From: Bacteroidota bacterium
Lineage (GTDB): Bacteria > Bacteroidota > Ignavibacteria > Kryptoniales > JAKASW01
Length of the DNA: 64,000 bases
Direction: 5' to 3'
NCBI GenBank assembly: GCA_021825585.1
Contig: JAKAGT010000002.1
Span: forward strand, 1-64,000
Shown: positions 1-64,000 of the stretch, one piece after another
How positions within the stretch are numbered: position 1 is the stretch's first letter
How the letters are laid out: the number at the start of each line of letters is the position of its first letter
Notes under the pieces: model-generated
Database searches by the model: none
Told to the model about the DNA's origin: nothing
Seen by the model: the letters and a program-made list of their open reading frames with translations, nothing else
Position numbers and translations under genes: made by a program

Positions 1-126
1 TCTGCTCCGCTCGGATACAATTATGTCATCAATTTCAGCAGCCACTGAAACAAAGTACCCAGGGGTATTTACTTGTAGATTAAGTTAATGTTAACAGATT
101 GTTAAGCGAACTTTTCGCCAATGTTA

Positions 127-2283
127 CTAGGGCAATCCCCAGATTTTTCGAGTGATCCACTCAAATGAGAGGAGCATAATGACAACAGCAAGGATCGGAA
201 GAAGTGACAATAACTCAAATTTCTTCGTGTCAGTTAAGGTAAGTGGGGTTCGCCAATCAGGGCGTATTTGAAGCCCTCCGTTCATGAACTCCCGTGGTGT
301 CAGAAATTTTCCCCCCGTAACGGATGCAAGTTGTCTCATAATCTGCACGTTCATTGCAGTCTGAACAAACTCGGTATTCATAGGTTCCACAACGACTGTC
401 CCGCTGTCAGCACCGAAATAACTTGAAGCAGACCTGGCATTCGCGACAAAAGCGTACTTCCCCGCTCCCAAGCCGCCCATACTCCCCACATACGCTCCGT
501 TGGTTTCTCCCGTCAATCGAATATCCGCAACACTCTGGCGGCCGGGATCTTTCTCGATGTTCACATCAACCGCGGCGCCATCGACAGGTGAGCCGCTCTG
601 ATCTACGAGCAACGCATTGAAATTGACTGTCTCCGATGGGTCATAGACTCTCTTGTCAGTGTGAACGGTCAGCAGCCTCTGTTTTCCGGAGTTAATTAGA
701 GTTCTCAGCAAAGTCGACAGGAAATCGTGGAGAAAATCGCCGGAGAGGCCGCTTAATGACCCCATCAATTGCAGTCTCCATAAGCCGTAGGCAAGAAATG
801 CCGCGCTTCGTGTCGATTGATCGACAAGAAACACCGGAGAAACGAGGCGTACGCCGTTCAATACTGGAACCGCCAACGAAACCGCGCCAAACACGGGCCG
901 GCAATCGATCCTCTGGTAATACAAAGGAGGAAACAAGCTGGATCTCGAGCTGAGCAGCGTCTGCAGCGGCTGAAGGCCGACCGAAGACGATGTCATAGGT
1001 GATATCCCAACCTGAAACTCACCGGGTTGAAGGCTTTGTGGCACAAAAGGCAATCTGGGAAGTCTAGAAACCTGTTCTGCAGAAAAATCCTTTCCCGCAA
1101 AATAGACGAAGGGTACGCCGCTTGCATTCAGTAACCCGGAAACTTCTGAAAGTGTCTTCTTCGATTGGCCCGTCGGGAAGTCATACAACAAGACGGCATC
1201 ATAATTCTGTGAGAGTATATTTCCTATGTCCGACTGATCCGGCGGATTGTGAGTATAGAAATTATCTCCGTCTTTCTGGATCAGCACATTCACATCGTAA
1301 TCTCCACCCTCCTCAGTGTTTCTCCTTAGGAAAGCGACATCCGAAGCCGGTTCGCCTGCAACCAGGAGAATGGAATATTTACCCTTCAAAACATCTACGG
1401 TTGTGGAAGAAGAGTTGTTCTTCCTGTTGAACTCACCTTGCTGAGGCGGAACATACGCCGTGAGGACGTGAGTACCGACGGTTGCCGGGGTATAATTAAA
1501 TGAAGCTTCAACATCCCCCTCATTCGGCAGGGTTAGTTCTTTCGAATCGATTTCCTTTCCATCTTCCATCAGGTAGGCAGTCACGCTCTTCCCTCCGAAC
1601 CCGGTGGAGGTCACAATTGCCCTGACCACGCTTTTCTTTCCTGCATAGATTGACGGTGCCGAGATAACCTGCCTGACAATTACGTCGCTTGGCCGCGTCG
1701 AATCGCCGACACCCACGGTAAAAACAGGGAAGGCAAGATTCCTTGCCGCATCAAGCGGATTGCCGCCGCTGTTGTAGTCGCCATCCGAGAGAAGAACGGC
1801 GAACGCCGCATCACCGTCACTCCCCAGATTTGATGCGTCGACTAAAGCCGATTCAATATTTGTCGAGGGTTGGTCGAACTTCAGCGAATCCAGGCTTGTG
1901 GACTTCAGTACGCGTCCTCCGAAAACCACGGGCGTCACCTTGAAATCACCGGAAATCTTCTGAAAGAACCGACTCGCCAGGATATCGTTCACAACACTTG
2001 ACCGTGGCGTGCCGCCGTCGGAAAGCAACATGCTCTTCGAATCGTCCACCAGCAGCAGGACGCTTCTTTTTTCTTCCCTTATCCTCGCGAAGTTCGTAAC
2101 CAGGTTTGCGGCCGAGAGGAAGAGGAGAAAGAATGAAACAGCCCGAAGCGAGCCGAGGAAAATCTGCCGCGGCTTCGATATTCCTTCGAGCCTTCTGTAC
2201 ATCAAGTACGCGAGGCCGCCTGAAATCACTGCAAACAGCAGTATTAAATAGACCGGGATATCGAAATAGATTCGGAGATTCAT
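127..2283 (-). CDS. membrane-anchored vWA domain protein (MoxR-associated)
   Basis: 718 aa with two N-terminal membrane segments (about residues 9-29 and 45-62) followed by a von Willebrand A domain carrying a MIDAS DxSxS motif (D80-x-S82-x-S84) and a later SDGDYN loop. Residues about 300-420 look like a class I glutamine-amidotransferase-like fold, then a beta-rich segment resembling macroglobulin/Ig repeats, and a final membrane helix at about 690-712 leaves only a short cytoplasmic tail. This matches the BatA-like/vWA partners usually encoded beside MoxR ATPases. Its ATG overlaps the TGA of the upstream protease by 4 bp (ATGA), so translation is probably coupled. vWA proteins of this kind are thought to act as metal-dependent adaptors for MoxR; the client here is unknown. 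Family level is secure, function is not. Confidence 0.8.
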   Translation of the reverse strand: MNLRIYFDIPVYLILLFAVISGGLAYLMYRRLEGISKPRQIFLGSLRAVSFFLLFLSAANLVTNFARIREEKRSVLLLVDDSKSMLLSDGGTPRSSVVNDILASRFFQKISGDFKVTPVVFGGRVLKSTSLDSLKFDQPSTNIESALVDASNLGSDGDAAFAVLLSDGDYNSGGNPLDAARNLAFPVFTVGVGDSTRPSDVIVRQVISAPSIYAGKKSVVRAIVTSTGFGGKSVTAYLMEDGKEIDSKELTLPNEGDVEASFNYTPATVGTHVLTAYVPPQQGEFNRKNNSSSTTVDVLKGKYSILLVAGEPASDVAFLRRNTEEGGDYDVNVLIQKDGDNFYTHNPPDQSDIGNILSQNYDAVLLYDFPTGQSKKTLSEVSGLLNASGVPFVYFAGKDFSAEQVSRLPRLPFVPQSLQPGEFQVGISPMTSSSVGLQPLQTLLSSRSSLFPPLYYQRIDCRPVFGAVSLAVPVLNGVRLVSPVFLVDQSTRSAAFLAYGLWRLQLMGSLSGLSGDFLHDFLSTLLRTLINSGKQRLLTVHTDKRVYDPSETVNFNALLVDQSGSPVDGAAVDVNIEKDPGRQSVADIRLTGETNGAYVGSMGGLGAGKYAFVANARSASSYFGADSGTVVVEPMNTEFVQTAMNVQIMRQLASVTGGKFLTPREFMNGGLQIRPDWRTPLTLTDTKKFELLSLLPILAVVIMLLSFEWITRKIWGLP

Positions 2284-4379
2284 TTAAGGTAAAGCACCTT
2301 CAACGTTTTCACCGAGCCGTCCACGTCGACCTTTATGAGGTACACTCCGCTTCCGGCAATTCGCTGGTGTTCAGTCGAGCCATCCCATACAAGAGTCTGA
2401 TATCCTGAAGGGAGCTGACCGTCGTAAATCGTTTTGACCTTCCTGCCGAGAATATCGTAGACATCGATTTCCACATGGGCCGCGTTCTTCAGCATGAAGG
2501 TGATATGAGTTTCCCTGCTGAAAGGATTCGGATAATTATCGAGCAAAAGGAAATTCCCGGTAATCGACTCCGGTGTCACCATCCACCCGGGAAGATCGAA
2601 CGGAGTCTGCGAGCCCTTGTAAGGGACATCGATACTTTTCCCGCTGGAATCGACGAGGTCGAAGTAGAAGTAGACGTGACCGGCCACCGAGGTCGGGGGC
2701 GCCACCGAAAACGCAATCTGTGAAAGCGTATCCGTCTGAAATACAGGCGCAGAATAATAATGCACGCTGTCCGTAGAATAGTATGCCTTGCTGAGTCCGA
2801 TATCCACGCCTGAGGTGCTGTATGCCCTGGCCGCAATGTAAATTAGTTTCCCTTTCTGCCAGAAAGAGAAGCTGTTTGATCCGACGAAGCCGATGCTCTT
2901 TATCGCGTTCCACGCGTTCACGATTCCCCATCCGTAAAAATTATTAGGATAGGCGGTCATCATCGAATCGCCTGTGGCAATTGGGTTTCGGACAGCCGTG
3001 CGTTTTAAAAGGTCTATTACCTCCATAGGAGTGTAGTCCGGACGAACGGACAGAATCAATGCTGCGATTCCTGCCGTGATGGGCGTGGCGAAAGAAGTGC
3101 CGCTTTCATAGGCATAAGTGTTCGGACCTGGAACGACAGCCACATAATCGCTCGTTCCATCGGCGACAAGGTCCGGCTTAATCCTGCCGTCGTTTGTCGG
3201 CCCCGTAGAACTGAACCCGGCAAGATTTCCGTTCGCATTCACAGCCCCCACTGAAATTATACTGTCTGCATCCGCAGGAACATCCATAGTCCCGACTACT
3301 CCGTTGCCGTTGCCCTCGTTGCCCATGGCCTGTACGACTATGACTCCGAGGCTCGCAGCCCTTGAGGCGGCGACACTGGATTCTGCAGTCTTACCATTGA
3401 AGTCGCCGCGCGACCAGAAATATGATTGAGACGAGTCGATTGCTCCGGATGAATCCACGAAAATGTTGTATGCCACTGAAGAGGAAACGACATCCGCTCC
3501 GCGGGACTCCATCCATTCCAGCCCTTCCACCCAGTTGTCTTCCTCCCATTTGAAATCGGTAACCGGGACGTACTCTGTCTTCGCCAGCATGAAATCCGCG
3601 CCGTAAGCCACCCCTACCAGATTTCCTGGCGAGTATCCGCCCAGGACGGAAAGAGTCGACGTACCATGATTGTCCTGATCCGGCGCATCCCCGGCCTGGT
3701 TCTCCGTTATCGAATCGTGCTGGATGAAGTCGTGCTCACCCACGATCCTGACGTTCTGCAATGCTTCGTGAGTCTCATACCGAAACCCGGTATCGAGCAT
3801 TCCTATCAGGACCCCCTTCCCGTCGATGCCGAGAGCCTGTACGCGCGGAATACCGCTCAATGCCAGCTGCGGGTATGAAGGGCCGTAAAGTCCGGAGTCT
3901 GCCGGAGTCGTCGACGATGTAAAAGCCGGCAGGCCGCCGGAGGAAACCTGTGAAGGCAGCGGCGAGAACATTTCTGTGTTGAAGGAGAGTACTTTTCTTA
4001 TCGCCGTAACAAATGGGAATCCCTCCGCTCCCGCCACCAGTGATGAATCGGCTGAGACTACAGCCGCGTTCAACCAGCGGCTCGCCCCGACTACATTGAG
4101 GCCAATCGCTCTGAGGCTGTCGATATAAGGCGTATAAACGGGAAAATCAGACTCGAACACGACGCTCGAAGAAGGAAGTACCTTCAGTCTGCGCTCTATC
4201 GCCCGCCGCGTAAGTATGCCGCTGTTCAGCAGGTACTTCTCCGCCTTTTCGCCCAGGCCGAACTGGTTGAAGGCATTCGCATTCGGCTTGTCTTTGAAGA
4301 ATATCCAGTATTTCGACTGGCAGAACGACGTTCCCGTCAGAGTGAACATAGTGAGGAGAAATGCGAAAGCGATTTTCAC
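2280..4379 (-). CDS. subtilisin-like S8 serine protease with C-terminal sorting domain
   Basis: 699 aa from a GTG start that overlaps the moxR stop (GTGA). A signal peptide covers about residues 1-20. The S8 catalytic triad is readable: Asp196 in GMLDTGF, His238 in DNHGTS, Ser429 in SGTSFATP, with oxyanion Asn354 in AMGNEGN. The last ~80 residues begin NYPNPFSRE and include YDILGRKV, the type IX secretion (Por) C-terminal sorting signature, so the enzyme should be exported across the outer membrane and surface-anchored or released. The ~150 residues before the catalytic domain may form a propeptide. It lies between moxR and the vWA gene with 4-bp overlaps on both sides, which implies a shared role, perhaps maturation or quality control of envelope proteins (inference). 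Confidence 0.9.
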   Translation of the reverse strand: MKIAFAFLLTMFTLTGTSFCQSKYWIFFKDKPNANAFNQFGLGEKAEKYLLNSGILTRRAIERRLKVLPSSSVVFESDFPVYTPYIDSLRAIGLNVVGASRWLNAAVVSADSSLVAGAEGFPFVTAIRKVLSFNTEMFSPLPSQVSSGGLPAFTSSTTPADSGLYGPSYPQLALSGIPRVQALGIDGKGVLIGMLDTGFRYETHEALQNVRIVGEHDFIQHDSITENQAGDAPDQDNHGTSTLSVLGGYSPGNLVGVAYGADFMLAKTEYVPVTDFKWEEDNWVEGLEWMESRGADVVSSSVAYNIFVDSSGAIDSSQSYFWSRGDFNGKTAESSVAASRAASLGVIVVQAMGNEGNGNGVVGTMDVPADADSIISVGAVNANGNLAGFSSTGPTNDGRIKPDLVADGTSDYVAVVPGPNTYAYESGTSFATPITAGIAALILSVRPDYTPMEVIDLLKRTAVRNPIATGDSMMTAYPNNFYGWGIVNAWNAIKSIGFVGSNSFSFWQKGKLIYIAARAYSTSGVDIGLSKAYYSTDSVHYYSAPVFQTDTLSQIAFSVAPPTSVAGHVYFYFDLVDSSGKSIDVPYKGSQTPFDLPGWMVTPESITGNFLLLDNYPNPFSRETHITFMLKNAAHVEIDVYDILGRKVKTIYDGQLPSGYQTLVWDGSTEHQRIAGSGVYLIKVDVDGSVKTLKVLYLK

Positions 4380-5407
4380 TTCTCAAGAAGTCGGCTTACA
4401 ATTTCCGGTGTACTCGTGTTCTCCGCTTCAGCATTAAAATTAGTTATGATCCTGTGCCGCAAAACCGGGAGCGCGGTACTCTTCACGTCATCGATGTCGG
4501 GACTCAGCCTGTTGTCCAGTGCCGCGTTCGCTTTCGCGGCGAGTACAAGATACTGTGAGGCTCTGGGCCCGGCACCGTAATTGACAAACTGCTTCACAAA
4601 ATCCGGGGCACCCGGGTTCTGGGGACGCGTCCTGTTTGCGAGCTCAACCGCATACTTGACGACGGAATCCGAGACCGGGACCCGCCTGATCAGATCCTGA
4701 AAATAGACGATGTCGGCACCGTCGACTACCTTGTTCACCGAAGGAGTATAATCCCCCGTGGTCGATTGAACGATTTTGACCTCCTCTTCAAAAGAGGGAT
4801 AGTCGAGCCACAGGTTGTACATAAACCGGTCGAGCTGCGCCTCCGGAAGGGGATAAGTCCCCTCCTGTTCGATAGGGTTCTGAGTCGCAAGGACGAAAAA
4901 CGGTTCCTCAAGCCGGAAGGTCTGACCTGCCGCGGTCACCCTGTATTCCTGCATGGCTTCGAGGAGTGCGCTCTGGGTTTTCGGGGGAGTCCGGTTGATC
5001 TCGTCGGCTAGAATAATATTTCCAAAGATGGGACCTTTGACAAACCGGAACGACCTTTCACCCGTCGTGACGTTCTCTTCTATTATCTCGGTGCCCGTGA
5101 TATCGCTCGGCATAAGGTCGGGTGTAAACTGGATGCGGCTGAATTTCAGATTCAAAGCATCCGACAGAGTCCGTACGAGAAGCGTCTTTGCCAGACCCGG
5201 CACGCCGATGAGCAGGCAGTGCCCCCGGGACAATATGGTCACGAAAATCTGCTTCACGATCTCCTCTTGCCCGACAATTACCTTCGCAACTTCGTCCCGC
5301 AATTCCTTGTAGCCCCTGGTAAGATGCGCCATTCCATCCATGTCAGAAGGCTTCCCTGCGCTCTTCATGCGTCCCCCGGTTTTCTCTATAACGCTAGTCT
5401 GATTCAA
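4376..5407 (-). CDS. MoxR family AAA+ ATPase
   Basis: 343 aa, typical MoxR length. Walker A is GVPGLAKT (68-75) and Walker B ILADEINR (132-139), followed by the MoxR hallmark TPPKTQSALLEAMQE and sensor segment ATQNPIEQEGTYPLPEAQLD. MoxR proteins are cytoplasmic chaperone-like ATPases that work with vWA proteins. The start is TTG, supported by GAGGG seven bases upstream; an ATG at residue 14 is the alternative. It sits 15 bp after the non-catalytic M16 gene and overlaps the S8 protease gene. The DUF58 gene that often follows moxR is absent and a protease gene takes its place. Confidence 0.93.
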   Translation of the reverse strand: MNQTSVIEKTGGRMKSAGKPSDMDGMAHLTRGYKELRDEVAKVIVGQEEIVKQIFVTILSRGHCLLIGVPGLAKTLLVRTLSDALNLKFSRIQFTPDLMPSDITGTEIIEENVTTGERSFRFVKGPIFGNIILADEINRTPPKTQSALLEAMQEYRVTAAGQTFRLEEPFFVLATQNPIEQEGTYPLPEAQLDRFMYNLWLDYPSFEEEVKIVQSTTGDYTPSVNKVVDGADIVYFQDLIRRVPVSDSVVKYAVELANRTRPQNPGAPDFVKQFVNYGAGPRASQYLVLAAKANAALDNRLSPDIDDVKSTALPVLRHRIITNFNAEAENTSTPEIVSRLLEK

Positions 5408-5422
5408 TTCATAACCCTCACA

Positions 5423-6808
5423 TTATAATTCGCTTATTTTGTTTCCCTCGGGATCGAGTACGGCAACTTCGCCGAACTTTTTCAACTTCCCCGCTATCTC
5501 CTTCGAACTCCCGCTGAGCACGATAGAAAGCCTGTCGGGATGGATATATTTCTTCGCCACGGCCTGAATATCCCTGGCCGTCACTTTCATTATATCATCC
5601 CGATAATTCCGGTAATAATTCTTCGGGAGGTTATATAGTTCTATAACGATTACCCTCCCGGCTACCTGCTGTGGAGTCTCAAGCTGAATGGGAAAGAGCC
5701 CGGCAAGATAGTTCTTCACCATCGTCATCTCATCTTTCGACGGCAGGGTGTCTCTTATCTTATTCAACTCTATCAGTATCTCATTAACAGTTTCGCTTGT
5801 GACATCGTTTCTGACATCCGTAGCAACTTCGAAGACTCCGGGAAGCATCCGCGCGTCGAAAGTCGATTTGCCGCCGTAAGTGTAGCCGTGCACCTCACGC
5901 AGGTTCATGTTTATCCTGGAGCTGAAATAGCCGCCGAGCAGAGTATTCATCACGAACGCTTTCAAGAAATCCCTGCTGTTCCTGGCTATCCCGATGTGGC
6001 CTACCCTCAACGCAGACTGTACTGCGCCCGGCTTGTCGACAATACAAATCTTTCCTTTCTCTTTTTTGGACGCCGCGCGGATGGCACTCGGCGCATACAT
6101 CTTTCCGCGCCACCTGGCGAATCGCCTCGAGACATATTTCTCCGCTTCCCGCGGATCGATATCGCCGGCGAACACCAGGAAGGAACTGCCGGGTGTGCAA
6201 TGAGTCTTATGGAATTTAACGAAGTCTCTTCTCGTCATTTTGGCAATCGACTTCTCCGTGCCGCTTGACGGCTGCCCGTACGGATGACCGCCAAAGACGG
6301 ATGAAAGGAATCGAACATCGGCAAGATACCCCGGCTCCGCTTTCAGCTGCTGAATGGATGCCAGCCGCTGGGCCTTCACTCGAGCGATTTCACTTTCCGG
6401 AAAAACAGGATTCAGGATAATGTCCTGCAGAATATTAAATCCGGTCGCCAGATGATGCTTCAGGACAGAAACAAAAGCCTGACTCGCGTCCCAGGATACA
6501 TTGGTAGACAGCGATCCCCCGACAAAATCAATCTCTTCTGCAATCTGAGTAGCTGTGCGGTTCTTCGTCCCCTTGGTCAGCAGCTCACTCGTGACGCTTC
6601 CCAGTCCCGGGAGGTCTCCATCGAACAAGGCGCCCTCCTTTGCGACAAATCCGATCGTCACGATCGGCAGAGTGTGGTTTTCCACAACGAAATATCGGAA
6701 TCCATTGTCACATCTCCCCTCGAAATACTTGGGGAAAGTCACTTTGCTCGGTAAACCGGGTTTCGGTGGCTTGCTTCTGTCCAACGGAGTCGTCGTGCTG
6801 TAGGTCAT
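5423..6808 (-). CDS. M16 family peptidase homologue, non-catalytic subunit
   Basis: 461 aa from the ATG at 6808, chosen because GGTGAG lies six bases upstream; a longer ORF begins at 6847. It shows the two-lobed M16 fold but lacks the zinc motif HxxEH: the equivalent position reads GLGSVTSELLTKGT. The C-terminal lobe keeps an Arg...Tyr pair (LREVHGYTYGGKS), which in heterodimeric M16B enzymes is supplied by the inactive subunit to position substrate. The two upstream genes encode zinc-motif M16 proteins, so this is probably their partner. No signal peptide is evident, which leaves periplasmic versus cytoplasmic location open. Confidence 0.88.
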   Translation of the reverse strand: MTYSTTTPLDRSKPPKPGLPSKVTFPKYFEGRCDNGFRYFVVENHTLPIVTIGFVAKEGALFDGDLPGLGSVTSELLTKGTKNRTATQIAEEIDFVGGSLSTNVSWDASQAFVSVLKHHLATGFNILQDIILNPVFPESEIARVKAQRLASIQQLKAEPGYLADVRFLSSVFGGHPYGQPSSGTEKSIAKMTRRDFVKFHKTHCTPGSSFLVFAGDIDPREAEKYVSRRFARWRGKMYAPSAIRAASKKEKGKICIVDKPGAVQSALRVGHIGIARNSRDFLKAFVMNTLLGGYFSSRINMNLREVHGYTYGGKSTFDARMLPGVFEVATDVRNDVTSETVNEILIELNKIRDTLPSKDEMTMVKNYLAGLFPIQLETPQQVAGRVIVIELYNLPKNYYRNYRDDIMKVTARDIQAVAKKYIHPDRLSIVLSGSSKEIAGKLKKFGEVAVLDPEGNKISEL

Positions 6809-6878
6809 ATTGAACTCACCAAATTTTCTCTTTTCATTCTGTAACAAAACGGATGCGATCTTGCCGGCGTACTTCGGC

Positions 6879-8198
6879 CTATTCCTTCACATCGGGATGG
6901 TAGAACAGAACCACCCTCCTGTCATTCCGCAGGAATTTCTGCACGACTTCTCTCATCTCCTGACGGGTAACGGATAGCTCGCGTTCGACTTCCGAATTTA
7001 TCAAACCCGGGTCCTCGAAGAAAGTGTGGTAGTGGGCCAGTGCGTCTGCCACGCCGCTGTTCGTAGACAGCCTGCCGATGTAGGACGAAATCGTCGCGTT
7101 TCTCCCCTTTTCGAACTCATATTCCGAAACAAGCGAATCCTGAAGCCTGGCGACCTCAGTGTCGAACATCTTAAGGACTTCCTTCTCCGTCCGCCCGGGA
7201 GCCGCGAAGGCAGAGAACATATACACGCCGGATTTTTCCATCCCCTCGATGGCTACATCAAAATCTGATACAGCCTGAGTATCGTACAACAGTCGTTTGT
7301 AGAGTCTTGAGCTGTTGCCGTCCGAGAGGACCTTCGCCACCTGAATGAGCGCGTAGTATTCGTCAGATCCTTCGGGAGGAACCTTGTACGCGACAAAAAC
7401 GGCCGGGGACGGGACCAGCCCTCGAAGTTCTTCGACAGTCTCTTTGCTCAATTGCTTGTCTTCAAAGTTCAAATCCGGAATCGGCATCTTGCCGGGAGGT
7501 ATGTCGGAAAAATACTTCCGAATCAGACGCTCCGTCCGCTCCATCTCCAGATCGCCGCTCACGACCAGAACCGCATTGTTAGGACGGTAGTAACGCTCAT
7601 AGAACCCTCTGACGTCTTCCATGCTTGCAGAATCCAGGTCTTCCATCGAGCCAATTACCGGCCAGTGGTATTGACCGACAGGGAAAATCAATGCTTGCAT
7701 CTTCTCAGGGGCATCGCCGTACGGTCGATTGTCGACCCTCCACCTTTTTTCTTCCTTCACCACCTCGCGCTGCGTAGACAGAGACTCGTTTGTCACGCTG
7801 AATTTCAGCATCCGGTCGCTTTCCAGCCAGAGTGCCAGCGACAATTGATTGGACGGAAGAACATCGTAGTAATTGGTAACGTCTTCAGTGGTGTAAGCAT
7901 TGTTGTATCCTCCAGCCAGAGAAATGTACCGGTCAAATTCCCCTTTCGTCACGTGCTCCGAGCCTTCGAACATCAGATGCTCGAACAGATGAGCAAAACC
8001 GGTCTTACCCTTTTTCTCGTTCTTGGAGCCGACGTGATAACAAATATCGATGCCTACAACAGGGACCGAGTTATCCCTGCGCAGGATTACCGCGAGCCCG
8101 TTCTCCAACCTGAACTGATTGAAATCGACATTAACCTTTATGTTTCCTGTGAAGCCGGTGTTCCGCGTCTGCGCCGTACCATGATTGCCGGAGGGCAT
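6879..8198 (-). CDS. M16 zinc metallopeptidase, catalytic subunit (second copy)
   Basis: 439 aa with the inverted zinc motif H70-LF-E73-H74 in GFAHLFEHLMFEG, and a downstream acidic stretch (LALWLESDRM ... VVKEEKRWRVDNRPYG) that supplies the third zinc ligand and is typical of the family. The C-terminal lobe lacks the usual R-x4-Y signature (it reads YKRLLYDTQAVSDFD), consistent with needing the partner encoded just downstream. The ATG at 8198 has GGAG five bases upstream. It is about 40 % similar by eye to the next upstream M16 gene, suggesting tandem duplication. Substrates are unknown; relatives degrade oligopeptides or process transit and leader peptides. Confidence 0.92.
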   Translation of the reverse strand: MPSGNHGTAQTRNTGFTGNIKVNVDFNQFRLENGLAVILRRDNSVPVVGIDICYHVGSKNEKKGKTGFAHLFEHLMFEGSEHVTKGEFDRYISLAGGYNNAYTTEDVTNYYDVLPSNQLSLALWLESDRMLKFSVTNESLSTQREVVKEEKRWRVDNRPYGDAPEKMQALIFPVGQYHWPVIGSMEDLDSASMEDVRGFYERYYRPNNAVLVVSGDLEMERTERLIRKYFSDIPPGKMPIPDLNFEDKQLSKETVEELRGLVPSPAVFVAYKVPPEGSDEYYALIQVAKVLSDGNSSRLYKRLLYDTQAVSDFDVAIEGMEKSGVYMFSAFAAPGRTEKEVLKMFDTEVARLQDSLVSEYEFEKGRNATISSYIGRLSTNSGVADALAHYHTFFEDPGLINSEVERELSVTRQEMREVVQKFLRNDRRVVLFYHPDVKE

Positions 8199-8236
8199 GT
8201 TAACTCCAATATTCTGATTCTTTTGTGCAAATCAAT

Positions 8237-9517
8237 TTAATAGTCCCGCTTTTCACCCGCTCTGCCGCGATTCTTCGGCAGGTAATGAATCACGACACAG
8301 TTCCCGGGCGACAGGTATCTCTTCACCGAAGCACTGACTTGTTCCGCAGTTACCGACAAGACTCTGCCGACGTACTTGTTGATCTCTCCGGCATCGCCGT
8401 AGAACGTAAAGGACCTTGCAAGATTGTCGGCTCGCCTCATCGCCTTGCCAAGCCTGGCGATGAATTGAGACAGAAGCTGATTCTTCACTTTTTGAAGCTC
8501 GCGGCGTCCCGGAGCGCAATTCGCCAAACGTTCCAGCTGCGCGGCTATCTCGCTTTCGACGTCCTCAGGTTTGTGCTTCGGGGAGACAACCGCGTTTATC
8601 ACGAACACGCCAGGGTCTTCCATATCGACAGCAAATGCGTCGGCGGACCGTGCGATGCTTCTCCGATAGACCATGTTGTGATACAGCCTCGAGCTGTCTC
8701 CGTGCGCGAGTATATTCGCGGCGAGTTCGAGTGCTTCCGCATCCTCGGATTTCATCGACGGTATTCGAAACACCATATATACTGCGGGAAGGGCTACGTT
8801 ATCGTAAACAGTTTCACGGACCTGTCCGGACAAGGGCGGTTCAGTCGTGTGATTCCGTTCGAGCACCATTCCCCGGGGAATCCCGGAGAAGTACCGCTCG
8901 ACCGATATTTTCGCGCGGTCCGGATCGAATTTGCCTGCGATGGAGAGGACAGCGTTGTTGGGCCTGTAGTACTTGTCGAAGAAAGCGCGTACGTCGAACA
9001 CTGATGCCGCGTTGAGATGCTCCATATACCCGACAACGGGCCAGCGGTATGGATGACGCTTGTAAGCAAGAAAGAACATCTTCTCCCATGCCGTACCATA
9101 AGGCCGGTTATCAACTCTCCAGCGGCGCTCTTCCTTCACGACCTCTCTCTGGTTGTCTAGATTCTCCCGGGTAATGTTAAGGCTGAGCATCCTGTCTGAT
9201 TCAAGCCATAATCCCAGGTCAAGCCGGTTCGACGGAAGTGTCTCGAAATAGTTTGTGCGGTCCCACGTTGTCGAGCCGTTGAAGGTTCCTCCGGCCTGCT
9301 CGATGTACTTCATATGGTCCGTCTTGCCGACGTGAGCCGAACCCTGGAACATCATATGTTCGAACAAATGAGCGAAACCCGTACGCTCAGGGTCTTCATC
9401 CTTGCTCCCGACGTGATACCACATATCGACCGCGACCACATCTGAAGATTCGTCCGGGCTCAATATCACATGCAAGCCGTTCTGCAATTCATACTCAACG
9501 GACTTGATATCGATCAA
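8237..9517 (-). CDS. M16 zinc metallopeptidase, catalytic subunit (first copy)
   Basis: 426 aa with H50-LF-E53-H54 in GFAHLFEHMMFQG and the conserved VVKEERRWRVDNRPYGTAWEK segment. It starts at a TTG preceded by GGAG with six-base spacing. As in its neighbour, the C-terminal half lacks the Arg/Tyr substrate pair (YHNMVYRRSIARSADAF), so it fits the catalytic half of a two-subunit M16B enzyme. It heads the M16-M16-M16-MoxR-S8-vWA run; 119 bp separate it from the parvulin genes upstream. Confidence 0.92.
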   Translation of the reverse strand: MIDIKSVEYELQNGLHVILSPDESSDVVAVDMWYHVGSKDEDPERTGFAHLFEHMMFQGSAHVGKTDHMKYIEQAGGTFNGSTTWDRTNYFETLPSNRLDLGLWLESDRMLSLNITRENLDNQREVVKEERRWRVDNRPYGTAWEKMFFLAYKRHPYRWPVVGYMEHLNAASVFDVRAFFDKYYRPNNAVLSIAGKFDPDRAKISVERYFSGIPRGMVLERNHTTEPPLSGQVRETVYDNVALPAVYMVFRIPSMKSEDAEALELAANILAHGDSSRLYHNMVYRRSIARSADAFAVDMEDPGVFVINAVVSPKHKPEDVESEIAAQLERLANCAPGRRELQKVKNQLLSQFIARLGKAMRRADNLARSFTFYGDAGEINKYVGRVLSVTAEQVSASVKRYLSPGNCVVIHYLPKNRGRAGEKRDY

Positions 9518-9594
9518 GCTTCTCTCCGCAGCACTCGAGCGCTATTTCGGATGATTTCCCCGGGGGCATTAGTGGACCTGAGTCAGAGTGACAT

Positions 9595-9614
9595 GGAGCG
9601 GTAGAACCCGCTCC
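9595..9614. other. stem-loop between parvulin and M16 gene groups
   Basis: A perfect 7-bp stem (GGAGCGG / CCGCTCC) with a 6-base loop lies in the 119-bp spacer just after the last parvulin gene. There is no U-tract on the minus strand, so it is not a classical terminator. It may separate the two gene groups at the RNA level by processing or pausing. Confidence 0.35.
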
Positions 9615-9636
9615 TCAGTACCGCTCCCGCTGAATT

Positions 9637-10914
9637 TCAGCTCATGACCTTCCAATAGATTTGCTTCTTCAGCTTGGCAATCCACTGGAGATATTCTTCA
9701 TTCTGCTTCATGGCAAGCGCCATCTTCTCCAGACGGCTGTAGTCCTCGCTCAGGTTTATCTTGTGCGCGGGGATCCGGTTACGCAGGTACACTATGTGGT
9801 AACCGTAGGAGTTTCCGAAGGTGACCTTTACGGGCTTGCTGATCTCTCCCACCTTCAATTCCTTGACGGTATTCAGGAAGGACGGCTCAAGCTGATCGAT
9901 CGATACTGTACCGAGGTCGCCGCCGAGATCGCGTGTGTCTTTGTCCTGCGAGTATTCCCTGGCGAGTTTAGCGAAGCTCTCGCCGTGAAGCGCCCGCTCC
10001 CGCAAGGAATCGAGGAGTGTAACGACGGAATCGTCATCGGATTTCAATACGGGAATTCTTATGAGAATCTGCCTGGCATGCACCATGTCGCCCCTTCTGG
10101 CCATGAGCTGAATGATGTGGAAACCGAACTGTGTCTCCACCACATTGGAAATCTCCCCAGGCTTGAGGGCATACACAGCGTGTTCAAATTCCGGAATGAA
10201 CTGACCGCGAGAAGCCCAGCCGAGGTCTCCTCCGGCAGATGCACTTCCAGGATCCTCCGAATACTTTTTTGCAAGTTCGGCAAAGTCCGCACCGTGTTTG
10301 AGCGAATCGAGAAGCGCCTCCGCCTTGTCGTATGCTTCCTTCTTCGCTTTTTCGCTCGGTTTAGGGACTATGAAAATGTGGCTGATTGCAACCTGCTCGG
10401 GAACCTCTGGGAGACTATCTTTGTAAGTCTCATAAAATTTTCTGACATCTGCGGCAGATACTTTCAGGTCTCCGAACTTCTGCTGCTTCAGCTTCTCCAC
10501 GATAAGCTGTTTCTTCATGTCATCCCTGAACTCATTTCGGATCTTGCTCAGTGTCATCCCGTAGATTTCTTCGAGCTTCTTCTCACCGCCGACCTGTTTC
10601 TCGAGGGCGTCGATGCGCGAATCCAGCTGCCGCTTCACTTCGTCTTCCGAAACTGTTACACTGTCCAGCACCGCCTGCTGCAATATGAGTTTGTCGTCGA
10701 TCATAGATTCGAGCACCTTCTGCCGCAGGCTGGGATCATCGGGGTTCATTTTGTTCTGGTACGCTATCATCTGGACCTGGTAGTCCAGCTCCGATTTCAA
10801 TATGATTTCGTTCCCGACGACGGCAACTACTTTATCTAACACAGGCTTGTCCTGTGCCCAGGCCATCCCGGTAAAGACCACAAACAACACCAAAAACTCA
10901 CTGATTCTTTTCAC
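9637..10914 (-). CDS. SurA-like periplasmic peptidyl-prolyl isomerase, two parvulin domains
   Basis: 425 aa from a GTG at 10914, preferred because AGGAG lies six bases upstream; a GTG at 10923 overlapping the upstream stop is too close to that site. A signal peptide ends near MAWAQ. The order is SurA N-terminal chaperone region (about 25-165), a parvulin domain beginning at AISHIFIVPKP and ending QFGFHIIQL, and a second from HARQILIRIP to SYGYHIVYL, then a C-terminal helix, the E. coli SurA layout. It should assist folding of outer-membrane barrels in the periplasm. It is the last gene of a three-parvulin cluster. Confidence 0.92.
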   Translation of the reverse strand: MKRISEFLVLFVVFTGMAWAQDKPVLDKVVAVVGNEIILKSELDYQVQMIAYQNKMNPDDPSLRQKVLESMIDDKLILQQAVLDSVTVSEDEVKRQLDSRIDALEKQVGGEKKLEEIYGMTLSKIRNEFRDDMKKQLIVEKLKQQKFGDLKVSAADVRKFYETYKDSLPEVPEQVAISHIFIVPKPSEKAKKEAYDKAEALLDSLKHGADFAELAKKYSEDPGSASAGGDLGWASRGQFIPEFEHAVYALKPGEISNVVETQFGFHIIQLMARRGDMVHARQILIRIPVLKSDDDSVVTLLDSLRERALHGESFAKLAREYSQDKDTRDLGGDLGTVSIDQLEPSFLNTVKELKVGEISKPVKVTFGNSYGYHIVYLRNRIPAHKINLSEDYSRLEKMALAMKQNEEYLQWIAKLKKQIYWKVMS

Positions 10915-10919
10915 ACTAA

Positions 10920-11768
10920 TCACTCCTGGACGCTGGTGTCTCTAATCGCAACACTCGGATCAATCTGAAAATTTCCAACCGCACGAAGAGAATCCATGAG
11001 AGCTTCGTACAGCTTCCGCCTCTTTTCAATCGTCAGTCTTTCCCTGATAAGAGGCTCAGCATAGCCGAGCGGCAATGAATCACCAGCTCCAATCTTATTT
11101 AATACCTGAACGACGTAACTCAGGCTGTCGATCTGAATGGGAAAGGATACGCTCCCTTCACTTATTGACTGGACGACGTTCCAGACTGCCGGGTTTGTTC
11201 CTGAAGCCTTGAGATACACCGAATCCTGTATATCCAGGATGGCATAAGTCGGGATCTCACCCAGAGTCTCAGTCCAACTCGAGCCCGAAACCAGCGCGTT
11301 CCTGAACTTTACCGCAATACTCCGATTGTCGAAGGCTGCAAGGTTTACAAAGGCAATCTCATCGGAAGCGCGAAATTCATCCTTGTGCGAACTGTAAAAA
11401 TTCTGTATCTCATCAGTGGTGAAGCTGACCGGCGGATCATATACCCTGTGATTCAACAACATGGTTATGGCAAGCTGCCTTGAAAATTCGTCGACTCTTC
11501 TCTGGAAACCGGGTGAGTTGTCGATCCCGAGCTTCTTTGCCTCGTCATACAGAAGCTGCTGGTTTACCCAGTTCGAAACATAGTTTCTGACTGCGTACGC
11601 GGAAGAGGTGTCGACACGATTCGATACCTCACTCAAATAGAGTTTCGCGCTTCCCGCGGTCGCGAGAAGGCGACCCGACTCCGGCTGCCTTGAGCAACCT
11701 GCCAGAATGACGGCAAAAGCAACCGGAAGCCACTTACCAGAAGTCTTACTCACTGGCCAGCAGCTCAT
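10920..11768 (-). CDS. SurA N-domain-like lipoprotein
   Basis: 282 aa with a lipoprotein signal ending VILAGC (Cys25), so the mature protein is lipid-anchored in the envelope. The rest resembles the SurA/PrsA N-terminal chaperone module with a weak parvulin-like core (TDEIQNFYSSHKDEF, then a C-terminal part ending in helices), but no complete parvulin motif can be read. The gene overlaps the upstream parvulin gene by 23 bp and the downstream one by a few bases, so it is surely co-transcribed with them. It may be a non-enzymatic companion of the two isomerases (inference). Confidence 0.8.
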   Translation of the reverse strand: MSCWPVSKTSGKWLPVAFAVILAGCSRQPESGRLLATAGSAKLYLSEVSNRVDTSSAYAVRNYVSNWVNQQLLYDEAKKLGIDNSPGFQRRVDEFSRQLAITMLLNHRVYDPPVSFTTDEIQNFYSSHKDEFRASDEIAFVNLAAFDNRSIAVKFRNALVSGSSWTETLGEIPTYAILDIQDSVYLKASGTNPAVWNVVQSISEGSVSFPIQIDSLSYVVQVLNKIGAGDSLPLGYAEPLIRERLTIEKRRKLYEALMDSLRAVGNFQIDPSVAIRDTSVQE

Positions 11769-13734
11769 GGAATTTCTTCTCGTAAATCTTTACGCCGAAT
11801 TCTTTCCTCAGAGTCTCAAGCCAGTCGCTTTGTATCCTCTTCGATTCCACATCCTGGTAATCAGAAGAGACTTCGCCTCTCGCCTCGTCGAAAGTCTTCG
11901 GCTCGGAAGGAACGAACTTGTTCACTTTGATTATCGAGAAGCCATATGCATAAGGAATCGGTCTGCTGTAGTCCCCTTCCTTCATGTCGAAGGCCTGGAT
12001 AGCCAATGCGCTCGTAGAATCTACAACCAATCCAAGACGTCCGTCCGCATGGGCCAGAGCAGGTGACTGGTTGTATCTCGCAGCAAGCGTGTCGAAACTG
12101 TCGCCGTTCTCAAGCATTTTGTAAATCGCACTTGCAGCGCTGTCCGAGCTCACGTGGATCTCGCTGATATCCGCCCTTTCCGGCCAGTAGTATCTGTCGA
12201 TATGAGCAAAGTAGTATGGTTTCAACAAGCTGTCGGTGGCCTGTATTTTATTCCACACCTTATCACGCTCGATGTTGTAGATAAGAATTCCGTTTTCATA
12301 TTTCGTCATGAGCGAATCAAACTCCGGGGAGCTCGAAGCCTTCTCCACTGCGTAGTGAGCAAACAGCATCTTCTTGACCGCATCATTGACGATGTAGCGT
12401 AGGCCCTGCCAGTTGAGGTAAAGAGGCTCGAGACTTCTTTCGGTCCGTGCCTGCGCAAAGACCGTGTCGATCGTCCCGGATGAATGATCGAAAGTAAACA
12501 GTGCCTCGCTGCGTTCTGCCGGAGTAAGCAGGCTGTCCAGACTCGTCTGTACCAGCCTCTTCGTGGAATCCACTTTGCTGTACAAGAAATCGAGAACCTG
12601 TTCGTTCATCTTGAAGTCGTACTTCGGCTTCAAACCGTCCACGAAATTTGCCAGGTCGTTCTTGTAGACGCTGTTAACGTAGTACTGGCGCAGCTGGTCC
12701 TTCTCCGTAGAGAAAGGCGGAACGGGTGTTAAGGCCGTGAGCTTGATGATATGATAACCGAACTGGGTTCTCACCGGTCCGACTACCTGCCCGACCTTCA
12801 TGTTGAAGACTGCCTGGTCAAAAGGCCTCACCATCTCGCCGCGCTTGAAGTAACCAAGGTCGCCGCCTCTCACCGCCGAGGCTCTATCGGCAGAATTATC
12901 TTCGGCAAGCTTCGCAAAACTCACGCCTTGTTTGATAGAGTCGAGTATCGAGAGGGCCCTATCGTATGCCTCGAGCGTATCCTTCGGCTCGCTTCCTTTT
13001 ATTGCAATCAGTATGTGGCTGGCTCGGGCACTTTCGACACGCGGGTGCCTCTCTTCCAGTTTTACGACGAGATATCCGAAGGAGGTCCTGATCGGTACGG
13101 AACCAACCTCGCCCGGCTTCAGGGTGTACAGCATGTTCTCGAATTGTTCGCCGCCGACATACTGCAGAAAAGTGCCCGCCGTTATGTAATAGGTGTCCTC
13201 GCCGGAATAGAGATGCATGAGGGAGTCGATCGGAGCCCCAGCCTTCAAATCCTTGATCGCAGCCACCGATTCGTCCCAGGCCTTGAGCGTGTCACCGTGG
13301 GGGTAAAGCGAATCCACCGGGAAACGAATGAAGATGTATTTTCCCCTGACTTCGTATTTCTGCCGTTCGTAAATCGTTCTGATCATCGGATCTACCAGGT
13401 CGTGCTCCGTTATATAGCTGACCGCGAGCTGGGTCCTGTAATTCTTCATCTCATCCTTTATGGCGGGATCATTCATAAGATGCTCTTTTTTCGCGTCCAG
13501 AAGTTTGAGATTATAATCGATCAGCAGGTTCAAAAACCTGCTCTTTGCCTCAAGCGACTTAGTCGAGTCAGTCCGGGAGACGTAATTTTGGGCAAGTTGT
13601 CGCTGAAAGTCCCCGTAGGTAATTTTGTGATTCCCGACAACAGCTATGACGTTGTTATCCATACTCAGATCCGCTGCACATCCCGCGGTGAGTAAACTCA
13701 GAATCAGAACGTAGAACAAGTATTTGATCGACAT
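11746..13734 (-). CDS. large parvulin-type peptidyl-prolyl isomerase lipoprotein
   Basis: 662 aa. The N-terminus ends SLLTAGC (Cys19), a clear lipobox. Three parvulin-like modules can be traced: about 130-230 (KYIFIRFP ... FGYLVVKL), about 232-330 (ASHILIAIKG ... FGYHIIKL, the best preserved, with GGDLGYFKRGEM) and about 530-620 (ISEIHVSSDS ... YGFSIIKV). This is longer than SurA or PpiD and probably gives a multi-domain envelope chaperone. It is the first gene of the minus-strand run and lies divergent from the lysE gene; 267 bp between them should hold both promoters, but no clear -10/-35 was assigned. Confidence 0.88.
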   Translation of the reverse strand: MSIKYLFYVLILSLLTAGCAADLSMDNNVIAVVGNHKITYGDFQRQLAQNYVSRTDSTKSLEAKSRFLNLLIDYNLKLLDAKKEHLMNDPAIKDEMKNYRTQLAVSYITEHDLVDPMIRTIYERQKYEVRGKYIFIRFPVDSLYPHGDTLKAWDESVAAIKDLKAGAPIDSLMHLYSGEDTYYITAGTFLQYVGGEQFENMLYTLKPGEVGSVPIRTSFGYLVVKLEERHPRVESARASHILIAIKGSEPKDTLEAYDRALSILDSIKQGVSFAKLAEDNSADRASAVRGGDLGYFKRGEMVRPFDQAVFNMKVGQVVGPVRTQFGYHIIKLTALTPVPPFSTEKDQLRQYYVNSVYKNDLANFVDGLKPKYDFKMNEQVLDFLYSKVDSTKRLVQTSLDSLLTPAERSEALFTFDHSSGTIDTVFAQARTERSLEPLYLNWQGLRYIVNDAVKKMLFAHYAVEKASSSPEFDSLMTKYENGILIYNIERDKVWNKIQATDSLLKPYYFAHIDRYYWPERADISEIHVSSDSAASAIYKMLENGDSFDTLAARYNQSPALAHADGRLGLVVDSTSALAIQAFDMKEGDYSRPIPYAYGFSIIKVNKFVPSEPKTFDEARGEVSSDYQDVESKRIQSDWLETLRKEFGVKIYEKKFHELLASE

Positions 13735-14001
13735 TTAGGAATTCTCCATTAATAGGTTAACACGCAGGTAAAATCATAAATAAAGAGGCGCTGAAAATCA
13801 AGGTAACCATCGGTGCGCAAACGAGATAACGTGGCCCGTTGATCGCTTGGACGGATCAGAGTATTCCGGTGATCTATTCCACCCCGTCAGACCGGAAACC
13901 GAAATTGCAATTTGTTTTCATCTTCTTTATTTTAGTCGGTCGATTGTCCGGGGTGTTGTGAAGTTAGATTTTTGCAAATTTATTAACAGACAAGATATAG
14001 A

Positions 14002-14646
14002 ATGGTTTCTCTTTTTGTCGGCTTGATTGTCGGAATGATCATTTCTATCCCACTCGGGCCCATCAACGTTGCTGTCATCTCCAAAGGCTTTAAACAGGGC
14101 TTCAAGAGCGCGTTTGCAGTCGGCCTGGGGGCATCTGCAATGGACTTTCTTTACTGCGGCGCAACTATGCTCGGCCTTTCCGCAATTGTTCACCGGATCG
14201 AAGTAAATGCCATATTCCAGATCATCGGATTCCTTCTGCTAGCCTATCTTGGAATAAGAGATGTCACGACAAAAGTCGAGAGTTTCAGGTATGAAAGCAT
14301 CGTGCCGCGGGCCGGCAGATTTCACAGCGCGTTTCTTGTCGGAGTGTTCATGTATGTTTCCAACCCGACGCTCGTTGCGTTTTGGATTATGCTGAGCGGA
14401 ATCATACAATCCTCCGGCATGCTGGCAACCGGTATGGATGGTGTCGCGCTTTTTGCGCTCGGTGTCGGTTCCGGCACGGCATTTTGGTACTACTTGCTTC
14501 TTAAAGCTATATCCTGGAAGAAAGAGTCGTTCAGGGCTGAGACCCTTACTGTCTTTTCAAGAATTTCCGGTTATATAATGTTATCGTTCGGTGCTTATAT
14601 TGGATACGAGTTGCTGGTTCATTTTCTACAACGTGGCGCCTTATGA
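14002..14646 (+). CDS. LysE-family exporter
   Basis: 214 aa, six predicted membrane helices, with the family signature near the N-terminus (IPLGPINVAVISKG) and a second conserved segment SNPTLVAFWIML. LysE/RhtB transporters export amino acids or other small solutes across the inner membrane. The substrate cannot be read from the sequence. It stands alone on the plus strand, divergent from the parvulin cluster and 102 bp before ogt. Confidence 0.85.
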   Translation: MVSLFVGLIVGMIISIPLGPINVAVISKGFKQGFKSAFAVGLGASAMDFLYCGATMLGLSAIVHRIEVNAIFQIIGFLLLAYLGIRDVTTKVESFRYESIVPRAGRFHSAFLVGVFMYVSNPTLVAFWIMLSGIIQSSGMLATGMDGVALFALGVGSGTAFWYYLLLKAISWKKESFRAETLTVFSRISGYIMLSFGAYIGYELLVHFLQRGAL

Positions 14647-14748
14647 ATCTCCGCCATAACCAAGAATTCTGATTGAGGATCCATTATGCGGCAAAAGGAT
14701 CTTTTGCCTCAATAGCTTCAGCTTCTAAAAAATGACGAGGGCATTCAA

Positions 14749-15372
14749 GTGTCGCAGGTAAATGTGAAAATCTCACCGTTGTGGATGAAAAATGCCGAGA
14801 GGCTTCGGAGAGCGGGGGCTATCCAGAGTCTCCTGAATTTTCGACGTGATATCGAAAAGGCTTCCACACGAAATGTCTTCTGCGCCTCATTCGAGGCACC
14901 GATCGGAGTCATCTATGTCGCGTCTACTGAAAAAGGAGTGTGTAAGATCGCACTTCCCAAGGACGGCAAGTCGAGCTTTCTTTCATGGATAGGCGAGAAC
15001 TTTTCTCAGGACGAAATTGTCGACGACCGCGGCAGGAACTCGGCCGTAATCAGACAACTGAATGAATATTTCATCGGCAAGAGAACGAAGTTCGAACTCG
15101 ACATCGACTTGATCGGGACCACGTTCCAACAGAAAATCTGGACCGAGGTGGCGGGGACCCCGTACGGTACCGTCGTGACCTACAAGCAGATTGCCCGGCG
15201 GGTTCATACTCATGGATTTCGCGCGGTAGGAGTGGCAGTGAGCAAGAATCCCCTGCCGATAGTGATTCCGTGTCACAGGGTTATTGGCTCGAACAGCAAA
15301 CTTGTGGGCTACGCGGGCGGGATAAGGCTGAAGGAGTATCTCCTCAGACTCGAAGGAATTATTCTCATATAG
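14749..15372 (+). CDS. ogt: methylated-DNA-protein cysteine methyltransferase
   Basis: 207 aa. The acceptor cysteine Cys175 lies in IVIPCHRVIG, and the C-terminal LVGYAGGIRLKEYLL is the usual active-site wing. The GTG start is preceded by GAGG at eight bases; an ATG at 14785 is an alternative that would shorten a non-conserved N-terminal extension of about 40 residues. The protein repairs O6-alkylguanine by suicidal transfer. It converges on the macB-like permease gene with no clear terminator in the 92-bp spacer. Confidence 0.93.
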   Translation: MSQVNVKISPLWMKNAERLRRAGAIQSLLNFRRDIEKASTRNVFCASFEAPIGVIYVASTEKGVCKIALPKDGKSSFLSWIGENFSQDEIVDDRGRNSAVIRQLNEYFIGKRTKFELDIDLIGTTFQQKIWTEVAGTPYGTVVTYKQIARRVHTHGFRAVGVAVSKNPLPIVIPCHRVIGSNSKLVGYAGGIRLKEYLLRLEGIILI

Positions 15373-15464
15373 GGGATATCGGAATCATCGAACACGACCG
15401 CTGTATGGCTTTGCGGCTGATCAAACTCCATTGTTCCATGATTCCAATATTCCCGGAACTTCCG

Positions 15465-16685
15465 CTATTCGTATCTTAATGCTTCAATCGGGTTCAAATT
15501 TGCGGCTTTCCGGGCCGGATACCATCCGAAGAATATCCCGATTATGGCAGCAAAGAAGAAGGCAAGGCCCACAGATTCCGGCGAGATGACAACCGGCCAT
15601 TTTTGAATGCTGGAAACGAACCTTGAGGTGAGAACGCCCAGGATTACCCCGATAAGGCCGCCGGCAAGACTGAGCGTCACCGCTTCAATCAGGAATTGTG
15701 TCAACACGTCGCCGCCTCTGGCACCGACCGCCATCCTGATTCCGATTTCTCGAGTCCTTTCGGTCACTGAGACCAGCATGATGTTCATAATTCCAATTCC
15801 ACCCACGACGAGAGAGATAGCAGCCACGCTTGCAAGGAGAAGGGTCATCGTCTGTGTTGTAGCATCTGCCGTGCTGGCAATCTCAGTCTGAGTGCGCACC
15901 GTAAAATCGTTCGCCTCCCACGACCTCAGGTTGTGTTTTATCCTCAGGAACTGTGTGATCTCTTCCACCGCCGTGTTCACAGCGGGCGATGAGATAGCCG
16001 ACGCAAAGAGCATGTTAGCGTAGATGGTTCCGGCAAGCTTCTGCTGTACTGTTGAGAAAGGCGCTATTACTATATCGTCATTGTCCTGGCCCATGGAGCT
16101 CTGGCCTTTTGACGCCAGGACACCTACTACTCTGAATGGAAGGTTACGAATCTGAACGGTTGCACCAAGCGGAATTGAACCCGGACCAAACAGGTTATCA
16201 GCAACGGTTTGACCGAGAACGCAGACTTTGGCTGCGGTTCGCTCGTCCGTACTGGTGAAATAATCTCCGCTCTTCACTGGCCAATTCCTAATTTGTTCAA
16301 AGTCCGGATAAACACCCATTATAGATGTCCTCCAATTCTGCGTGCCGGCTATGATTTGGGTAACGACCCTGACAACCGGCGTGACATATTTCACAGCCGG
16401 ACATTGCGCGGCAATCGCCACTGCATCGCTCTCGGTTAACCGCGACGTCTCACCTGCCTGGAACCGAACGTTCCCTTGTGTCGATGCAAACGGAAAGACT
16501 ATTACCACGTTGGTACCCAACCCGGCTATCTGTTCCTTCACAGCATTGCTGGCACCCTGTCCAATGGCAAGCATCGCGATAACAGCCGCAACGCCGATTA
16601 TTATTCCGAGCATCGTCAGAAAGGACCGGAGCTTGTTCCTTCCCAACGAACGATAAGAAACTCTCAACACATTCAGAACATTCAT
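15465..16685 (-). CDS. MacB-type ABC transporter permease
   Basis: 406 aa: one N-terminal membrane helix (about 21-42), a large periplasmic MacB core domain (to about 240), then the FtsX-type C-terminal unit with three helices and the conserved SVTERTREIGIRMAVGAR motif. Its ATG overlaps the ATPase stop (ATGA). With the ATPase, adaptor and TolC genes upstream it forms a tripartite mechanotransmission exporter of the MacAB-TolC type. In this arrangement ATPase and permease are separate chains, unlike E. coli MacB. Substrate unknown. Confidence 0.92.
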   Translation of the reverse strand: MNVLNVLRVSYRSLGRNKLRSFLTMLGIIIGVAAVIAMLAIGQGASNAVKEQIAGLGTNVVIVFPFASTQGNVRFQAGETSRLTESDAVAIAAQCPAVKYVTPVVRVVTQIIAGTQNWRTSIMGVYPDFEQIRNWPVKSGDYFTSTDERTAAKVCVLGQTVADNLFGPGSIPLGATVQIRNLPFRVVGVLASKGQSSMGQDNDDIVIAPFSTVQQKLAGTIYANMLFASAISSPAVNTAVEEITQFLRIKHNLRSWEANDFTVRTQTEIASTADATTQTMTLLLASVAAISLVVGGIGIMNIMLVSVTERTREIGIRMAVGARGGDVLTQFLIEAVTLSLAGGLIGVILGVLTSRFVSSIQKWPVVISPESVGLAFFFAAIIGIFFGWYPARKAANLNPIEALRYE

Positions 16686-17437
16686 GACTCTAGCTCATCC
16701 ATTGGTAGTGGTATCTTTGGGAGTTCTTCCGCTGCGATCTTCCTATTCTCCACCTCAATGATCTTGCTGACTTTTCCGTCCCTGAATACAATGTTGCGCG
16801 TGGAGAACTGGGCGATGTCAGGCTCATGCGTTACAAGAACTACAGTGATCCCTTTTTCATTGAGTTTCTGAAAAATCTCTATTACTTCGACACTTGTCCT
16901 CGTATCCAGGTTCCCCGTTGGTTCGTCCGCAAGGATCACGACAGGATCATTGACAAGCGATCGTGCAATCGCAACACGCTGCTGCTGGCCACCCGAAAGT
17001 TGATTTGAGTAATGGCCCGAACGATCTGCAAGTCCGACTGCCTCCAGCGCCGCCATCGCCTTCTCCCGCCTCTGTGAGGAAGAGTGATTGTTGGAGTACA
17101 AGAGCGGCAGCTCGACATTCTCCAACGCGGTTGTTCTGGGCAACAGATTGAAAGCCTGGAATACAAAACCGAGTTTCCTGTTTCTCAGCTTCGCGAGTTC
17201 ATCGCGATTAAGCTTTGCGACCTCGACTCCATCGAGCAGGTATTCACCGGACGACGGAGTATCAAGGCATCCAATAATATTCATAAATGTGGACTTGCCC
17301 GAACCGCTTGCGCCCATTATAGCACTGAACTCGCCTTGTTTTATGTCGAGATTAATACCGCGAAGCGCGTGTACCTCAACGTCCCCCATTTTGTAGATCT
17401 TAACAATGTGCTTGACAGAAATAATAGGATCTGCCAC
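16682..17437 (-). CDS. MacB/LolD-like ABC transporter ATP-binding protein
   Basis: 251 aa from a GTG at 17437, chosen because GGAGGAGG precedes it and the protein then starts [11 protein letters not shown] as in homologues; a longer ORF to 17548 would overlap the adaptor gene by 107 bp. Walker [10 protein letters not shown] (42-50), signature LSGGQ (147-151) and Walker [14 protein letters not shown] (from 166) are intact. The Shine-Dalgarno site is embedded in the last codons of the adaptor gene, so translation is probably coupled. It powers the permease encoded next. Confidence 0.93.
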
Positions 17438-17441
17438 CGAA

Positions 17442-18728
17442 TTAGAACCTCCTCCGCGCCATAAACGGATTTGTTTGAGCTTGGCTTCCAGACCCACTGG
17501 AAAGCATACCAACCACCACTTGCTCTCCAGGTTCGAGATTACCTTCAACTTGCGTACTTGTTCCGTCAGATAGCCCTATCCGAACGCGCGCAGCTTTCAA
17601 TTGTTTTCCATCAAGAACCCAGACCATGAAGTAGCTGCCGGGGTTCAGATCCCTGTCTTGGTAGTTCATTCCACCGCCGGCTTGACCGAATCCTCCATTT
17701 CCGGCATTTGCGAAACCTCCAGACCCGCCCTGGCCCCGCAACTTCTGGAATCGCTGCTGCATGCGCTGTCTCACCGAGTCCGGGATGGATTTCCTTAATT
17801 GTGCCAAGTACTGCGGCGGAGGCATAAAACGTAGTGCGGTTGTGGGGACCTTCAGTACGTCTTTCGCCTGGGCCACTTCTATTGTGAGGTTGGCGGTCAT
17901 CCCAGGCAGAAGCTTCATTCCTGGATTCGGAACATCTATAATCACGGTATACTCCACAACGTTCTGAGTCGTTATCGGCTGCAGCCTGATTTGAGTCACT
18001 GTACCATTGAAAACATCGTTCGGATATGCGTCGACCGTGAAAGTGACGTGTTGGCCGACTTTAACACTTCCTATATCGCCCTCATCCACCGACGCTTGCA
18101 CCTGCATGTCGGAAAGACTGTTTGCGATGGTGAACAAAGTCGGGGTATTAAAACTCGCGGCGACCGTCTGTCCGACGTCCACGCTCCTCGATATGACAAC
18201 TCCGGTGATCGGCGACTTGATAGTTGCATAGCTAAGATTGATGTTCGCCTGATCGAGTGCGGTTTTTGCAATGCCGACACCCGCTTGGGCGGTTTGATAA
18301 TTGGAAAGTGCCGTGTCGTAGTCCGACTGTGAATCCAGGTTCTTCTCGTACAATTTCTTCACGCGGTCCAGTGTGGTCTTTGCCAGGTCGGCCGCGACCC
18401 GGGCTTTCTGAAGGTTTGCGTTTGCCTGTTCCACAGCCGCCCATAGAAAAGTGGTATCCAGCCTGGCAACTGTCTGCCCTTGTCTGACGTGAGAGTTCCA
18501 GTCGGCATAGAGTCTCGATATAGTGCCGGACACCTGTGTCCCGACCTGAACGGTCGTATCAGCCGCCAGTGTGCCCGTGGCCGTAACCGTTACATCCACG
18601 TTACCACGACTGACATTGAGCGTTAGCCATTGTGCATCCTGTGTCTTTCCATTTCTCGTAAAGAAGAAAATCGCGCCTCCGACAATAAGCACAAGAATAA
18701 CGGCTGTAACAACCTTTTTCATTTTCAT
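17442..18728 (-). CDS. MacA-like periplasmic adaptor (membrane fusion protein)
   Basis: 428 aa with an N-terminal membrane anchor (about 4-23), a lipoyl/hairpin region (GTQVSGTISRLYADW, then a coiled-coil of about 80 residues, then KSPITGVVISRSVDVGQTV), beta-barrel and membrane-proximal domains. An unusual Gly/Gln/Asn-rich insertion (about 345-365, GQGGSGGFANAGNGGFGQAG) interrupts the C-terminal domain. It bridges the inner-membrane ABC unit and TolC. Second gene of the tolC-macA-macB-like operon. Confidence 0.92.
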   Translation of the reverse strand: MKMKKVVTAVILVLIVGGAIFFFTRNGKTQDAQWLTLNVSRGNVDVTVTATGTLAADTTVQVGTQVSGTISRLYADWNSHVRQGQTVARLDTTFLWAAVEQANANLQKARVAADLAKTTLDRVKKLYEKNLDSQSDYDTALSNYQTAQAGVGIAKTALDQANINLSYATIKSPITGVVISRSVDVGQTVAASFNTPTLFTIANSLSDMQVQASVDEGDIGSVKVGQHVTFTVDAYPNDVFNGTVTQIRLQPITTQNVVEYTVIIDVPNPGMKLLPGMTANLTIEVAQAKDVLKVPTTALRFMPPPQYLAQLRKSIPDSVRQRMQQRFQKLRGQGGSGGFANAGNGGFGQAGGGMNYQDRDLNPGSYFMVWVLDGKQLKAARVRIGLSDGTSTQVEGNLEPGEQVVVGMLSSGSGSQAQTNPFMARRRF

Positions 18729-18747
18729 GTTGCCTTTTCTCTCTGTT

Positions 18748-20010
18748 TTACTTTATTACTCCCATGTCCCTCTCCAACTGGGCATAGGACACGTTGTAAT
18801 CGTAAAGTGACTGAATGTAGGTTATGCGGGCACTGGCAAGAGCAACCTGAGCATCGGTGGTTTCCAGTGCGCTTCCGGTTCCGGAGTTGTACTCGCCCAC
18901 GGCAAGCCGTAATGCCTCGGTAGCCTGCTGCACCAGCTTCTTTGCCGCCTCGATCCTCTGGCTGGCTTCCTCCAAAGCGAATTCGTCCTGCTGAACATTC
19001 AGATATAATGACTGCATAACTAAATCATTAGACGCTCGCGCACTCTTAAGGTTTGCTTTTGCCTGATCTATGCCGGCGTCGAGTGCAAACCCTTCGAAGA
19101 TCGGTAGAGACAATGTGACACCTATGTTCCATCCGCTGTAGAGCGGTGTCGGTGCAAGCCCCCTCCAGTTGTATCCGCCTGAAGCGTTTATGGAAGGAAG
19201 GTCGCTTGTCCATGCAGAAGTCAACAGTGCTTTGCTCGCCTGCACTTGGGCTTCACTCTGAAGGAGCTCAGGCCGGTTCTTGATCGCGGTCGCGATTGCA
19301 GTTTGCAGGTTGACTTCGACGTGCGACACACCGAGAACATCTTTCAGGGCGAAGTTGTCGGGAAGTTTCTCGCCGATAATATTTTCCAGCTGGATGCGCG
19401 CAACCTTCACGTTATTGTTCGCCTGGATAAGGCTTACCTTAGAATTAGCGACCGTTACCTCCGCATTCACGACGTCGTACTGTGGTACGGTGCCTGCCTT
19501 GTAGAACGCCTCGGCCTGGCGGAGATGATCTTCAGCTTGCGAGACAGTTTCAGTATCGACCTCCATGACGCGGACAGCAGCCAGGTAATTGAAATATGCA
19601 ACATAAGTGTTTACTATCACGTTCTGCCTTGTAGACCTCAGACTCTGATCGGAGGCATTCACCAAATCCGATGATGCAGCAATCCTCGAGTAGGTCTTGC
19701 CGAAATCAAATATGAGTTGTTGTCCCTGGAAGCCGGCCGTGTAGCTGTTAAATTCAGCGCTTCGGACAATGTTGCCCAACAGGAACGTGCCGCCGTTTCT
19801 TGAGACCCCGGCATTTCCCGAAATCTGCGGAAACAGGGCCGACCTGGCCAGTTTCAAATCCGACTCGGACGACTCCATGCCCCCTTCGGCCACGGTAATT
19901 TGCGGATTGTGTTTCAATGCGATCTGAACACATTGTTCAAGTGTCAGCGTATCAGCCTGTCCGAACGCAACCGCAGGCACAATCATGCATAGAAGTATAT
20001 ACTTCTTCAT
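18748..20010 (-). CDS. TolC family outer-membrane efflux protein
   Basis: 420 aa, signal peptide about 1-16 (ending AVAFG), then two OEP repeats with long helical heptads typical of TolC-type trench-channel proteins (TLEQCVQIALKHNPQI at the start of the mature chain, second repeat from HVEVNLQTAIATAIKNRPEL). Slightly shorter than E. coli TolC. It opens the efflux operon, 20 bp before the adaptor gene. Confidence 0.92.
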   Translation of the reverse strand: MKKYILLCMIVPAVAFGQADTLTLEQCVQIALKHNPQITVAEGGMESSESDLKLARSALFPQISGNAGVSRNGGTFLLGNIVRSAEFNSYTAGFQGQQLIFDFGKTYSRIAASSDLVNASDQSLRSTRQNVIVNTYVAYFNYLAAVRVMEVDTETVSQAEDHLRQAEAFYKAGTVPQYDVVNAEVTVANSKVSLIQANNNVKVARIQLENIIGEKLPDNFALKDVLGVSHVEVNLQTAIATAIKNRPELLQSEAQVQASKALLTSAWTSDLPSINASGGYNWRGLAPTPLYSGWNIGVTLSLPIFEGFALDAGIDQAKANLKSARASNDLVMQSLYLNVQQDEFALEEASQRIEAAKKLVQQATEALRLAVGEYNSGTGSALETTDAQVALASARITYIQSLYDYNVSYAQLERDMGVIK

Positions 20011-20062
20011 AGTCTCCAGCGTTAATTTTGATTATAGACGGCGAATTGGAAGAGAAGTTCGA

Positions 20063-20545
20063 TTAAAGCTTATATCCGATCTTCCTCAGGAAATCGTGCC
20101 GCGCTTGTTTGTCAGAGTCAGATTCGATGCCCTTTGTCCTGATACCGTCGATGACTCCAAGAATTCCACGACCCTGATCGGTTTCTGCTATTATTACTTC
20201 AGCGGGGTTCCCCGTTGCACAGTAAATTCCCACAACCTCCGGAATATTCTTTATAGTGTTGAGAATGTTCAACGGAAATCCATCGCGCATGAAGATCACG
20301 AAAGAATGCCCAGCGGAAATGTTCACGGAATTCTTCTTCGCAATTTCCAGAAGCTCATCGTCATTTCCCGAAAACCGGACGAGCGCGGGACCCGACGACT
20401 CACAGAAGGCTATCCCGAATTTCATCTGAGGGACAGTCTGTATTATAGCCTCGTGAATGTCCTCCACTGTTTTTATGAAGTGCGACTGTCCGAGAATAAA
20501 GTTGACATCTTCGGGCTTTTCGATTCTCACCAACTTGAGATCCAT
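20063..20545 (-). CDS. adenosine-specific kinase family protein
   Basis: 160 aa, essentially all one domain of the adenosine-specific kinase family (PF04008), with recognisable segments ILGQSHFIKTVEDIHEA, FGIAFCESSGPALVRFSGND and GIYCATGNPAEVIIAET. A structural study of the family suggested adenosine binding; the physiological role is poorly known. The start has GGAGG at five bases. It lies between the aldo/keto reductase and tolC on the same strand, with no obvious link to either. Confidence 0.85.
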   Translation of the reverse strand: MDLKLVRIEKPEDVNFILGQSHFIKTVEDIHEAIIQTVPQMKFGIAFCESSGPALVRFSGNDDELLEIAKKNSVNISAGHSFVIFMRDGFPLNILNTIKNIPEVVGIYCATGNPAEVIIAETDQGRGILGVIDGIRTKGIESDSDKQARHDFLRKIGYKL

Positions 20546-20611
20546 GGCATCCTCCGTTTCTTTTCATACATCTATAAGGAACGATTAACACAGGTCGAAC
20601 GCTTCCCTGCT

Positions 20612-21571
20612 TTACCTGTAGTTCCACCGAAACATCTTCAATTCAGACAGGACCGAATCCGAAAGTTGCCTTCCGTCCGACGCCGCACAGTTGCTCTCCA
20701 CATGACCGACCCTTCTCATTCCCGGGATAACGGTCGAGACCGCGGGATGATGCAGCACATATCTTAATGCCATTTCGGTAATAGGAGTCGCCTCTCTCTC
20801 CAACAAACCGTTCAGCCGGTTTACGCGCTTCACGACCTCTCTCTTCCTCTCTGAAGTGAAATACCTGTTTCTGAAATCACCTTCAGGAAAGGTGGAGTCG
20901 GCTCTTATGGATCCCGTCAGTGAGCCTTCATCGAAAGGAACACGCACGATGACGCCCACATCGTGCTTCTGGCAAAACGGGAAGAGTTCATCTTCGGGCG
21001 ACTGGTCGAAAATATTGTATATCACCTGGAATGTATCTATCAGCCCCTTCCGTGCCGCTTCGATACCATTCTCCGGCTCATGATCATTTATCGAAATTCC
21101 CCAGAACTTCACCTTGCTCTCATCTTTCAATTTCAGGACGGCATCCCTCCACTCGTTGTCGTTCACCCATTCATCGTTCCAAACATGAAATTGCTGAATG
21201 TCGAGACAATCGACTTTCAGATTCCTCAAGCTGGCTTCGGTCGATTTGATGATGTGATCGTAAGTAAAAGCTTCGCGAAGCTGAACTCCGTGGGGTGCGG
21301 GCCATCTATTGTTCAACGGCGGAATTTTCGTGGCAACATAAATCCGTTCTTTCCTTTGCTTCAAAACGCCAGCGATCAATTCTTCACTGTGCCCCTTTCC
21401 ATATGCCAGGGCTGTATCCACGAAATTAACGCCGAGGTCGAACGCTCGATGGAGGGACCTTATGTTCTCTTCATCGGTTCCGTCGAGCCACATATTTCCA
21501 CCCATACCCCACGTTCCATACCCGATTTCGCTTACTTCGAAATTCGTTTTGCCCAGCCTTCTGTATTTCAT
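20612..21571 (-). CDS. aldo/keto reductase
   Basis: 319 aa. The ATG at 21571 is preferred over one at 21583 because GGAG lies six bases before it and it gives an ATGA overlap with the amidohydrolase stop. The catalytic tetrad is readable: Asp and Tyr in VDTALAYGKGHSEE, Lys in VATKIPP, His in QQFHVWND. The family reduces carbonyls with NADPH; the substrate is unknown. It is translationally coupled to the amidohydrolase gene. Confidence 0.9.
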   Translation of the reverse strand: MKYRRLGKTNFEVSEIGYGTWGMGGNMWLDGTDEENIRSLHRAFDLGVNFVDTALAYGKGHSEELIAGVLKQRKERIYVATKIPPLNNRWPAPHGVQLREAFTYDHIIKSTEASLRNLKVDCLDIQQFHVWNDEWVNDNEWRDAVLKLKDESKVKFWGISINDHEPENGIEAARKGLIDTFQVIYNIFDQSPEDELFPFCQKHDVGVIVRVPFDEGSLTGSIRADSTFPEGDFRNRYFTSERKREVVKRVNRLNGLLEREATPITEMALRYVLHHPAVSTVIPGMRRVGHVESNCAASDGRQLSDSVLSELKMFRWNYR

Positions 21572-23325
21572 TGTGTTCTCCATCTGGCTGCGGTCGTGTC
21601 GACGTAGACAAATTTGCCGCCTACAATCGTACCGAGAATTGTATCGTAAGGTATTTCGTCGGCGTGCGCGGTCAATAAGTTCTTCTCAAAAATAGTGAAG
21701 TCGGCAAACTTCCCGACAGTTATCGAGCCTTTCTCACTCTCCTGGAACGCACCATATGCCGGCCATACCGTAAGCGATTTGATGGCCTGGTCAATTCTCA
21801 TCCTTTGCTGCGGGAAAAAACCGCCGTTGTAATCCGAACTGTCCGCCGCCGCATCCGGAGTCAGCACGAAGTACTTTTCGGCTTCAGCGAAGTTCTGCGG
21901 GACGCCGTCAATATCCTGTCTGGTAACTGCCGCGTATATTCCCATACGCGGGTCCGGGCTATCGTCGGGAAAATCAGATCCGCCGACCACGATACTCCCC
22001 GTCTTCAGGAGCGATTGCCACGCATAAGTAGTTCGGATACGTCTGCGGCCGACACGCGATTCTATCCAGTACATGTTCGACACGCATTGAACCGGCTGCA
22101 TGGACGGGATGATGCCGAGCGCCCTGAACCGATGAATGTCGCCCGGCAACAATACATCGACTCCTTCAACTCTCAATCTCGGGTCGGACGTTTCGGCGGC
22201 TTTCAGTGCTTCCTTGTAGGCATCGAGCACCACATCGATACCGCGGTCACCATGCGCCTCCGTACAAACCTGGAACCCTGATGCAACCGAGGCCACGGTG
22301 AGATTCTCCAGGTCCTTCTCGCCAAGATACGTTTCCCCGTAGTTCCCGGGATCGTCGGAATATGCCGACACCAGCGCGGCCGAACGATTACTCAGCGGAC
22401 CGTCCATGTCCACTCTCACGGCTCGCATCGTGAAGTAACCATTCTCTCCCAGTATAGGACCCTTCTTCAAAATTGCCGGAAGCGTCGTATCATTCCCGTT
22501 ATACATCGCGTAGATGCGGATCCTGAGGCCGCCTTTGCTCGCGAGCTCCTGGTAAGCGTGCAGGACACCTGCATCTATTCCCGCGTCCTGAACTTCGGTT
22601 ATCCCGTACCGTGCACACGTATCCGCGGCGAGGGCGATAGCATTCTGCAATTCCAATTCCGATGGCGGAGGAATCTGCGACGCCACCAGGTTGATCGCGG
22701 CACCGACAAAGATTCCCGACGGCTCTCGATTCTTCCCCCTGATGATCAGCCCGCCTGCCGGACTTATTGTAGAGGTTGTTACACCCGCCAGCTCCATCAC
22801 CTTCGTGTTGACCCATACCGCCTGACCGCCCGAACTCACGAGGAAAACGTAAAAGCCCGGGACGGCTTTATCCAGAACGGCGGCCGGAGAAGAATTGATT
22901 TGCCGCAACAAACGTTCACTCCACCCGGTTCCTCTTATCCATCCGCCGGGCACTGTTCTTGACGCGGCGCTTTGTACGAGCTTGACAACGTCGTTGGCTG
23001 TCTTTGCCGATGTCAAATTCACAGTTGTGAAACTCATCCCGAGACCTACCATGTGTGCATGACCGTCTATCAGGCCGGGCAGGACGAATGCATCGTGCAA
23101 ATCGAGTGTTCTCTTCCCTTCATAGCGCGATGTGATCCACCGGTTCATTCCGACGGCAACGATCCTTCCGCCGTCGACCGCGACTGCCCCCGCATCCGGT
23201 ATTCGCGGGTCCATAGTATAGAAATGTGCATTCGTGAGGAGAAGGTTTACTTTCGTCTTTGGAAGAGAGCACGACGCAAGACTAAATGCCAGAATGATGG
23301 CAGCAAAGATTCTTAGGTTGTTCAT
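21568..23325 (-). CDS. amidohydrolase family lipoprotein (YtcJ-like)
   Basis: 585 aa. The signal peptide ends FSLASC (Cys19), indicating a lipoprotein, which is unusual for this mostly cytosolic enzyme class. The amidohydrolase-3 layout is clear: LPGLIDGHAHMVGLG with the HxH metal pair near residue 90, the TEVQDAGID and EAHGDRGID segments, GGSDFPDDSPDP, and the C-terminal ITVGKFADFTIFEKN return to the small beta domain. It likely hydrolyses an amide or related bond outside the cytoplasm (inference). First gene of a minus-strand run to 15465. Confidence 0.88.
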   Translation of the reverse strand: MNNLRIFAAIILAFSLASCSLPKTKVNLLLTNAHFYTMDPRIPDAGAVAVDGGRIVAVGMNRWITSRYEGKRTLDLHDAFVLPGLIDGHAHMVGLGMSFTTVNLTSAKTANDVVKLVQSAASRTVPGGWIRGTGWSERLLRQINSSPAAVLDKAVPGFYVFLVSSGGQAVWVNTKVMELAGVTTSTISPAGGLIIRGKNREPSGIFVGAAINLVASQIPPPSELELQNAIALAADTCARYGITEVQDAGIDAGVLHAYQELASKGGLRIRIYAMYNGNDTTLPAILKKGPILGENGYFTMRAVRVDMDGPLSNRSAALVSAYSDDPGNYGETYLGEKDLENLTVASVASGFQVCTEAHGDRGIDVVLDAYKEALKAAETSDPRLRVEGVDVLLPGDIHRFRALGIIPSMQPVQCVSNMYWIESRVGRRRIRTTYAWQSLLKTGSIVVGGSDFPDDSPDPRMGIYAAVTRQDIDGVPQNFAEAEKYFVLTPDAAADSSDYNGGFFPQQRMRIDQAIKSLTVWPAYGAFQESEKGSITVGKFADFTIFEKNLLTAHADEIPYDTILGTIVGGKFVYVDTTAARWRTQ

Positions 23326-23602
23326 ATCATTTTCACGCTAGTTACAATGAATTTACAAAATGGAACAGCAATTCACCATAACAAAGATTCCGATTGTGGA
23401 AGTCGTACCGCGATTTTATATTTTGGCGTGCTTTCGCTCGAAGGACATGACCACGCGTTCAATCTGAAGTCGTTCTACCACGGCATCGCGGCAAGCCCCC
23501 TACCGATTCGCATGAAGACGCCGGAAAGGAGCACACAGGCTGGCTGCGGTTCCAAAATCATTTCGTTCCGAAATATGACAGAAATTACTGCGGGGCTCTG
23601 CA

Positions 23603-24229
23603 ATGCGAAGTAAAATTGACAAAGGCATATACTCGGTAGCCCTGTTCGTCTCGTTCATAAGTTTTGCCTGCGGGGGGCGAACACTAGAGAATTCCGGGTT
23701 CATCGAAGTCAAGAAACTAGATCCAAGCATCCGGATTGATATCCGATATGCTACGGACAGCAACTTCACGCATCAGAAGCTGTATCCGGTGGCAAAATGC
23801 TACCTCCGCCTCGAAGCGGCGGAGAGTCTGCGCGCCGTCCAAAGAGATCTTAAGAAGATCGGGTTGGGGTTGAAGGTCCTGGATGGATATCGGCCGCTGT
23901 CGGTGCAGGAAAAAATGTGGAAGATACTTCCGGACACGAACTACGTTGCCAACCCGGCTGTCGGCTCTAGGCACAACAGGGGAACCGCAGTCGACGTTAC
24001 ACTTGTGGATAGCCTTGGACATGAGCTTCAGATGCCCACCGGCTTCGACAATTTCACCGACATGGCTCATCGTGACTACATGAATCTTCCCGAAAACGTC
24101 ATTAAGAACAGAGAACTCCTTGACCGACTCATGGAGCGACACGGGTTTGTCGGACTCAGCACGGAATGGTGGCATTTCGATTTAAAGGACTGGAAGAAAT
24201 ACCCGGTCGAGAACCTCCCCCTTAAGTAA
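23603..24229 (+). CDS. VanX/DdpX-like D-Ala-D-Ala dipeptidase
   Basis: 208 aa. Zinc ligands and catalytic residues are in place: His124 and Asp131 in GSRHNRGTAVDVTL, Glu188 and His191 in STEWWHFD, and Arg97 in DGYRP. The N-terminal hydrophobic stretch ends ISFACGG, a weak lipobox (Cys23), so the enzyme is exported and perhaps lipid-anchored. Chromosomal enzymes of this type recycle D-Ala-D-Ala from peptidoglycan; no vancomycin-resistance genes are nearby. Confidence 0.92.
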   Translation: MRSKIDKGIYSVALFVSFISFACGGRTLENSGFIEVKKLDPSIRIDIRYATDSNFTHQKLYPVAKCYLRLEAAESLRAVQRDLKKIGLGLKVLDGYRPLSVQEKMWKILPDTNYVANPAVGSRHNRGTAVDVTLVDSLGHELQMPTGFDNFTDMAHRDYMNLPENVIKNRELLDRLMERHGFVGLSTEWWHFDLKDWKKYPVENLPLK

Positions 24230-24545
24230 GATATATACTGCAACGCAGGTTGTGATTACGGGCTCCCCCATCTCCCCTCATGTTTGACTTCAGAGTTCCG
24301 ATGAAGATAGGGACTTAATAGGTTATCGGCGTCACGAACCGAGGCCGCAACACAATTCGAAAAAAGAGGATTAAACAGTGCGCTCAATGCACTAGTAATG
24401 AGAACCCCCGGGCAGCGCGAAATGGCACATGGATTTTATTGTAAGCGAAGTACTGCTAAATTGATACATGGTCACGACACGGGCTGGATACAAAGTTGAA
24501 ACCAAATATCCAAGCTTCCCACAAAACTAACCAATAGGGATTTAT
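24230..24545. other. intergenic region upstream of glutamate dehydrogenase gene
   Basis: 316 bp between two plus-strand genes with no credible ORF, repeat or terminator. It presumably carries the promoter of the dehydrogenase gene, but no convincing -35/-10 pair could be assigned. AGGGA six bases before the ATG at 24546 supports that start. Confidence 0.5.
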
Positions 24546-25967
24546 ATGAGCAACTCAATGGAAACACTGAGCTTCTTCGAAAATGTAAACCGCAATTTCG
24601 ACAGAGCTTCCCAGTTTACGAGCCACCCAAAAGGTCTGCTCGAACAAATCAAAGGTTGTAACAGTGTTTACTCATTTCAATTTCCCGTCAGGACATCGAA
24701 GGGATTCCAGGTGCTCCATGGATGGCGCGTAGAGCACAGTTATCACAAGCTGCCGGTTAAAGGCGGAATCAGGTACGCTGACAGCGTCGACGAGGATGAA
24801 GTAAAAGCATTGGCGGCATTGATGACTTACAAATGCGCTGTGGTGGATGTCCCTTTCGGCGGTGCGAAAGGAGCTATCAAAGTAAATCCGAAAGAATATG
24901 AGGTTACTGACATCGAAGTTATCACCAGGCGATACACTGCCGAGCTGATAAGGAAGAATTATATTGGACCGGGCGTCGACGTACCTGCACCTGATTACGG
25001 TTCCGGTCCGAGGGAGATGGCCTGGATCGCCGACACTTACGCCGCGTTCAATCCAGGCAAGATCGATGCGCTCGCTTGCGTGACCGGGAAACCGGTAGCA
25101 GAGGGAGGTGTTCGCGGAAGAACAGAGGCGACGGGCCGCGGCATATTCTTCGGTTTGAAGGAAGCTTGCGGCAATGCAGAAGACATGAGAATACTCGGAC
25201 TGACTCCGGGAGTATCCGGAAAGAGAGTCATCGTCCAGGGACTTGGAAATGTCGGCTATCATGCTGCAAAGTTTTGCCAGGAAGGTGGCGCTGTGGTCGT
25301 CGGACTCGCGGAGTATGAAGGTGCCATTTACAACCCGAACGGCCTCGACATAGATTCTGTCGTCAAGCACCGCAAAGAGACGGGCTCGATTTTGAAGTTT
25401 CCGGGAGCCAAGGATTATCCCAACACGCTGGAATCGCTTGAGCTGGATTGCGACATTCTAATCCCAGCCGCTCTCGAACGTCAGATCACCGAAGGGAACG
25501 CCCCGAGAATAAAGGCGAAAATAATCGCGGAGGGCGCTAACGGTCCGACGACGGCAGACGCAGAGGAGATTCTTCTGAAGAAAGGCGTGATGGTCATACC
25601 AGATATGTACCTGAACGCCGGCGGCGTGACCGTCTCGTATTTCGAGTGGCTGAAGAACCTTTCGCACGTCAGGTTCGGAAGGATGGACAAGCGATTCGAG
25701 CAATCTGCCTTCGACAAGATGCTCCACGCCCTGGAGCAGGCGACGGGCAAGACCTTCTCGGAATCGGAAAGAAATCAGATTGCCAAAGGGGCGGATGAGA
25801 TCGACCTCGTTAATTCCGGGCTCGAAGAGACCATGACGAGCGCTTATAACCAGATCAGGGAAATCTGGAAAAGCGATTCCAGAATTCCCGATTTGAGGAC
25901 AGCCGCATTCATAAGTGCAATCAACAAGGTCGCGACCGCTTATATCGAACTCGGAATTTTCCCGTAA
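24546..25967 (+). CDS. Glu/Leu/Phe/Val-type dehydrogenase, probably glutamate dehydrogenase
   Basis: 473 aa. Substrate-binding and catalytic lysines occur in [26 protein letters not shown]; the dinucleotide site is [16 protein letters not shown]. The segment [19 protein letters not shown] and the C-terminal [19 protein letters not shown] are family hallmarks. It interconverts glutamate and 2-oxoglutarate (or acts on a branched/aromatic amino acid) with NAD(P)H; glutamate is the likelier substrate at this length. Monocistronic, ending at a strong stem-loop. Confidence 0.92.
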
Positions 25968-25995
25968 TTCCCTGTTGATGTAATTCAATTCAAGA

Positions 25996-26032
25996 AGAAG
26001 GCGTGCGACTCCGGACGGATCGCACGCCTTCT
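25996..26032 (+). terminator. stem-loop terminator after glutamate dehydrogenase gene
   Basis: A 13-bp perfect stem (AGAAGGCGTGCGA-type arm against its complement) with an 11-base loop lies 29 bp after the stop. The 3' tail (TCATTTC) is only weakly U-rich. It separates two convergent genes and could serve both. Confidence 0.65.
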
Positions 26033-26121
26033 CATTTCAATACCTGTTCCCCCGCCTCAAATATCACGGCCGACGTCCGCGTGCAACAGCGGACCGTTCG
26101 GGCCAGACTCAAATCCAGTGA

Positions 26122-27822
26122 TCAAAACGGACTTGCAAGGCGAACACCGAAGGCAGGTGATGCGGCTATGTCTGTTCTCCACGCAAGATAGATGCAGAAA
26201 GCACCGTCGCCCGTCCCGATTCCAAAACCGTAATCGGACTTGAACTGGTTCAGCTTCATCATTTGCCATCCGCTCGCCATTCCCGCAGACGGTGAAGCGT
26301 TTCCAACCTGCCCGATATCTCCAAACAAAAGAAGTGTAAATGTATTGAGTGGGAACAGATGCGAATGTTTAAAAAGCATCGGGTTGAATATGAACTCGTA
26401 ATTGAAGAGGAGCATTCGGTTTCCGGTGAACTCTTTGTAAGGGAAAGCATTGAGCGTATTGAAACCGCCTATCTGGTAAGAGCGCTGGAGCGGAAGGACG
26501 CCGTTTGCAGTTCCGCCGACGAGTCTCATGTTTAACTGCAAGCCTCTGAACAGCGGCTGGTACCGGACGGCGTTCAGTGAGAGCATCCGGAAATCGTAAT
26601 CCCCGCCAACAGTTGCTTCGCCTCTCAACCCCGCGATCCAGCCTTGTTTGCGGTCTCTGCCGCCGGTGTAGTACCTGTGTTCAAGATTGACGACTATGCT
26701 TCTCATCCAACCGGGGTCGATGGGAGGATTGGGACGAAATATCTTGTGTCCGCCGAAGATCGACCAGTTCGTCCGCTGCGCCAGTGACGAGTACTTGTCG
26801 ACGTCGTAGCTAAGGACTATTCTCGAATTCATCTGGTAATATTGGGCAACATGGAACGACACACCTTCGCGCGAGTAATAATCCATGTAATCCTCTTTCG
26901 CAAGAATCGCGAAAAATGAATTCTCCTTGGGATCGATAAGCCAGTAGTCTTTGGAATCCGTCAGCGAATGCCCTTCCACGCCAACCTCGAACCTGTTCTC
27001 GTTTCCGAACCACTTGTCGAGTCCCAGCTCGTATCTCCATCTGTGAAGCGCGAATGCATATCCCAAAAAGCCGTACGGCGAAAAGCTCTCCGCACCGCTC
27101 CAGTAGTAGTCTTTGTTTTGTCCGAGACCGAGGAAGAGCCCGTCCACTCTGTTATAGTTCGCGGCAACCCTCTCGAAGACAAAACTTGGTCTATGCCAGA
27201 TACCGGGATGATCGGTTATCCGCAAACCCCGGACAAATTCGCCTCTCTTTTCAAGTTCTCCGCCGCCCCGTTCAATCACGTTTCCACCGATCGTCGCTTC
27301 ATTGCTGACATGTGCCTTACCGTTCACGACAACGACGTCGCCGCCTATGTTCGCACTTCCTCTCACGTAAGCGTTCCCGTTTACAACTACAAGGCTTCCG
27401 TCGATTGTGCCGGAGATAAACGCGTCGCCGTTCAACACCTTTACGCCGGTCTTAACAACGCCATCACTCCCCAGTGTGTAATCGCCGTTGTAAACGACTG
27501 CGTCCTCGATATCGTAGACATGTGCCGCCTCGTTCGCCAGCTGAGCGGCCTTTTCGGATGTCTCCTTGATTTCTTCTCCGATCCTCTCCAGCGTCTCCGA
27601 CAACTTCTCTAGCTCTTCCTGATCCGATTCGGTAAACTCTTGCGTAGAATCCGTGCGGGCCTTGAAAAGCCGGTAGGCATTTTCAAACTTGTCCAACTCT
27701 GATTTCAGTGAGTCGACCACCCCCCTGCGGTAGACTCCAGTCGAATCGTATGTCTGGGCAGCCGTAAAAGATGGGAAAAGGAAAAGAAGACAAACCAAGC
27801 AGAATTGTAGCAGCCATTTCAT
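26122..27822 (-). CDS. bactofilin-like beta-helix fused to Omp85-type outer-membrane barrel
   Basis: 566 aa from the ATG at 27822, supported by AAGGAG eight bases upstream. A signal peptide ends FTAAQ. Then come a coiled-coil (about 35-90), a stack of short hydrophobic repeats like the polymer-forming bactofilin fold (about 100-190: VLNGDAFISGTIDG, VVVNGNAYVRGSANIGG, VVVNGKAHVSNEATIGG), and a C-terminal barrel of about 370 residues with the Omp85-type signature YQIGGFNTLNAFPYKEF followed by NRMLLFNYEFIF. It ends RLASPF, a typical barrel C-terminus. The combination suggests a periplasmic beta-helix plug or scaffold on an outer-membrane barrel. Function unknown; same strand as mqnA, 60 bp upstream. 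Confidence 0.75.
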   Translation of the reverse strand: MKWLLQFCLVCLLFLFPSFTAAQTYDSTGVYRRGVVDSLKSELDKFENAYRLFKARTDSTQEFTESDQEELEKLSETLERIGEEIKETSEKAAQLANEAAHVYDIEDAVVYNGDYTLGSDGVVKTGVKVLNGDAFISGTIDGSLVVVNGNAYVRGSANIGGDVVVVNGKAHVSNEATIGGNVIERGGGELEKRGEFVRGLRITDHPGIWHRPSFVFERVAANYNRVDGLFLGLGQNKDYYWSGAESFSPYGFLGYAFALHRWRYELGLDKWFGNENRFEVGVEGHSLTDSKDYWLIDPKENSFFAILAKEDYMDYYSREGVSFHVAQYYQMNSRIVLSYDVDKYSSLAQRTNWSIFGGHKIFRPNPPIDPGWMRSIVVNLEHRYYTGGRDRKQGWIAGLRGEATVGGDYDFRMLSLNAVRYQPLFRGLQLNMRLVGGTANGVLPLQRSYQIGGFNTLNAFPYKEFTGNRMLLFNYEFIFNPMLFKHSHLFPLNTFTLLLFGDIGQVGNASPSAGMASGWQMMKLNQFKSDYGFGIGTGDGAFCIYLAWRTDIAASPAFGVRLASPF

Positions 27823-27882
27823 TTTACAAACTCCTTTCACGTAGAAATCTACGATTTCGAAGGAATTTGTTACACTAGCGTA

Positions 27883-28740
27883 TCAGCGGGAAGGAGCTTC
27901 TTCAGCAGCGGCTTCGAGCGGGTAGAAATTGAGAGAGGGGAGATATTCAAGGGCACCGTGATAATACGCAAGTTCGAAATACTGTCTCATGCCCGCGATT
28001 TCCTCGTCACCCAGATTGAATTGGATATTCTCCGTGAGGTATGATTTGACGAGTTTGAAGTCTGCCCCATACTCGGCAGCGGCGTCCCGGCAAACCTCGT
28101 CTATGTTATCAAGTCCGAGGTTCTTGGAATATATGATCGCTTGAGTGTCGTCGAGTGTGAGTGCGTCCTGCCCCCCCGCCCAGACTGCGAACACAAAAGG
28201 AAGGCCCGTCATGTCGTGCCACTCCTCGGCAAGATCAAGGTAGTTCTTTCCCGCCGACTCTGTCTTGAACAACGCCGAGTCTCCAATCACCAGTGCCGCA
28301 TCGGCCGACGCAAGCATTTTCTGGACATCAGGCATCGCAGCAACGAATTCCGGTTTGACTTCAAACTTCTCCGCTAGAATAATTTTCGTAAGAACAACGG
28401 AAGTCATCGAACTTATATCGACGGCAACGGTTCGAATCCGCTTCAGATCTTTGTTGAAGTATAGCCGTATACTGTTCACTTCGGTGTGGGCGATAATCCC
28501 ACAATCCGGGACTATCTTGAGAGTAGGACTGTTCTTTGCGTATGCAATGCTCGGTATGAGCGCGGCGTCGAGTCTGCCCGCATTTAACTCGACGGCCAGA
28601 GACGACGGAATCGCCTTGATCAGTTCAAAATTGTGCGGGAATAAATTCTTTTCTAATCCGTAAATAAGCGGCTTTGTGTTCAGGAAACTTACCGCACCCA
28701 GCTTTTTTTTTCTCCCGGAAGGGTTCTTCACACCGTCCAT
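27883..28740 (-). CDS. mqnA: chorismate dehydratase, menaquinone (futalosine) pathway
   Basis: 285 aa from the ATG at 28740 (AAGGA six bases upstream); an extended TTG-started ORF to 28779 would overlap mqnE. The N-terminal LGAVSFLNTKPLIYGLE is the MqnA signature, and the protein has the periplasmic-binding-protein-like fold of the MqnA/MqnD family, including VAVDISSMTSVVLTKIIL and MTGLPFVFAVWAG. MqnA makes 3-enolpyruvylbenzoate from chorismate, the first step of the futalosine route. It follows mqnE, the second enzyme, on the same strand. Confidence 0.9.
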   Translation of the reverse strand: MDGVKNPSGRKKKLGAVSFLNTKPLIYGLEKNLFPHNFELIKAIPSSLAVELNAGRLDAALIPSIAYAKNSPTLKIVPDCGIIAHTEVNSIRLYFNKDLKRIRTVAVDISSMTSVVLTKIILAEKFEVKPEFVAAMPDVQKMLASADAALVIGDSALFKTESAGKNYLDLAEEWHDMTGLPFVFAVWAGGQDALTLDDTQAIIYSKNLGLDNIDEVCRDAAAEYGADFKLVKSYLTENIQFNLGDEEIAGMRQYFELAYYHGALEYLPSLNFYPLEAAAEEAPSR

Positions 28741-28771
28741 CTTTGATCCTTTGCTGATGCTTAGATGTTTG

Positions 28772-29914
28772 CTAAGCAAAGCCTTCTATGGCATGGTAAA
28801 GGGCATCGCGTTCGATCGGAACGCGGCCGGCATCTTTGATAAGTTTGACAAGTTGACGTTTTGTAAGCGCATTCTCCGTGGAGGCGCCAGCCATATGGAA
28901 AACCCGCTCATCACGAACGGTACCGTCGAGATCGTCGGCGCCAAATGACAGGCTGATCTGTGCCACTTTCGGCCCCATCGATATCCAATACGCCTTGATG
29001 TGCGGGAAATTGTCGAGCATCAGTCTGCCTACTGCGATGCTCTTCAGGTTATCGATTCCTGTCGCCCACTGCGTCGAGTCCTCGACGTGCGGGTGATAGG
29101 CGAGCGGGATAAAAGCAAAGAAGCCCTTCGTCTCATCCTGAACTTCCCGGAGCCGGATGAGATGATCGACTCGCTCCTCGACTTTTTCCATGTGGCCGTA
29201 TAACATCGTCGCATTTGAGGGTATACCGAGTCGGTGTGCGGTCTTGATTACGCTTATCCATTCTTCAGCGCCGATCTTGTCAGCAAACATTTTCTCACGG
29301 ACGCGCTGACTGAAGATTTCCGCCCCTCCGCCGGGCATCGCATCCAGACCGGCCTCCTTTAAATCAAGGAGTACTCTTTCCACGGTCAAACCGTAAAGCC
29401 TCGCGAAGAATTCGATCTCCACAGCAGTGAATGCTTTGATGTATATTCTCGGGTCGATCTTCTTTATTCCTCTAAGCAGGTCGAGATAGTAGTCGTAAGG
29501 AAGTCCGTTGTGGAGTCCTCCGACCATGTGCATCTCGGTGATATTTTCTTTATCACCCTTGACGATGTTGAATATCTGATCGAGGCTCATCAGGAAGGCG
29601 CCTTCCTGTCCTTCTTTTCGATAGAAGGAACAGAACTTACAGTCCAGCTCGCAAATGTTCGTGTAATTCAGGTAGTAATTCTTCACGAAGTAGGTGTTGG
29701 CGCCGTTGATCCTCTCGCGTACCAGGTTGGCCATGTGGCCAAGCGCAAGAATGTTGTCTGTGTTATAGAGTCTGACGCCTTCTTCGCGGGTCAGCCTTTC
29801 GCCGTTCGAAACCTTGCGGTAAATGTCCTCAAGGTCCCCCATGAGGTGCATCTCTTCCACGTAACCCGGTTCCGGCTCGTTCTTTTGTACGTGTGGTCCA
29901 ATCGGTTCAAACAA
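28772..29914 (-). CDS. mqnE: aminofutalosine synthase (radical SAM)
   Basis: 380 aa. The radical SAM cluster ligands are Cys88, Cys92 and Cys95 in NICELDCKFCSFYRKEG, and the MqnE-type segments MHMVGGLHNGLPYDYY and AFTAVEIEFFARLYG are present. MqnE joins 3-enolpyruvylbenzoate and SAM to give aminodeoxyfutalosine. The TTG start is supported by GGAG six bases upstream and lies 16 bp after rplS, so transcription probably continues from the ribosomal-protein operon. Confidence 0.93.
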   Translation of the reverse strand: MFEPIGPHVQKNEPEPGYVEEMHLMGDLEDIYRKVSNGERLTREEGVRLYNTDNILALGHMANLVRERINGANTYFVKNYYLNYTNICELDCKFCSFYRKEGQEGAFLMSLDQIFNIVKGDKENITEMHMVGGLHNGLPYDYYLDLLRGIKKIDPRIYIKAFTAVEIEFFARLYGLTVERVLLDLKEAGLDAMPGGGAEIFSQRVREKMFADKIGAEEWISVIKTAHRLGIPSNATMLYGHMEKVEERVDHLIRLREVQDETKGFFAFIPLAYHPHVEDSTQWATGIDNLKSIAVGRLMLDNFPHIKAYWISMGPKVAQISLSFGADDLDGTVRDERVFHMAGASTENALTKRQLVKLIKDAGRVPIERDALYHAIEGFA

Positions 29915-29930
29915 CTGTCGCTCCAGAAAA

Positions 29931-30269
29931 TTATGTAGTCTTCTGACGTACCGCCTTGCTTGCGAGATTCCTCAGGTAGTAAAGCTTTGCGCGCCGCACT
30001 CTTCCGCCGCGCAAGACTTCGATCTTGGCAATGCGGGGTGAATGAATCGGGAAAATCCTCTCGACGCCCACTCCGTTGGAAATCTTGCGGACCGTAAAAG
30101 TCTCTTTCAATCCGCCTCCGCGACGACTGATTACAATTCCTTCAAAATCCTGGATGCGTTCCTTGTCGCCTTCGATGACTCTGAAATGTACTCTCACCGT
30201 ATCGCCGGCCCTGAACTGGGGCAAATCGGTTTTCAGATGAGCTGCTTCAACCAAAGATATTTTATCCAT
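29931..30269 (-). CDS. rplS: 50S ribosomal protein L19
   Basis: 112 aa from the ATG at 30269 ([12 protein letters not shown]), which has GGAG seven bases upstream and overlaps the 3' end of trmD by 8 bp. Conserved L19 features include [22 protein letters not shown] and [22 protein letters not shown]-like segments. L19 sits at the 30S-50S interface. It ends the standard rpsP-rimM-trmD-rplS order. Confidence 0.97.
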
Positions 30270-30987
30270 TGTTATTCTCCGTTTTCTCAAACTTTGACAA
30301 ATATTTTTCCAGCAAATCAGGTCTGCGCTCGGTAGTCCTCGACAAACTCATCTCCTCACGCCACTTTCTGACCTCCTCGTGGTCGCCGCCCAGCAGCACT
30401 TCAGGGACTTTCATGCCCTTGTACTCTGCCGGCCTGGTGTACTGCGGCGAGTCGAGCAGCCCGGTCTGAAACGAATCGCTCAACGCGCTCTCGCTGTCCC
30501 CGAGCGCGCCCGGCAGTAGCCTTACGATTGCATCTGTCACCACAAGCGCCGCGATCTCTCCGCCTGTCAGCACATAATCGCCGACGGAGATCTCTTTGGT
30601 GATCAATCGCTCTCTTACCCGTTCGTCTACGCCTTTGTAGTGACCGCAGACCACAATGAGGTTTTGTTTCATTGACAAATCGTTTGCCGCCGCCTGGTTG
30701 AAAGTATTGCCGTCGGCAGTAAGGAGTATAACTTCATCGTAAGCCCGCTCGGCAATCAGTCCTTCGACGCATTCGAAGACGGGTTCCGGCTTAAGAACCA
30801 TGCCGGCTCCACCGCCATACGGCGAATCGTCCACTGTTTTGTGCTTATCGTGCGCGTTATCGCGCAAATCGTGAACTTTAATCTCGACGACATTCCGTTC
30901 CTGTGCCTTCTTCAGCATGCTCTCGCTAAGCGGGCCCTGGAACATCTTGGGAAACGCGGTTATGATGTCGATCCTCATGCGTGCCAT
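30262..30987 (-). CDS. trmD: tRNA (guanine37-N1)-methyltransferase
   Basis: 241 aa, normal TrmD length. Key segments: [31 protein letters not shown] and the trefoil-knot region [20 protein letters not shown]. It methylates G37 of tRNAs to prevent frameshifting. Its ATG directly abuts the rimM stop (TAAATG) and its 3' end overlaps rplS. Confidence 0.97.
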
Positions 30988-31500
30988 TTAGATGAGCCCC
31001 TCGATCAACTCGACCCTTATTTTCTTCGCATCAAGGTCCACATCTTTGACAAACGCACTGACAAACGGGATCTGGAATTCCCTGCCGTTATCCGACCTGA
31101 TGACAAGGATACTCTGAGTGAAATTTGACAACAGATCTTCCACCACGCCGACCTCGCTGCCTTCCGAATCAGTCACATGCATCCCGATCAGGGAATCGAC
31201 AAAATAGCTGCCGGGCTCCGGCACCCCCCTTTGAGAATCATGCACCATCACTTCACCGCCAACCAGGGAGGCAGCACTGTCGAAAGAATCTATTCCCTTC
31301 AATTTCAATACGACATAATCGTTTACCGGTTCAGCCTTCTCCACTTTGTAACCTTCGACACCGGCAGATTGTTTGAACTTTATCAAAACTTCGCTTAACT
31401 CCGAGAAGCGGCCCGGGATATCGCTCATAGGCTGGACCTTTAAGTCTCCTTTGATTCCCCGCACTTTCTTCACCGTTCCAATCAAAACCAGGTCGTCCAT
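30988..31500 (-). CDS. rimM: 16S rRNA processing protein RimM
   Basis: 170 aa: N-terminal barrel with KVRGIKGDLKVQPMSD and C-terminal PRC-barrel (DSLIGMHVTDSEGSEVG, ending IPFVSAFVKDVDLDAKKIRVE). It assists late 30S assembly near helix 31/S19. It lies in the conserved context KH protein - rimM - trmD. Confidence 0.95.
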   Translation of the reverse strand: MDDLVLIGTVKKVRGIKGDLKVQPMSDIPGRFSELSEVLIKFKQSAGVEGYKVEKAEPVNDYVVLKLKGIDSFDSAASLVGGEVMVHDSQRGVPEPGSYFVDSLIGMHVTDSEGSEVGVVEDLLSNFTQSILVIRSDNGREFQIPFVSAFVKDVDLDAKKIRVELIEGLI

Positions 31501-31623
31501 TATATTTTTCCGAAAAACAAATCCACAGAATTCTTGAAATTAATTGACAGGGCGCTCAAACCCATCGAAGCCGTGAGAAGAAAGCAGTCCAGGAAATCGC
31601 TTCTCGAACTTGATTGCGCTGTA

Positions 31624-31860
31624 TTACTTGTCGATTATTTCTAAAATCGCTCGCTTGCCTTCGCGTGCAGCGATCGCACTCAAAAGAGTCCGAACGGCGT
31701 TCGCAGTTCGCCCTTTTCGTCCTATTACTTTTCCAACATCCTCAGGATCAACCTTCAACTGAAAGACGACCTTATTGGCCTCTTTCTCTTCTTCAGTTAA
31801 CTGAACGCTATCAGGTTTGTCCACCAGTCTCCTAATCACATATTCCACGAAGTCATACAT
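31624..31860 (-). CDS. khpA: KH-domain RNA-binding protein
   Basis: 78 aa, a single KH domain with the GxxG loop in VIGRKGRTANAVRTLL. GGAGG lies six bases before the ATG. KhpA proteins between rpsP and rimM are widely conserved and bind RNA, affecting ribosome or cell-envelope regulation. Confidence 0.93.
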   Translation of the reverse strand: MYDFVEYVIRRLVDKPDSVQLTEEEKEANKVVFQLKVDPEDVGKVIGRKGRTANAVRTLLSAIAAREGKRAILEIIDK

Positions 31861-32110
31861 TGCGGACCTCCTTTTTCACCTGAGCCTGATAACCACGACT
31901 GCGTGCCGGAACTCTCCTTAGTTCAATTTCGGTGTGCCGATATCCATCCTTGACCTATTTCGGCATACAAGCCACGGCTGCTGCTTATTTCATTAACCTC
32001 CCAAGAACAACGGGAGCTGAATAGCCGCAACTTAAATCCGATCGGTCGGTCGACACCAGGCCGGATCGGAGAGAGTTAAGCGACTAAACTCATGACACAT
32101 TCAAACTTGT

Positions 32111-32557
32111 CTATGCAGCAGGCTGACCAGCCTGAGGAGCGCCGGGTTCCGCGGGAGCAGTTGTCTCGGCTGCCTTCTTAGCCTTGCTCGCAGCCTTTCG
32201 CCTCTGTTTGCGCTCCGCCTCGCGGGCAAGCTTTGCAGGCTGGCCGGCTTCCCATTCCGTCAACTTCTGCGCAACAGCAGCTTCATCCAAACCCTTCTTA
32301 ATCAGATACCATTTGTACCACAAACCTGATTTACGCATCAAACCGCGGACAGTGTCTGTCGGCAATGCTCCGCGCTTCAGCCACTTAAACGCCTTCTCTT
32401 CGTTAAACTTTATTTCCGCAGGATCTCTAAGCGGGTTGTAACTTCCGACTGATTCAATGAAGCGTCCATCGCGTGGCGAACGCGAGTCTGCCGCAACGAC
32501 CTTGTAAGCCGGTTGGTTCTTTCGTCCCGTCCTTCTAAGCCTTAATCTTACCGCCAA
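32111..32557 (-). CDS. rpsP: 30S ribosomal protein S16
   Basis: 148 aa; starts [21 protein letters not shown] from a TTG codon with GGAGG five bases upstream. The core (about 85 residues) is standard S16. A C-terminal extension of about 60 residues, rich in Lys/Arg and then Ala/Pro ([13 protein letters not shown], ending [10 protein letters not shown]), resembles tails seen on S16 in Bacteroidota-type lineages. 250 bp separate it from khpA, which is longer than usual for this operon. Confidence 0.97.
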
Positions 32558-32720
32558 ATTTTCCTCCGAGTTTTGAAGCGGGGAATTCGCGCCCGCTTAA
32601 TTGTTTATGTTCTTCAAATGCTGACAAACCGCCGCTCGAAAATCGCACGCGGCTCTTGTTAGATCACGCGCAGGCGAGAACGTCAGCGGTTCCCGACTAC
32701 CTGTACTGTGGTGCATTGAA

Positions 32721-34028
32721 TCAGCGGACACCTAACCGCCTTTTCCCTTTCGAGAGTGTCTTGAACATCCTCTGCATTTCGGAAAACTGCTTCAAAAGCC
32801 TATTGATATCCTGCACGGTCGTGCCGCTTCCCGCCGCGATCCTCTTCCTTCTTCTGCCGTCAATGATGTGAGGCTTCTCCCTCTCCGAAATCGTCATCGA
32901 GCTGATCATTGCCTCAATCCTGGTAAGGGCCTTGTCGTCTATAGTGGCATTCCTGACCGCGCCCGATACTCCGGGTATCATTGAGAGAACGTCTTTCAGC
33001 GGCCCCATCTTCTTGATCTCTTTCAACTGATCGCGGAAGTCCTCGAGCGTAAACTCGTTTCTCCTCAGGCGTTGTTCCAGCTTCTCGGCCTTTTTCTCGT
33101 CGACCTGCTGCTGAACCTTCTCAACCAGAGTGACGACGTCTCCCATTCCGAGAATTCGCGAGGACATCCTGTCCGGATGGAACACCTCCAGCTGATCGAG
33201 CTTCTCTCCGAGGCTTACAAACTTAATCGGCTTCTGAACGACAGACCTGATTGAAAGTGCGGCTCCGCCCCTGGCATCGCCATCCAGTTTCGTCAGGACC
33301 ACGCCGCTGAAGTCGAGGCGCTTATTGAATTCCTGTGCTGTGTTTACCGCATCCTGTCCGGTCATCGAATCTACGACGAACAGGATTTGGTGCGGACTTA
33401 CGGCAGATCTTACTTCTTCTGCCTCCCGCATCATCTCTTCGTCCACGTGGAGCCGGCCTGCCGTGTCGATGATCGCGATGTCACGCGCGTTCTTCCTTGC
33501 AAAGTCGATGGACCTGCTCGCGATTTCTACAGCCGGTTTACCTCGCTCCGCATAGACAGGAATGTCGATCTGCCGGCCCAGAGTTTCCAACTGGTCTATA
33601 GCTGCCGGCCTGTGGACGTCGCATGCAACCAGCAACGGGTAATGACCTTTGGACTTGAAGTGGTTTGCAAGTTTGGCGGCAAACGTAGTCTTGCCGGATC
33701 CTTGTAGTCCGGCTATCATTATCACGTTAGGGATGGCCTGGGTAAGTTCAAGCTCGCTCGTCTTGCTGCCGAGGAGTTCCTGCAGCTCATCGTATACTAT
33801 TTTTACGAAGACCTGTCCCGGATTGAGGCTCTTCGCGACGTCTTTGCCGACAGCCTTCTTCCGGATTTCCTCCGTGAACTGGCGTGCGACTTTGTAATTG
33901 ACGTCGCCCTCGAGCAGGGCACGGCGCACCTCTCCTACTGCGTCTGAAATATTTTCGTCAGTAATTCGCGCCTGGCCGCTCAGCCGGTGGAATATACCTT
34001 CGAATTTTTCCGAAATTTGTTCAAACAT
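32721..34028 (-). CDS. ffh: signal recognition particle protein Ffh
   Basis: 435 aa with the N domain, a GTPase G domain (G1 GLQGSGKTT 107-115, DTAGRL, TKLDGDARGGAAL) and the M domain with GMGDVVTLVEK and the RNA-binding segment RRKRIAAGSGT. It binds signal sequences co-translationally together with 4.5S RNA. First gene of the ffh-rpsP-khpA-rimM-trmD-rplS-mqnE-mqnA run; a MITE-like element lies 74 bp before its start. Confidence 0.97.
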   Translation of the reverse strand: MFEQISEKFEGIFHRLSGQARITDENISDAVGEVRRALLEGDVNYKVARQFTEEIRKKAVGKDVAKSLNPGQVFVKIVYDELQELLGSKTSELELTQAIPNVIMIAGLQGSGKTTFAAKLANHFKSKGHYPLLVACDVHRPAAIDQLETLGRQIDIPVYAERGKPAVEIASRSIDFARKNARDIAIIDTAGRLHVDEEMMREAEEVRSAVSPHQILFVVDSMTGQDAVNTAQEFNKRLDFSGVVLTKLDGDARGGAALSIRSVVQKPIKFVSLGEKLDQLEVFHPDRMSSRILGMGDVVTLVEKVQQQVDEKKAEKLEQRLRRNEFTLEDFRDQLKEIKKMGPLKDVLSMIPGVSGAVRNATIDDKALTRIEAMISSMTISEREKPHIIDGRRRKRIAAGSGTTVQDINRLLKQFSEMQRMFKTLSKGKRRLGVR

Positions 34029-34101
34029 TCGACAAAATCGCTAAAATTTTCCTGAAAATTTACGCAAAAAGGGAGACTGTTGCAAATTGTGGGTTACCGC
34101 T

Positions 34102-34220
34102 GGGTGTGCGACAAATTTGTAAAAAGCAATAGATTAACCACATAGGCACATTAGAAAACATAGATTTATTCGTTAATGTGCCCTATGTGCCTATGTGTTT
34201 TATATTTTTGTCGCAGACCC
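34102..34220. mobile_element. MITE-like palindromic element with 9-bp target duplication
   Basis: A 119-bp non-coding element whose ends are inverted repeats (5' GGGTGTGCGACAAA against the complement of the 3' end GGGTCTGCGACAAA, 13 of 14 matching). It is flanked immediately on both sides by the perfect 9-bp direct repeat GTTACCGCT (34093-34101 and 34221-34229). The interior arms contain degenerate ACATAGGC-type tandem units that are also inverted, so the whole element folds into a long hairpin. It carries no ORF. These are the traits of a non-autonomous element mobilised by a transposase encoded elsewhere. It sits between the ffh promoter region and the pckA terminator. Confidence 0.75.
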
Positions 34221-34254
34221 GTTACCGCTTTAAGGACGAGCGGTTATCGACACT

Positions 34255-34292
34255 TGGAAAAAAGGCAGGGCGGCCGGAGAAGGCCGCCCCTG
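34255..34292 (-). terminator. rho-independent terminator of pckA
   Basis: On the minus strand, right after the pckA stop: a 10-bp GC-rich stem (CAGGGGCGGCC against GGCCGCCCTG, one bulged base) with loop TTCTCC, followed by CCTTTTTT. A textbook intrinsic terminator. Confidence 0.9.
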
Positions 34293-34295
34293 TGA

Positions 34296-35936
34296 TTAGA
34301 TCTTAGGACCTGCTTTTGCAACTTCCGGTGGACAACCTGCTTCGAATTTCTTGAAATTCTCCACGAAGCGCTGGGCAAGCTGCTTGTACTTGGTCATGTA
34401 CTCCTCCTTGCTCGGCCATGAAGTAGACGGGTCGAGGATGTTCGAAGGAACTCCGTTGCAACTTGCCGGCACCTGAAACCCAAAAATCGGATCGGTGACA
34501 AAGTTGACGTTCGCAAGTTCACCGTTCAGAGCTGCGTTCAGGAGTGCGCGTGTGTAACCGATACTAATTCTCTTGCCGACGCCGTAGGCGCCGCCAATCC
34601 AGCCCGTGTTGACCAGCCAGCAATCTACGTTATGGTTTATGATCTTCCGCTTTAATATGTCGGCGTAGAAATATGGATGGTGTACCATGAAAGGCGCGCC
34701 GAAGCACGTACTGAACGTCAGTTCCGGTTCTTTCCCGAGGCCGACCTCAGTCCCGGCGATCTTGGAAGTGTAGCCCGAAATGAACTGATAGATTGCCTGA
34801 TCGGGGCTCAGCTTTGCGATGGGCGGCATGACTCCCGACGCATCGCAGGTGAGAAGTATGATATTCTTCGGATGTCCGCCCTTCTTCTCGGGCACCGCGT
34901 TTTTAATGTAGTCAAGGGGGTAGGATGCCCTGGTGTTCTCGGTTACCGATTCGTCGTCGAGATCGATCATCCTTGTGACAGGATCGAACACGACATTCTC
35001 GAGTATTGTGCCGAACATCTTCGTCGTCGCGTGGATCTCCGGCTCGGCGGACTCGGAAAGCCGAATGACTTTTGCATAACACCCGCCTTCGTAGTTGAAG
35101 ACTCCCTCATCGCTCCATCCGTGTTCGTCGTCGCCGATCAGGCTGCGCTTCGGGTCGGCGGAGAGGGTCGTCTTCCCCGTTCCGGACAGGCCGAAGAAAA
35201 TTGCGCTCTTCCCGTCCTTGCCGATGTTCGCAGAGCTATGCATAGACATGACACCCTGGAGCGGCATCAGATAATTCATGATCGTAAAGACCGATTTCTT
35301 TATCTCCCCCGCATAGGCGGTATTGCCGATGATGCAAACGCGGCGGGCGAAGTTCAGGATTATGAACGTCTCCGACCCGGTACCGTCGATCTGTGGGATC
35401 GCCTTGAAGGATGGGACCGCCACTATTGTGAAGTCCGGGACATGTCTTCTGTAATCCTCGTTTGTCTTCGGGAGTATGAACATGTTTCTGGCGAAAAGAG
35501 CGTGCCACGCCTTTTCGGATATGATTCGCACCGGCATCTGGTATTCGGCATCCGCGCCGACAAAACAATCCTGGACAAAAAGATCCCGCCCCTGAAGATA
35601 TCCGAGAAGCCGGTTGTAAAGTCCGTCGAATTTCTCCGGACTGAACGGCTTGTTGTACTGCCCCCACCAAATGTGTTCTTCGGTAGACGGCTCTTTTACG
35701 ATGTATTTGTCGCTGGCCGAACGGGCGGTGTGCTTGCCTGTGAAGGCGACGACGGGGCCCAGGCGGGTAATCCTCGCTTCTCCGCGGAAAGCTATCTCTT
35801 CGTACAACGATTCGGTAGGAAGATTCCAGAATGACATTCTCAGGCTTGAGATGCCATGGTTATCCAACCCGTAGTCGCTCTTGAGCGATTTGGCTTCGTT
35901 CTCCGTGGGTGTTTTTATATTCAGAAGATTGTTCAT
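34296..35936 (-). CDS. pckA: ATP-dependent phosphoenolpyruvate carboxykinase
   Basis: 546 aa from the ATG at 35936, which has GAGG eight bases upstream and overlaps the aminotransferase stop (ATGA); a longer in-frame ORF to 36005 lies inside that gene and is not needed. The kinase P-loop is GLSGTGKTT (249-257), followed by GDDEHGWSDEG with the metal-binding acids, plus the upstream VQDCFVGAD. The enzyme interconverts oxaloacetate and PEP with ATP. Coupling to an aspartate aminotransferase fits an oxaloacetate/aspartate node. Confidence 0.96.
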   Translation of the reverse strand: MNNLLNIKTPTENEAKSLKSDYGLDNHGISSLRMSFWNLPTESLYEEIAFRGEARITRLGPVVAFTGKHTARSASDKYIVKEPSTEEHIWWGQYNKPFSPEKFDGLYNRLLGYLQGRDLFVQDCFVGADAEYQMPVRIISEKAWHALFARNMFILPKTNEDYRRHVPDFTIVAVPSFKAIPQIDGTGSETFIILNFARRVCIIGNTAYAGEIKKSVFTIMNYLMPLQGVMSMHSSANIGKDGKSAIFFGLSGTGKTTLSADPKRSLIGDDEHGWSDEGVFNYEGGCYAKVIRLSESAEPEIHATTKMFGTILENVVFDPVTRMIDLDDESVTENTRASYPLDYIKNAVPEKKGGHPKNIILLTCDASGVMPPIAKLSPDQAIYQFISGYTSKIAGTEVGLGKEPELTFSTCFGAPFMVHHPYFYADILKRKIINHNVDCWLVNTGWIGGAYGVGKRISIGYTRALLNAALNGELANVNFVTDPIFGFQVPASCNGVPSNILDPSTSWPSKEEYMTKYKQLAQRFVENFKKFEAGCPPEVAKAGPKI

Positions 35937-37150
35937 AACCAATCCCTCACAAGTTTTCTTTCGCCAATGTAAATTTCCTTTGGCGAGGTTGGATCCAACG
36001 CCCATTTTATCCGGTCGATCCCTTCTGTAATGTCCTTGATGGAGCCGGCATAACTCAGCCTGAGATGACCTTCCATACCGAATTCTTTTCCTGGTACTGC
36101 CACAACAAGCGCCTTCTTGAGAAGCATATTAGACAACGTGACTGAATCCTTGGAATAAGCACTAAAATCCGGCAGGCAGTAGTACGTGCCGTCCGGCTTG
36201 GTAATCTTAACGCCATTGAAAGATTGCAGTTCCTGAGTCATGACGTTTCTGTTATTCTCGAGTGTGATGCGAAGGCTTTCAACGGCCGACTGGAGGCCGG
36301 TCAGCGCACCCTCGGCTGCCGCCTGCAGAAGAACAGCCGTGCACGACGTGATCTGGCTTTGCACGTTGGTCATTATCTGGACGAGCTTTCGGTTGGCAAC
36401 TGCCCAGCCTATACGGAAGCCGGTCATCCCATACAGCTTTGAAACACCGTTGACGATGATAACATGAGTCGACTCGATATCCTTCGTGGTATGTTTGTAT
36501 GCGTTCGGTACCTTCTTGCCGTCGAAGACCAGTTTGTGGTAAATGTCATCCATGATGACGTAGATGTCTTTTTTCTCGCAGTAGTCCACCAATTCGGCGA
36601 TAAACTCCTCAGAGTACACAACTCCTGAAGGATTATTGGGGCTGTTCACTATAATGGCGCGGGTATATGAACTGAGGGCTTTCCTGACGTCCTCCATCCG
36701 CGGATAGAAACTACCATCATCGGGAGTCACTATTACCGGTACGCCGTAAACCATTCTGACCATTTCGGGATAGCTGACCCAATAAGGGGCCAGGATGATG
36801 ACCTCATCCTGAGGATTGAGAATCGAATACAGGATATTGTACACCGATTGCTTCGCACCGGCTGACACGATGACGTTCTCCGGGGCAATGATCCGGTCGT
36901 AGTTCTCTTCAGTGTACCTTATGATTGCCTTCTTGAGCGACGGTATGCCGTCTGTCGGAGTGTACTTGATATCCGCAGTGTTCAGTTTCGCTGCGGCACT
37001 CAGTATTGCAGAAATGGGAGCTTTGTTTTTTGGCTCACCCGCTCCGAGGTGAATGACCGCTTCGCCTTTTTCTCGCAGCAGTCTTGCTTCTTCATTTAAT
37101 TTAAGTGTAGGCGACTCAGCGATTGACTTTGCAAGCTGACTGACACTCAT
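35933..37150 (-). CDS. aspartate/aromatic-type PLP-dependent aminotransferase
   Basis: 405 aa, class I fold. PLP lysine in NGVSKLYGMTGFRIGW, with NSPNNPSGVVYS and the DDIYHKLVFDG segment (Asp that contacts the pyridine N). Most similar in layout to bacterial aspartate aminotransferases of the Thermus type. It makes oxaloacetate from aspartate, feeding the coupled pckA product. Confidence 0.93.
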   Translation of the reverse strand: MSVSQLAKSIAESPTLKLNEEARLLREKGEAVIHLGAGEPKNKAPISAILSAAAKLNTADIKYTPTDGIPSLKKAIIRYTEENYDRIIAPENVIVSAGAKQSVYNILYSILNPQDEVIILAPYWVSYPEMVRMVYGVPVIVTPDDGSFYPRMEDVRKALSSYTRAIIVNSPNNPSGVVYSEEFIAELVDYCEKKDIYVIMDDIYHKLVFDGKKVPNAYKHTTKDIESTHVIIVNGVSKLYGMTGFRIGWAVANRKLVQIMTNVQSQITSCTAVLLQAAAEGALTGLQSAVESLRITLENNRNVMTQELQSFNGVKITKPDGTYYCLPDFSAYSKDSVTLSNMLLKKALVVAVPGKEFGMEGHLRLSYAGSIKDITEGIDRIKWALDPTSPKEIYIGERKLVRDWL

Positions 37151-37380
37151 TTTCTTATGTGTTCTCCTTTTGAAATTCCGATAAACAGGAAACTAAGAAC
37201 CGGAATCAACGAGTCAATAATTTTCTATCTGGAAACAGCCCTGCGACACGTGAGCGTCGATGCTCACAAACCTGATTATGCTTCGTCTATCAATTCAGGA
37301 TAAAGCCGATTTTGCGCGTTCGGTGCACTCTTGACGGCAACCAGGACCTATCCATAGAGACAACTCGCAATCGAAATCGC

Positions 37381-38751
37381 TCATTTCCCATTCGCAGGTG
37401 GATCGTTGAAGTCTGCAACTCCGGCCATAACAGCGGTGCTGTGTCTTCCCCTCTGTCCCTTTCCCTCACTTACCGTCCATGCACCGTACACTCTTCCATC
37501 GTATGCCGCAATCCCCGTGTAATCTCCGATGAATGTGTTGGTAGGATTGAAAGCTGAATCGCTCCACTGATAATTCATGAAGGATTTCCCACCGTCCGCA
37601 GAACGAGCGAGAACCACTCCGGCAAGACGATTTGCAGGATCCTGCCGGCGATCATAAAATAGAATATCCACGTCGCCATTCTTGCCGTCGACTGCAAGCC
37701 ATTGAAAGAACTGATCCTTTCCGTCATGAACAGGATCGTTGTTTACACGGACTGCACCGGACCATGTCTTCCCGCCATCCGTGGAATATGATTCGAAGAC
37801 ATCGATATCTCCGTTCCGGTAATCACTCCAGGTAACGAACAGCTTATTACTGTCATGAGGATCGGAGCCGATTTCCGGAAATCCGTTTGCGCGATAAACG
37901 TCGCTCGGCTTGAAAAATGCCGGGGCCGTGTTGATAATTTCGCGCGTAGGCAGGAAAGTCTCTCCCCCATCACGGGAACTCGTGTATATGATGTGGTTCC
38001 CGTCTGTCCACACGACGTGCAGGACTCCGTCGGGGGTAACTGTTCCGTCAAATCCTTCGACGCCGCCGTTGTCGTCGCGCGGCAACCCGTGGTGGTCGCT
38101 TATGTCCATCGGCCTGGACCACGTTGCTCCGTCATCGGTCGAGCGCGAGAACAGGATCACCGATTCAGTCAGTCTCCATTCGGTCCAACCGATGTAAAGA
38201 TTCCCCGCGAAGGGACCACGCGAATCATCGGAGACTATATACGGTTTGTCCTCGAACGGGATTCCGGATTTTGTAGCCTGTGAATCGACCGCTATCTCGT
38301 GCAGCTCCCATGTTTTTCCGCCGTCGAGGGAGCGCCGGATAAAAATCCCGTTGCGAGTCGCGTCATGCCCCCAATAATCTGCGGTACCAAGTTTATCAAA
38401 AGCTATGTAACAGAGTATGGCGTGCCCGCTATTATCGTACACAACCGAGACGTCTCCTGATACCCTGTAAGATTTCGAAGCTGTTCCCTGGGCATCAGCC
38501 CACGTCCTGCCAGCATCCGTCGAATATGCGGCAGCGGCGTTGTCCTGGTAGACCAGCGCTACCTTGTTCGGGTCCTTGCTGTCGACTGCAACTGAGGGTT
38601 CACTGAAATACCCGGACGGGCTTACCTGGATCACCTTTGCCGCAGGTGCCTGGGGGAGCGCATTGTTGTCAACCGCCGGATTGGCCGAAGGTGTCTTCAC
38701 TGCATGACGCGACATGATAAAGGCCATCAAAAGGATCGGAAGCGAGCACAT
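37381..38751 (-). CDS. secreted Asp-box (sialidase-fold) protein
   Basis: 456 aa with a short hydrophobic N-terminus (signal-like) and six Asp-box motifs of the form S-x-D-x-G-x-x-W (STDAGRTW, SLDGGKTW, STDDGATW, SRDGGETF, STDGGKTW, SADGGKSF) that mark a beta-propeller of the BNR/sialidase fold. The catalytic arginine triad and nucleophile of true sialidases cannot be identified with confidence, so it may be a glycan-binding or other hydrolase propeller. Monocistronic, divergent from the DUF2723 gene. Confidence 0.8.
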   Translation of the reverse strand: MCSLPILLMAFIMSRHAVKTPSANPAVDNNALPQAPAAKVIQVSPSGYFSEPSVAVDSKDPNKVALVYQDNAAAAYSTDAGRTWADAQGTASKSYRVSGDVSVVYDNSGHAILCYIAFDKLGTADYWGHDATRNGIFIRRSLDGGKTWELHEIAVDSQATKSGIPFEDKPYIVSDDSRGPFAGNLYIGWTEWRLTESVILFSRSTDDGATWSRPMDISDHHGLPRDDNGGVEGFDGTVTPDGVLHVVWTDGNHIIYTSSRDGGETFLPTREIINTAPAFFKPSDVYRANGFPEIGSDPHDSNKLFVTWSDYRNGDIDVFESYSTDGGKTWSGAVRVNNDPVHDGKDQFFQWLAVDGKNGDVDILFYDRRQDPANRLAGVVLARSADGGKSFMNYQWSDSAFNPTNTFIGDYTGIAAYDGRVYGAWTVSEGKGQRGRHSTAVMAGVADFNDPPANGK

Positions 38752-38936
38752 TTTAGGGTAACCTCAAATTCGTCGCAATTAGTGTACAATGGAGTATATG
38801 AACTTTGCCGAATTCCTTCAAGCGTTATCCGGAGGGACAACAGGTAATATACGTGCGAGGCACATCTCTACCTTGTTTTTTCTACTGTTTCAACGTAAAA
38901 TGTCAGTCAACAAAAACCAAATACGTCGGACATAGT

Positions 38937-41714
38937 ATGAACTTCAAGCACCTCAACCGCTACATAGCGCTAGCGCTTTTCGTACTCACCCTGATATTAT
39001 ATCGCATGACTGCACAGTCCTCAGTTGCGTTCTGGGATTGCGGAGAATATGCAGCGACCTCCCCGGCCATGGAAGTTCCGCATCCTCCGGGAGCTCCGCT
39101 TTTCACTCTCCTCGGCAGGCTCGCGATGATGACGCCGTACGTCCATGATCCAGCACTTCGGATCAACCTCATCTCCGCCCTCGCGAGTGCGTTGACCATC
39201 ATGCTTCTCTACCTCGTCGGCGTCAGAGTCATATCAAGATGGAAAGGTTTTCCGGGAGATATTCCCGGGGCGATAACCGTCTTCGGTTCGGCCGCCATAG
39301 GAGCACTCATACTGTCGGTATCCGATTCATTCTGGTTCGATGCTGTCGAGTCAAGCTTGTTTGCAACCGCCCTTTTCTTCATAGCGCTCGTACTCTGGAT
39401 AGGTATGTTATGGTATGAGAAGGCCGATGAACCCGGCAGCATGAAGTACTTGCTTCTTGCAGCTTACGTGATGGGCGTTTCGATAGGCATTCATATACTC
39501 AGCTTACTGGTGTTCTTCCCCCTCGCTCTTCTTATTTATTTCAAGTACTACGAGTTTGAATGGAAGACGTTCATAAGATTCGGCCTCATCGCAATCCTCG
39601 GATTCTTCGTCATATATCCCGGAATTGTCAAATGGATAGCAGCTATTCTGCACGGAGACATAAGCTTTGGGCCTTTCGATTTCAAACACAATTTTCTTAT
39701 TCAGATGATCCCACCGGGGATCGTGGTTGCCGCGATCTACGGAGTCTACAAGGCCGAAAAGGCAAAACGCTGGATTCTCAGCACCGCGCTGACGGCCGGT
39801 CTTCTCATTATCCTCGGATATTCGACATACGCTATCATATTTATTCGCGCGAATGCTCATCCTCCTATAAACGAGGATAACCCCAGCACGCTGGCAAACT
39901 TCGTCGGCTACCTGAATCGTGATCAGTACGGTTCACAGCCCGCTATCTGGCCGAGAAGATGGAGCAATGAGCCGCAGTATCAGGCGGGCTACGCCAAGTA
40001 CTCGTCCGATTTGGATTACTTCATCGGCTATCAATTGGACCATATGTACCTCCGTTATCTCGGCTGGAATTTCATCGGCCGAGCTGGTGACATTCAGGAT
40101 GCGCCCGTCGCGCTCTTCAACGCACCGAAGGGATGGTACGATGGCCGTACAGGTTTTCCAACAAGGTACTATGCGATTCCATTCCTGCTCGCCCTCTTCG
40201 GGCTCTGGTACCAATTTAAGAAAGACTGGAAGTTCGGACTCATCTTCCTCGGCATGTTCGTGGTATTCGGGTTCGCCCTGGCCGTCTACTTCAACATGCA
40301 GGATCCGCAGCCGAGGGAACGTTTCTACTTCTTTGTGGGCTCCTTCTTTGTATTTGCTTTATGGGCGGGGGTCGGAGTATCGGGTGTAATCGACTTTGTT
40401 GTCGATGCGCTCAAGAATTTCAGGAAAAAGACCCTTCTTGTTTCCGCTACAGCCTTGGTGCTGTTTGCCATCGCACCACTGAACATGTTCGCCCAGAATC
40501 TGTACACACAGGACAGGCATGGAAACTATGCCCCCTTCGACTACTCTTATAACATCCTTCAGTCCTGTCCGCGCAACTCGATACTGTTCACGAACGGGGA
40601 CAACGATACATTTCCACTCTGGTACCTGCAGGAGGCACTCGGCATTCGTACGGACGTCAGGATTGTCAATCTGAGCCTCGCGAACACCGACTGGTACATC
40701 CTTCAATTGAAGAACGAGACCCCTCATGGTGCATTGAAAGTGCCCATTAGTCTGACCGACAACGAAATCAGGAACATTCAGCCCATCGAATGGCAGACGC
40801 GGACGTTCAAGCTTCCCGTCCCGAAGGATGTCTACGCGAAATTCGGCATTACCGATACCAGCGTGATCGACAAGGGTGACATTCAGTTTACGATGAAGCC
40901 TACATTGCAGGCCGGCAGCGTCGGAGCGATCAGGGTCCAGGATATTTTGATCCGCAACATCGTTGAAACTAACGCGTGGCAAAGGCCCATCATATTCGCA
41001 GTCACCGTTGCACCCGACAATTTCATCGGACTGGGCCCTTATCTGAGAATGCAGGGGCTGGCGCTGGAGCTCACCCCTGAGCAAAACCCCAATCCGGGTG
41101 AGGACTACAGAATTGACGCGCCGTTAATGCGCCAATGCCTGCTCCATTCGCCAGGCCATGCTTATACTGAGCCGCATTACGGGTTCCTGTTCACCAATCT
41201 GAACAATCCTCATATTTACTATGACGACAACGTCCGCAACCTGATGATAAACTACAGGTACAGTTTCATGAGGCTCGCGGCCTACTATGAGACCCATGGC
41301 GACAGTACGCAGGCGGTTGCGACGATGGACACGATGGAAGCACGGATTCCGATCGAGGTCCTTCCGATGAATTACAAACTGCTCAGCGATGTTACGAGGC
41401 TTTATTATGCAGCGGGAGCAATGACACAATTTCACGAATACGCCGCCATAGTCGAGCGCGAAGCCGAGAAGGCGATTCGGGAAAACCCGAACGACGTACA
41501 GAGTTATTATAACCCGTACAGCATTCTCCTGAGTCTATACGCTCAGGAAGGCGATTATGCGAAATCGATAGACCTGCTCCAGAAGCTGCAGGCGATGTTC
41601 CCGAACGAGAGAGGTATATCTGCACGCATTGCACAACTGCAGGCGATGATGAAGGGTAAATCCGTTCAGGATTCAATCGCAAAACAGCAGTCAGTAACAA
41701 AGAAGGCCCCCTAG
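38937..41714 (+). CDS. DUF2723 family polytopic membrane protein
   Basis: 925 aa from the ATG at 38937 (MNFKHLNRYIALALF); the ORF is open back to 38805 but the extra 44 residues are unlike the family. The N-terminal half has about 10-12 membrane helices and the family signature SSVAFWDCGEYAATSPAMEVPHPPG-like region (38 residues from about 24); the C-terminal ~400 residues are soluble, with tetratricopeptide-like repeats near the end. The family is related to TMEM260-type O-mannosyltransferases and GT-C glycosyltransferases, so a glycan transfer role in the envelope is likely (inference). Confidence 0.85.
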   Translation: MNFKHLNRYIALALFVLTLILYRMTAQSSVAFWDCGEYAATSPAMEVPHPPGAPLFTLLGRLAMMTPYVHDPALRINLISALASALTIMLLYLVGVRVISRWKGFPGDIPGAITVFGSAAIGALILSVSDSFWFDAVESSLFATALFFIALVLWIGMLWYEKADEPGSMKYLLLAAYVMGVSIGIHILSLLVFFPLALLIYFKYYEFEWKTFIRFGLIAILGFFVIYPGIVKWIAAILHGDISFGPFDFKHNFLIQMIPPGIVVAAIYGVYKAEKAKRWILSTALTAGLLIILGYSTYAIIFIRANAHPPINEDNPSTLANFVGYLNRDQYGSQPAIWPRRWSNEPQYQAGYAKYSSDLDYFIGYQLDHMYLRYLGWNFIGRAGDIQDAPVALFNAPKGWYDGRTGFPTRYYAIPFLLALFGLWYQFKKDWKFGLIFLGMFVVFGFALAVYFNMQDPQPRERFYFFVGSFFVFALWAGVGVSGVIDFVVDALKNFRKKTLLVSATALVLFAIAPLNMFAQNLYTQDRHGNYAPFDYSYNILQSCPRNSILFTNGDNDTFPLWYLQEALGIRTDVRIVNLSLANTDWYILQLKNETPHGALKVPISLTDNEIRNIQPIEWQTRTFKLPVPKDVYAKFGITDTSVIDKGDIQFTMKPTLQAGSVGAIRVQDILIRNIVETNAWQRPIIFAVTVAPDNFIGLGPYLRMQGLALELTPEQNPNPGEDYRIDAPLMRQCLLHSPGHAYTEPHYGFLFTNLNNPHIYYDDNVRNLMINYRYSFMRLAAYYETHGDSTQAVATMDTMEARIPIEVLPMNYKLLSDVTRLYYAAGAMTQFHEYAAIVEREAEKAIRENPNDVQSYYNPYSILLSLYAQEGDYAKSIDLLQKLQAMFPNERGISARIAQLQAMMKGKSVQDSIAKQQSVTKKAP

Positions 41715-41729
41715 AAAACATTATGAGAA

Positions 41730-41766
41730 GGCGGTGACGTGATAACGCGTCACCGCCCTTTTTTCT
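41730..41766 (+). terminator. rho-independent terminator of the DUF2723 gene
   Basis: Perfect 10-bp stem GGCGGTGACG / CGTCACCGCC with an 8-base loop, followed by CTTTTTTCT, beginning 16 bp after the stop. It also faces the convergent dioxygenase gene. Confidence 0.92.
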
Positions 41767-41794
41767 TTCCCCACCTGTTTCAGTCCTCAAGCGT

Positions 41795-42622
41795 TCAACT
41801 ATTCCACAATTTCTTTTCCGCGGATACTCCTGCCTCTTCAACACTCAGATGTCGGCGGTCAAGCCTTCCGAACTCCTGATCAGGAACGGCACCCACAGGA
41901 TTATTGTGGTATATGTCTTTCCCGCGGCACAGGTAAGCCTTGAAGTACGGGTTGACCGAAAGATCACATTTCACTTCGGTGCGGGAATATCTCACGGTGA
42001 GGCCGACGCGGCGCCGATCGGAGCGATTCGCGGGAGAACCGTGCACCATCTTATCATTGTGGAACGAAACCTGGCCGGCCTTCAGGACCAATGAAACGGC
42101 GGCGTCTTCACGGAACTGGCCTCCCTCGCATTCCAATGTGAGCACCGAATCCGTGCCGGATGCTCTCTGATGTTTCAGGATTCCCGCCTTGTGAGAGCCC
42201 GGAATCACTTTCATTGCGCCGTTCTCCTCATCGCTATCGAGAAACGCGATCCATGCGGTCACCGAGTCCTGGGGATGAAGCGGCCAGTAGTATGCGTCCT
42301 GGTGCCATCCTACGGTCGAACCCGTGTGAGGCTCCTTGATGAAGAAGTTCGATCCCCACATGAAGAAATCCGGCCCAAGCAAACTCTCCACATAATCGAG
42401 AATATTTTCATTCATGCATATATCGTACAGGAACCTGCTCGTTTCATGCCATTCCCGGATTTCTTTGGAATCTTCCCCGGGATGGAGAAGCTTGAGAAGT
42501 TTGGTCAGGCCGTCGTCCAGTGTTTTCACTTCACCCGAATTAAATACCGGAGGCAAGCCTATCAGATAGCCGTTCTCTTCGTAAAATTTCACCTGGTCCC
42601 GTGTGAGACTTTGTTTTTGCAT
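41795..42622 (-). CDS. phytanoyl-CoA dioxygenase family protein
   Basis: 275 aa, Fe(II)/2-oxoglutarate oxygenase fold. The metal triad is His107 and Asp109 in VGWHQDAYYWP and His194 in NDKMVHGSPANRS, followed by an Arg-rich segment (SDRRRVGLTVRYS) that binds 2-oxoglutarate. AAGGA lies eight bases before the ATG. Members hydroxylate small metabolites; the substrate is unknown. It stands alone, divergent from the thioesterase gene. Confidence 0.85.
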   Translation of the reverse strand: MQKQSLTRDQVKFYEENGYLIGLPPVFNSGEVKTLDDGLTKLLKLLHPGEDSKEIREWHETSRFLYDICMNENILDYVESLLGPDFFMWGSNFFIKEPHTGSTVGWHQDAYYWPLHPQDSVTAWIAFLDSDEENGAMKVIPGSHKAGILKHQRASGTDSVLTLECEGGQFREDAAVSLVLKAGQVSFHNDKMVHGSPANRSDRRRVGLTVRYSRTEVKCDLSVNPYFKAYLCRGKDIYHNNPVGAVPDQEFGRLDRRHLSVEEAGVSAEKKLWNS

Positions 42623-43046
42623 GGCTGCGATCCTTTCCTATTTGATTAAACAAAACTTCTGACGCTCGCAGAAGACAGCGGCTTCTTACGCGCCTTCGAT
42701 TGACTCGTTTCCAGAACACAGCTTCGGCGTCAAAAGTTTAACGGAAAGCCGGACAATTCCGGGACGAGCTGGCATGCATCGTCACGAATTATGAATTCCC
42801 CGGCCGCGGACCAAAACTCACAGAGACCATGTGGACATTCCGCTAAACACTTCTCACTTTATCGAGGAAACACGGCAGATATCCATTCCGGAGCAACACC
42901 TCACGAAATACCTCCAGCACATGACACAAGAATTTAATCAGCCTCTTTCGAGAATCTCAATGTTTTCGGGATAGTAGACCTCTATTGACTTCGTACAGGA
43001 AAGGATTATTTTAAATAGTGATGAACAAAATGTTCATGAGGCATGA
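42623..43046. other. divergent intergenic region
   Basis: 424 bp with no credible ORF between the start sites of the dioxygenase (minus) and thioesterase (plus) genes. Near its right end are a TTGACT (42985-42990), a TATTTT 16 bases later (43007-43012) and a perfect palindrome directly after it, which together look like a regulated promoter for the thioesterase gene. The remainder shows nothing recognisable. Confidence 0.5.
43021..43037. promoter_or_regulatory. palindromic operator-like site before thioesterase gene
   Basis: The perfect 17-bp palindrome ATGAACA-AAA-TGTTCAT lies between the putative -10 (43007-43012) and the start codon at 43047. Its size and symmetry suit a TetR- or MarR-type repressor dimer. 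No regulator gene is adjacent. Confidence 0.5.
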
Positions 43047-43475
43047 ATGAAAATAGAAGATTTCCATTTCTTCACGGAATTCCCCGTCCGTTTTTCGGAC
43101 GTCGATTCACTTGGACATGTCAACAATGCGGTGTATCTCAGCTATTTTGAAGAGGCGCGTGTCCATTACTTCAACAACCTCATCAATCTGAAGTTTGACA
43201 ACAAGCCTTCGCTCAGCATAATTGTTCTTGAGATAAAGTGTGCCTACAGGAGCCCCGCCTATTTCGGGGATACCTTAAGGGCATATTGCAGGGTCAGCTG
43301 GATGCGAACTAAGAGTGCGGAGATGCAGTACCTGATTACGGATATCAAGACCGGCAGGAAGGTCGCCGACGGATCAAGTATCCTGGTGGCATACGATTAC
43401 CAGACGGGACAGGCAATAGCAATCCCGGATGATATTCGAAAAGCGATCGCCGATTACGACGTGATAACGATCTGA
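43047..43475 (+). CDS. 4HBT-fold acyl-CoA thioesterase
   Basis: 142 aa hot-dog fold protein with the YbgC/4HBT signature FSDVDSLGHVNNAVYLSYFEEAR, including the catalytic Asp in the FSDVDSLGHVNN turn. It hydrolyses acyl-CoA thioesters. Single gene; only 19 bp separate its stop from that of the convergent thioredoxin-fold gene. Confidence 0.9.
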   Translation: MKIEDFHFFTEFPVRFSDVDSLGHVNNAVYLSYFEEARVHYFNNLINLKFDNKPSLSIIVLEIKCAYRSPAYFGDTLRAYCRVSWMRTKSAEMQYLITDIKTGRKVADGSSILVAYDYQTGQAIAIPDDIRKAIADYDVITI

Positions 43476-43494
43476 GGAGAGAAACGGGGTGTGC

Positions 43495-44493
43495 TTATCT
43501 TGCCCAGTTCGCTGCAGTGGGACCCGCAGCGTGTTCGAGATCGCAGAACTCCACCGAGTAGAGCCTTATCGATCCCGATTGTATCTGCAGGCTGATTAAG
43601 ATATCAGAGTCACCTGATGATGCGAGAAGTTCATAGGGCCGATGTTCGCTGACGTTCAGCTCCAGGAGTGCCCCTTCCTGTTTCACATCCTTCCCAAGGA
43701 TGAGGTTCTGAGGTGCTTCAATTGCCGTGTGCATCCGGACTGACGCCCCTTCACCGGAACCGGTGAACGCGAGAACGGACTGGTCCTTCGAACAACTAAT
43801 GTATACTGTGCTCCCTCCGGTCCCTTCGATGTAATCGCGCCCCACATACCAGGCCCCATGCGGGTAAATCGTATCTAAGATGAAAAAATTCGGAAGCGAA
43901 AATTCCTGATTGGTCTCTGGCACGACTAAGCTCGTGAACACGTAATCGCCGGTAACATATCCGAGCTGCCTCAGCTTTGAATCGCCTCTTGATCGCATGA
44001 TATCGAATCCCGGACCGTCCATGTTCGGCAATTCGTCTCTATATCCCGACATGGCGAGTCGTGACTGAATGCTTCGTTCGAAGCTCCGCAGACTAACCTC
44101 GCCCTCGTATCGGGACTTGATTATCCCGTTAGAGTCTATGATTAGGACTGCCGGCAGCTCTCTGATCCCGAATTGAAGGACAAGCATATTGTTCGCGTCG
44201 AAGAGCGTATTCCCGAATAAGCTGAGCCTGTCCAGAGTCATCTGAGACTCCTTGGCATGGTACATACAGGACAGTCTTGGTTCCATCACATAACGGAACG
44301 CGACCGAAAGTCCCTCGTACTTCCTGGACATCAGGCGCATCGTTTCAACCGTGTCCAGCGAGTTCCTGGTAACAGGTTCAAAAAAGGTGACGACGTTCAT
44401 GAGGTTGTCGGAGTAATCCGCCTCGAGTGCCTCTCCCGAGACGTTTATGCCGTTGAATGCCGGCGCCCGTGTCTGTTCTTTCGGTTCCATCAA
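43495..44493 (-). CDS. thioredoxin-fold protein without CxxC, DipZ-like C-terminal domain
   Basis: 332 aa (TTG at 44493 or, equally, ATG at 44490). The first ~150 residues follow a TlpA/redoxin pattern (NVVTFFEPVTRNSLDTVETM, then GIRELPAVLIIDSNGII with the cis-Pro region), but the WCxxC active site is replaced by EPVTRNS, so it is probably not a disulfide oxidoreductase. The C-terminal ~150 residues resemble the beta-rich domain found after thioredoxin domains in DipZ-like proteins (GGSTVYISCSKDQSVLAF ... SGSIRLYSVEFCD). No signal peptide. Function unknown. Confidence 0.65.
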   Translation of the reverse strand: MMEPKEQTRAPAFNGINVSGEALEADYSDNLMNVVTFFEPVTRNSLDTVETMRLMSRKYEGLSVAFRYVMEPRLSCMYHAKESQMTLDRLSLFGNTLFDANNMLVLQFGIRELPAVLIIDSNGIIKSRYEGEVSLRSFERSIQSRLAMSGYRDELPNMDGPGFDIMRSRGDSKLRQLGYVTGDYVFTSLVVPETNQEFSLPNFFILDTIYPHGAWYVGRDYIEGTGGSTVYISCSKDQSVLAFTGSGEGASVRMHTAIEAPQNLILGKDVKQEGALLELNVSEHRPYELLASSGDSDILISLQIQSGSIRLYSVEFCDLEHAAGPTAANWAR

Positions 44494-44563
44494 TTTTACT
44501 TAATCAAAACATAATCAATTTTCAATAGCAAATCCTACTGCGGATTTAGTTCTTGTCCAGGTC

Positions 44564-45319
44564 TCAAATACTCTCAAGTATCATGAAATCCGCATTCCTG
44601 TCGCCTTTTTGGACCGGCTTCTCCCGAACCTGGCCATCCTTGTCCTTCCACCGACATATATCGAAGAGAACGCACTCATAGCATTTCGGTTTCAGCGCCG
44701 TGCAGATTCGCCGACCATATCTGATGAGATTTATGTGAAGCTCATATCCGCCAGAGGGAGGGATTTTGTCCCTCACCGCCAAGTAAGTCTTATCGGGAGT
44801 TTTTTCACTGACAACCCCCAAACGGTTGAGTATCCGGTGGACGTGTGTATCTACAGGAAAGGCATCGTCGTCCCCCAGCGCGAAGAGAGAGACACAAGCT
44901 GCCGTTTTGAAACCTACTCCGTGCAAGCTGCAAAGGCGCTCGATAAGCTCTACTCTCTTAATTTTCCTGAGACTACTACGGTCGAATTTGCCGAATCCCG
45001 ACACGACACCTTTCACAAGCCTTACGATTGTCTTGCTCTTCTTGTTGGCAATCCCTCCGACTTTGATCAAAGGTTCTATCCTGCGCGGGTTTACATGTGC
45101 CAGGATAGTAAAATCAGGATATCCTTTTTTCAGATTCGTAAATGCCTTATGACTGTTCAAGTCATTGGTGTTTTGAGACAGGACCGTGGCAATCAGGAGT
45201 TCCAGCGGGTCGGGGAGTTTGCGCTTACGTTGGGGTTCTCCCAGGAAGTTGCGCAGCCTGGAAGAAATTATCTGTAGGCGCGATCGGACCGGGTTGTTAA
45301 GGCTCTGCCTTGATGACAT
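44564..45319 (-). CDS. nth: endonuclease III family DNA glycosylase
   Basis: 251 aa. Helix-hairpin-helix LHGVGFKTAA with catalytic Lys138, Asp157 in PVDTHVHRI, and a C-x6-C-x2-C-x5-C iron-sulfur motif (Cys206, 213, 216, 222). It removes oxidised pyrimidines. The hairpin reads HGVG rather than the usual PGVG, and the C-terminus is some 20 residues longer than E. coli Nth. Last gene of the TPR-cytochrome-barrel-SPOR-TonB run. Confidence 0.95.
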   Translation of the reverse strand: MSSRQSLNNPVRSRLQIISSRLRNFLGEPQRKRKLPDPLELLIATVLSQNTNDLNSHKAFTNLKKGYPDFTILAHVNPRRIEPLIKVGGIANKKSKTIVRLVKGVVSGFGKFDRSSLRKIKRVELIERLCSLHGVGFKTAACVSLFALGDDDAFPVDTHVHRILNRLGVVSEKTPDKTYLAVRDKIPPSGGYELHINLIRYGRRICTALKPKCYECVLFDICRWKDKDGQVREKPVQKGDRNADFMILESI

Positions 45320-45352
45320 GGTACGGAAGCGATAGAAAGGATTCGATGCCGG

Positions 45353-46279
45353 TTATTCCAGTTTGAAAATGAAAGTTGCAACCGCTGTTTGGTTCACACG
45401 CGGATAGTTTGCGGACAGCTTGCTGAAACGCCAGGTTCTAATTGCTGCCATAGCCGCTTCGTCGAAGCGCGAGTCGGCTTTTTCAATTGGGATCATCGAG
45501 ACTACATCTCCCGCGGGGTCGACTATGATCCTGATTTTCACCGTGCCGCCGGTCTGCACTCCGGGCGGGAATTGCGGCCTGTTGCCGCTCAAGAGGGCGC
45601 GTGAAACGCCGTTCCACACAATCCTGTACGGAGTGCCCGTAGCCGAGTTGTTACCGGGGTTCCCTGGCACAAACCTGTTGCCAAATCCGCCGCCGAAACC
45701 AGGGGTACCCGTCAAACCGGATCCTGCACCGCTGTCGTTCCCGACCGTCGTCCCGGTTCCGCCGCCTGAACCTATTCCGCTCTGAGATCTGCCGTGATAC
45801 CCTTGCACGGTATCGAAGGACGCCGGCGACCTGTTGATTCCAACGATGTCGTTCATGCCCGGCCCCTGTAATGACCGCGGCACGATTGAAGCGCCCGGGG
45901 TTATCGTATTCCGGGGATTTACATTGGATACCGCAGCCAGGTTTCCAAAAGCAGCACCGGGATTCTGACGGACCGTTCCTTCCCCTCCTCCGGATCCAGA
46001 AACGTCCATCCCTGCGCTCTCCTCCCCGACAATATGGACCTGCATCACATTGAAATGCACGTCAACGGGGGGAAGCAATACGTTACTTATCTTTGGAGCC
46101 TTCTCATAGATCGGCGCATAGACTATAAGCAGGAAAACAATTACAGCATGCACTGCCAAAGCGAGCGCCAACCCTGTGTAGAAATTGCGCGAGTAAATCC
46201 TCTTCAGTTCGTATTGCCTGAAGTAGTAGGCGCCCGCTATGCTGCTAGGCTTGTCATTGTGCAGGTACAACCCAGACAT
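45353..46279 (-). CDS. TonB-family energy transducer
   Basis: 308 aa: N-terminal cytoplasmic tail, one membrane helix (about 34-54), a Gly/Asn-rich periplasmic spacer (about 95-215) instead of the usual Pro-rich one, and a TonB C-terminal domain (GGTVKIRIIVDPAGDVVSM to AVATFIFKLE). It passes inner-membrane proton-motive energy to outer-membrane receptors; ExbB/ExbD are not in the window. It overlaps the SPOR gene by 26 bp. The barrel gene upstream is a plausible partner. Confidence 0.87.
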   Translation of the reverse strand: MSGLYLHNDKPSSIAGAYYFRQYELKRIYSRNFYTGLALALAVHAVIVFLLIVYAPIYEKAPKISNVLLPPVDVHFNVMQVHIVGEESAGMDVSGSGGGEGTVRQNPGAAFGNLAAVSNVNPRNTITPGASIVPRSLQGPGMNDIVGINRSPASFDTVQGYHGRSQSGIGSGGGTGTTVGNDSGAGSGLTGTPGFGGGFGNRFVPGNPGNNSATGTPYRIVWNGVSRALLSGNRPQFPPGVQTGGTVKIRIIVDPAGDVVSMIPIEKADSRFDEAAMAAIRTWRFSKLSANYPRVNQTAVATFIFKLE

Positions 46280-46820
46280 CCGTTCCGACTCTCTTTTTCA
46301 TTCCTTCTATGGCAGCAATGGCCTGTATCCTGTTCGGGAAGGACCCCACGCAAACTCTGAACCATTGTCGGCCGTTTCGATCTGATCCCACAACAGCATA
46401 TGCTTCAATCCCCTTCTTACTGAGCTGCGCAATGTAACGGTCTGCCTGCGCTCTCGTTCTGAATGCAGAAACCTGAAGTGAATACTTCCCGGTCGTTGCG
46501 GAGCCCCCTGCCGCACCAGAGCCTCCTTCTGCGGCCTCGCTCGTGTCCGCTGCCTGCATTGCCGCCGGTGCTGACTGAGTGGCCTCGGTAACCGTGGCCT
46601 TCTTCCCGAATTTAAGATAACCGCGGCTGTTCAGGAAGTAGAACGCACCGGCAATCCCCGCAATGACTACCACCGCGATTGCAACCCATAGAATCTTCGT
46701 CCCGCTTGTCGGCTCGTCTACAAATATGTCTTCAACCCTCTCTTCTTCCGGATTGGATTCGGAAGGCTTGGCTTGCTGCCCTTGCTCTGATTTTTCGTCC
46801 TGGAAGTTCAAATTGCCCAT
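46254..46820 (-). CDS. SPOR-domain membrane protein
   Basis: 188 aa with an acidic cytoplasmic N-terminus, one membrane helix (about 44-66, ILWVAIAVVVIAGIAGAFYF), an Ala/Gly linker and a C-terminal SPOR domain (YSLQVSAFRTRAQADRYIAQL to the VWVVPAQ end). SPOR domains bind denuded septal peptidoglycan, so a division-site role is likely. AAGGAGG lies eight bases before the ATG. Confidence 0.9.
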   Translation of the reverse strand: MGNLNFQDEKSEQGQQAKPSESNPEEERVEDIFVDEPTSGTKILWVAIAVVVIAGIAGAFYFLNSRGYLKFGKKATVTEATQSAPAAMQAADTSEAAEGGSGAAGGSATTGKYSLQVSAFRTRAQADRYIAQLSKKGIEAYAVVGSDRNGRQWFRVCVGSFPNRIQAIAAIEGMKKRVGTDVWVVPAQ

Positions 46821-47002
46821 CGCTCATCCCTCCTTTGTTTGTTGGACAAATCCGTTTTCAAAGTGCGAAATATTTTCAATTCTTTCAATCATACTGTTAT
46901 CGCCCTGTTGAAACGAACGGCAAAATGGAGCATTCCCTGGTCGGCAACTGTAAGTGTTTTCAACCTCTCCCATTCGATTTGATCTCTGAATACCCATCTC
47001 GA

Positions 47003-48673
47003 TCAAAATATCCTGGTGCTTAATCCTACCGAAAGCGTAAGCGGAAACTCCTGATATCCCTGCCAGATGAAATATTTCTGATTCAGAAGATTGTTCCCGT
47101 CAACGAAGAACATAAGTGGGAGAGTTACTATTTTCGTGTGATACGATAAGCGGAAGTTGAGCAAGCTTACCGGGGCAAGTTTGGTCGCCAGCGAAGGATC
47201 CGAATAACGTGACGAAAGGAAGAGGAACCAACCCTTCGCTTCGATATTGGAAGTGAGATCGTAACTGGCGCTCAGATTAAGATCCAATGGTGCAAGATTC
47301 GGTATCGAAGTCAGAAGATCGGTCTGGCCTCTCTGAAGCCGCAGGGTGGCGTCGGAGTGGAAATTTTCCGTCCTGTACGACGCAGTGATCGAGGCCGAGA
47401 AAATCGAAGCCCTTTCGGCATAAAAAAGCTGACTGTTATTCAAAGGGTACGAGACAAACACCGGGTAGAACTTAGAAGCCTCAAAACCGAACTCGGGGAT
47501 AATCGTGAGTGAGATCAACACTCCGATCCGTCCGCCGATGACGATGTCCGCATAGTTCTGTGTATTCCTGAGAATAATTGGTGCTCCCAGGAACCGATCC
47601 GTCGAAATAAGACCGGAAAGCTCCGCTTGGCGAATGTCGCCCGAAAACCTGCCGAAAAGCGAGAAGACTCCCGTGACTCTATAATCCACCGATAGTTTAG
47701 GATACAGCTTCGCAATTCCGCTGGACGAATCGTCTCTGTACTGGTAGTATGTCACTCCCAGCGAATATTTGAACGGACCGGCCCCGTTACTGTAAGCCGC
47801 CCCTACCGACAAATCATACAATGACCTGTCCAGGGCTGTGGCGGGCGCGGGGAGAATGTTTATCGTGTTATTCGGCTGCTGGGTGTGGGTCCCGAACCGG
47901 AAGTTCCCGTCCAGGCCGACGCTTCCAGATCCGAGGAAAAATCTCGCCGCCGCGCCCAGCCTTAGCAGGGACTGCACACTGTTCCATAAGTCGTCTACGG
48001 AGAACCTGTTGAGACCGAGCCGAACGGCAAATGGGACATCACCGAACTCCATGTCGGAAACAAGTCTCACTGCAGCGTCGTCTGTCCTGCGCAGAGAGGG
48101 AGGTGCAGGCAATTGGCCGTAAAGGAAATAACTCGAGCGAGAGTAGCCCAGATCGAGATAATTGGTGGCTTTAAAGGGGCCATCGACGCCGTAGGTTCTT
48201 GAGGCTCCTCCGCGTATTGAGAAGTTCCGGCTGATAGTATTGGCAATGAAACCGGAAGTATAGTCGCCTGCAAGACTGCCGTCTATGAGGTAGCCACCGA
48301 CATTTCCGCTGCCGGAAAGGAGGTAATCAGTGGTCATGAAGTGTCCGATCGATGCCCGGGCGAAGAGGCCCGGCGATTCGTTCCCCATATCTCTTTCCTG
48401 ATTGCTCAGAGATTTGTCGGCAGGCAACTTCATTCCAATGTCAGAGATTGTTTTTCCCTGAAAGTACGATGAATCGATTTCCACGGAAGGCTTGGCAGCC
48501 ATGGGAAGCTCGATCTGAGCTCTTCCTGTGACCACAAATTCCGGCACGTTCACTTTGGGGAGCGTTGTGTCAGGATTGAAACTTGTCACCGGAGGCGAGA
48601 TCACGTTCTGTGCTTCCACATTGAAAGCGAAAGCCGAAATGGTCAGAAGAAAAATTGCTGCTTTGATTTTCAC
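47003..48673 (-). CDS. outer-membrane beta-barrel protein with TonB-box-like N-terminus
   Basis: 556 aa with a signal peptide (ending FNVEA) and, at about 43-55, VNVPEFVVTGRAQIELP, which resembles a TonB box. The rest is barrel-like with alternating strands and ends QEFPLTLSVGLSTRIF, a terminal aromatic typical of outer-membrane proteins. No plug domain is evident and it is shorter than a typical TonB-dependent receptor. Its ATG overlaps the cytochrome stop (ATGA). Ligand unknown. Confidence 0.75.
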   Translation of the reverse strand: MKIKAAIFLLTISAFAFNVEAQNVISPPVTSFNPDTTLPKVNVPEFVVTGRAQIELPMAAKPSVEIDSSYFQGKTISDIGMKLPADKSLSNQERDMGNESPGLFARASIGHFMTTDYLLSGSGNVGGYLIDGSLAGDYTSGFIANTISRNFSIRGGASRTYGVDGPFKATNYLDLGYSRSSYFLYGQLPAPPSLRRTDDAAVRLVSDMEFGDVPFAVRLGLNRFSVDDLWNSVQSLLRLGAAARFFLGSGSVGLDGNFRFGTHTQQPNNTINILPAPATALDRSLYDLSVGAAYSNGAGPFKYSLGVTYYQYRDDSSSGIAKLYPKLSVDYRVTGVFSLFGRFSGDIRQAELSGLISTDRFLGAPIILRNTQNYADIVIGGRIGVLISLTIIPEFGFEASKFYPVFVSYPLNNSQLFYAERASIFSASITASYRTENFHSDATLRLQRGQTDLLTSIPNLAPLDLNLSASYDLTSNIEAKGWFLFLSSRYSDPSLATKLAPVSLLNFRLSYHTKIVTLPLMFFVDGNNLLNQKYFIWQGYQEFPLTLSVGLSTRIF

Positions 48674-49104
48674 TTAGTCAACACCAACTTCGGAATGCTG
48701 CTGCCCCTGTGGCAGGTATAACAGGTTACCTTTTCCCAATTCGGCTGGTCAATGTAGCGAGTATCTATGTTAGCAACCATCTTGATCATCATTCGCGCCA
48801 TTTGCTTGGTCGGCTTCTCGTCACTCGCGAAGTCGTTGATATTGTGGCAGAACGTGCATTGCACGCCGAGAGCCTCCGTGAACCCGCGCATCACGTCCAG
48901 GAGCTGCGCACGGGAATGAATACCGTGAAGGACCTTGAGGTTCTCTCCGTAAGTATTCGCGGTATCCGGGCTCAGAATCTGTTCGGTTACGAACCCGGCA
49001 TAGACCGGCTTGGTATCGGGCGGGCTGTATACATCGGATGAAATTATCAGCGCGAGTACGATTATAGTTATCAGGACGCCATAAAAGATCGCTGTCTTAT
49101 TCAT
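48670..49104 (-). CDS. dihaem c-type cytochrome (reaction-centre cytochrome family)
   Basis: 144 aa with an N-terminal membrane anchor (about 7-24) and two CxxCH haem sites, C83TFCH87 and C128YTCH132. The segment LKVLHGIHSRAQLLDVM and FASDEKPTKQMARMMIKMV match the photosynthetic reaction centre cytochrome C subunit family, seen here in a non-photosynthetic context. It should be a small anchored electron carrier in the periplasm. It lies 12 bp after the TPR gene and overlaps the barrel gene. Confidence 0.88.
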   Translation of the reverse strand: MNKTAIFYGVLITIIVLALIISSDVYSPPDTKPVYAGFVTEQILSPDTANTYGENLKVLHGIHSRAQLLDVMRGFTEALGVQCTFCHNINDFASDEKPTKQMARMMIKMVANIDTRYIDQPNWEKVTCYTCHRGSSIPKLVLTK

Positions 49105-49116
49105 ATAAATTCTTCC

Positions 49117-52100
49117 TTAACGGGACTCTAGTTTCGCGAGCTGCCTGCGGGCCTGTCTCGCGTACGTATCGTCACCTCTCCCTCTTATGAACTCTTCGAG
49201 CAAAGATTTGGCGTCACGTAAATTGCCGGACCTGGTAAGACAATTTGCAAGCTTGAGCTGTGACTCCGCCACTACGTCGTTGAAACTGGCAAAGACATAT
49301 TTTACCCTCAGGAAGGCGAGGACTGCGTTCGAACTGTCTCCTGAAGCGCAGTAGTACTCAGCGACGTGCAGCTGTGCCTGGGCTCCGATCAAGTCGTCGC
49401 GGGTTTTGGCCACAGAGTTTGCGAGCGAAATTGCATCCTGTGTGCGTCCCTTATCGAAGTATATCTCACTCAATAAAACTTTTGCTTCTGCCTTCTGGCC
49501 GTCGTTGAGCGAATCGGTCTGCGAAAGGGCGGCCTTCGAAAGATAGGATTCGGCCCGAAGCGTATCGCCTTCCTGCAAGTAAAGCCTTCCCAAACCGACC
49601 TGTGCGGCGGTAGTGTAATCATCTCCTGCGGAAGCCGCTTGCGCAAAGAGCTTCTCGGCCTCTCCATATTCACGTCTCGACTGGTAGATCTCAGCAAGCT
49701 TAACCATACCCGCCGTCGTGTATTCGTCGGGCGGCTTCTTGTTTATCAGGTCTGAAAGAACGCCGATCGCAGATTTCTCCCTGTGGAGCGTAATCTCAAC
49801 CAGCGCGAGGTTGTAGTATGCTCTTCCGGACATGGAGCTGTTCGGGAACTTCACAATGAACTCTTTGAGATATCGCTCCGCATCGGAGTAGCGCTTTTGG
49901 TTGAGAGCATATTCGATTTTCTTGTAATATATCCGGTCGACGTGCGGGAGATTGGGATGACTGCGCACGAATGAATCGATTACCTTTTCGGCCTCCGTCG
50001 TCCTTCCGAGAAGCGTGAGACAATATTGCATGCCTACAAGCGCATTGTCGACATAGCTGCTGGTGGGATGTTTCTCGAGGAGCTCCCGGTAGCTTGCCAG
50101 AGCCTGCTGATACTGCCCGAGGTTATAATATGCGTCGCCTTTGCTGTATAACGCCCTTGCCGCTATCGAGCTGCCCGGAAAATCAGCGACCACCTTGTCG
50201 AAATCGGTAATCGATTGGGCATATTCCTTTTCGGAGAAATGGACCCACCCTATCGCGTATTGTGCTTCCGGTGCGATTGACGTGTTGGTGTATCTGCTCA
50301 ACACGTAATTGAACGATGTCAGTGCGGAATCGTTCTGACCAAGTTTGAAATGGGTCTGGCCGAGCTGATACCAGGCATAGGCTGAGGAAGTGTCGCTCTG
50401 GAATCTGGCGGCCGCATCGGTGTAGACTCCAAGCGCTCTCTGGTAGTCCTGGTAATAATAAAAACAGTCACCAAGTCTGAAATAAGCATCAGTCAGTAGT
50501 GGCGAGTCCGGATAAGTGTCTATGAATTTCTGAAAGGCCTGCGCCGCCTTGATAAATTCCCTTGAGAAGTATTGCGAGTATCCAATGCCAAGAAGTGCCG
50601 CCGAGGCATGATCGCCGGACGGGAATGAATGTAGGTATTTCTGATAAGCCGCCAGTGAAGACCGGTAATCTCCACCGCGATAGAAAGACTCTGCGCTCAT
50701 GAAAAGCGCCTCCGCCCTCTGATCATCCGTCGAAGCTACATCCAGCGTAGACGCGTACACATTAGCTGCGCCGAGGTAATCGCCTGCGGCATATAGGGCT
50801 GCCGCGTAGTCAAAATGAGCATCAACCAGATGCTTCCCGGTCAACCGGGAGATTGCGTTGAGGAAGTAGAGTTTCGCGTGATTGTAATCGCCTTCCGCAG
50901 CGGCTGACAATGCCGCATTCTTCATCGCTTCCGCGTATTGAGCCGGAACCTTTGACGCGAGCAGGAATGCTTCTTCGCTCTTCGTATAGGATTTGTTCTG
51001 GAAGTAGAGTTTTCCCGTCTCAAAATTGACGACGGCTAGTTTCTCGGGATTCCGGGTCGATTTCGCCAAATTGTTCACCTCTATTTCCGCAGAATCCGGA
51101 AAACCTGCAGCCTGGTACGCCCTTCCCGTTTCAATTCTTGAATCGAAATATACCGGGCTATCGGGACTCACTTCTCTCAACAGCTGTAATGCTCTCCCCG
51201 CTCCCTCTTTGCTTGCCAACAGAAGCTTAGAGAGAAGCACGCGCACTTCGGATGAATGGTCGCCGGTCGGAAATCTGTTCATGTAGTCCGAATATGCGGC
51301 TGTTGCGCTGTCGTTCATACCGAGCGCGCTATAAGCCTTCCCTTCGAAGTACAGCGCAGGTTCCATAACCTGGCCGCCTGTTGAGAGACTCATTGCCCGA
51401 CTCAGTTCTGCGACCGCCAAGCTGTCGTTTCCAAGAAAGAAGTCACATTCTCCCATCTTCTCAGTCGCATCGGCGCTCAGCTTAGAATCCGGATAGGACA
51501 CGATAAGATTCTCGAAACCCTTCTTGCTCTCGTCGAAGTTTCCGAGCTTTCCGTAAGACCAAGCAGCTCCGTACATCGAGTAGTCGGCAAAACCAGATTT
51601 GCCGTATCCCTGGTAACAGAGATCGAAATATTTTATGGCGTTGTTGTAGTCTTCCCTCGCCACGAACAATTCACCCAGCTTGTAAGCGGCTTCTCCCTTC
51701 ACATCGTTGTCGTCCGAATTTGAAAGCACGTTCTTCAACAGCTTCTCGGACTTACTCAACTGGTTAATCTGCAGATATATCTCTCCGGTTCGGAGTTCGG
51801 AACGCGTAAAGTAACTGGAGCCCGGGTATCTCTCCATCACTTTCTGGTAGTCGCCAAGCGCACTGTCGTACATCTTCTCCTGGAGAAGGCACTCTCCGGA
51901 TAAGAACAATATCTCATCAGTTCTCCTGGAACCCGGATAATTCTGCAGGAATTTCTTGAACTGGTCGTATGCCAGCTGGTACTGCGCGTCGCGGTACAAT
52001 CCGAGGGCAAATGTATAGTCCTGCTGCTCCGCCACGGTCCCTCCGGCAACCTGGGCGAGGGAGAATGATGGAACGGCAATTATCAGCAATACTAAAAACG

Positions 52101-52119
52101 TCGCAAGTCTTGTTTTCAT
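49117..52119 (-). CDS. large periplasmic tetratricopeptide-repeat protein
   Basis: 1000 aa with a signal peptide (about 1-22, ending SFSLA). Nearly all the rest is TPR-like repeats of 34-40 residues (for example YQLAYDQFKKFLQNYPGS, YKLGELFVAREDYNNAIKYF, YQRALGVYTDAAARF), probably more than 20 of them, of the YbgF/BamD-like kind. It is a scaffold rather than an enzyme. It heads the operon that continues with cytochrome, barrel, SPOR and TonB genes. Confidence 0.88.
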   Translation of the reverse strand: MKTRLATFLVLLIIAVPSFSLAQVAGGTVAEQQDYTFALGLYRDAQYQLAYDQFKKFLQNYPGSRRTDEILFLSGECLLQEKMYDSALGDYQKVMERYPGSSYFTRSELRTGEIYLQINQLSKSEKLLKNVLSNSDDNDVKGEAAYKLGELFVAREDYNNAIKYFDLCYQGYGKSGFADYSMYGAAWSYGKLGNFDESKKGFENLIVSYPDSKLSADATEKMGECDFFLGNDSLAVAELSRAMSLSTGGQVMEPALYFEGKAYSALGMNDSATAAYSDYMNRFPTGDHSSEVRVLLSKLLLASKEGAGRALQLLREVSPDSPVYFDSRIETGRAYQAAGFPDSAEIEVNNLAKSTRNPEKLAVVNFETGKLYFQNKSYTKSEEAFLLASKVPAQYAEAMKNAALSAAAEGDYNHAKLYFLNAISRLTGKHLVDAHFDYAAALYAAGDYLGAANVYASTLDVASTDDQRAEALFMSAESFYRGGDYRSSLAAYQKYLHSFPSGDHASAALLGIGYSQYFSREFIKAAQAFQKFIDTYPDSPLLTDAYFRLGDCFYYYQDYQRALGVYTDAAARFQSDTSSAYAWYQLGQTHFKLGQNDSALTSFNYVLSRYTNTSIAPEAQYAIGWVHFSEKEYAQSITDFDKVVADFPGSSIAARALYSKGDAYYNLGQYQQALASYRELLEKHPTSSYVDNALVGMQYCLTLLGRTTEAEKVIDSFVRSHPNLPHVDRIYYKKIEYALNQKRYSDAERYLKEFIVKFPNSSMSGRAYYNLALVEITLHREKSAIGVLSDLINKKPPDEYTTAGMVKLAEIYQSRREYGEAEKLFAQAASAGDDYTTAAQVGLGRLYLQEGDTLRAESYLSKAALSQTDSLNDGQKAEAKVLLSEIYFDKGRTQDAISLANSVAKTRDDLIGAQAQLHVAEYYCASGDSSNAVLAFLRVKYVFASFNDVVAESQLKLANCLTRSGNLRDAKSLLEEFIRGRGDDTYARQARRQLAKLESR

Positions 52120-52310
52120 TTTTAGGAATTTATAGTCTCATAGCAAGTTAATCAAGTTCACTTGCAAACTTACTTGAAGGACCGCCGGTTCATGCTGCCC
52201 GGTATACAATAATCCCTTGCGGCGTATTTCTTCCCGCCATGGCTGCCGGCACCGATTGCGGCCCGTTGACGGGGCCCCAGGATTGGACAAAGTTTGTTAT
52301 ATTATCAAGG

Positions 52311-54140
52311 ATGATTACCTACGACCAAAACCAGCTGCGCGACCTGTCTGTTTCTTCCACCAAAGAGTGGCTGCTGACCGACGGAGACGGCGGATTTGCG
52401 TGCAGCACGGTCTCTTTCATGAACACGAGAAGGCAGCATTCGCTCCTCACCGTATCGGCGAACACGCCGTTGAAGCGGTTGACGCTTCTGAATAAGGTAG
52501 ATGAGGAAGTAATCGTAGATAACAAATCATATTTTCTCGGCACGAATCATTATCCAGGTACGATCTTCCCTGACGGCTACAAGCATTTGAGCGGGTTTGC
52601 ATTCGACTACTTTCCCGAGGTGACTTTCGATCTTGACGGAAACCGCCTTACGAAGAAAGTCCTGATGCCAAAACGGTCTAGTTCACTCTTCATCCATTAT
52701 GAGAACAATTCAAAGAAGGCAATGACACTTCGCCTTCTGCCGCTGGTGAGCTTCCGATGGAAAGACGCGGTTAAAAAGGCGGGCGATGGATTTCTTGTCG
52801 ATGAACTTCCTGACGGCATTCGCATCATCGCGGATATGAACCTGCCCAAATTGTACCTGAAACTCTCGCAGATTTATAATACGAGCCCGGGGTCCTATTG
52901 GTATTACGGATTCATCTATGTGCATGACGCCGATAAGTACGCGGATGATCGTGAGGACCTTTACAATATGGGATACTGGGAAACGGAGCTGGATCCGGGT
53001 AAAGGACTGACTTTCGCCGCGTCGACACGCGACCTTGCGGAATTCGATTACGATGAAATAGAGGCGAAGAATATCGAAGCCATCGACAAGGTGAGGAAGG
53101 CAAGCGGCTTGCCGGCTAAGTACTATCATCTCGCCGACATCGCATCAAATCATATAGTGAGAAACAGGGCGATCAAGAGTTCAGCGATAATGAGCGGCTA
53201 TCCCTACGGAAGCATGGCTGTCAAGGAGACGCTCCTTTCGCTCGATGGAATCTCCAATGTCTCGGACAATCCGCGCTATGAAAATGCCCTGCTCTATGAT
53301 GTCGCTTCGAACGAAGTAAACGGTGCTTTCCCGTCGACCATAGATGAAACCACTTTGAATGTCTCGTATGATGACCCGAAGCTGCCGCTTTACTTTGCGG
53401 TTGCAGTGGCGAGGTGCGCCGAAAAAGAAAAGAGCATGGACTGCGCCAGGCGTTACATTCCGCTGCTCGAGAATGCTATTGATATTATCGGCGAGAATCG
53501 TCTTGGCGGAAAGAGGATCGGGAAATCAGGGTTAATCGATTTCTGCGCGGACATGGAAGAATCCGCCGCAAAGAGTGCGAAGAACGCGTTTGTGAATGCG
53601 CTTTGGTACAACCTTCTGAAGCTCGTCGAGCAGGCCAGGACAACAAACGGGTCATTCTCCGGCGATTCGGAGCGGACTGCTGAGTTGGAATCCGCCTATT
53701 TCGATGCCTTTTTCGACCGAAGCGGAGACTACCGGAGCGCTCGTGCCGAGGACGGCGTCACGCTTGAAATGGTCATGCCGCTCGTCGTGCCCTTCTTCCC
53801 CCTCTCGAAGGAGGAGCGTTCAACCGTGTGCAAGGCGCTTGTCCGCAGGTTCCTCGACACTTTTGGCGACGAACGTGCACACGAAATACCGGATCACAGC
53901 TGCAATTTAGCTGCGATCTACCTGACTGAATCGAGCAGCCAGTCGGATGGATGCGGGGAAGAACTCAAAAAGATGAAAGACTTAGTGGGTGGACTTCTGC
54001 GGCTTGATCGGATGAGCAACTGCGTAAGCGGATTGCCGAAATGCGGAAACGACCGGGCCGAGCGCCATCCGCAGGACATCTCTTCGGCCACCGTAGTCGG
54101 AGAGGCGATCCGCCTGATCAAGAAGATCAATCTCGAATGA
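52311..54140 (+). CDS. glycogen-debranching-enzyme-like protein (GH133 related, degenerate)
   Basis: 609 aa from the ATG at 52311; the ORF is open to 52239. The N-terminal ~280 residues match the GDE_N domain (EWLLTDGDGGFACSTVSFMNTR, YHGLL-like RRQHSLLTVS, GYKHLSGFAFDYFPEVTF). The C-terminal helical region aligns with the (alpha/alpha)6 amylo-1,6-glucosidase domain, but the expected GYPWF-x2-WGRD motif reads GYPYGSMAVKETLLSL and the YNTVDATLWF segment reads VSYDDPKLPLYFAV. It may be an inactive or repurposed relative. Stands alone on the plus strand. Confidence 0.75.
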   Translation: MITYDQNQLRDLSVSSTKEWLLTDGDGGFACSTVSFMNTRRQHSLLTVSANTPLKRLTLLNKVDEEVIVDNKSYFLGTNHYPGTIFPDGYKHLSGFAFDYFPEVTFDLDGNRLTKKVLMPKRSSSLFIHYENNSKKAMTLRLLPLVSFRWKDAVKKAGDGFLVDELPDGIRIIADMNLPKLYLKLSQIYNTSPGSYWYYGFIYVHDADKYADDREDLYNMGYWETELDPGKGLTFAASTRDLAEFDYDEIEAKNIEAIDKVRKASGLPAKYYHLADIASNHIVRNRAIKSSAIMSGYPYGSMAVKETLLSLDGISNVSDNPRYENALLYDVASNEVNGAFPSTIDETTLNVSYDDPKLPLYFAVAVARCAEKEKSMDCARRYIPLLENAIDIIGENRLGGKRIGKSGLIDFCADMEESAAKSAKNAFVNALWYNLLKLVEQARTTNGSFSGDSERTAELESAYFDAFFDRSGDYRSARAEDGVTLEMVMPLVVPFFPLSKEERSTVCKALVRRFLDTFGDERAHEIPDHSCNLAAIYLTESSSQSDGCGEELKKMKDLVGGLLRLDRMSNCVSGLPKCGNDRAERHPQDISSATVVGEAIRLIKKINLE

Positions 54141-54174
54141 TGGACGACCCAAACGGGTCCGCTTCGAAGGGAAA

Positions 54175-54195
54175 GCGCGGCGTTGGAAGCCGCGC
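54175..54195. terminator. stem-loop between convergent debranching-like and groES genes
   Basis: A 7-bp GC stem GCGCGGC / GCCGCGC with loop GTTGGAA sits in the 67-bp spacer between the two convergent stops. U-tracts are poor on both sides, so termination efficiency is uncertain. Confidence 0.5.
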
Positions 54196-54207
54196 GCTCA
54201 AAATATG

Positions 54208-54483
54208 TTAGTTCTTGAAAACTGCGAGAATGTCGCTTCGCTGGACGATGCGAAAATCACGACCGTCAAACTGGATCTCTTCCCCGCCGTATTTTGCGAA
54301 AAGGATTTTGTCGCCTACCTTCACCTTTGACTGCAGATCTTCATCGGTTCCCACTGCGACGACCAGACCTGTTCTCGGTTTTTCCTTTGCGGTATCCGGG
54401 ATAATCAGGCCGGAAGCCGTTTTCTCTTCTTTTTCTTCCTCAAACTCCACAAGCACTCTGTCATCTAATGGTTGAATATTCAT
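54208..54483 (-). CDS. groES: co-chaperonin GroES
   Basis: 91 aa; contains PLDDRVLVEFEEEKEEKTASG (mobile loop region) and GDKILFAKYGGEEIQFDGRDF. GGAGG lies four to five bases before the ATG. It caps GroEL. No groEL follows: the next gene downstream is convergent, so the pair is split in this genome. It ends the OsmC-glutaredoxin-GroES operon. Confidence 0.96.
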   Translation of the reverse strand: MNIQPLDDRVLVEFEEEKEEKTASGLIIPDTAKEKPRTGLVVAVGTDEDLQSKVKVGDKILFAKYGGEEIQFDGRDFRIVQRSDILAVFKN

Positions 54484-54496
54484 TTAACCTCCAGGA

Positions 54497-54748
54497 TTAT
54501 TCTTTTATTCCAAGTAATTGATTTATTTTTGGCCTGTCGAAACCGACGATCGGCCTGTTGTTTATCAGGATAACCGGCACACCGGTCTGTCCGGTTTTTC
54601 GGACCATGTCCTGCGCTGCGCTCTGGTCGCGCGCAACATCGATCTCGGTATACCGGACTCTCTTCTCGTTGAAGTACTGTTTGGCCGCCCTGCAGAAGCT
54701 GCATGTGGGGGTAGTGAAAATAACCACTTTAGGTTGCGGTGTAATCAT
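54497..54748 (-). CDS. glutaredoxin family protein
   Basis: 83 aa from the ATG at 54748 (MITPQPKVVIF), preferred over an upstream in-frame codon because GAGAG precedes it. The active site is TCSFC and the cis-Pro segment TGVPVILINNRPIVGFD. NrdH/Grx-like redox protein. Lies 10 bp after osmC and 13 bp before groES. Confidence 0.92.
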   Translation of the reverse strand: MITPQPKVVIFTTPTCSFCRAAKQYFNEKRVRYTEIDVARDQSAAQDMVRKTGQTGVPVILINNRPIVGFDRPKINQLLGIKE

Positions 54749-54758
54749 TTTTTCTCTC

Positions 54759-55214
54759 TCATGTACTGGACTTGACATTCAGGAAATCGTCCGGCGGCAG
54801 GATTACATATGAATTCGTTAGCTCCACTGAATTCTTAAGCATCGCGCTTACCGGACAGTATTTGTTTTGGGACAAATCGATCGCACGCTCAAGATCTGCC
54901 TTCGACAGATTCTCTCCATAGAAGACGTACTCGATGTGAATCTTCGTGTATACCTGGGGATGCTCCTCCGCGACTTGCGCCTTCAATTTGACCTCGAAGC
55001 CGTTGAGCCTGACCCTCTTCTTCTGAAGGATAGAAACGACATCGCTGCCGGTGCAGGCCCCGAGCGAAATCAATATGAGCTCCTTCGGCCTGATCGCGGC
55101 GCTGCTTCCACCGAATTGGGGTGGCCCGTCCACGTTCACCCAATGTCCGGACTCCGTCAACCCAACGAAGGTCATGCCCCTGACTTGTCTCACCAATGCT
55201 GATTTTTCCGCCAT
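54759..55214 (-). CDS. OsmC/YhfA family protein
   Basis: 151 aa from the ATG at 55214, supported by GGAG five bases upstream; an in-frame ATG lies at 55229. OsmC fold with KELILISLGACTGSDVVSIL, in which the peroxidatic Cys follows the GA turn, and a second Cys in NKYCPVSAML. These proteins reduce organic hydroperoxides or act as carrier-like enzymes in the YhfA branch. First gene of the redox/chaperonin operon. Confidence 0.9.
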   Translation of the reverse strand: MAEKSALVRQVRGMTFVGLTESGHWVNVDGPPQFGGSSAAIRPKELILISLGACTGSDVVSILQKKRVRLNGFEVKLKAQVAEEHPQVYTKIHIEYVFYGENLSKADLERAIDLSQNKYCPVSAMLKNSVELTNSYVILPPDDFLNVKSST

Positions 55215-55259
55215 GCTTACTCCATTCATTTCGTTTGATGCAAATTCAACAGGAAGGTT

Positions 55260-55475
55260 TCACGATTTTCTGATGTCTATGATTTGAATCGGGGTCCCCC
55301 AATCCTGAGTAGTAGGGCGATCCGTAAACCTGTAAGTGACTCTGATCCGGATACCGTCCTGCTGAAACTCGATGGGTAAATTCACCGGACATAGTCTGTC
55401 TCCGGATTCGGTTTTTATCCCGAAGAACGCGCCTATGCGGTTAATTTTCTTCTTCTTCACAAATTTATCGCACAC
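55260..55475 (-). CDS. small conserved-type protein of unknown function
   Basis: 71 aa from a GTG. The C-terminal half (CPVNLPIEFQQDGIRIRVTY then GTPIQIIDIRKS) follows a pattern I associate with short proteins and domains of the Bacteroidota group in which a NLPEEFK-x-DGLRV core precedes GTPIEIIDI, so I judge it real. No signal peptide; a basic KKKK run at 8-11. It lies just upstream of osmC on the same strand. Confidence 0.55.
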   Translation of the reverse strand: MCDKFVKKKKINRIGAFFGIKTESGDRLCPVNLPIEFQQDGIRIRVTYRFTDRPTTQDWGTPIQIIDIRKS

Positions 55476-55494
55476 ACGGCGACACCCAATCTGT

Positions 55495-55522
55495 TTGAAA
55501 TTTACTCACCACGTATTAATTT
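55495..55522 (+). promoter_or_regulatory. candidate promoter of tRNA-Arg gene
   Basis: TTGAAA (55495-55500), 16-base spacer, TAATTT (55517-55522), ending nine bases before the mature tRNA 5' end. Fits a sigma-70-like promoter with a very short leader, but the boxes are imperfect. Confidence 0.3.
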
Positions 55523-55531
55523 AATCACGCC

Positions 55532-55605
55532 GCGCCTGTAGCTCAATTGGATAGAGCATCAGACTACGGATCTGAGGGTTGGGGGTTCGAATCCCTCCAG
55601 GCGCA
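55532..55605 (+). tRNA. tRNA-Arg (anticodon ACG)
   Basis: 74 nt folding into a full cloverleaf: acceptor GCGCCTG / CAGGCGC, D stem GCTC / GAGC, anticodon stem TCAGA / TCTGA with loop CTACGGA (anticodon ACG), T stem GGGGG / CCCTC with one G-T pair and loop TTCGAAT, discriminator A. No encoded CCA. The ACG anticodon is normally deaminated to ICG to read CGU/CGC/CGA. Confidence 0.97.
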
Positions 55606-56099
55606 CAGATTCACACGTTTTCCGCGAACCCACCCGACTTAAACACGACTTAACCTGAGGAGTGTACCATGATATAAGCCGTGACCCGACTTAACTTATA
55701 ACCATAATTTCGGAGCCTTCTTAGTTCGATCGGCAGAATGTCCATTTCTTTAATCTGATCGTCCCTGCAATGATGTGCCTCCGACGTCACAGCTCTCCCG
55801 TTCCAGAAGTCCACAACACCCGCCCGGAAAAATCAAACAATTTCCCCCACACGCACGGTTAGGAAGCGACTCCACTCTCAAGGCTATACCCATTTCGCCC
55901 TGGTACTCCCGATCAACAGATCACGCCTCTACTACCCGGCGAACCCGGATTTGTTGTCTTTAGCCGTCTTGTTGGAATAGCCCATAGGCTGATCATTCTG
56001 GCACATGTGTGCCAACTTGTGAATCTGTTTCAGAAATCGTTTCAAATGACACTGCCAAGTGTTCTGTTTCCCGGTGAAGAGGCAATCAATGTTTCTCCT
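55606..56099. other. intergenic region after tRNA-Arg
   Basis: 494 bp without a supported gene. The octamer CGACTTAA occurs three times near the tRNA (55635, 55646, 55687), twice within the longer ACCCGACTTAA. No copy of the tRNA 3' end was found, so there is no sign of a tRNA-targeted integration site. The rest shows nothing recognisable. Confidence 0.5.
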
Positions 56100-57407
56100 C
56101 TATTTCAAGAGCAAACACTTCTTTGTCTCGGTAAAAGAGCCTGCCTCCAGCCTGTAGAAATACACGCCGCTCGGTAAACCGCTCGCGTTGAAAGTAACGG
56201 TATGCTCTCCAGAGTTCTCCTGCCCGTTCACAAGAGTCGCCACTTCCCTTCCCAGCACATCATAGACTTTAAGGATGACGAAGCCTGGACGAGGAACATT
56301 GAACTGAATCACCGTCGTAGGGTTGAACGGATTTGGATAATTCTGCTGTAGGGAAAAGCCTGCTGGCAACGGTTTGGGGTGCCCTTGTACACTTGTTATC
56401 ATCTGCGAAAGCGGTCGATACCACACTCCTCCTCCCCACGTTCCAGCAAGTAGATTTGTGCCACTGGCGACAAGAGCGGTGACATAAGGATTTATTAATC
56501 CTGAATCCAAGCCTGCCCAGGTTGTCCCATTATCACTGGATAGAAAGACCCCTGTGCTATCAGAACCAGTTAACAGGCTTGGGCTGGACACCGACCGAGA
56601 ACTGACGGTGCCTCCCGGGACTACGACAACGTTCCCAAAATACTCAACCCCTGCGAAGACATTCTCGGCGTCTGCGCCGTTTGGAATCGCGGCAATTGAA
56701 TACACCCGAGTGTTCGTCAAGCCTGCCGCCGTCCAGCTTGTACCATCGTCAGTGGAGAGAAACAAACCATCGTCAGTTCCTGCAAAGAGATTCGCGCCGC
56801 TTGCCACCAGACAGAGAGCCCATTTGTTCGTCAAGCCCGAGTCTGTCGGCATCCAGCTTGTCCCGCCGTTAGTAGAAAGAAATACGCCACTGCGATGAGT
56901 CCCTGCGTATAGATTTGCCCCTGCTGTAGCAAGAGCACAAACCCACTTATCTGTCAAACCGGAGTCTACTTCTGTCCAGCTTGCACCGCTGTTTGTGGAG
57001 AGGAATAACCCATTCTCCGTTCCTGCGTACAGATCTGTGCCGCTAACGGCAAGGGATAGGACGTCAGTATTTGTCATACCGGAATCGATGCTCGCCCAGG
57101 TTGCTCCTTCGTCGGTGGAACGCATAACCCCACGGAAGGTTCCTGCAAAGAGATTACTGCCGCCTGCAACAAGGGATAAGATGTCAGTGTTTGTCATGAG
57201 CGTGTCTACTACCGACCAGTCTGTTCCGCCATTCGTGGAACAATAGATGCCGGTCGTAGTTCCCACAAACAGATTCCCTCCATTGACAGCAAAACAATTG
57301 ACGTAGCCGCCTTCAGTTCCGTTGGTCTCTTCCCATTGAGCCAATGACGGCTCGACGTTTACTGATGCCAGAAGCGTTAGCGCAACAAACAGAGAAATGT
57401 ATCTCAT
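56100..57407 (-). CDS. secreted Asp-box repeat protein with C-terminal sorting domain (short paralogue)
   Basis: 435 aa; signal peptide about 1-23. Six repeats of roughly 40 residues with pattern STNGGTSWxxxDSGLTN, then ALAxSGxNLFAGT, each with an Asp-box-like turn, form a probable propeller. A unique insertion occurs at about 235-280 (EYFGNVVVVPGGTVSSRSVS). The final ~75 residues are a type IX sorting domain (NYPNPFNPTT, YDVLGREVATLV, GVYFYRLEAG). GGAGG lies eight bases before the ATG. Paralogous to the next gene upstream. Confidence 0.88.
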   Translation of the reverse strand: MRYISLFVALTLLASVNVEPSLAQWEETNGTEGGYVNCFAVNGGNLFVGTTTGIYCSTNGGTDWSVVDTLMTNTDILSLVAGGSNLFAGTFRGVMRSTDEGATWASIDSGMTNTDVLSLAVSGTDLYAGTENGLFLSTNSGASWTEVDSGLTDKWVCALATAGANLYAGTHRSGVFLSTNGGTSWMPTDSGLTNKWALCLVASGANLFAGTDDGLFLSTDDGTSWTAAGLTNTRVYSIAAIPNGADAENVFAGVEYFGNVVVVPGGTVSSRSVSSPSLLTGSDSTGVFLSSDNGTTWAGLDSGLINPYVTALVASGTNLLAGTWGGGVWYRPLSQMITSVQGHPKPLPAGFSLQQNYPNPFNPTTVIQFNVPRPGFVILKVYDVLGREVATLVNGQENSGEHTVTFNASGLPSGVYFYRLEAGSFTETKKCLLLK

Positions 57408-57495
57408 GCACTACTCCTCCCGTCGCCCCCTGCCTTCATAAGAAACCTGTTAAAGAGGCATCGGAAGTTGGGCGTGTCTTTTGCATTACCTAGTC

Positions 57496-59613
57496 TCATT
57501 TCAAAACCATGAGCTTGCGCGTTTTGGTGTAGCTCCCTGCTCGTAATCTGTAAAAGTACACCCCGCTCGGTAATCCGCTCGCATTGAAAGTAATTGTGTA
57601 ATTGCCCGGCTGTTCCACCCTATCTACCAACGACCTCACTTCCCTGCCAAGCACATCATAGACCTTCAAGGTCACAAACCCTGAAATTGGAATGTCAAAC
57701 TCGATAACCGTAGTGGGGTTGAATGGATTAGGATAGTTTTGCATAAGGATAAAATTCTGCGGAGTAGCGGCGGGAGGGCTCGTCACGGATTCGATCATTT
57801 CTGACAGAGGTCGACTCCAGATTCCATCTCCATTTGTACCCGCGAAGAAATTCTTACCCGAGACGGCAAATGCCGAAACAGCGGCATACTCCGTCAAGCC
57901 GGTATCAACAGGCGTCCAGTCTGCTCCATTGTCTGTCGAAAGGAAAACACCGCCGTTAGCTGTTCCTGCAAAGACATTCGTTCCCGAAAGATAAAGAGCG
58001 TTGACGCTGACCTTTCCTAAGCCCGAGTCTACTACCGCCCAGTTCTTGCCATCATTGCCGGAATAATAAACTCCGCTTCCCATCCCAGCAAATATGTCCG
58101 TACCGGACGTGGCTAGAGCATTTATCCAAGTATTCTTTAGTCCCGTGAAGGTCCACTTCCCACCCTCATTGGTTGAAATGTATACGCCTGCATTGGTCCC
58201 TGCAAAGACATTCGTCCCGGAAGCTGCCAAAGCATTCACATTGAATGAATTTAATCCTGTAATTGATGGTGGAGGCAACCCCGAATCCACTGCCTCCCAG
58301 GTCTCGCCGTCATTGGTGGACCTGGAAATGCCACCATATGTGGCTCCTGCATAGATATTCGAACCCGACACCGCGAAGGCATCGATATCATTTTCCGGCA
58401 AACCGCCGGATTTCCATGTTGAGCCATTGTCGGTCGAACGGTAGACCCCACTGCCGGTGGCGGCAAAAATACCGCCGTTCAGAACCTCGAGAGCGTCAAC
58501 GTTATTATCCCCGAGCCCTGCACTAGACGGCGTCCAGCTTGTGTCGGTCTCGCCAGAGCGAAATACACCTTCCCCTTCAGTACCTGCAAACAAGATATCC
58601 CCGTCAGTAACCATACATTGGACAAAGCTGTTGCTCAAGCCAGGATTAGCTGAATTCCAGGTGTTGCCTTCATTTGTTGACGAGAAAATACCCCCATAAT
58701 AAGTCCCTGCATAAAGCTTGTTACCGTGGGCGTCAAGACATTCAATCGCACTGTCTGCCAAGCCGGCACTAATGGGAGACCATGATTGACCGCCATCAGT
58801 TGATACGTAAACGCCCCCGCCGTAAATCGAAGCACCCGCACCGAAGACTCCGGCAAAAATCTTGGACCCCGATACAGCAAAGGCGCGGACAAGCGGATCA
58901 TAAGGCAATCCCTCGCTAGCATCGCTCCAGTTCTGCCCATTATCACTGGAATAAGAAATGCCTTGGTCTGTGCCGACCAATACCGTTGTGCCGGACACTG
59001 CAATTGCCTCTATGAAAGGATATCCTAGTCCTGAGTCTCGCTCGACCCATGTTTTGCCGGAGTCCTTCGAGACATAAAAGTCATCGCCGGTACCTGCATA
59101 CATATTTGTACCTGAGTCTGCAAGCGCCGTGATCCAGGTGCCGCTGCCGCCGAATCCTGAGTCGACCTGAGTCCAGGTTGAACCGTTGTTATCTGAAAAG
59201 AAGAGTCCCCCTTGTGTCCCGGCAAAGAGGTTCCCTCCCGAAATTATGATAGCGTCAACCCTGAGGTTCGTCAAGCCAGTATTAATTGGGGTCCAGCTAT
59301 TTCCACCATTGGTAGACAGATAGACGCCACCTCCCCATGTACCCGCGATGACATCCGTGCCGGAGGTAGCCAGGGAAAAAACATATGGGTTCGTCAGTCC
59401 TGTATTGACGCTCTTCCAACTTGCCCCGTCATCTGCTGATAGAAAAACTCCGCCGCCGTTACTACCTGCGAAGACATTCCCTGTCGACGTTGCAAAGCAT
59501 TCGAGGTAACCGCCGTACGGTCCGTTCGTCTGCACCCATTGTGCGTATCCCTGATTCCCGCACAAGATGAATATCGCTGAAAGTGCTAACCCGAAAATGT
59601 ATCCCTTTTTCAT
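57496..59613 (-). CDS. secreted Asp-box repeat protein with C-terminal sorting domain (long paralogue)
   Basis: 705 aa; signal peptide about 1-24 (ending GNQGYA). About thirteen Asp-box repeats (SADDGASW, STNGGNSW, STDNGADW and others), roughly twice the number in the shorter paralogue, then NYPNPFNPTT and YDVLGREVRSLV of the sorting domain. GGAG lies six bases before the ATG. Probably a surface adhesin or glycan-binding propeller; no catalytic residues can be assigned. It and the shorter gene form a tandem duplicate pair 88 bp apart. Confidence 0.88.
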   Translation of the reverse strand: MKKGYIFGLALSAIFILCGNQGYAQWVQTNGPYGGYLECFATSTGNVFAGSNGGGVFLSADDGASWKSVNTGLTNPYVFSLATSGTDVIAGTWGGGVYLSTNGGNSWTPINTGLTNLRVDAIIISGGNLFAGTQGGLFFSDNNGSTWTQVDSGFGGSGTWITALADSGTNMYAGTGDDFYVSKDSGKTWVERDSGLGYPFIEAIAVSGTTVLVGTDQGISYSSDNGQNWSDASEGLPYDPLVRAFAVSGSKIFAGVFGAGASIYGGGVYVSTDGGQSWSPISAGLADSAIECLDAHGNKLYAGTYYGGIFSSTNEGNTWNSANPGLSNSFVQCMVTDGDILFAGTEGEGVFRSGETDTSWTPSSAGLGDNNVDALEVLNGGIFAATGSGVYRSTDNGSTWKSGGLPENDIDAFAVSGSNIYAGATYGGISRSTNDGETWEAVDSGLPPPSITGLNSFNVNALAASGTNVFAGTNAGVYISTNEGGKWTFTGLKNTWINALATSGTDIFAGMGSGVYYSGNDGKNWAVVDSGLGKVSVNALYLSGTNVFAGTANGGVFLSTDNGADWTPVDTGLTEYAAVSAFAVSGKNFFAGTNGDGIWSRPLSEMIESVTSPPAATPQNFILMQNYPNPFNPTTVIEFDIPISGFVTLKVYDVLGREVRSLVDRVEQPGNYTITFNASGLPSGVYFYRLRAGSYTKTRKLMVLK

Positions 59614-59734
59614 TGCTCACTCCATCCGACGGGCTTTCAATTTCCCTTGCACCCGGAAGTACTGAATCGTCCCTATTGTATGGTGTAGTATAGCCTGTGA
59701 ACTCGAGTCAATCAACTGCATGAACCCAGCAGTG

Positions 59735-59851
59735 TAATGCCTCACTGAAAGGGTTATTTCTCTCGCAAAGGCGCGAAGAACGCAAAGAAATGTTGACGAG
59801 CGGTTCGCTTTGCGCTTTGCGGCTTGGCGAGAAACTATAAGTGAGGGGTTA
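59735..59851. mobile_element. MITE-like palindromic element with CGCAAAG repeats
   Basis: A 117-bp non-coding palindrome. The ends are inverted repeats TAATGCCTCACT against the complement of AGTGAGGGGTTA (10 of 12 match). Inner arms TTTCTCTCGCAAAGGCGCG and the complement of CTTTGCGGCTTGGCGAGAAA continue the hairpin, with degenerate CGCAAAG units. The 8-bp direct repeat CCAGCAGT flanks it (59726-59733, one base before the element, and 59852-59859). Similar overall design to the element at 34102 but with different ends. No ORF. Confidence 0.6.
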
Positions 59852-59996
59852 CCAGCAGTACCAGATTGACGGCTCCGAAGCGGAGGGTACCGAGTATTGA
59901 ATTCGACACACGTGTGCCAGATCCGCTAAGCAAACTCAGGCTTTTGAAAGACTGACCAAATATCCAGACTCACCGTGTGCCAGCCATCCTTTCTTT

Positions 59997-60071
59997 GCCC
60001 CTTTCCTGCCCCGCCATCGAGTCCAGGTCCAGAAGAGTACAAAACCACTATGCAGAAATTATCGTCGAAAT
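59997..60071 (+). repeat. diverged direct repeat, copy A
   Basis: About 75 bp, starting TGCCCCTTTCCTGCCCCGCC, matching 60779-60852 in the same orientation at roughly three quarters of positions (shared TTCCTGCCCCGC, ATCGAGTC, TGCAGAAAT, TCGAAA). The two copies bracket the amber-interrupted membrane ORF. Confidence 0.6.
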
Positions 60072-60257
60072 TTGCCCGGGAAAATCCGCAATAAACAAAG
60101 TCGTAGAGGGTCCTTATCGACTTCATCCACCGATGCGCCTCGAGCCCCCCTAATTACTCTGGAAGGAGCGATTCCAATTACATCTTGTGACGAAGAATCT
60201 TTCCCAGCTCTCATCTACCTCACTACTTCTCCGCTCGCCTTCTCAATATGGGTTCAG

Positions 60258-60485
60258 TTAGGCGAAAACTGTCGCCGACTCGGACTTGTCCATCGAAACA
60301 TATTTGCTTCGTAGCTGATACGCTCCATATAAACTCAGGACGCCAAAGATCGCAACTACGCCTTCGGCCATCCAGATATTCGTCAACGAAAACTTGAAAG
60401 ATAGCTGGAACCATCCCGCCAGTCCATCAAGGGTGGTTTTCGTTAAGAATGAAAGCAGAAAGTATGAAATCTCATGACAGCGGAT
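60258..60485 (-). pseudogene. in-frame continuation of small membrane protein after an amber codon
   Basis: 75 sense codons directly downstream of, and in the same frame as, the TAG that ends the 91-residue ORF at 60486-60761. The translation is protein-like: HEISYFLLSFLTKTTLDG, then NIWMAEGVVAIFGVLSLYG with clear membrane helices, and ends MDKSESATVFA before TAA. There is no ATG near its start. It is either the lost C-terminal half of one 167-codon gene, or a separate gene using a rare start, or reached by readthrough. Confidence 0.45.
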
Positions 60486-60761
60486 CTAATGAGCCGAACG
60501 TCCTGAGCTGACAATCTGGCATGCCAAGCATTCGGAATCCGCGGCCGCGTTTTCAGGCGCATTTTCCACTACCCACCCACTGAATGCCTTCCTCTGCTTA
60601 TGATGGCTCCACCTCCGGCCGTTGTAGAAGAGTCCCAGCGTAATCATGCCTGCCCACCACCAGTTGGTGGTGAACAAATCGTAAACGATCACTGCCATAA
60701 TGATTAGGGGGATTGGCTTCAAAAAATAAGACTCAAGAACCTTCACATCTCTACCCTCCAT
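60486..60761 (-). CDS. small membrane protein, possibly truncated by an in-frame TAG
   Basis: 91 aa. AAGGAG lies eight bases before the ATG, so translation is likely. Two close membrane segments (PIPLIIMAVIVYDLF and WWWAGMITLGLFY), then a basic loop (NGRRWSHHKQRK) and a cytosolic tail with SECLACQIV, a possible CxxC. Not assigned to a family. The frame continues beyond the TAG as described for 60258-60485. Bracketed by the diverged direct repeats, in the accessory region next to hsdM. Confidence 0.55.
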   Translation of the reverse strand: MEGRDVKVLESYFLKPIPLIIMAVIVYDLFTTNWWWAGMITLGLFYNGRRWSHHKQRKAFSGWVVENAPENAAADSECLACQIVSSGRSAH

Positions 60762-60778
60762 TTGTGATTCTCCTTTCA

Positions 60779-60852
60779 GCCCCTTCCTGCCCCGCTATCG
60801 AGTCGAGGACCGGAATGGGACGAAACTAAGTTTGCAGAAATCACCTCGAAAA
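60779..60852 (+). repeat. diverged direct repeat, copy B
   Basis: Partner of 59997-60071, about 780 bp away, beginning CAGCCCCTTCCTGCCCCGCT. It lies just upstream of the small membrane gene, covering its probable leader. Confidence 0.6.
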
Positions 60853-60943
60853 CTAGGGTTTTATCCTTAACGCAAATGCATTTCATGACAGCCTCACCGT
60901 GTTTATGCACGCCAGCTTTCTAATAATCTGTATCAATAAACCT

Positions 60944-60963
60944 CCCCGACGCTTGCGTCGAGG
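60944..60963 (-). terminator. stem-loop after hsdM
   Basis: On the minus strand: CCTCGACGC, a 2-base loop AA, GCGTCGGGG (9-bp stem with one G-T pair), then AGGTTTATTG. It begins 36 bp after the hsdM stop. The short loop would open by one pair; the U-tract is weak. Confidence 0.45.
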
Positions 60964-60999
60964 AATTCTTTCGATTAAACCATTTTTGGGCAGTACCAT

Positions 61000-62457
61000 T
61001 CACTTCCCATTACCTAGATTGTCTCTCACACTTCTAAACTGCTCCAGCGCTGCCTCCAGATTCTCCATGATGTCCTGCGCTATCACGTCTGGATCCGGCA
61101 AGTTAGCAGAGTCTTCAAGGCTCTCATCCTTCAGCCAGAAAATATCCAGGCTCGCTTTATCGCGCTGGATCAGCTCATCGTATGTGAATGCCTTGAACCG
61201 CTCCGACTCCTTGCGTTCGCGGCGGTTCTCGGGATTGTAACACTTAATGAAATCAGCCAGGTCCTCGTACTTCAGCGCATTCGTCTTAAGCGTAAAATGC
61301 ATATTCGTGCGGAGATCATAAATCCACAACCTCTCAGTCCATGGCTTTTCGCTGGCGGGTTTCCTGTCAAAGAAAAGTACATTCGCCTTTACGCCCTGAG
61401 CATAAAAAATACCGGTCGGAAGTCTGAGAAGCGCGTGGACATCACACTCATGCAGAAGCTTCCGGCGCACCGTTTCACCCGCCCCGCCTTCAAACAAAAC
61501 GTTGTCAGGTACGACGATGGCGGCTTTGCCATTCATCTTGAGAAGCGACTTTACATGCTGCAGGAAATTAAGCTGCTTATTCGAAGTTGTAGCCCAGAAA
61601 TCCTGCCTTTCATACGTGATGGATTCCCTATCGGCTTTTCCTTCGCCATTCACAATCGTAATGCTGCTTTTCTTGCCGAACGGAGGATTCGTCATAACAA
61701 AGTCAAAGTGCTCACCCGGCTCTGATGCCAAGCTGTCAGCGACGACAATCGTGCTGTCGTCTCCTCCGATGCCATGGAGATAGAGATTCATGACACAAAG
61801 TCTTGCGGTGCTATCGACGATCTCCCAACCTTTGAACGTCTTTGTCTTGAGGAAATCCTTCTGCTTTTTGTCAAGCTGCTTCTTTTCGATATAGGAGTGT
61901 GAAGCCAAAAAGAAGCCGCCAGTCCCAGAAGCCGGATCGCAAATTGTCATCATCGGCTCCGGGCGAACGACTTCAACCATGGCTCTGGTAAGCGGTCTTG
62001 GTGTAAAATATTGTCCCGCCCCACTCTTGACATCCTCTGCATTTTTCTGCAGGAGACCTTCGTATATCTCACCCTTTATGTCTACGTCCAGCCCCATCCA
62101 GGTTTCATCGTTTATCAGTTCGACAAGTCTCTTGAGCTTTGCGGGATCCTGAATCTTGTTTTGGGATTTCCTGAATATGACTCCAAGCATTCCGGATTCT
62201 TTTCCAAGCGAATCCAGTATGTGTCTATAATGAACTTCGAGATCGTCACCGTCTTTCCTGGTGAGACTTTGCCAGTCCAGACCTTCCGGAATTGCGGATG
62301 GTTTGCTGAATGGCGGTTTAGACTGTTCATCCGCCATCTTGAGGAAAAGCAAATACGTAAGCTGCTCAACATAATCGCCGTAGCTAACGCCATCGTCACG
62401 AAGAACGTTGCAGTAGTTCCAGAGGCGCTGGACTATCGTGGATGATTCTGATGACAT
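61000..62457 (-). CDS. hsdM: type I restriction-modification methyltransferase subunit
   Basis: 485 aa. N-terminal helical HsdM_N region (about 5-130), then the N6-adenine methylase domain with SAM motif DPASGTGG (174-181) and catalytic NPPFG (257-261); GAGQYFTPRPLTRAMVE precedes it. AAGGA lies seven bases before the ATG. It methylates adenine in the site chosen by HsdS. It follows the hsdS-fic gene by 74 bp. The nuclease gene hsdR is not in the window. Confidence 0.96.
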   Translation of the reverse strand: MSSESSTIVQRLWNYCNVLRDDGVSYGDYVEQLTYLLFLKMADEQSKPPFSKPSAIPEGLDWQSLTRKDGDDLEVHYRHILDSLGKESGMLGVIFRKSQNKIQDPAKLKRLVELINDETWMGLDVDIKGEIYEGLLQKNAEDVKSGAGQYFTPRPLTRAMVEVVRPEPMMTICDPASGTGGFFLASHSYIEKKQLDKKQKDFLKTKTFKGWEIVDSTARLCVMNLYLHGIGGDDSTIVVADSLASEPGEHFDFVMTNPPFGKKSSITIVNGEGKADRESITYERQDFWATTSNKQLNFLQHVKSLLKMNGKAAIVVPDNVLFEGGAGETVRRKLLHECDVHALLRLPTGIFYAQGVKANVLFFDRKPASEKPWTERLWIYDLRTNMHFTLKTNALKYEDLADFIKCYNPENRRERKESERFKAFTYDELIQRDKASLDIFWLKDESLEDSANLPDPDVIAQDIMENLEAALEQFRSVRDNLGNGK

Positions 62458-62531
62458 TCAAAATTCCTTTAATGCATAATTCGTCTGCATAGTTACCCAA
62501 TATATTGCCCAATTAGCCATTTATTACCCAA

Positions 62532-64000
62532 TTAAAACCTCTTGGTCCGCTCCCATTCCGCATATTTTCCTTTTCCCAAACACTTGACCTTCCCGTGACT
62601 CCGCAAATCCTTCAATACTCGGCGAATCATATCGACACCAACGCCGGGTACTTTCTTCTGGAGGTCGACCACGCGGAAGGGTTTATCCAGATTTGCGAGA
62701 ACGGAAAGGACTCTCTGTGTCTTTGCGCCACGGGGCTCAGCGACTCTGGAAAGCTGCTCCTCGAATTCTTTATAGGCGAGCTTCATCATCGAAAGAATAA
62801 AATTAGTATAAGGCCAGGGATTGTGCTTTCCTTCATGCCATCCTTTTGAGCTCTCTTCGAGGGTCTCGTAGTAACGTCCTTTGTTCTCCTCGATTATTCG
62901 CTCTATGCTGATGTATCGTCCGACTTCAAAGCCAAGATGATACAGTCCGAGAAGCAGCAACAGGCGGGAGACCCGACCGTTTCCATCACGAAAAGGATGT
63001 ATACAAAGGAAGTCTAAATTGAAGCCGGCGACGAGAATCAGCGGATGAACCCATCTTTCCTTCATCCCGTCAGACCACATCTTCACGAGATCTTGCATTG
63101 CTCCAGGAGTGCGGGCACTTGATACCGGATGGAATCGTACTCGTTCTCTTCCGTCCGGAAACTTCTCGATGATGTCTCCATCCTTCTCCTTGTATTCACC
63201 GGCGTCCCAGACATCTCCACGACTCATTTTGTGGAGTCGAAGTATGGACTCTTCTGAAACCGGTAGTGAAGCAGCCCTGGAATGAACAAGATCAAGAGCC
63301 TTCCTGTACCCCCTTACCTCTTCCTCGTTGCGATCCGTGAGAAGTTTCTTCCCAAATACGACCGTGCCCGCTCTTTTCGAATCCAATTCCACGCCTTCAA
63401 TTCTGTTCGAAGACACTGCACTTTCGATCAGTGCATGCTCCCTAAGACTCTTCAATTTCTGCGGAGCCTGATTTTTGAATAGCTCCTGTTTTCCTCGCGC
63501 TTCGCCCAAATCGGCTAAGTACCATGAAGTCGATGCCGGAATGCTTTCGATTCCTTTGGCGTATTGTCTCAGAGTCATCATCGTCTTTTCTCTTTCTTGA
63601 TTCTTGATTCTTGCTTCTGATGTCCGACCTCTATTCTTCGCACCTTCCGAACTTCTGGACTTCTTATCTTCTTCCCTCGAGCTTCTGATTCGTTCCAGGA
63701 GGACCGACGCCGGTTCATCACTCGGATCCTGCGGCACCAGCTTCCCTTCAAACGCCATCTTCAAAATGCTCTGCCTCAATCGCTCAGCTTGTTTGAGGCT
63801 CGCCTCCACGTTTCTCTCAACCTCGTCCGCCGCAGAAAGCCGATGCTCTACTTCGAAGACAATTTGCTGCTGTTCGGCAATGCCACAAAGTGCGAACGGT
63901 GATGTACGAACCCTTTCTAGGACAATACGTTTGATGGCTGTGCCCGTCATCTGACCAGCGATCATCTTCTGACCAAGAGGACTATCTATAAACACTTTGA
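62532..64000 (-). CDS. HsdS C-terminal region fused in frame to a Fic protein (5' end outside window)
   Basis: The frame is open to the window edge, so the start is missing; the GTG at 63995 is probably an internal Val. Counting from it: residues 1-35 are the end of a target-recognition domain (GQKMIAGQMTGTAIKRIV), 38-85 the HsdS conserved coiled-coil (AEQQQIVFEVEHRL, SILKMAFEGKLVPQDPSDE), a polar linker to 138, then from M139/M140 a Fic protein with autoinhibitory SNRIEG (196-201), Fic core HPFRDGNGR (333-341) and a winged-helix tail (about 425-487). Fic enzymes transfer AMP or similar groups to proteins. A separate Fic start at 63581 or 63578 is possible. The linker DNA contains a heptamer repeat. 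Confidence 0.85.
   Translation of the reverse strand, partial: KVFIDSPLGQKMIAGQMTGTAIKRIVLERVRTSPFALCGIAEQQQIVFEVEHRLSAADEVERNVEASLKQAERLRQSILKMAFEGKLVPQDPSDEPASVLLERIRSSREEDKKSRSSEGAKNRGRTSEARIKNQEREKTMMTLRQYAKGIESIPASTSWYLADLGEARGKQELFKNQAPQKLKSLREHALIESAVSSNRIEGVELDSKRAGTVVFGKKLLTDRNEEEVRGYRKALDLVHSRAASLPVSEESILRLHKMSRGDVWDAGEYKEKDGDIIEKFPDGRERVRFHPVSSARTPGAMQDLVKMWSDGMKERWVHPLILVAGFNLDFLCIHPFRDGNGRVSRLLLLLGLYHLGFEVGRYISIERIIEENKGRYYETLEESSKGWHEGKHNPWPYTNFILSMMKLAYKEFEEQLSRVAEPRGAKTQRVLSVLANLDKPFRVVDLQKKVPGVGVDMIRRVLKDLRSHGKVKCLGKGKYAEWERTKRF
63594..63620 (-). repeat. heptanucleotide tandem repeat in hsdS-fic linker
   Basis: On the minus strand GCAAGAA-TCAAGAA-TCAAGAA preceded by a partial unit (TCAGAA): nearly four units of a 7-base repeat. 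Seven is not a multiple of three, so gain or loss of a unit changes which frame follows. It lies 13 bases before the first possible Fic ATG. Confidence 0.7.

Follow-up and report, generated by a model that had tools for sequence, protein, structure and literature searches.

A single gene joins a signal peptide, helices, a solenoid and a barrel

Within the stretch of DNA analysed here (the window, 64,000 nucleotides), the minus strand carries an intact gene whose product is set out in Table 1. The reading frame opens with ATG at 27822 and closes with TGA at 26122-26124. A mechanical list of open reading frames gives an alternative GTG start at 27840; the AAAGGAG adjoining this GTG suits, by eye, a ribosome-binding site for the ATG, and the alignment of the genus relatives begins at the Met of that ATG. 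The protein runs from a signal peptide through a helical region, a bactofilin-like solenoid and a linker into an Omp85-related barrel. An earlier sequence-only reading had described a signal peptide, stacked VVNGNAYVRG-like repeats and a C-terminal barrel at this place, and all three were recovered in the intact frame, the repeats as three copies set in a periodic hydrophobic core. Its proposal that the protein is exported also agrees with the N-terminus, where a hydrophobic run ends in SFTAA|Q at residue 22 and, judged by inspection rather than by a predictor, is free of a lipobox. In the helical region, AlphaFold2 (AF2) placed helices at residues 27-60 and 65-102 with a pLDDT of about 50, and a Pfam profile scan gave weak matches to coiled-coil families.

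Table 1 Features of the gene and its product; residues are numbered from the ATG start
Feature	Residues	Coordinates	Strand	Basis
Whole gene	566 aa	26122..27822	(-)	Intact ORF; relatives aligned
Signal peptide, type I	1-22	27757..27822	(-)	Sequence inspection; AF2 helix 2-14
Helical, probable coiled-coil region	27-102	27517..27744	(-)	AF2 helices, low confidence
Bactofilin-like beta-solenoid	110-186	27265..27495	(-)	AF2 model; VIA-align; PF04519 in relatives
Linker	187-209	27196..27264	(-)	Weakest constraint among mature regions compared
Omp85-related C-terminal barrel, ending in Phe	210-566	26125..27195	(-)	Profile comparisons
L6-like motif YQIGGFNTLNAF	449-460	26443..26478	(-)	Aligns with Omp85 L6
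FGDIG, strand-13 FxDxG-type motif	500-504	26311..26325	(-)	Omp85 alignment

The same protein is found on six named Bacteroidota contigs at 63-68% identity, one copy ending five residues early at a contig end. In a comparison with one of these relatives (L032), in which synonymous sites are saturated (pS ≥0.80), pN was 0.25 for the coil, 0.165 for the solenoid, 0.35 for the linker (0.351, computed over residues 187-215) and 0.13 for the first half of the barrel. To judge from these substitution values, all four segments are under purifying selection. Because six contigs carry the same protein, and because helices, solenoid and barrel alike are under coding constraint, we take the fusion not to be an assembly joint.

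Within the genus, the gene lies after genes read as rimM, trmD, rplS and two menaquinone (mqn) genes; outside it, what we take to be pdxJ-like and YbbR-like genes occur nearby at 7/21 and 8/21 loci, respectively, most flanks being short. A dedicated operon was not seen, and the neighbours look like housekeeping genes. Rfam returned no match around the gene, and a terminator scan returned one site, inside the gene, shuffled sequences averaging 2.1. By eye, two convergent genes are separated by a long inverted repeat rich in G+C (GGCGTGCGA...TCGCACGCC, 25994-26032), which resembles a shared terminator; it is absent from the list of that scan. A further open reading frame on the minus strand (21568-23325), presumably encoding an amidohydrolase-like protein, stays close to the gene at six loci of the genus (L003, L032-L035 and L037); the aldo/keto-reductase-like frame next to it in the window had no match there.

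The N-terminal module is modelled as a short bactofilin-type solenoid

The three repeats, VLNGDAFI (129), VVNGNAYV (146) and VVNGKAHV (165), are the matches to a pattern written after the repeats had been seen; it matched nowhere in 19,989 of 20,000 shuffles and once in the other 11, a test that says only that the repeats are not compositional. Core hydrophobic positions recur every 17-19 residues (for example 117/134/151/170 and 123/140/159/178), and 15 core positions are hydrophobic in 23/23 aligned relatives, the 566-residue protein included. When residues 98-192 were modelled alone (AF2, seven sequences), strands appeared at the same spacing, with a pLDDT of 87.3 (88-96 per ten residues in the solenoid part) and a pTM of 0.79. 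Structure prediction thereby supports the beta-helix that the sequence-only reading had proposed. The barrel stayed unmodelled: for the full protein, with seven sequences, AF2 produced helices and solenoid only, mean values falling to 21-31 past residue 200. The predicted solenoid has about 4-5 rungs and is covalently continued at both ends. Residues 135, 152 and 171 (F/Y/H) occupy equivalent positions on three successive rungs and so form a ladder; all seven genus sequences have F135 and H171, which vary beyond the genus.

We compared the solenoid model by VIA-align with 168 chains, all from the list returned by Foldseek, and the ranking of bactofilins rests on these. The top row was 6rib (Z 9.6, 2.0 A over 74 residues), followed by 6ria (Z 9.3, 2.6 A over 73), and these two stand apart from the rest; a third bactofilin, 2n3d (Z 7.8, 2.4 A over 75), tied with CcmM (7.6, 10.9 A) and the protease fusolisin (7.3, 3.1 A over 89), and ice-binding proteins reached a Z of at most 6.8. 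Foldseek alone returned no row at E ≤0.001 for the solenoid (best fusolisin, E 0.075) and ranked bactofilins low (2n3d at E 0.81, 6ria at 3.2). From the superposition on bactofilins, we infer that the beta-helix is right-handed. A left-handed hexapeptide helix of the LpxA type was disfavoured, with an hhalign P of 11.6 in a comparison built from 4/15 fetched LpxA loci; CcmM and PglD, which we take to be left-handed helices, superpose only at about 11 A.

At the level of sequence profiles, hmmscan gave no Bactofilin match for the 566-residue protein, and the Pfam Bactofilin family was matched by 15/20 full-length family members (E ≤1) and by 18/23 solenoid segments (E ≤10). Among relatives of the same layout, three (L104, L105 and L106, at 34.1, 32.0 and 28.9 bits) pass the PF04519 cut-off of 27.9 bits, two (L107 and L108) do so only with neighbouring pieces added, and three (L109, L011 and L010) stay below it. 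The assignment to the bactofilin and Omp85 families made by the sequence-only reading thus finds support in relatives that pass the Bactofilin cut-off and in the Omp85 homology described below, but not in a Bactofilin match of the protein's own solenoid. Searched against solved structures, the solenoid profile found YdcK first (E 0.0038) and then bactofilin 6ria (0.043). Against 30 canonical bactofilins, hhalign gave P 96.2 (E 2.3e-9); since the controls were also high (P 66 for reversed bactofilin, P 91 for the solenoid against its own reverse), repetitive composition inflates this value, and it is the forward excess that counts. According to its structure title, 6ria is a crystallised TtBac mutant, F105R. 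The equivalent of Phe105, counted by hand along the alignment and carried over by hand, is Ile178, and across the 23 rows this position holds Ile (11), Val (10) or Phe (2).

Given that beta-solenoids converge easily, the domain might instead serve simply as a stiff spacer or bind peptidoglycan or polysaccharide, as a beta-helix with neither bactofilin ancestry nor self-assembly, attached to a barrel that forms a pore for small molecules or lipids. The high reversed-profile controls, the weak matches to YdcK, fusolisin and ice-binding solenoids, and the small number of rungs with covalent continuation at both ends would all suit such a spacer. It accounts less well for three observations: Bactofilin is the commonest Pfam match of the solenoid segments (and second to DUF5686 in full-length members), bactofilins occupy the top structural rows, and the Phe105 position is hydrophobic in all 23 relatives. 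We regard this alternative as unlikely, if well worth keeping in view.

The barrel is related to Omp85

Judging from profile comparisons, the C-terminal barrel is homologous to Omp85. Aligned by hhalign with six Omp85 proteins of its own genome, it scored P 97.0 (E 8e-11, 312 columns), the alignment being reliable only past about residue 400; in the controls, TonB receptor barrels reached P 0.14 and reversed Omp85 0.10. A TonB-dependent receptor barrel was rejected on the former value (4.7 for the arginine-keeping clade described below). In a PF01103 search of the genome the gene scored 33.0 bits (cut-off 24; model positions 121-305), in a stretch that extends past the stop codon, and hmmscan gave no Omp85 match for the 566-residue protein or its barrel. 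Across 37 barrels of the family, Pfam matches at E ≤10 were to Omp85 in 26, to DUF5686 in 32 and to ShlB/FhaC in 4. The barrel profile searched against the PDB matched 9ccg (E 6e-11, profile positions 125-351), which is named a 'POTRA domain-containing protein' and carries SLRGY and FADAG as its motifs; it also matched two BamA sequences (E 3e-5 and 3.7e-5). The best Pfam match of the barrel is DUF5686 (PF18939; residues 220-368, profile positions 334-484 of 669), at 36.6 bits for the full protein and 37.8 for the barrel alone, below the cut-off of 39.2. In the Pfam profile scan, no POTRA domain was matched in the 566-residue protein at E ≤10. The proposed fusion to an Omp85-type barrel is therefore upheld by the hhalign, PF01103 and 9ccg matches, and neither repeats of a fold other than a beta-helix nor a barrel unrelated to Omp85 was encountered, the barrel being judged by sequence profiles.

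The lid-lock arginine is missing from the solenoid-bearing barrels

Omp85 proteins are characterised by the motifs (V/I)RG(Y/F) on loop L6 and (F/G)xDxG on strand 13, which an Arg-Asp salt bridge connects, as described in the accessible portion of Maier et al. (PMC4490367). The stretch YQIGGFNTLNAF, quoted in the sequence-only reading, is present and aligns with L6; its motif reads TLNAF, with Asn458 in the place of the Arg of a VRGF-type motif. We examined these positions in 75 rows, retained from 92 once the paralogue L002 and 16 rows duplicating another over their last 300 residues had been taken out. The lid-lock Arg occurs in 0/44 solenoid rows (one of which, L161, is a fragment at 15.3 bits, the threshold being 15) and in 0/19 solenoid-less rows, and is kept in 12/12 rows of a separate solenoid-less clade. 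Position 502 on strand 13 holds Asp in 43 and Glu in one of the solenoid rows (72 Asp, 1 Glu and 2 Asn over all 75, both Asn rows being solenoid-less). Lys463, found in 40/44 solenoid rows and 63/75 overall, might stand in for the missing Arg.

In the barrel tree, rooted at the midpoint only, the Arg-bearing rows group together in a single starred clade (99/97). The midpoint root puts this clade among Arg-less rows, implying several losses or a regain; a root on the branch of the Arg clade, as Arg-bearing Omp85 outgroups would suggest, implies one loss. The solenoid label requires five changes on the tree, which fits one gain and several losses, or several gains. A link between loss of the Arg and gain of the solenoid was rejected, as the 19 solenoid-less rows also lack the Arg. 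With the Arg kept in one clade and missing elsewhere, this barrel family offers a natural test of the motif's role. In the same genome, a patatin-like Omp85 protein (L044, C9:9932-10846) has a degenerate L6 motif, LGGQDLFYGLRDD, so that more than one loss of the Arg may have occurred among the Omp85 relatives of this genome.

The sequence-only reading had called the barrel insertase-like, and on this point the evidence goes the other way: with no POTRA detected and the Arg missing from every solenoid row, the 566-residue protein is probably not a standard insertase. It could still be a working insertase or translocase of the Omp85 type in which solenoid and helices replace the POTRA domains in binding substrates or partners and some other contact replaces the lid lock. 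Homology to Omp85, the acidic residue on strand 13 in 44/44 solenoid rows and the frequent Lys463 would be expected of such a protein, and a 2014 survey of Omp85 proteins (PMC4104836) proposes, in the part available, assembly roles even for the noNterm group. Yet the Arg is missing in 63/63 rows outside the 12-row clade, three proteins of the same genome, one BamA-like and two TamA-like (named by reading), do keep it, and the N-terminal modules of relatives differ or are missing altogether, so we consider a working insertase unlikely.

The architecture is conserved across seven families of the class

A single-sequence query matched 123/296 Bacteroidota genomes, many of the matches being solenoid-less barrels or DUF5686-length proteins, and the family profile matched at least 125/294 genomes of the class at 1e-20 or better. 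Among the matches listed, 103 genomes were tabulated, of which 62 span the solenoid and 41 do not; in this table DUF5686-length frames were left out, alignment limits served to define the solenoid span, the 41 include a few contig fragments, and part of the 103 were checked as sequence. The architecture noticed in the window therefore recurs in other genomes, namely in at least 62/294 of the class and, in this search within Bacteroidota, in four f19 genomes outside it. Within the class it is present in families f1, f2, f8, f51, f53, f54 and f56, and on these alignments the solenoid-barrel architecture is conserved across seven families. Other family members carry helices and an acidic linker, or a short N-terminus, in place of the solenoid, and one f2 member (L163) has lost it. 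A scan of viral contigs for further relatives of the 566-residue protein gave 45 pattern matches and 0 relatives.

Canonical bactofilins occur in most of the same genomes

The genome that carries the gene also encodes a stand-alone canonical bactofilin (L038, an open frame of 125 aa). Taking a best PF04519 match at E ≤1e-10 as canonical and setting three fragmentary genomes aside, we found such a bactofilin, among the matches listed, in 55/62 genomes with a solenoid barrel and in 11/38 with a solenoid-less barrel (Fisher p 1.7e-9, genomes within a family not being independent). In f56, a canonical bactofilin was undetected in 3/3 solenoid-bearing genomes sampled, two of them incomplete.

This co-occurrence bears on whether the protein is an exported bactofilin proper, whose solenoids would polymerise end to end, from one molecule to the next, as a filament or net held beneath the outer membrane. 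Its predicted fold is that of the filament-forming bactofilins, the equivalent of Phe105 is Ile, Val or Phe in 23/23 rows, and the genomes concerned mostly hold a canonical bactofilin as well. Against this, helices and barrel attached covalently at the two ends may block stacking, and the co-occurrence follows family lines, the sampled f56 genomes having the solenoid without a detected bactofilin. Polymer formation, which the sequence-only reading attributed to the fold, is a nucleotide-free property of cytosolic bactofilins; for the solenoid it is a possibility, but such an exported bactofilin seems to us quite improbable. Highly doubtful, too, is a second, periplasmic bactofilin cytoskeleton, in which Omp85-derived anchors without the lock would carry solenoids stacked into filaments or a net that fix barrel positions or link the outer membrane to the wall.

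Two adjacent proteins of about 250 aa, bactofilin-like and without an evident signal peptide, are encoded in the same genome (L039, 327-1815), and a similar pair is found in another genome of the genus, G308 (L111, 1641-3156); in each, the canonical bactofilin lies elsewhere.

A candidate scaffold anchored in the outer membrane

Based on the sequence comparisons and the solenoid model, the protein is exported and combines an Omp85-homologous barrel, a helical region and a short bactofilin-type solenoid. We put at about even odds (a probability of roughly 0.5) that it serves as a periplasmic scaffold protein, anchored in the outer membrane and carrying a bactofilin-like module. Following export by Sec through the signal peptide, the barrel would be inserted by BAM, as its C-terminal Phe suggests. 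Solenoid and helices would then lie in the periplasm, given the signal peptide, the terminal Phe and the Omp85 topology with both ends inside. The barrel, with no detectable POTRA and no lid-lock Arg, although the partner aspartate is kept, would no longer be an insertase or translocase and may instead anchor the protein, perhaps as a narrow or closed pore. Solenoid and helices would form a module for interaction or oligomerisation, presented beneath the outer membrane, one that related proteins appear to have swapped for helices and an acidic linker or for a short N-terminus. We favour a scaffold because seven families of the class retain a membrane anchor paired with a bactofilin-type module.

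The solenoid shares with bactofilins (PF04519; TtBac 6ria/6rib, BacA 2n3d) turns of 17-19 residues, the superposition and a hydrophobic residue at the Phe105 position; the protein differs in its signal peptide, its 4-5 or so rungs and the placement of the solenoid between helices and an outer-membrane barrel. The accessible portions of two papers (PMC12448750, PMC6590870) put bactofilins on the cytoplasmic side, including, in the latter, even membrane-anchored enterobacterial ones, and that of a third (PMC9507126) calls CcmA cytoplasmic. With a signal peptide and a barrel in one chain, the 566-residue protein would not share this cytosolic location. If true, a conserved bactofilin-type domain with a signal peptide and an attached Omp85-type barrel would carry this fold into the periplasm. 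Bactofilin domains outside the cytosol may already have been described in a topology study of Proteus CcmA (Hay, 1999) and for archaeal halofilins, and we therefore do not claim a first exported bactofilin domain. In the open-licence papers searched (titles and abstract openings), we found no description of a bactofilin-Omp85 fusion and no papers on DUF5686.

With the Omp85 superfamily (PF01103; BamA, TamA, FhaC and the noNterm group), the protein has in common barrel homology, a GG...GN(R) frame in L6, an FxDxG-type motif and a C-terminal Phe; it differs in having no detected POTRA, a replaced lid-lock Arg and a bactofilin-like N-terminus. The available part of the 2014 survey (PMC4104836) distinguishes ten architectures, among which the noNterm group is likewise without an N-terminal extension, and its main text, as far as available, does not contain the word bactofilin. 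A distant DUF5686-like paralogue in the same genome (L002, an open frame of 833 aa) has a different N-terminus. We take the latter to be carboxypeptidase-regulatory-like. PlpD-type patatin-Omp85 and WD40-Omp85 proteins resemble the 566-residue protein in joining an Omp85 barrel to a further periplasmic domain and differ in the domains used; in PlpD, the patatin domain stays in the periplasm and one POTRA is kept (PMC11116518, from the part available). By reading, L044 and L046 of the same genome look like these two layouts: in L046 (C33:25409-25933), an Omp85 barrel follows a long region of propeller-like repeats, much as in the WD40-Omp85 proteins of the survey's accessible part.
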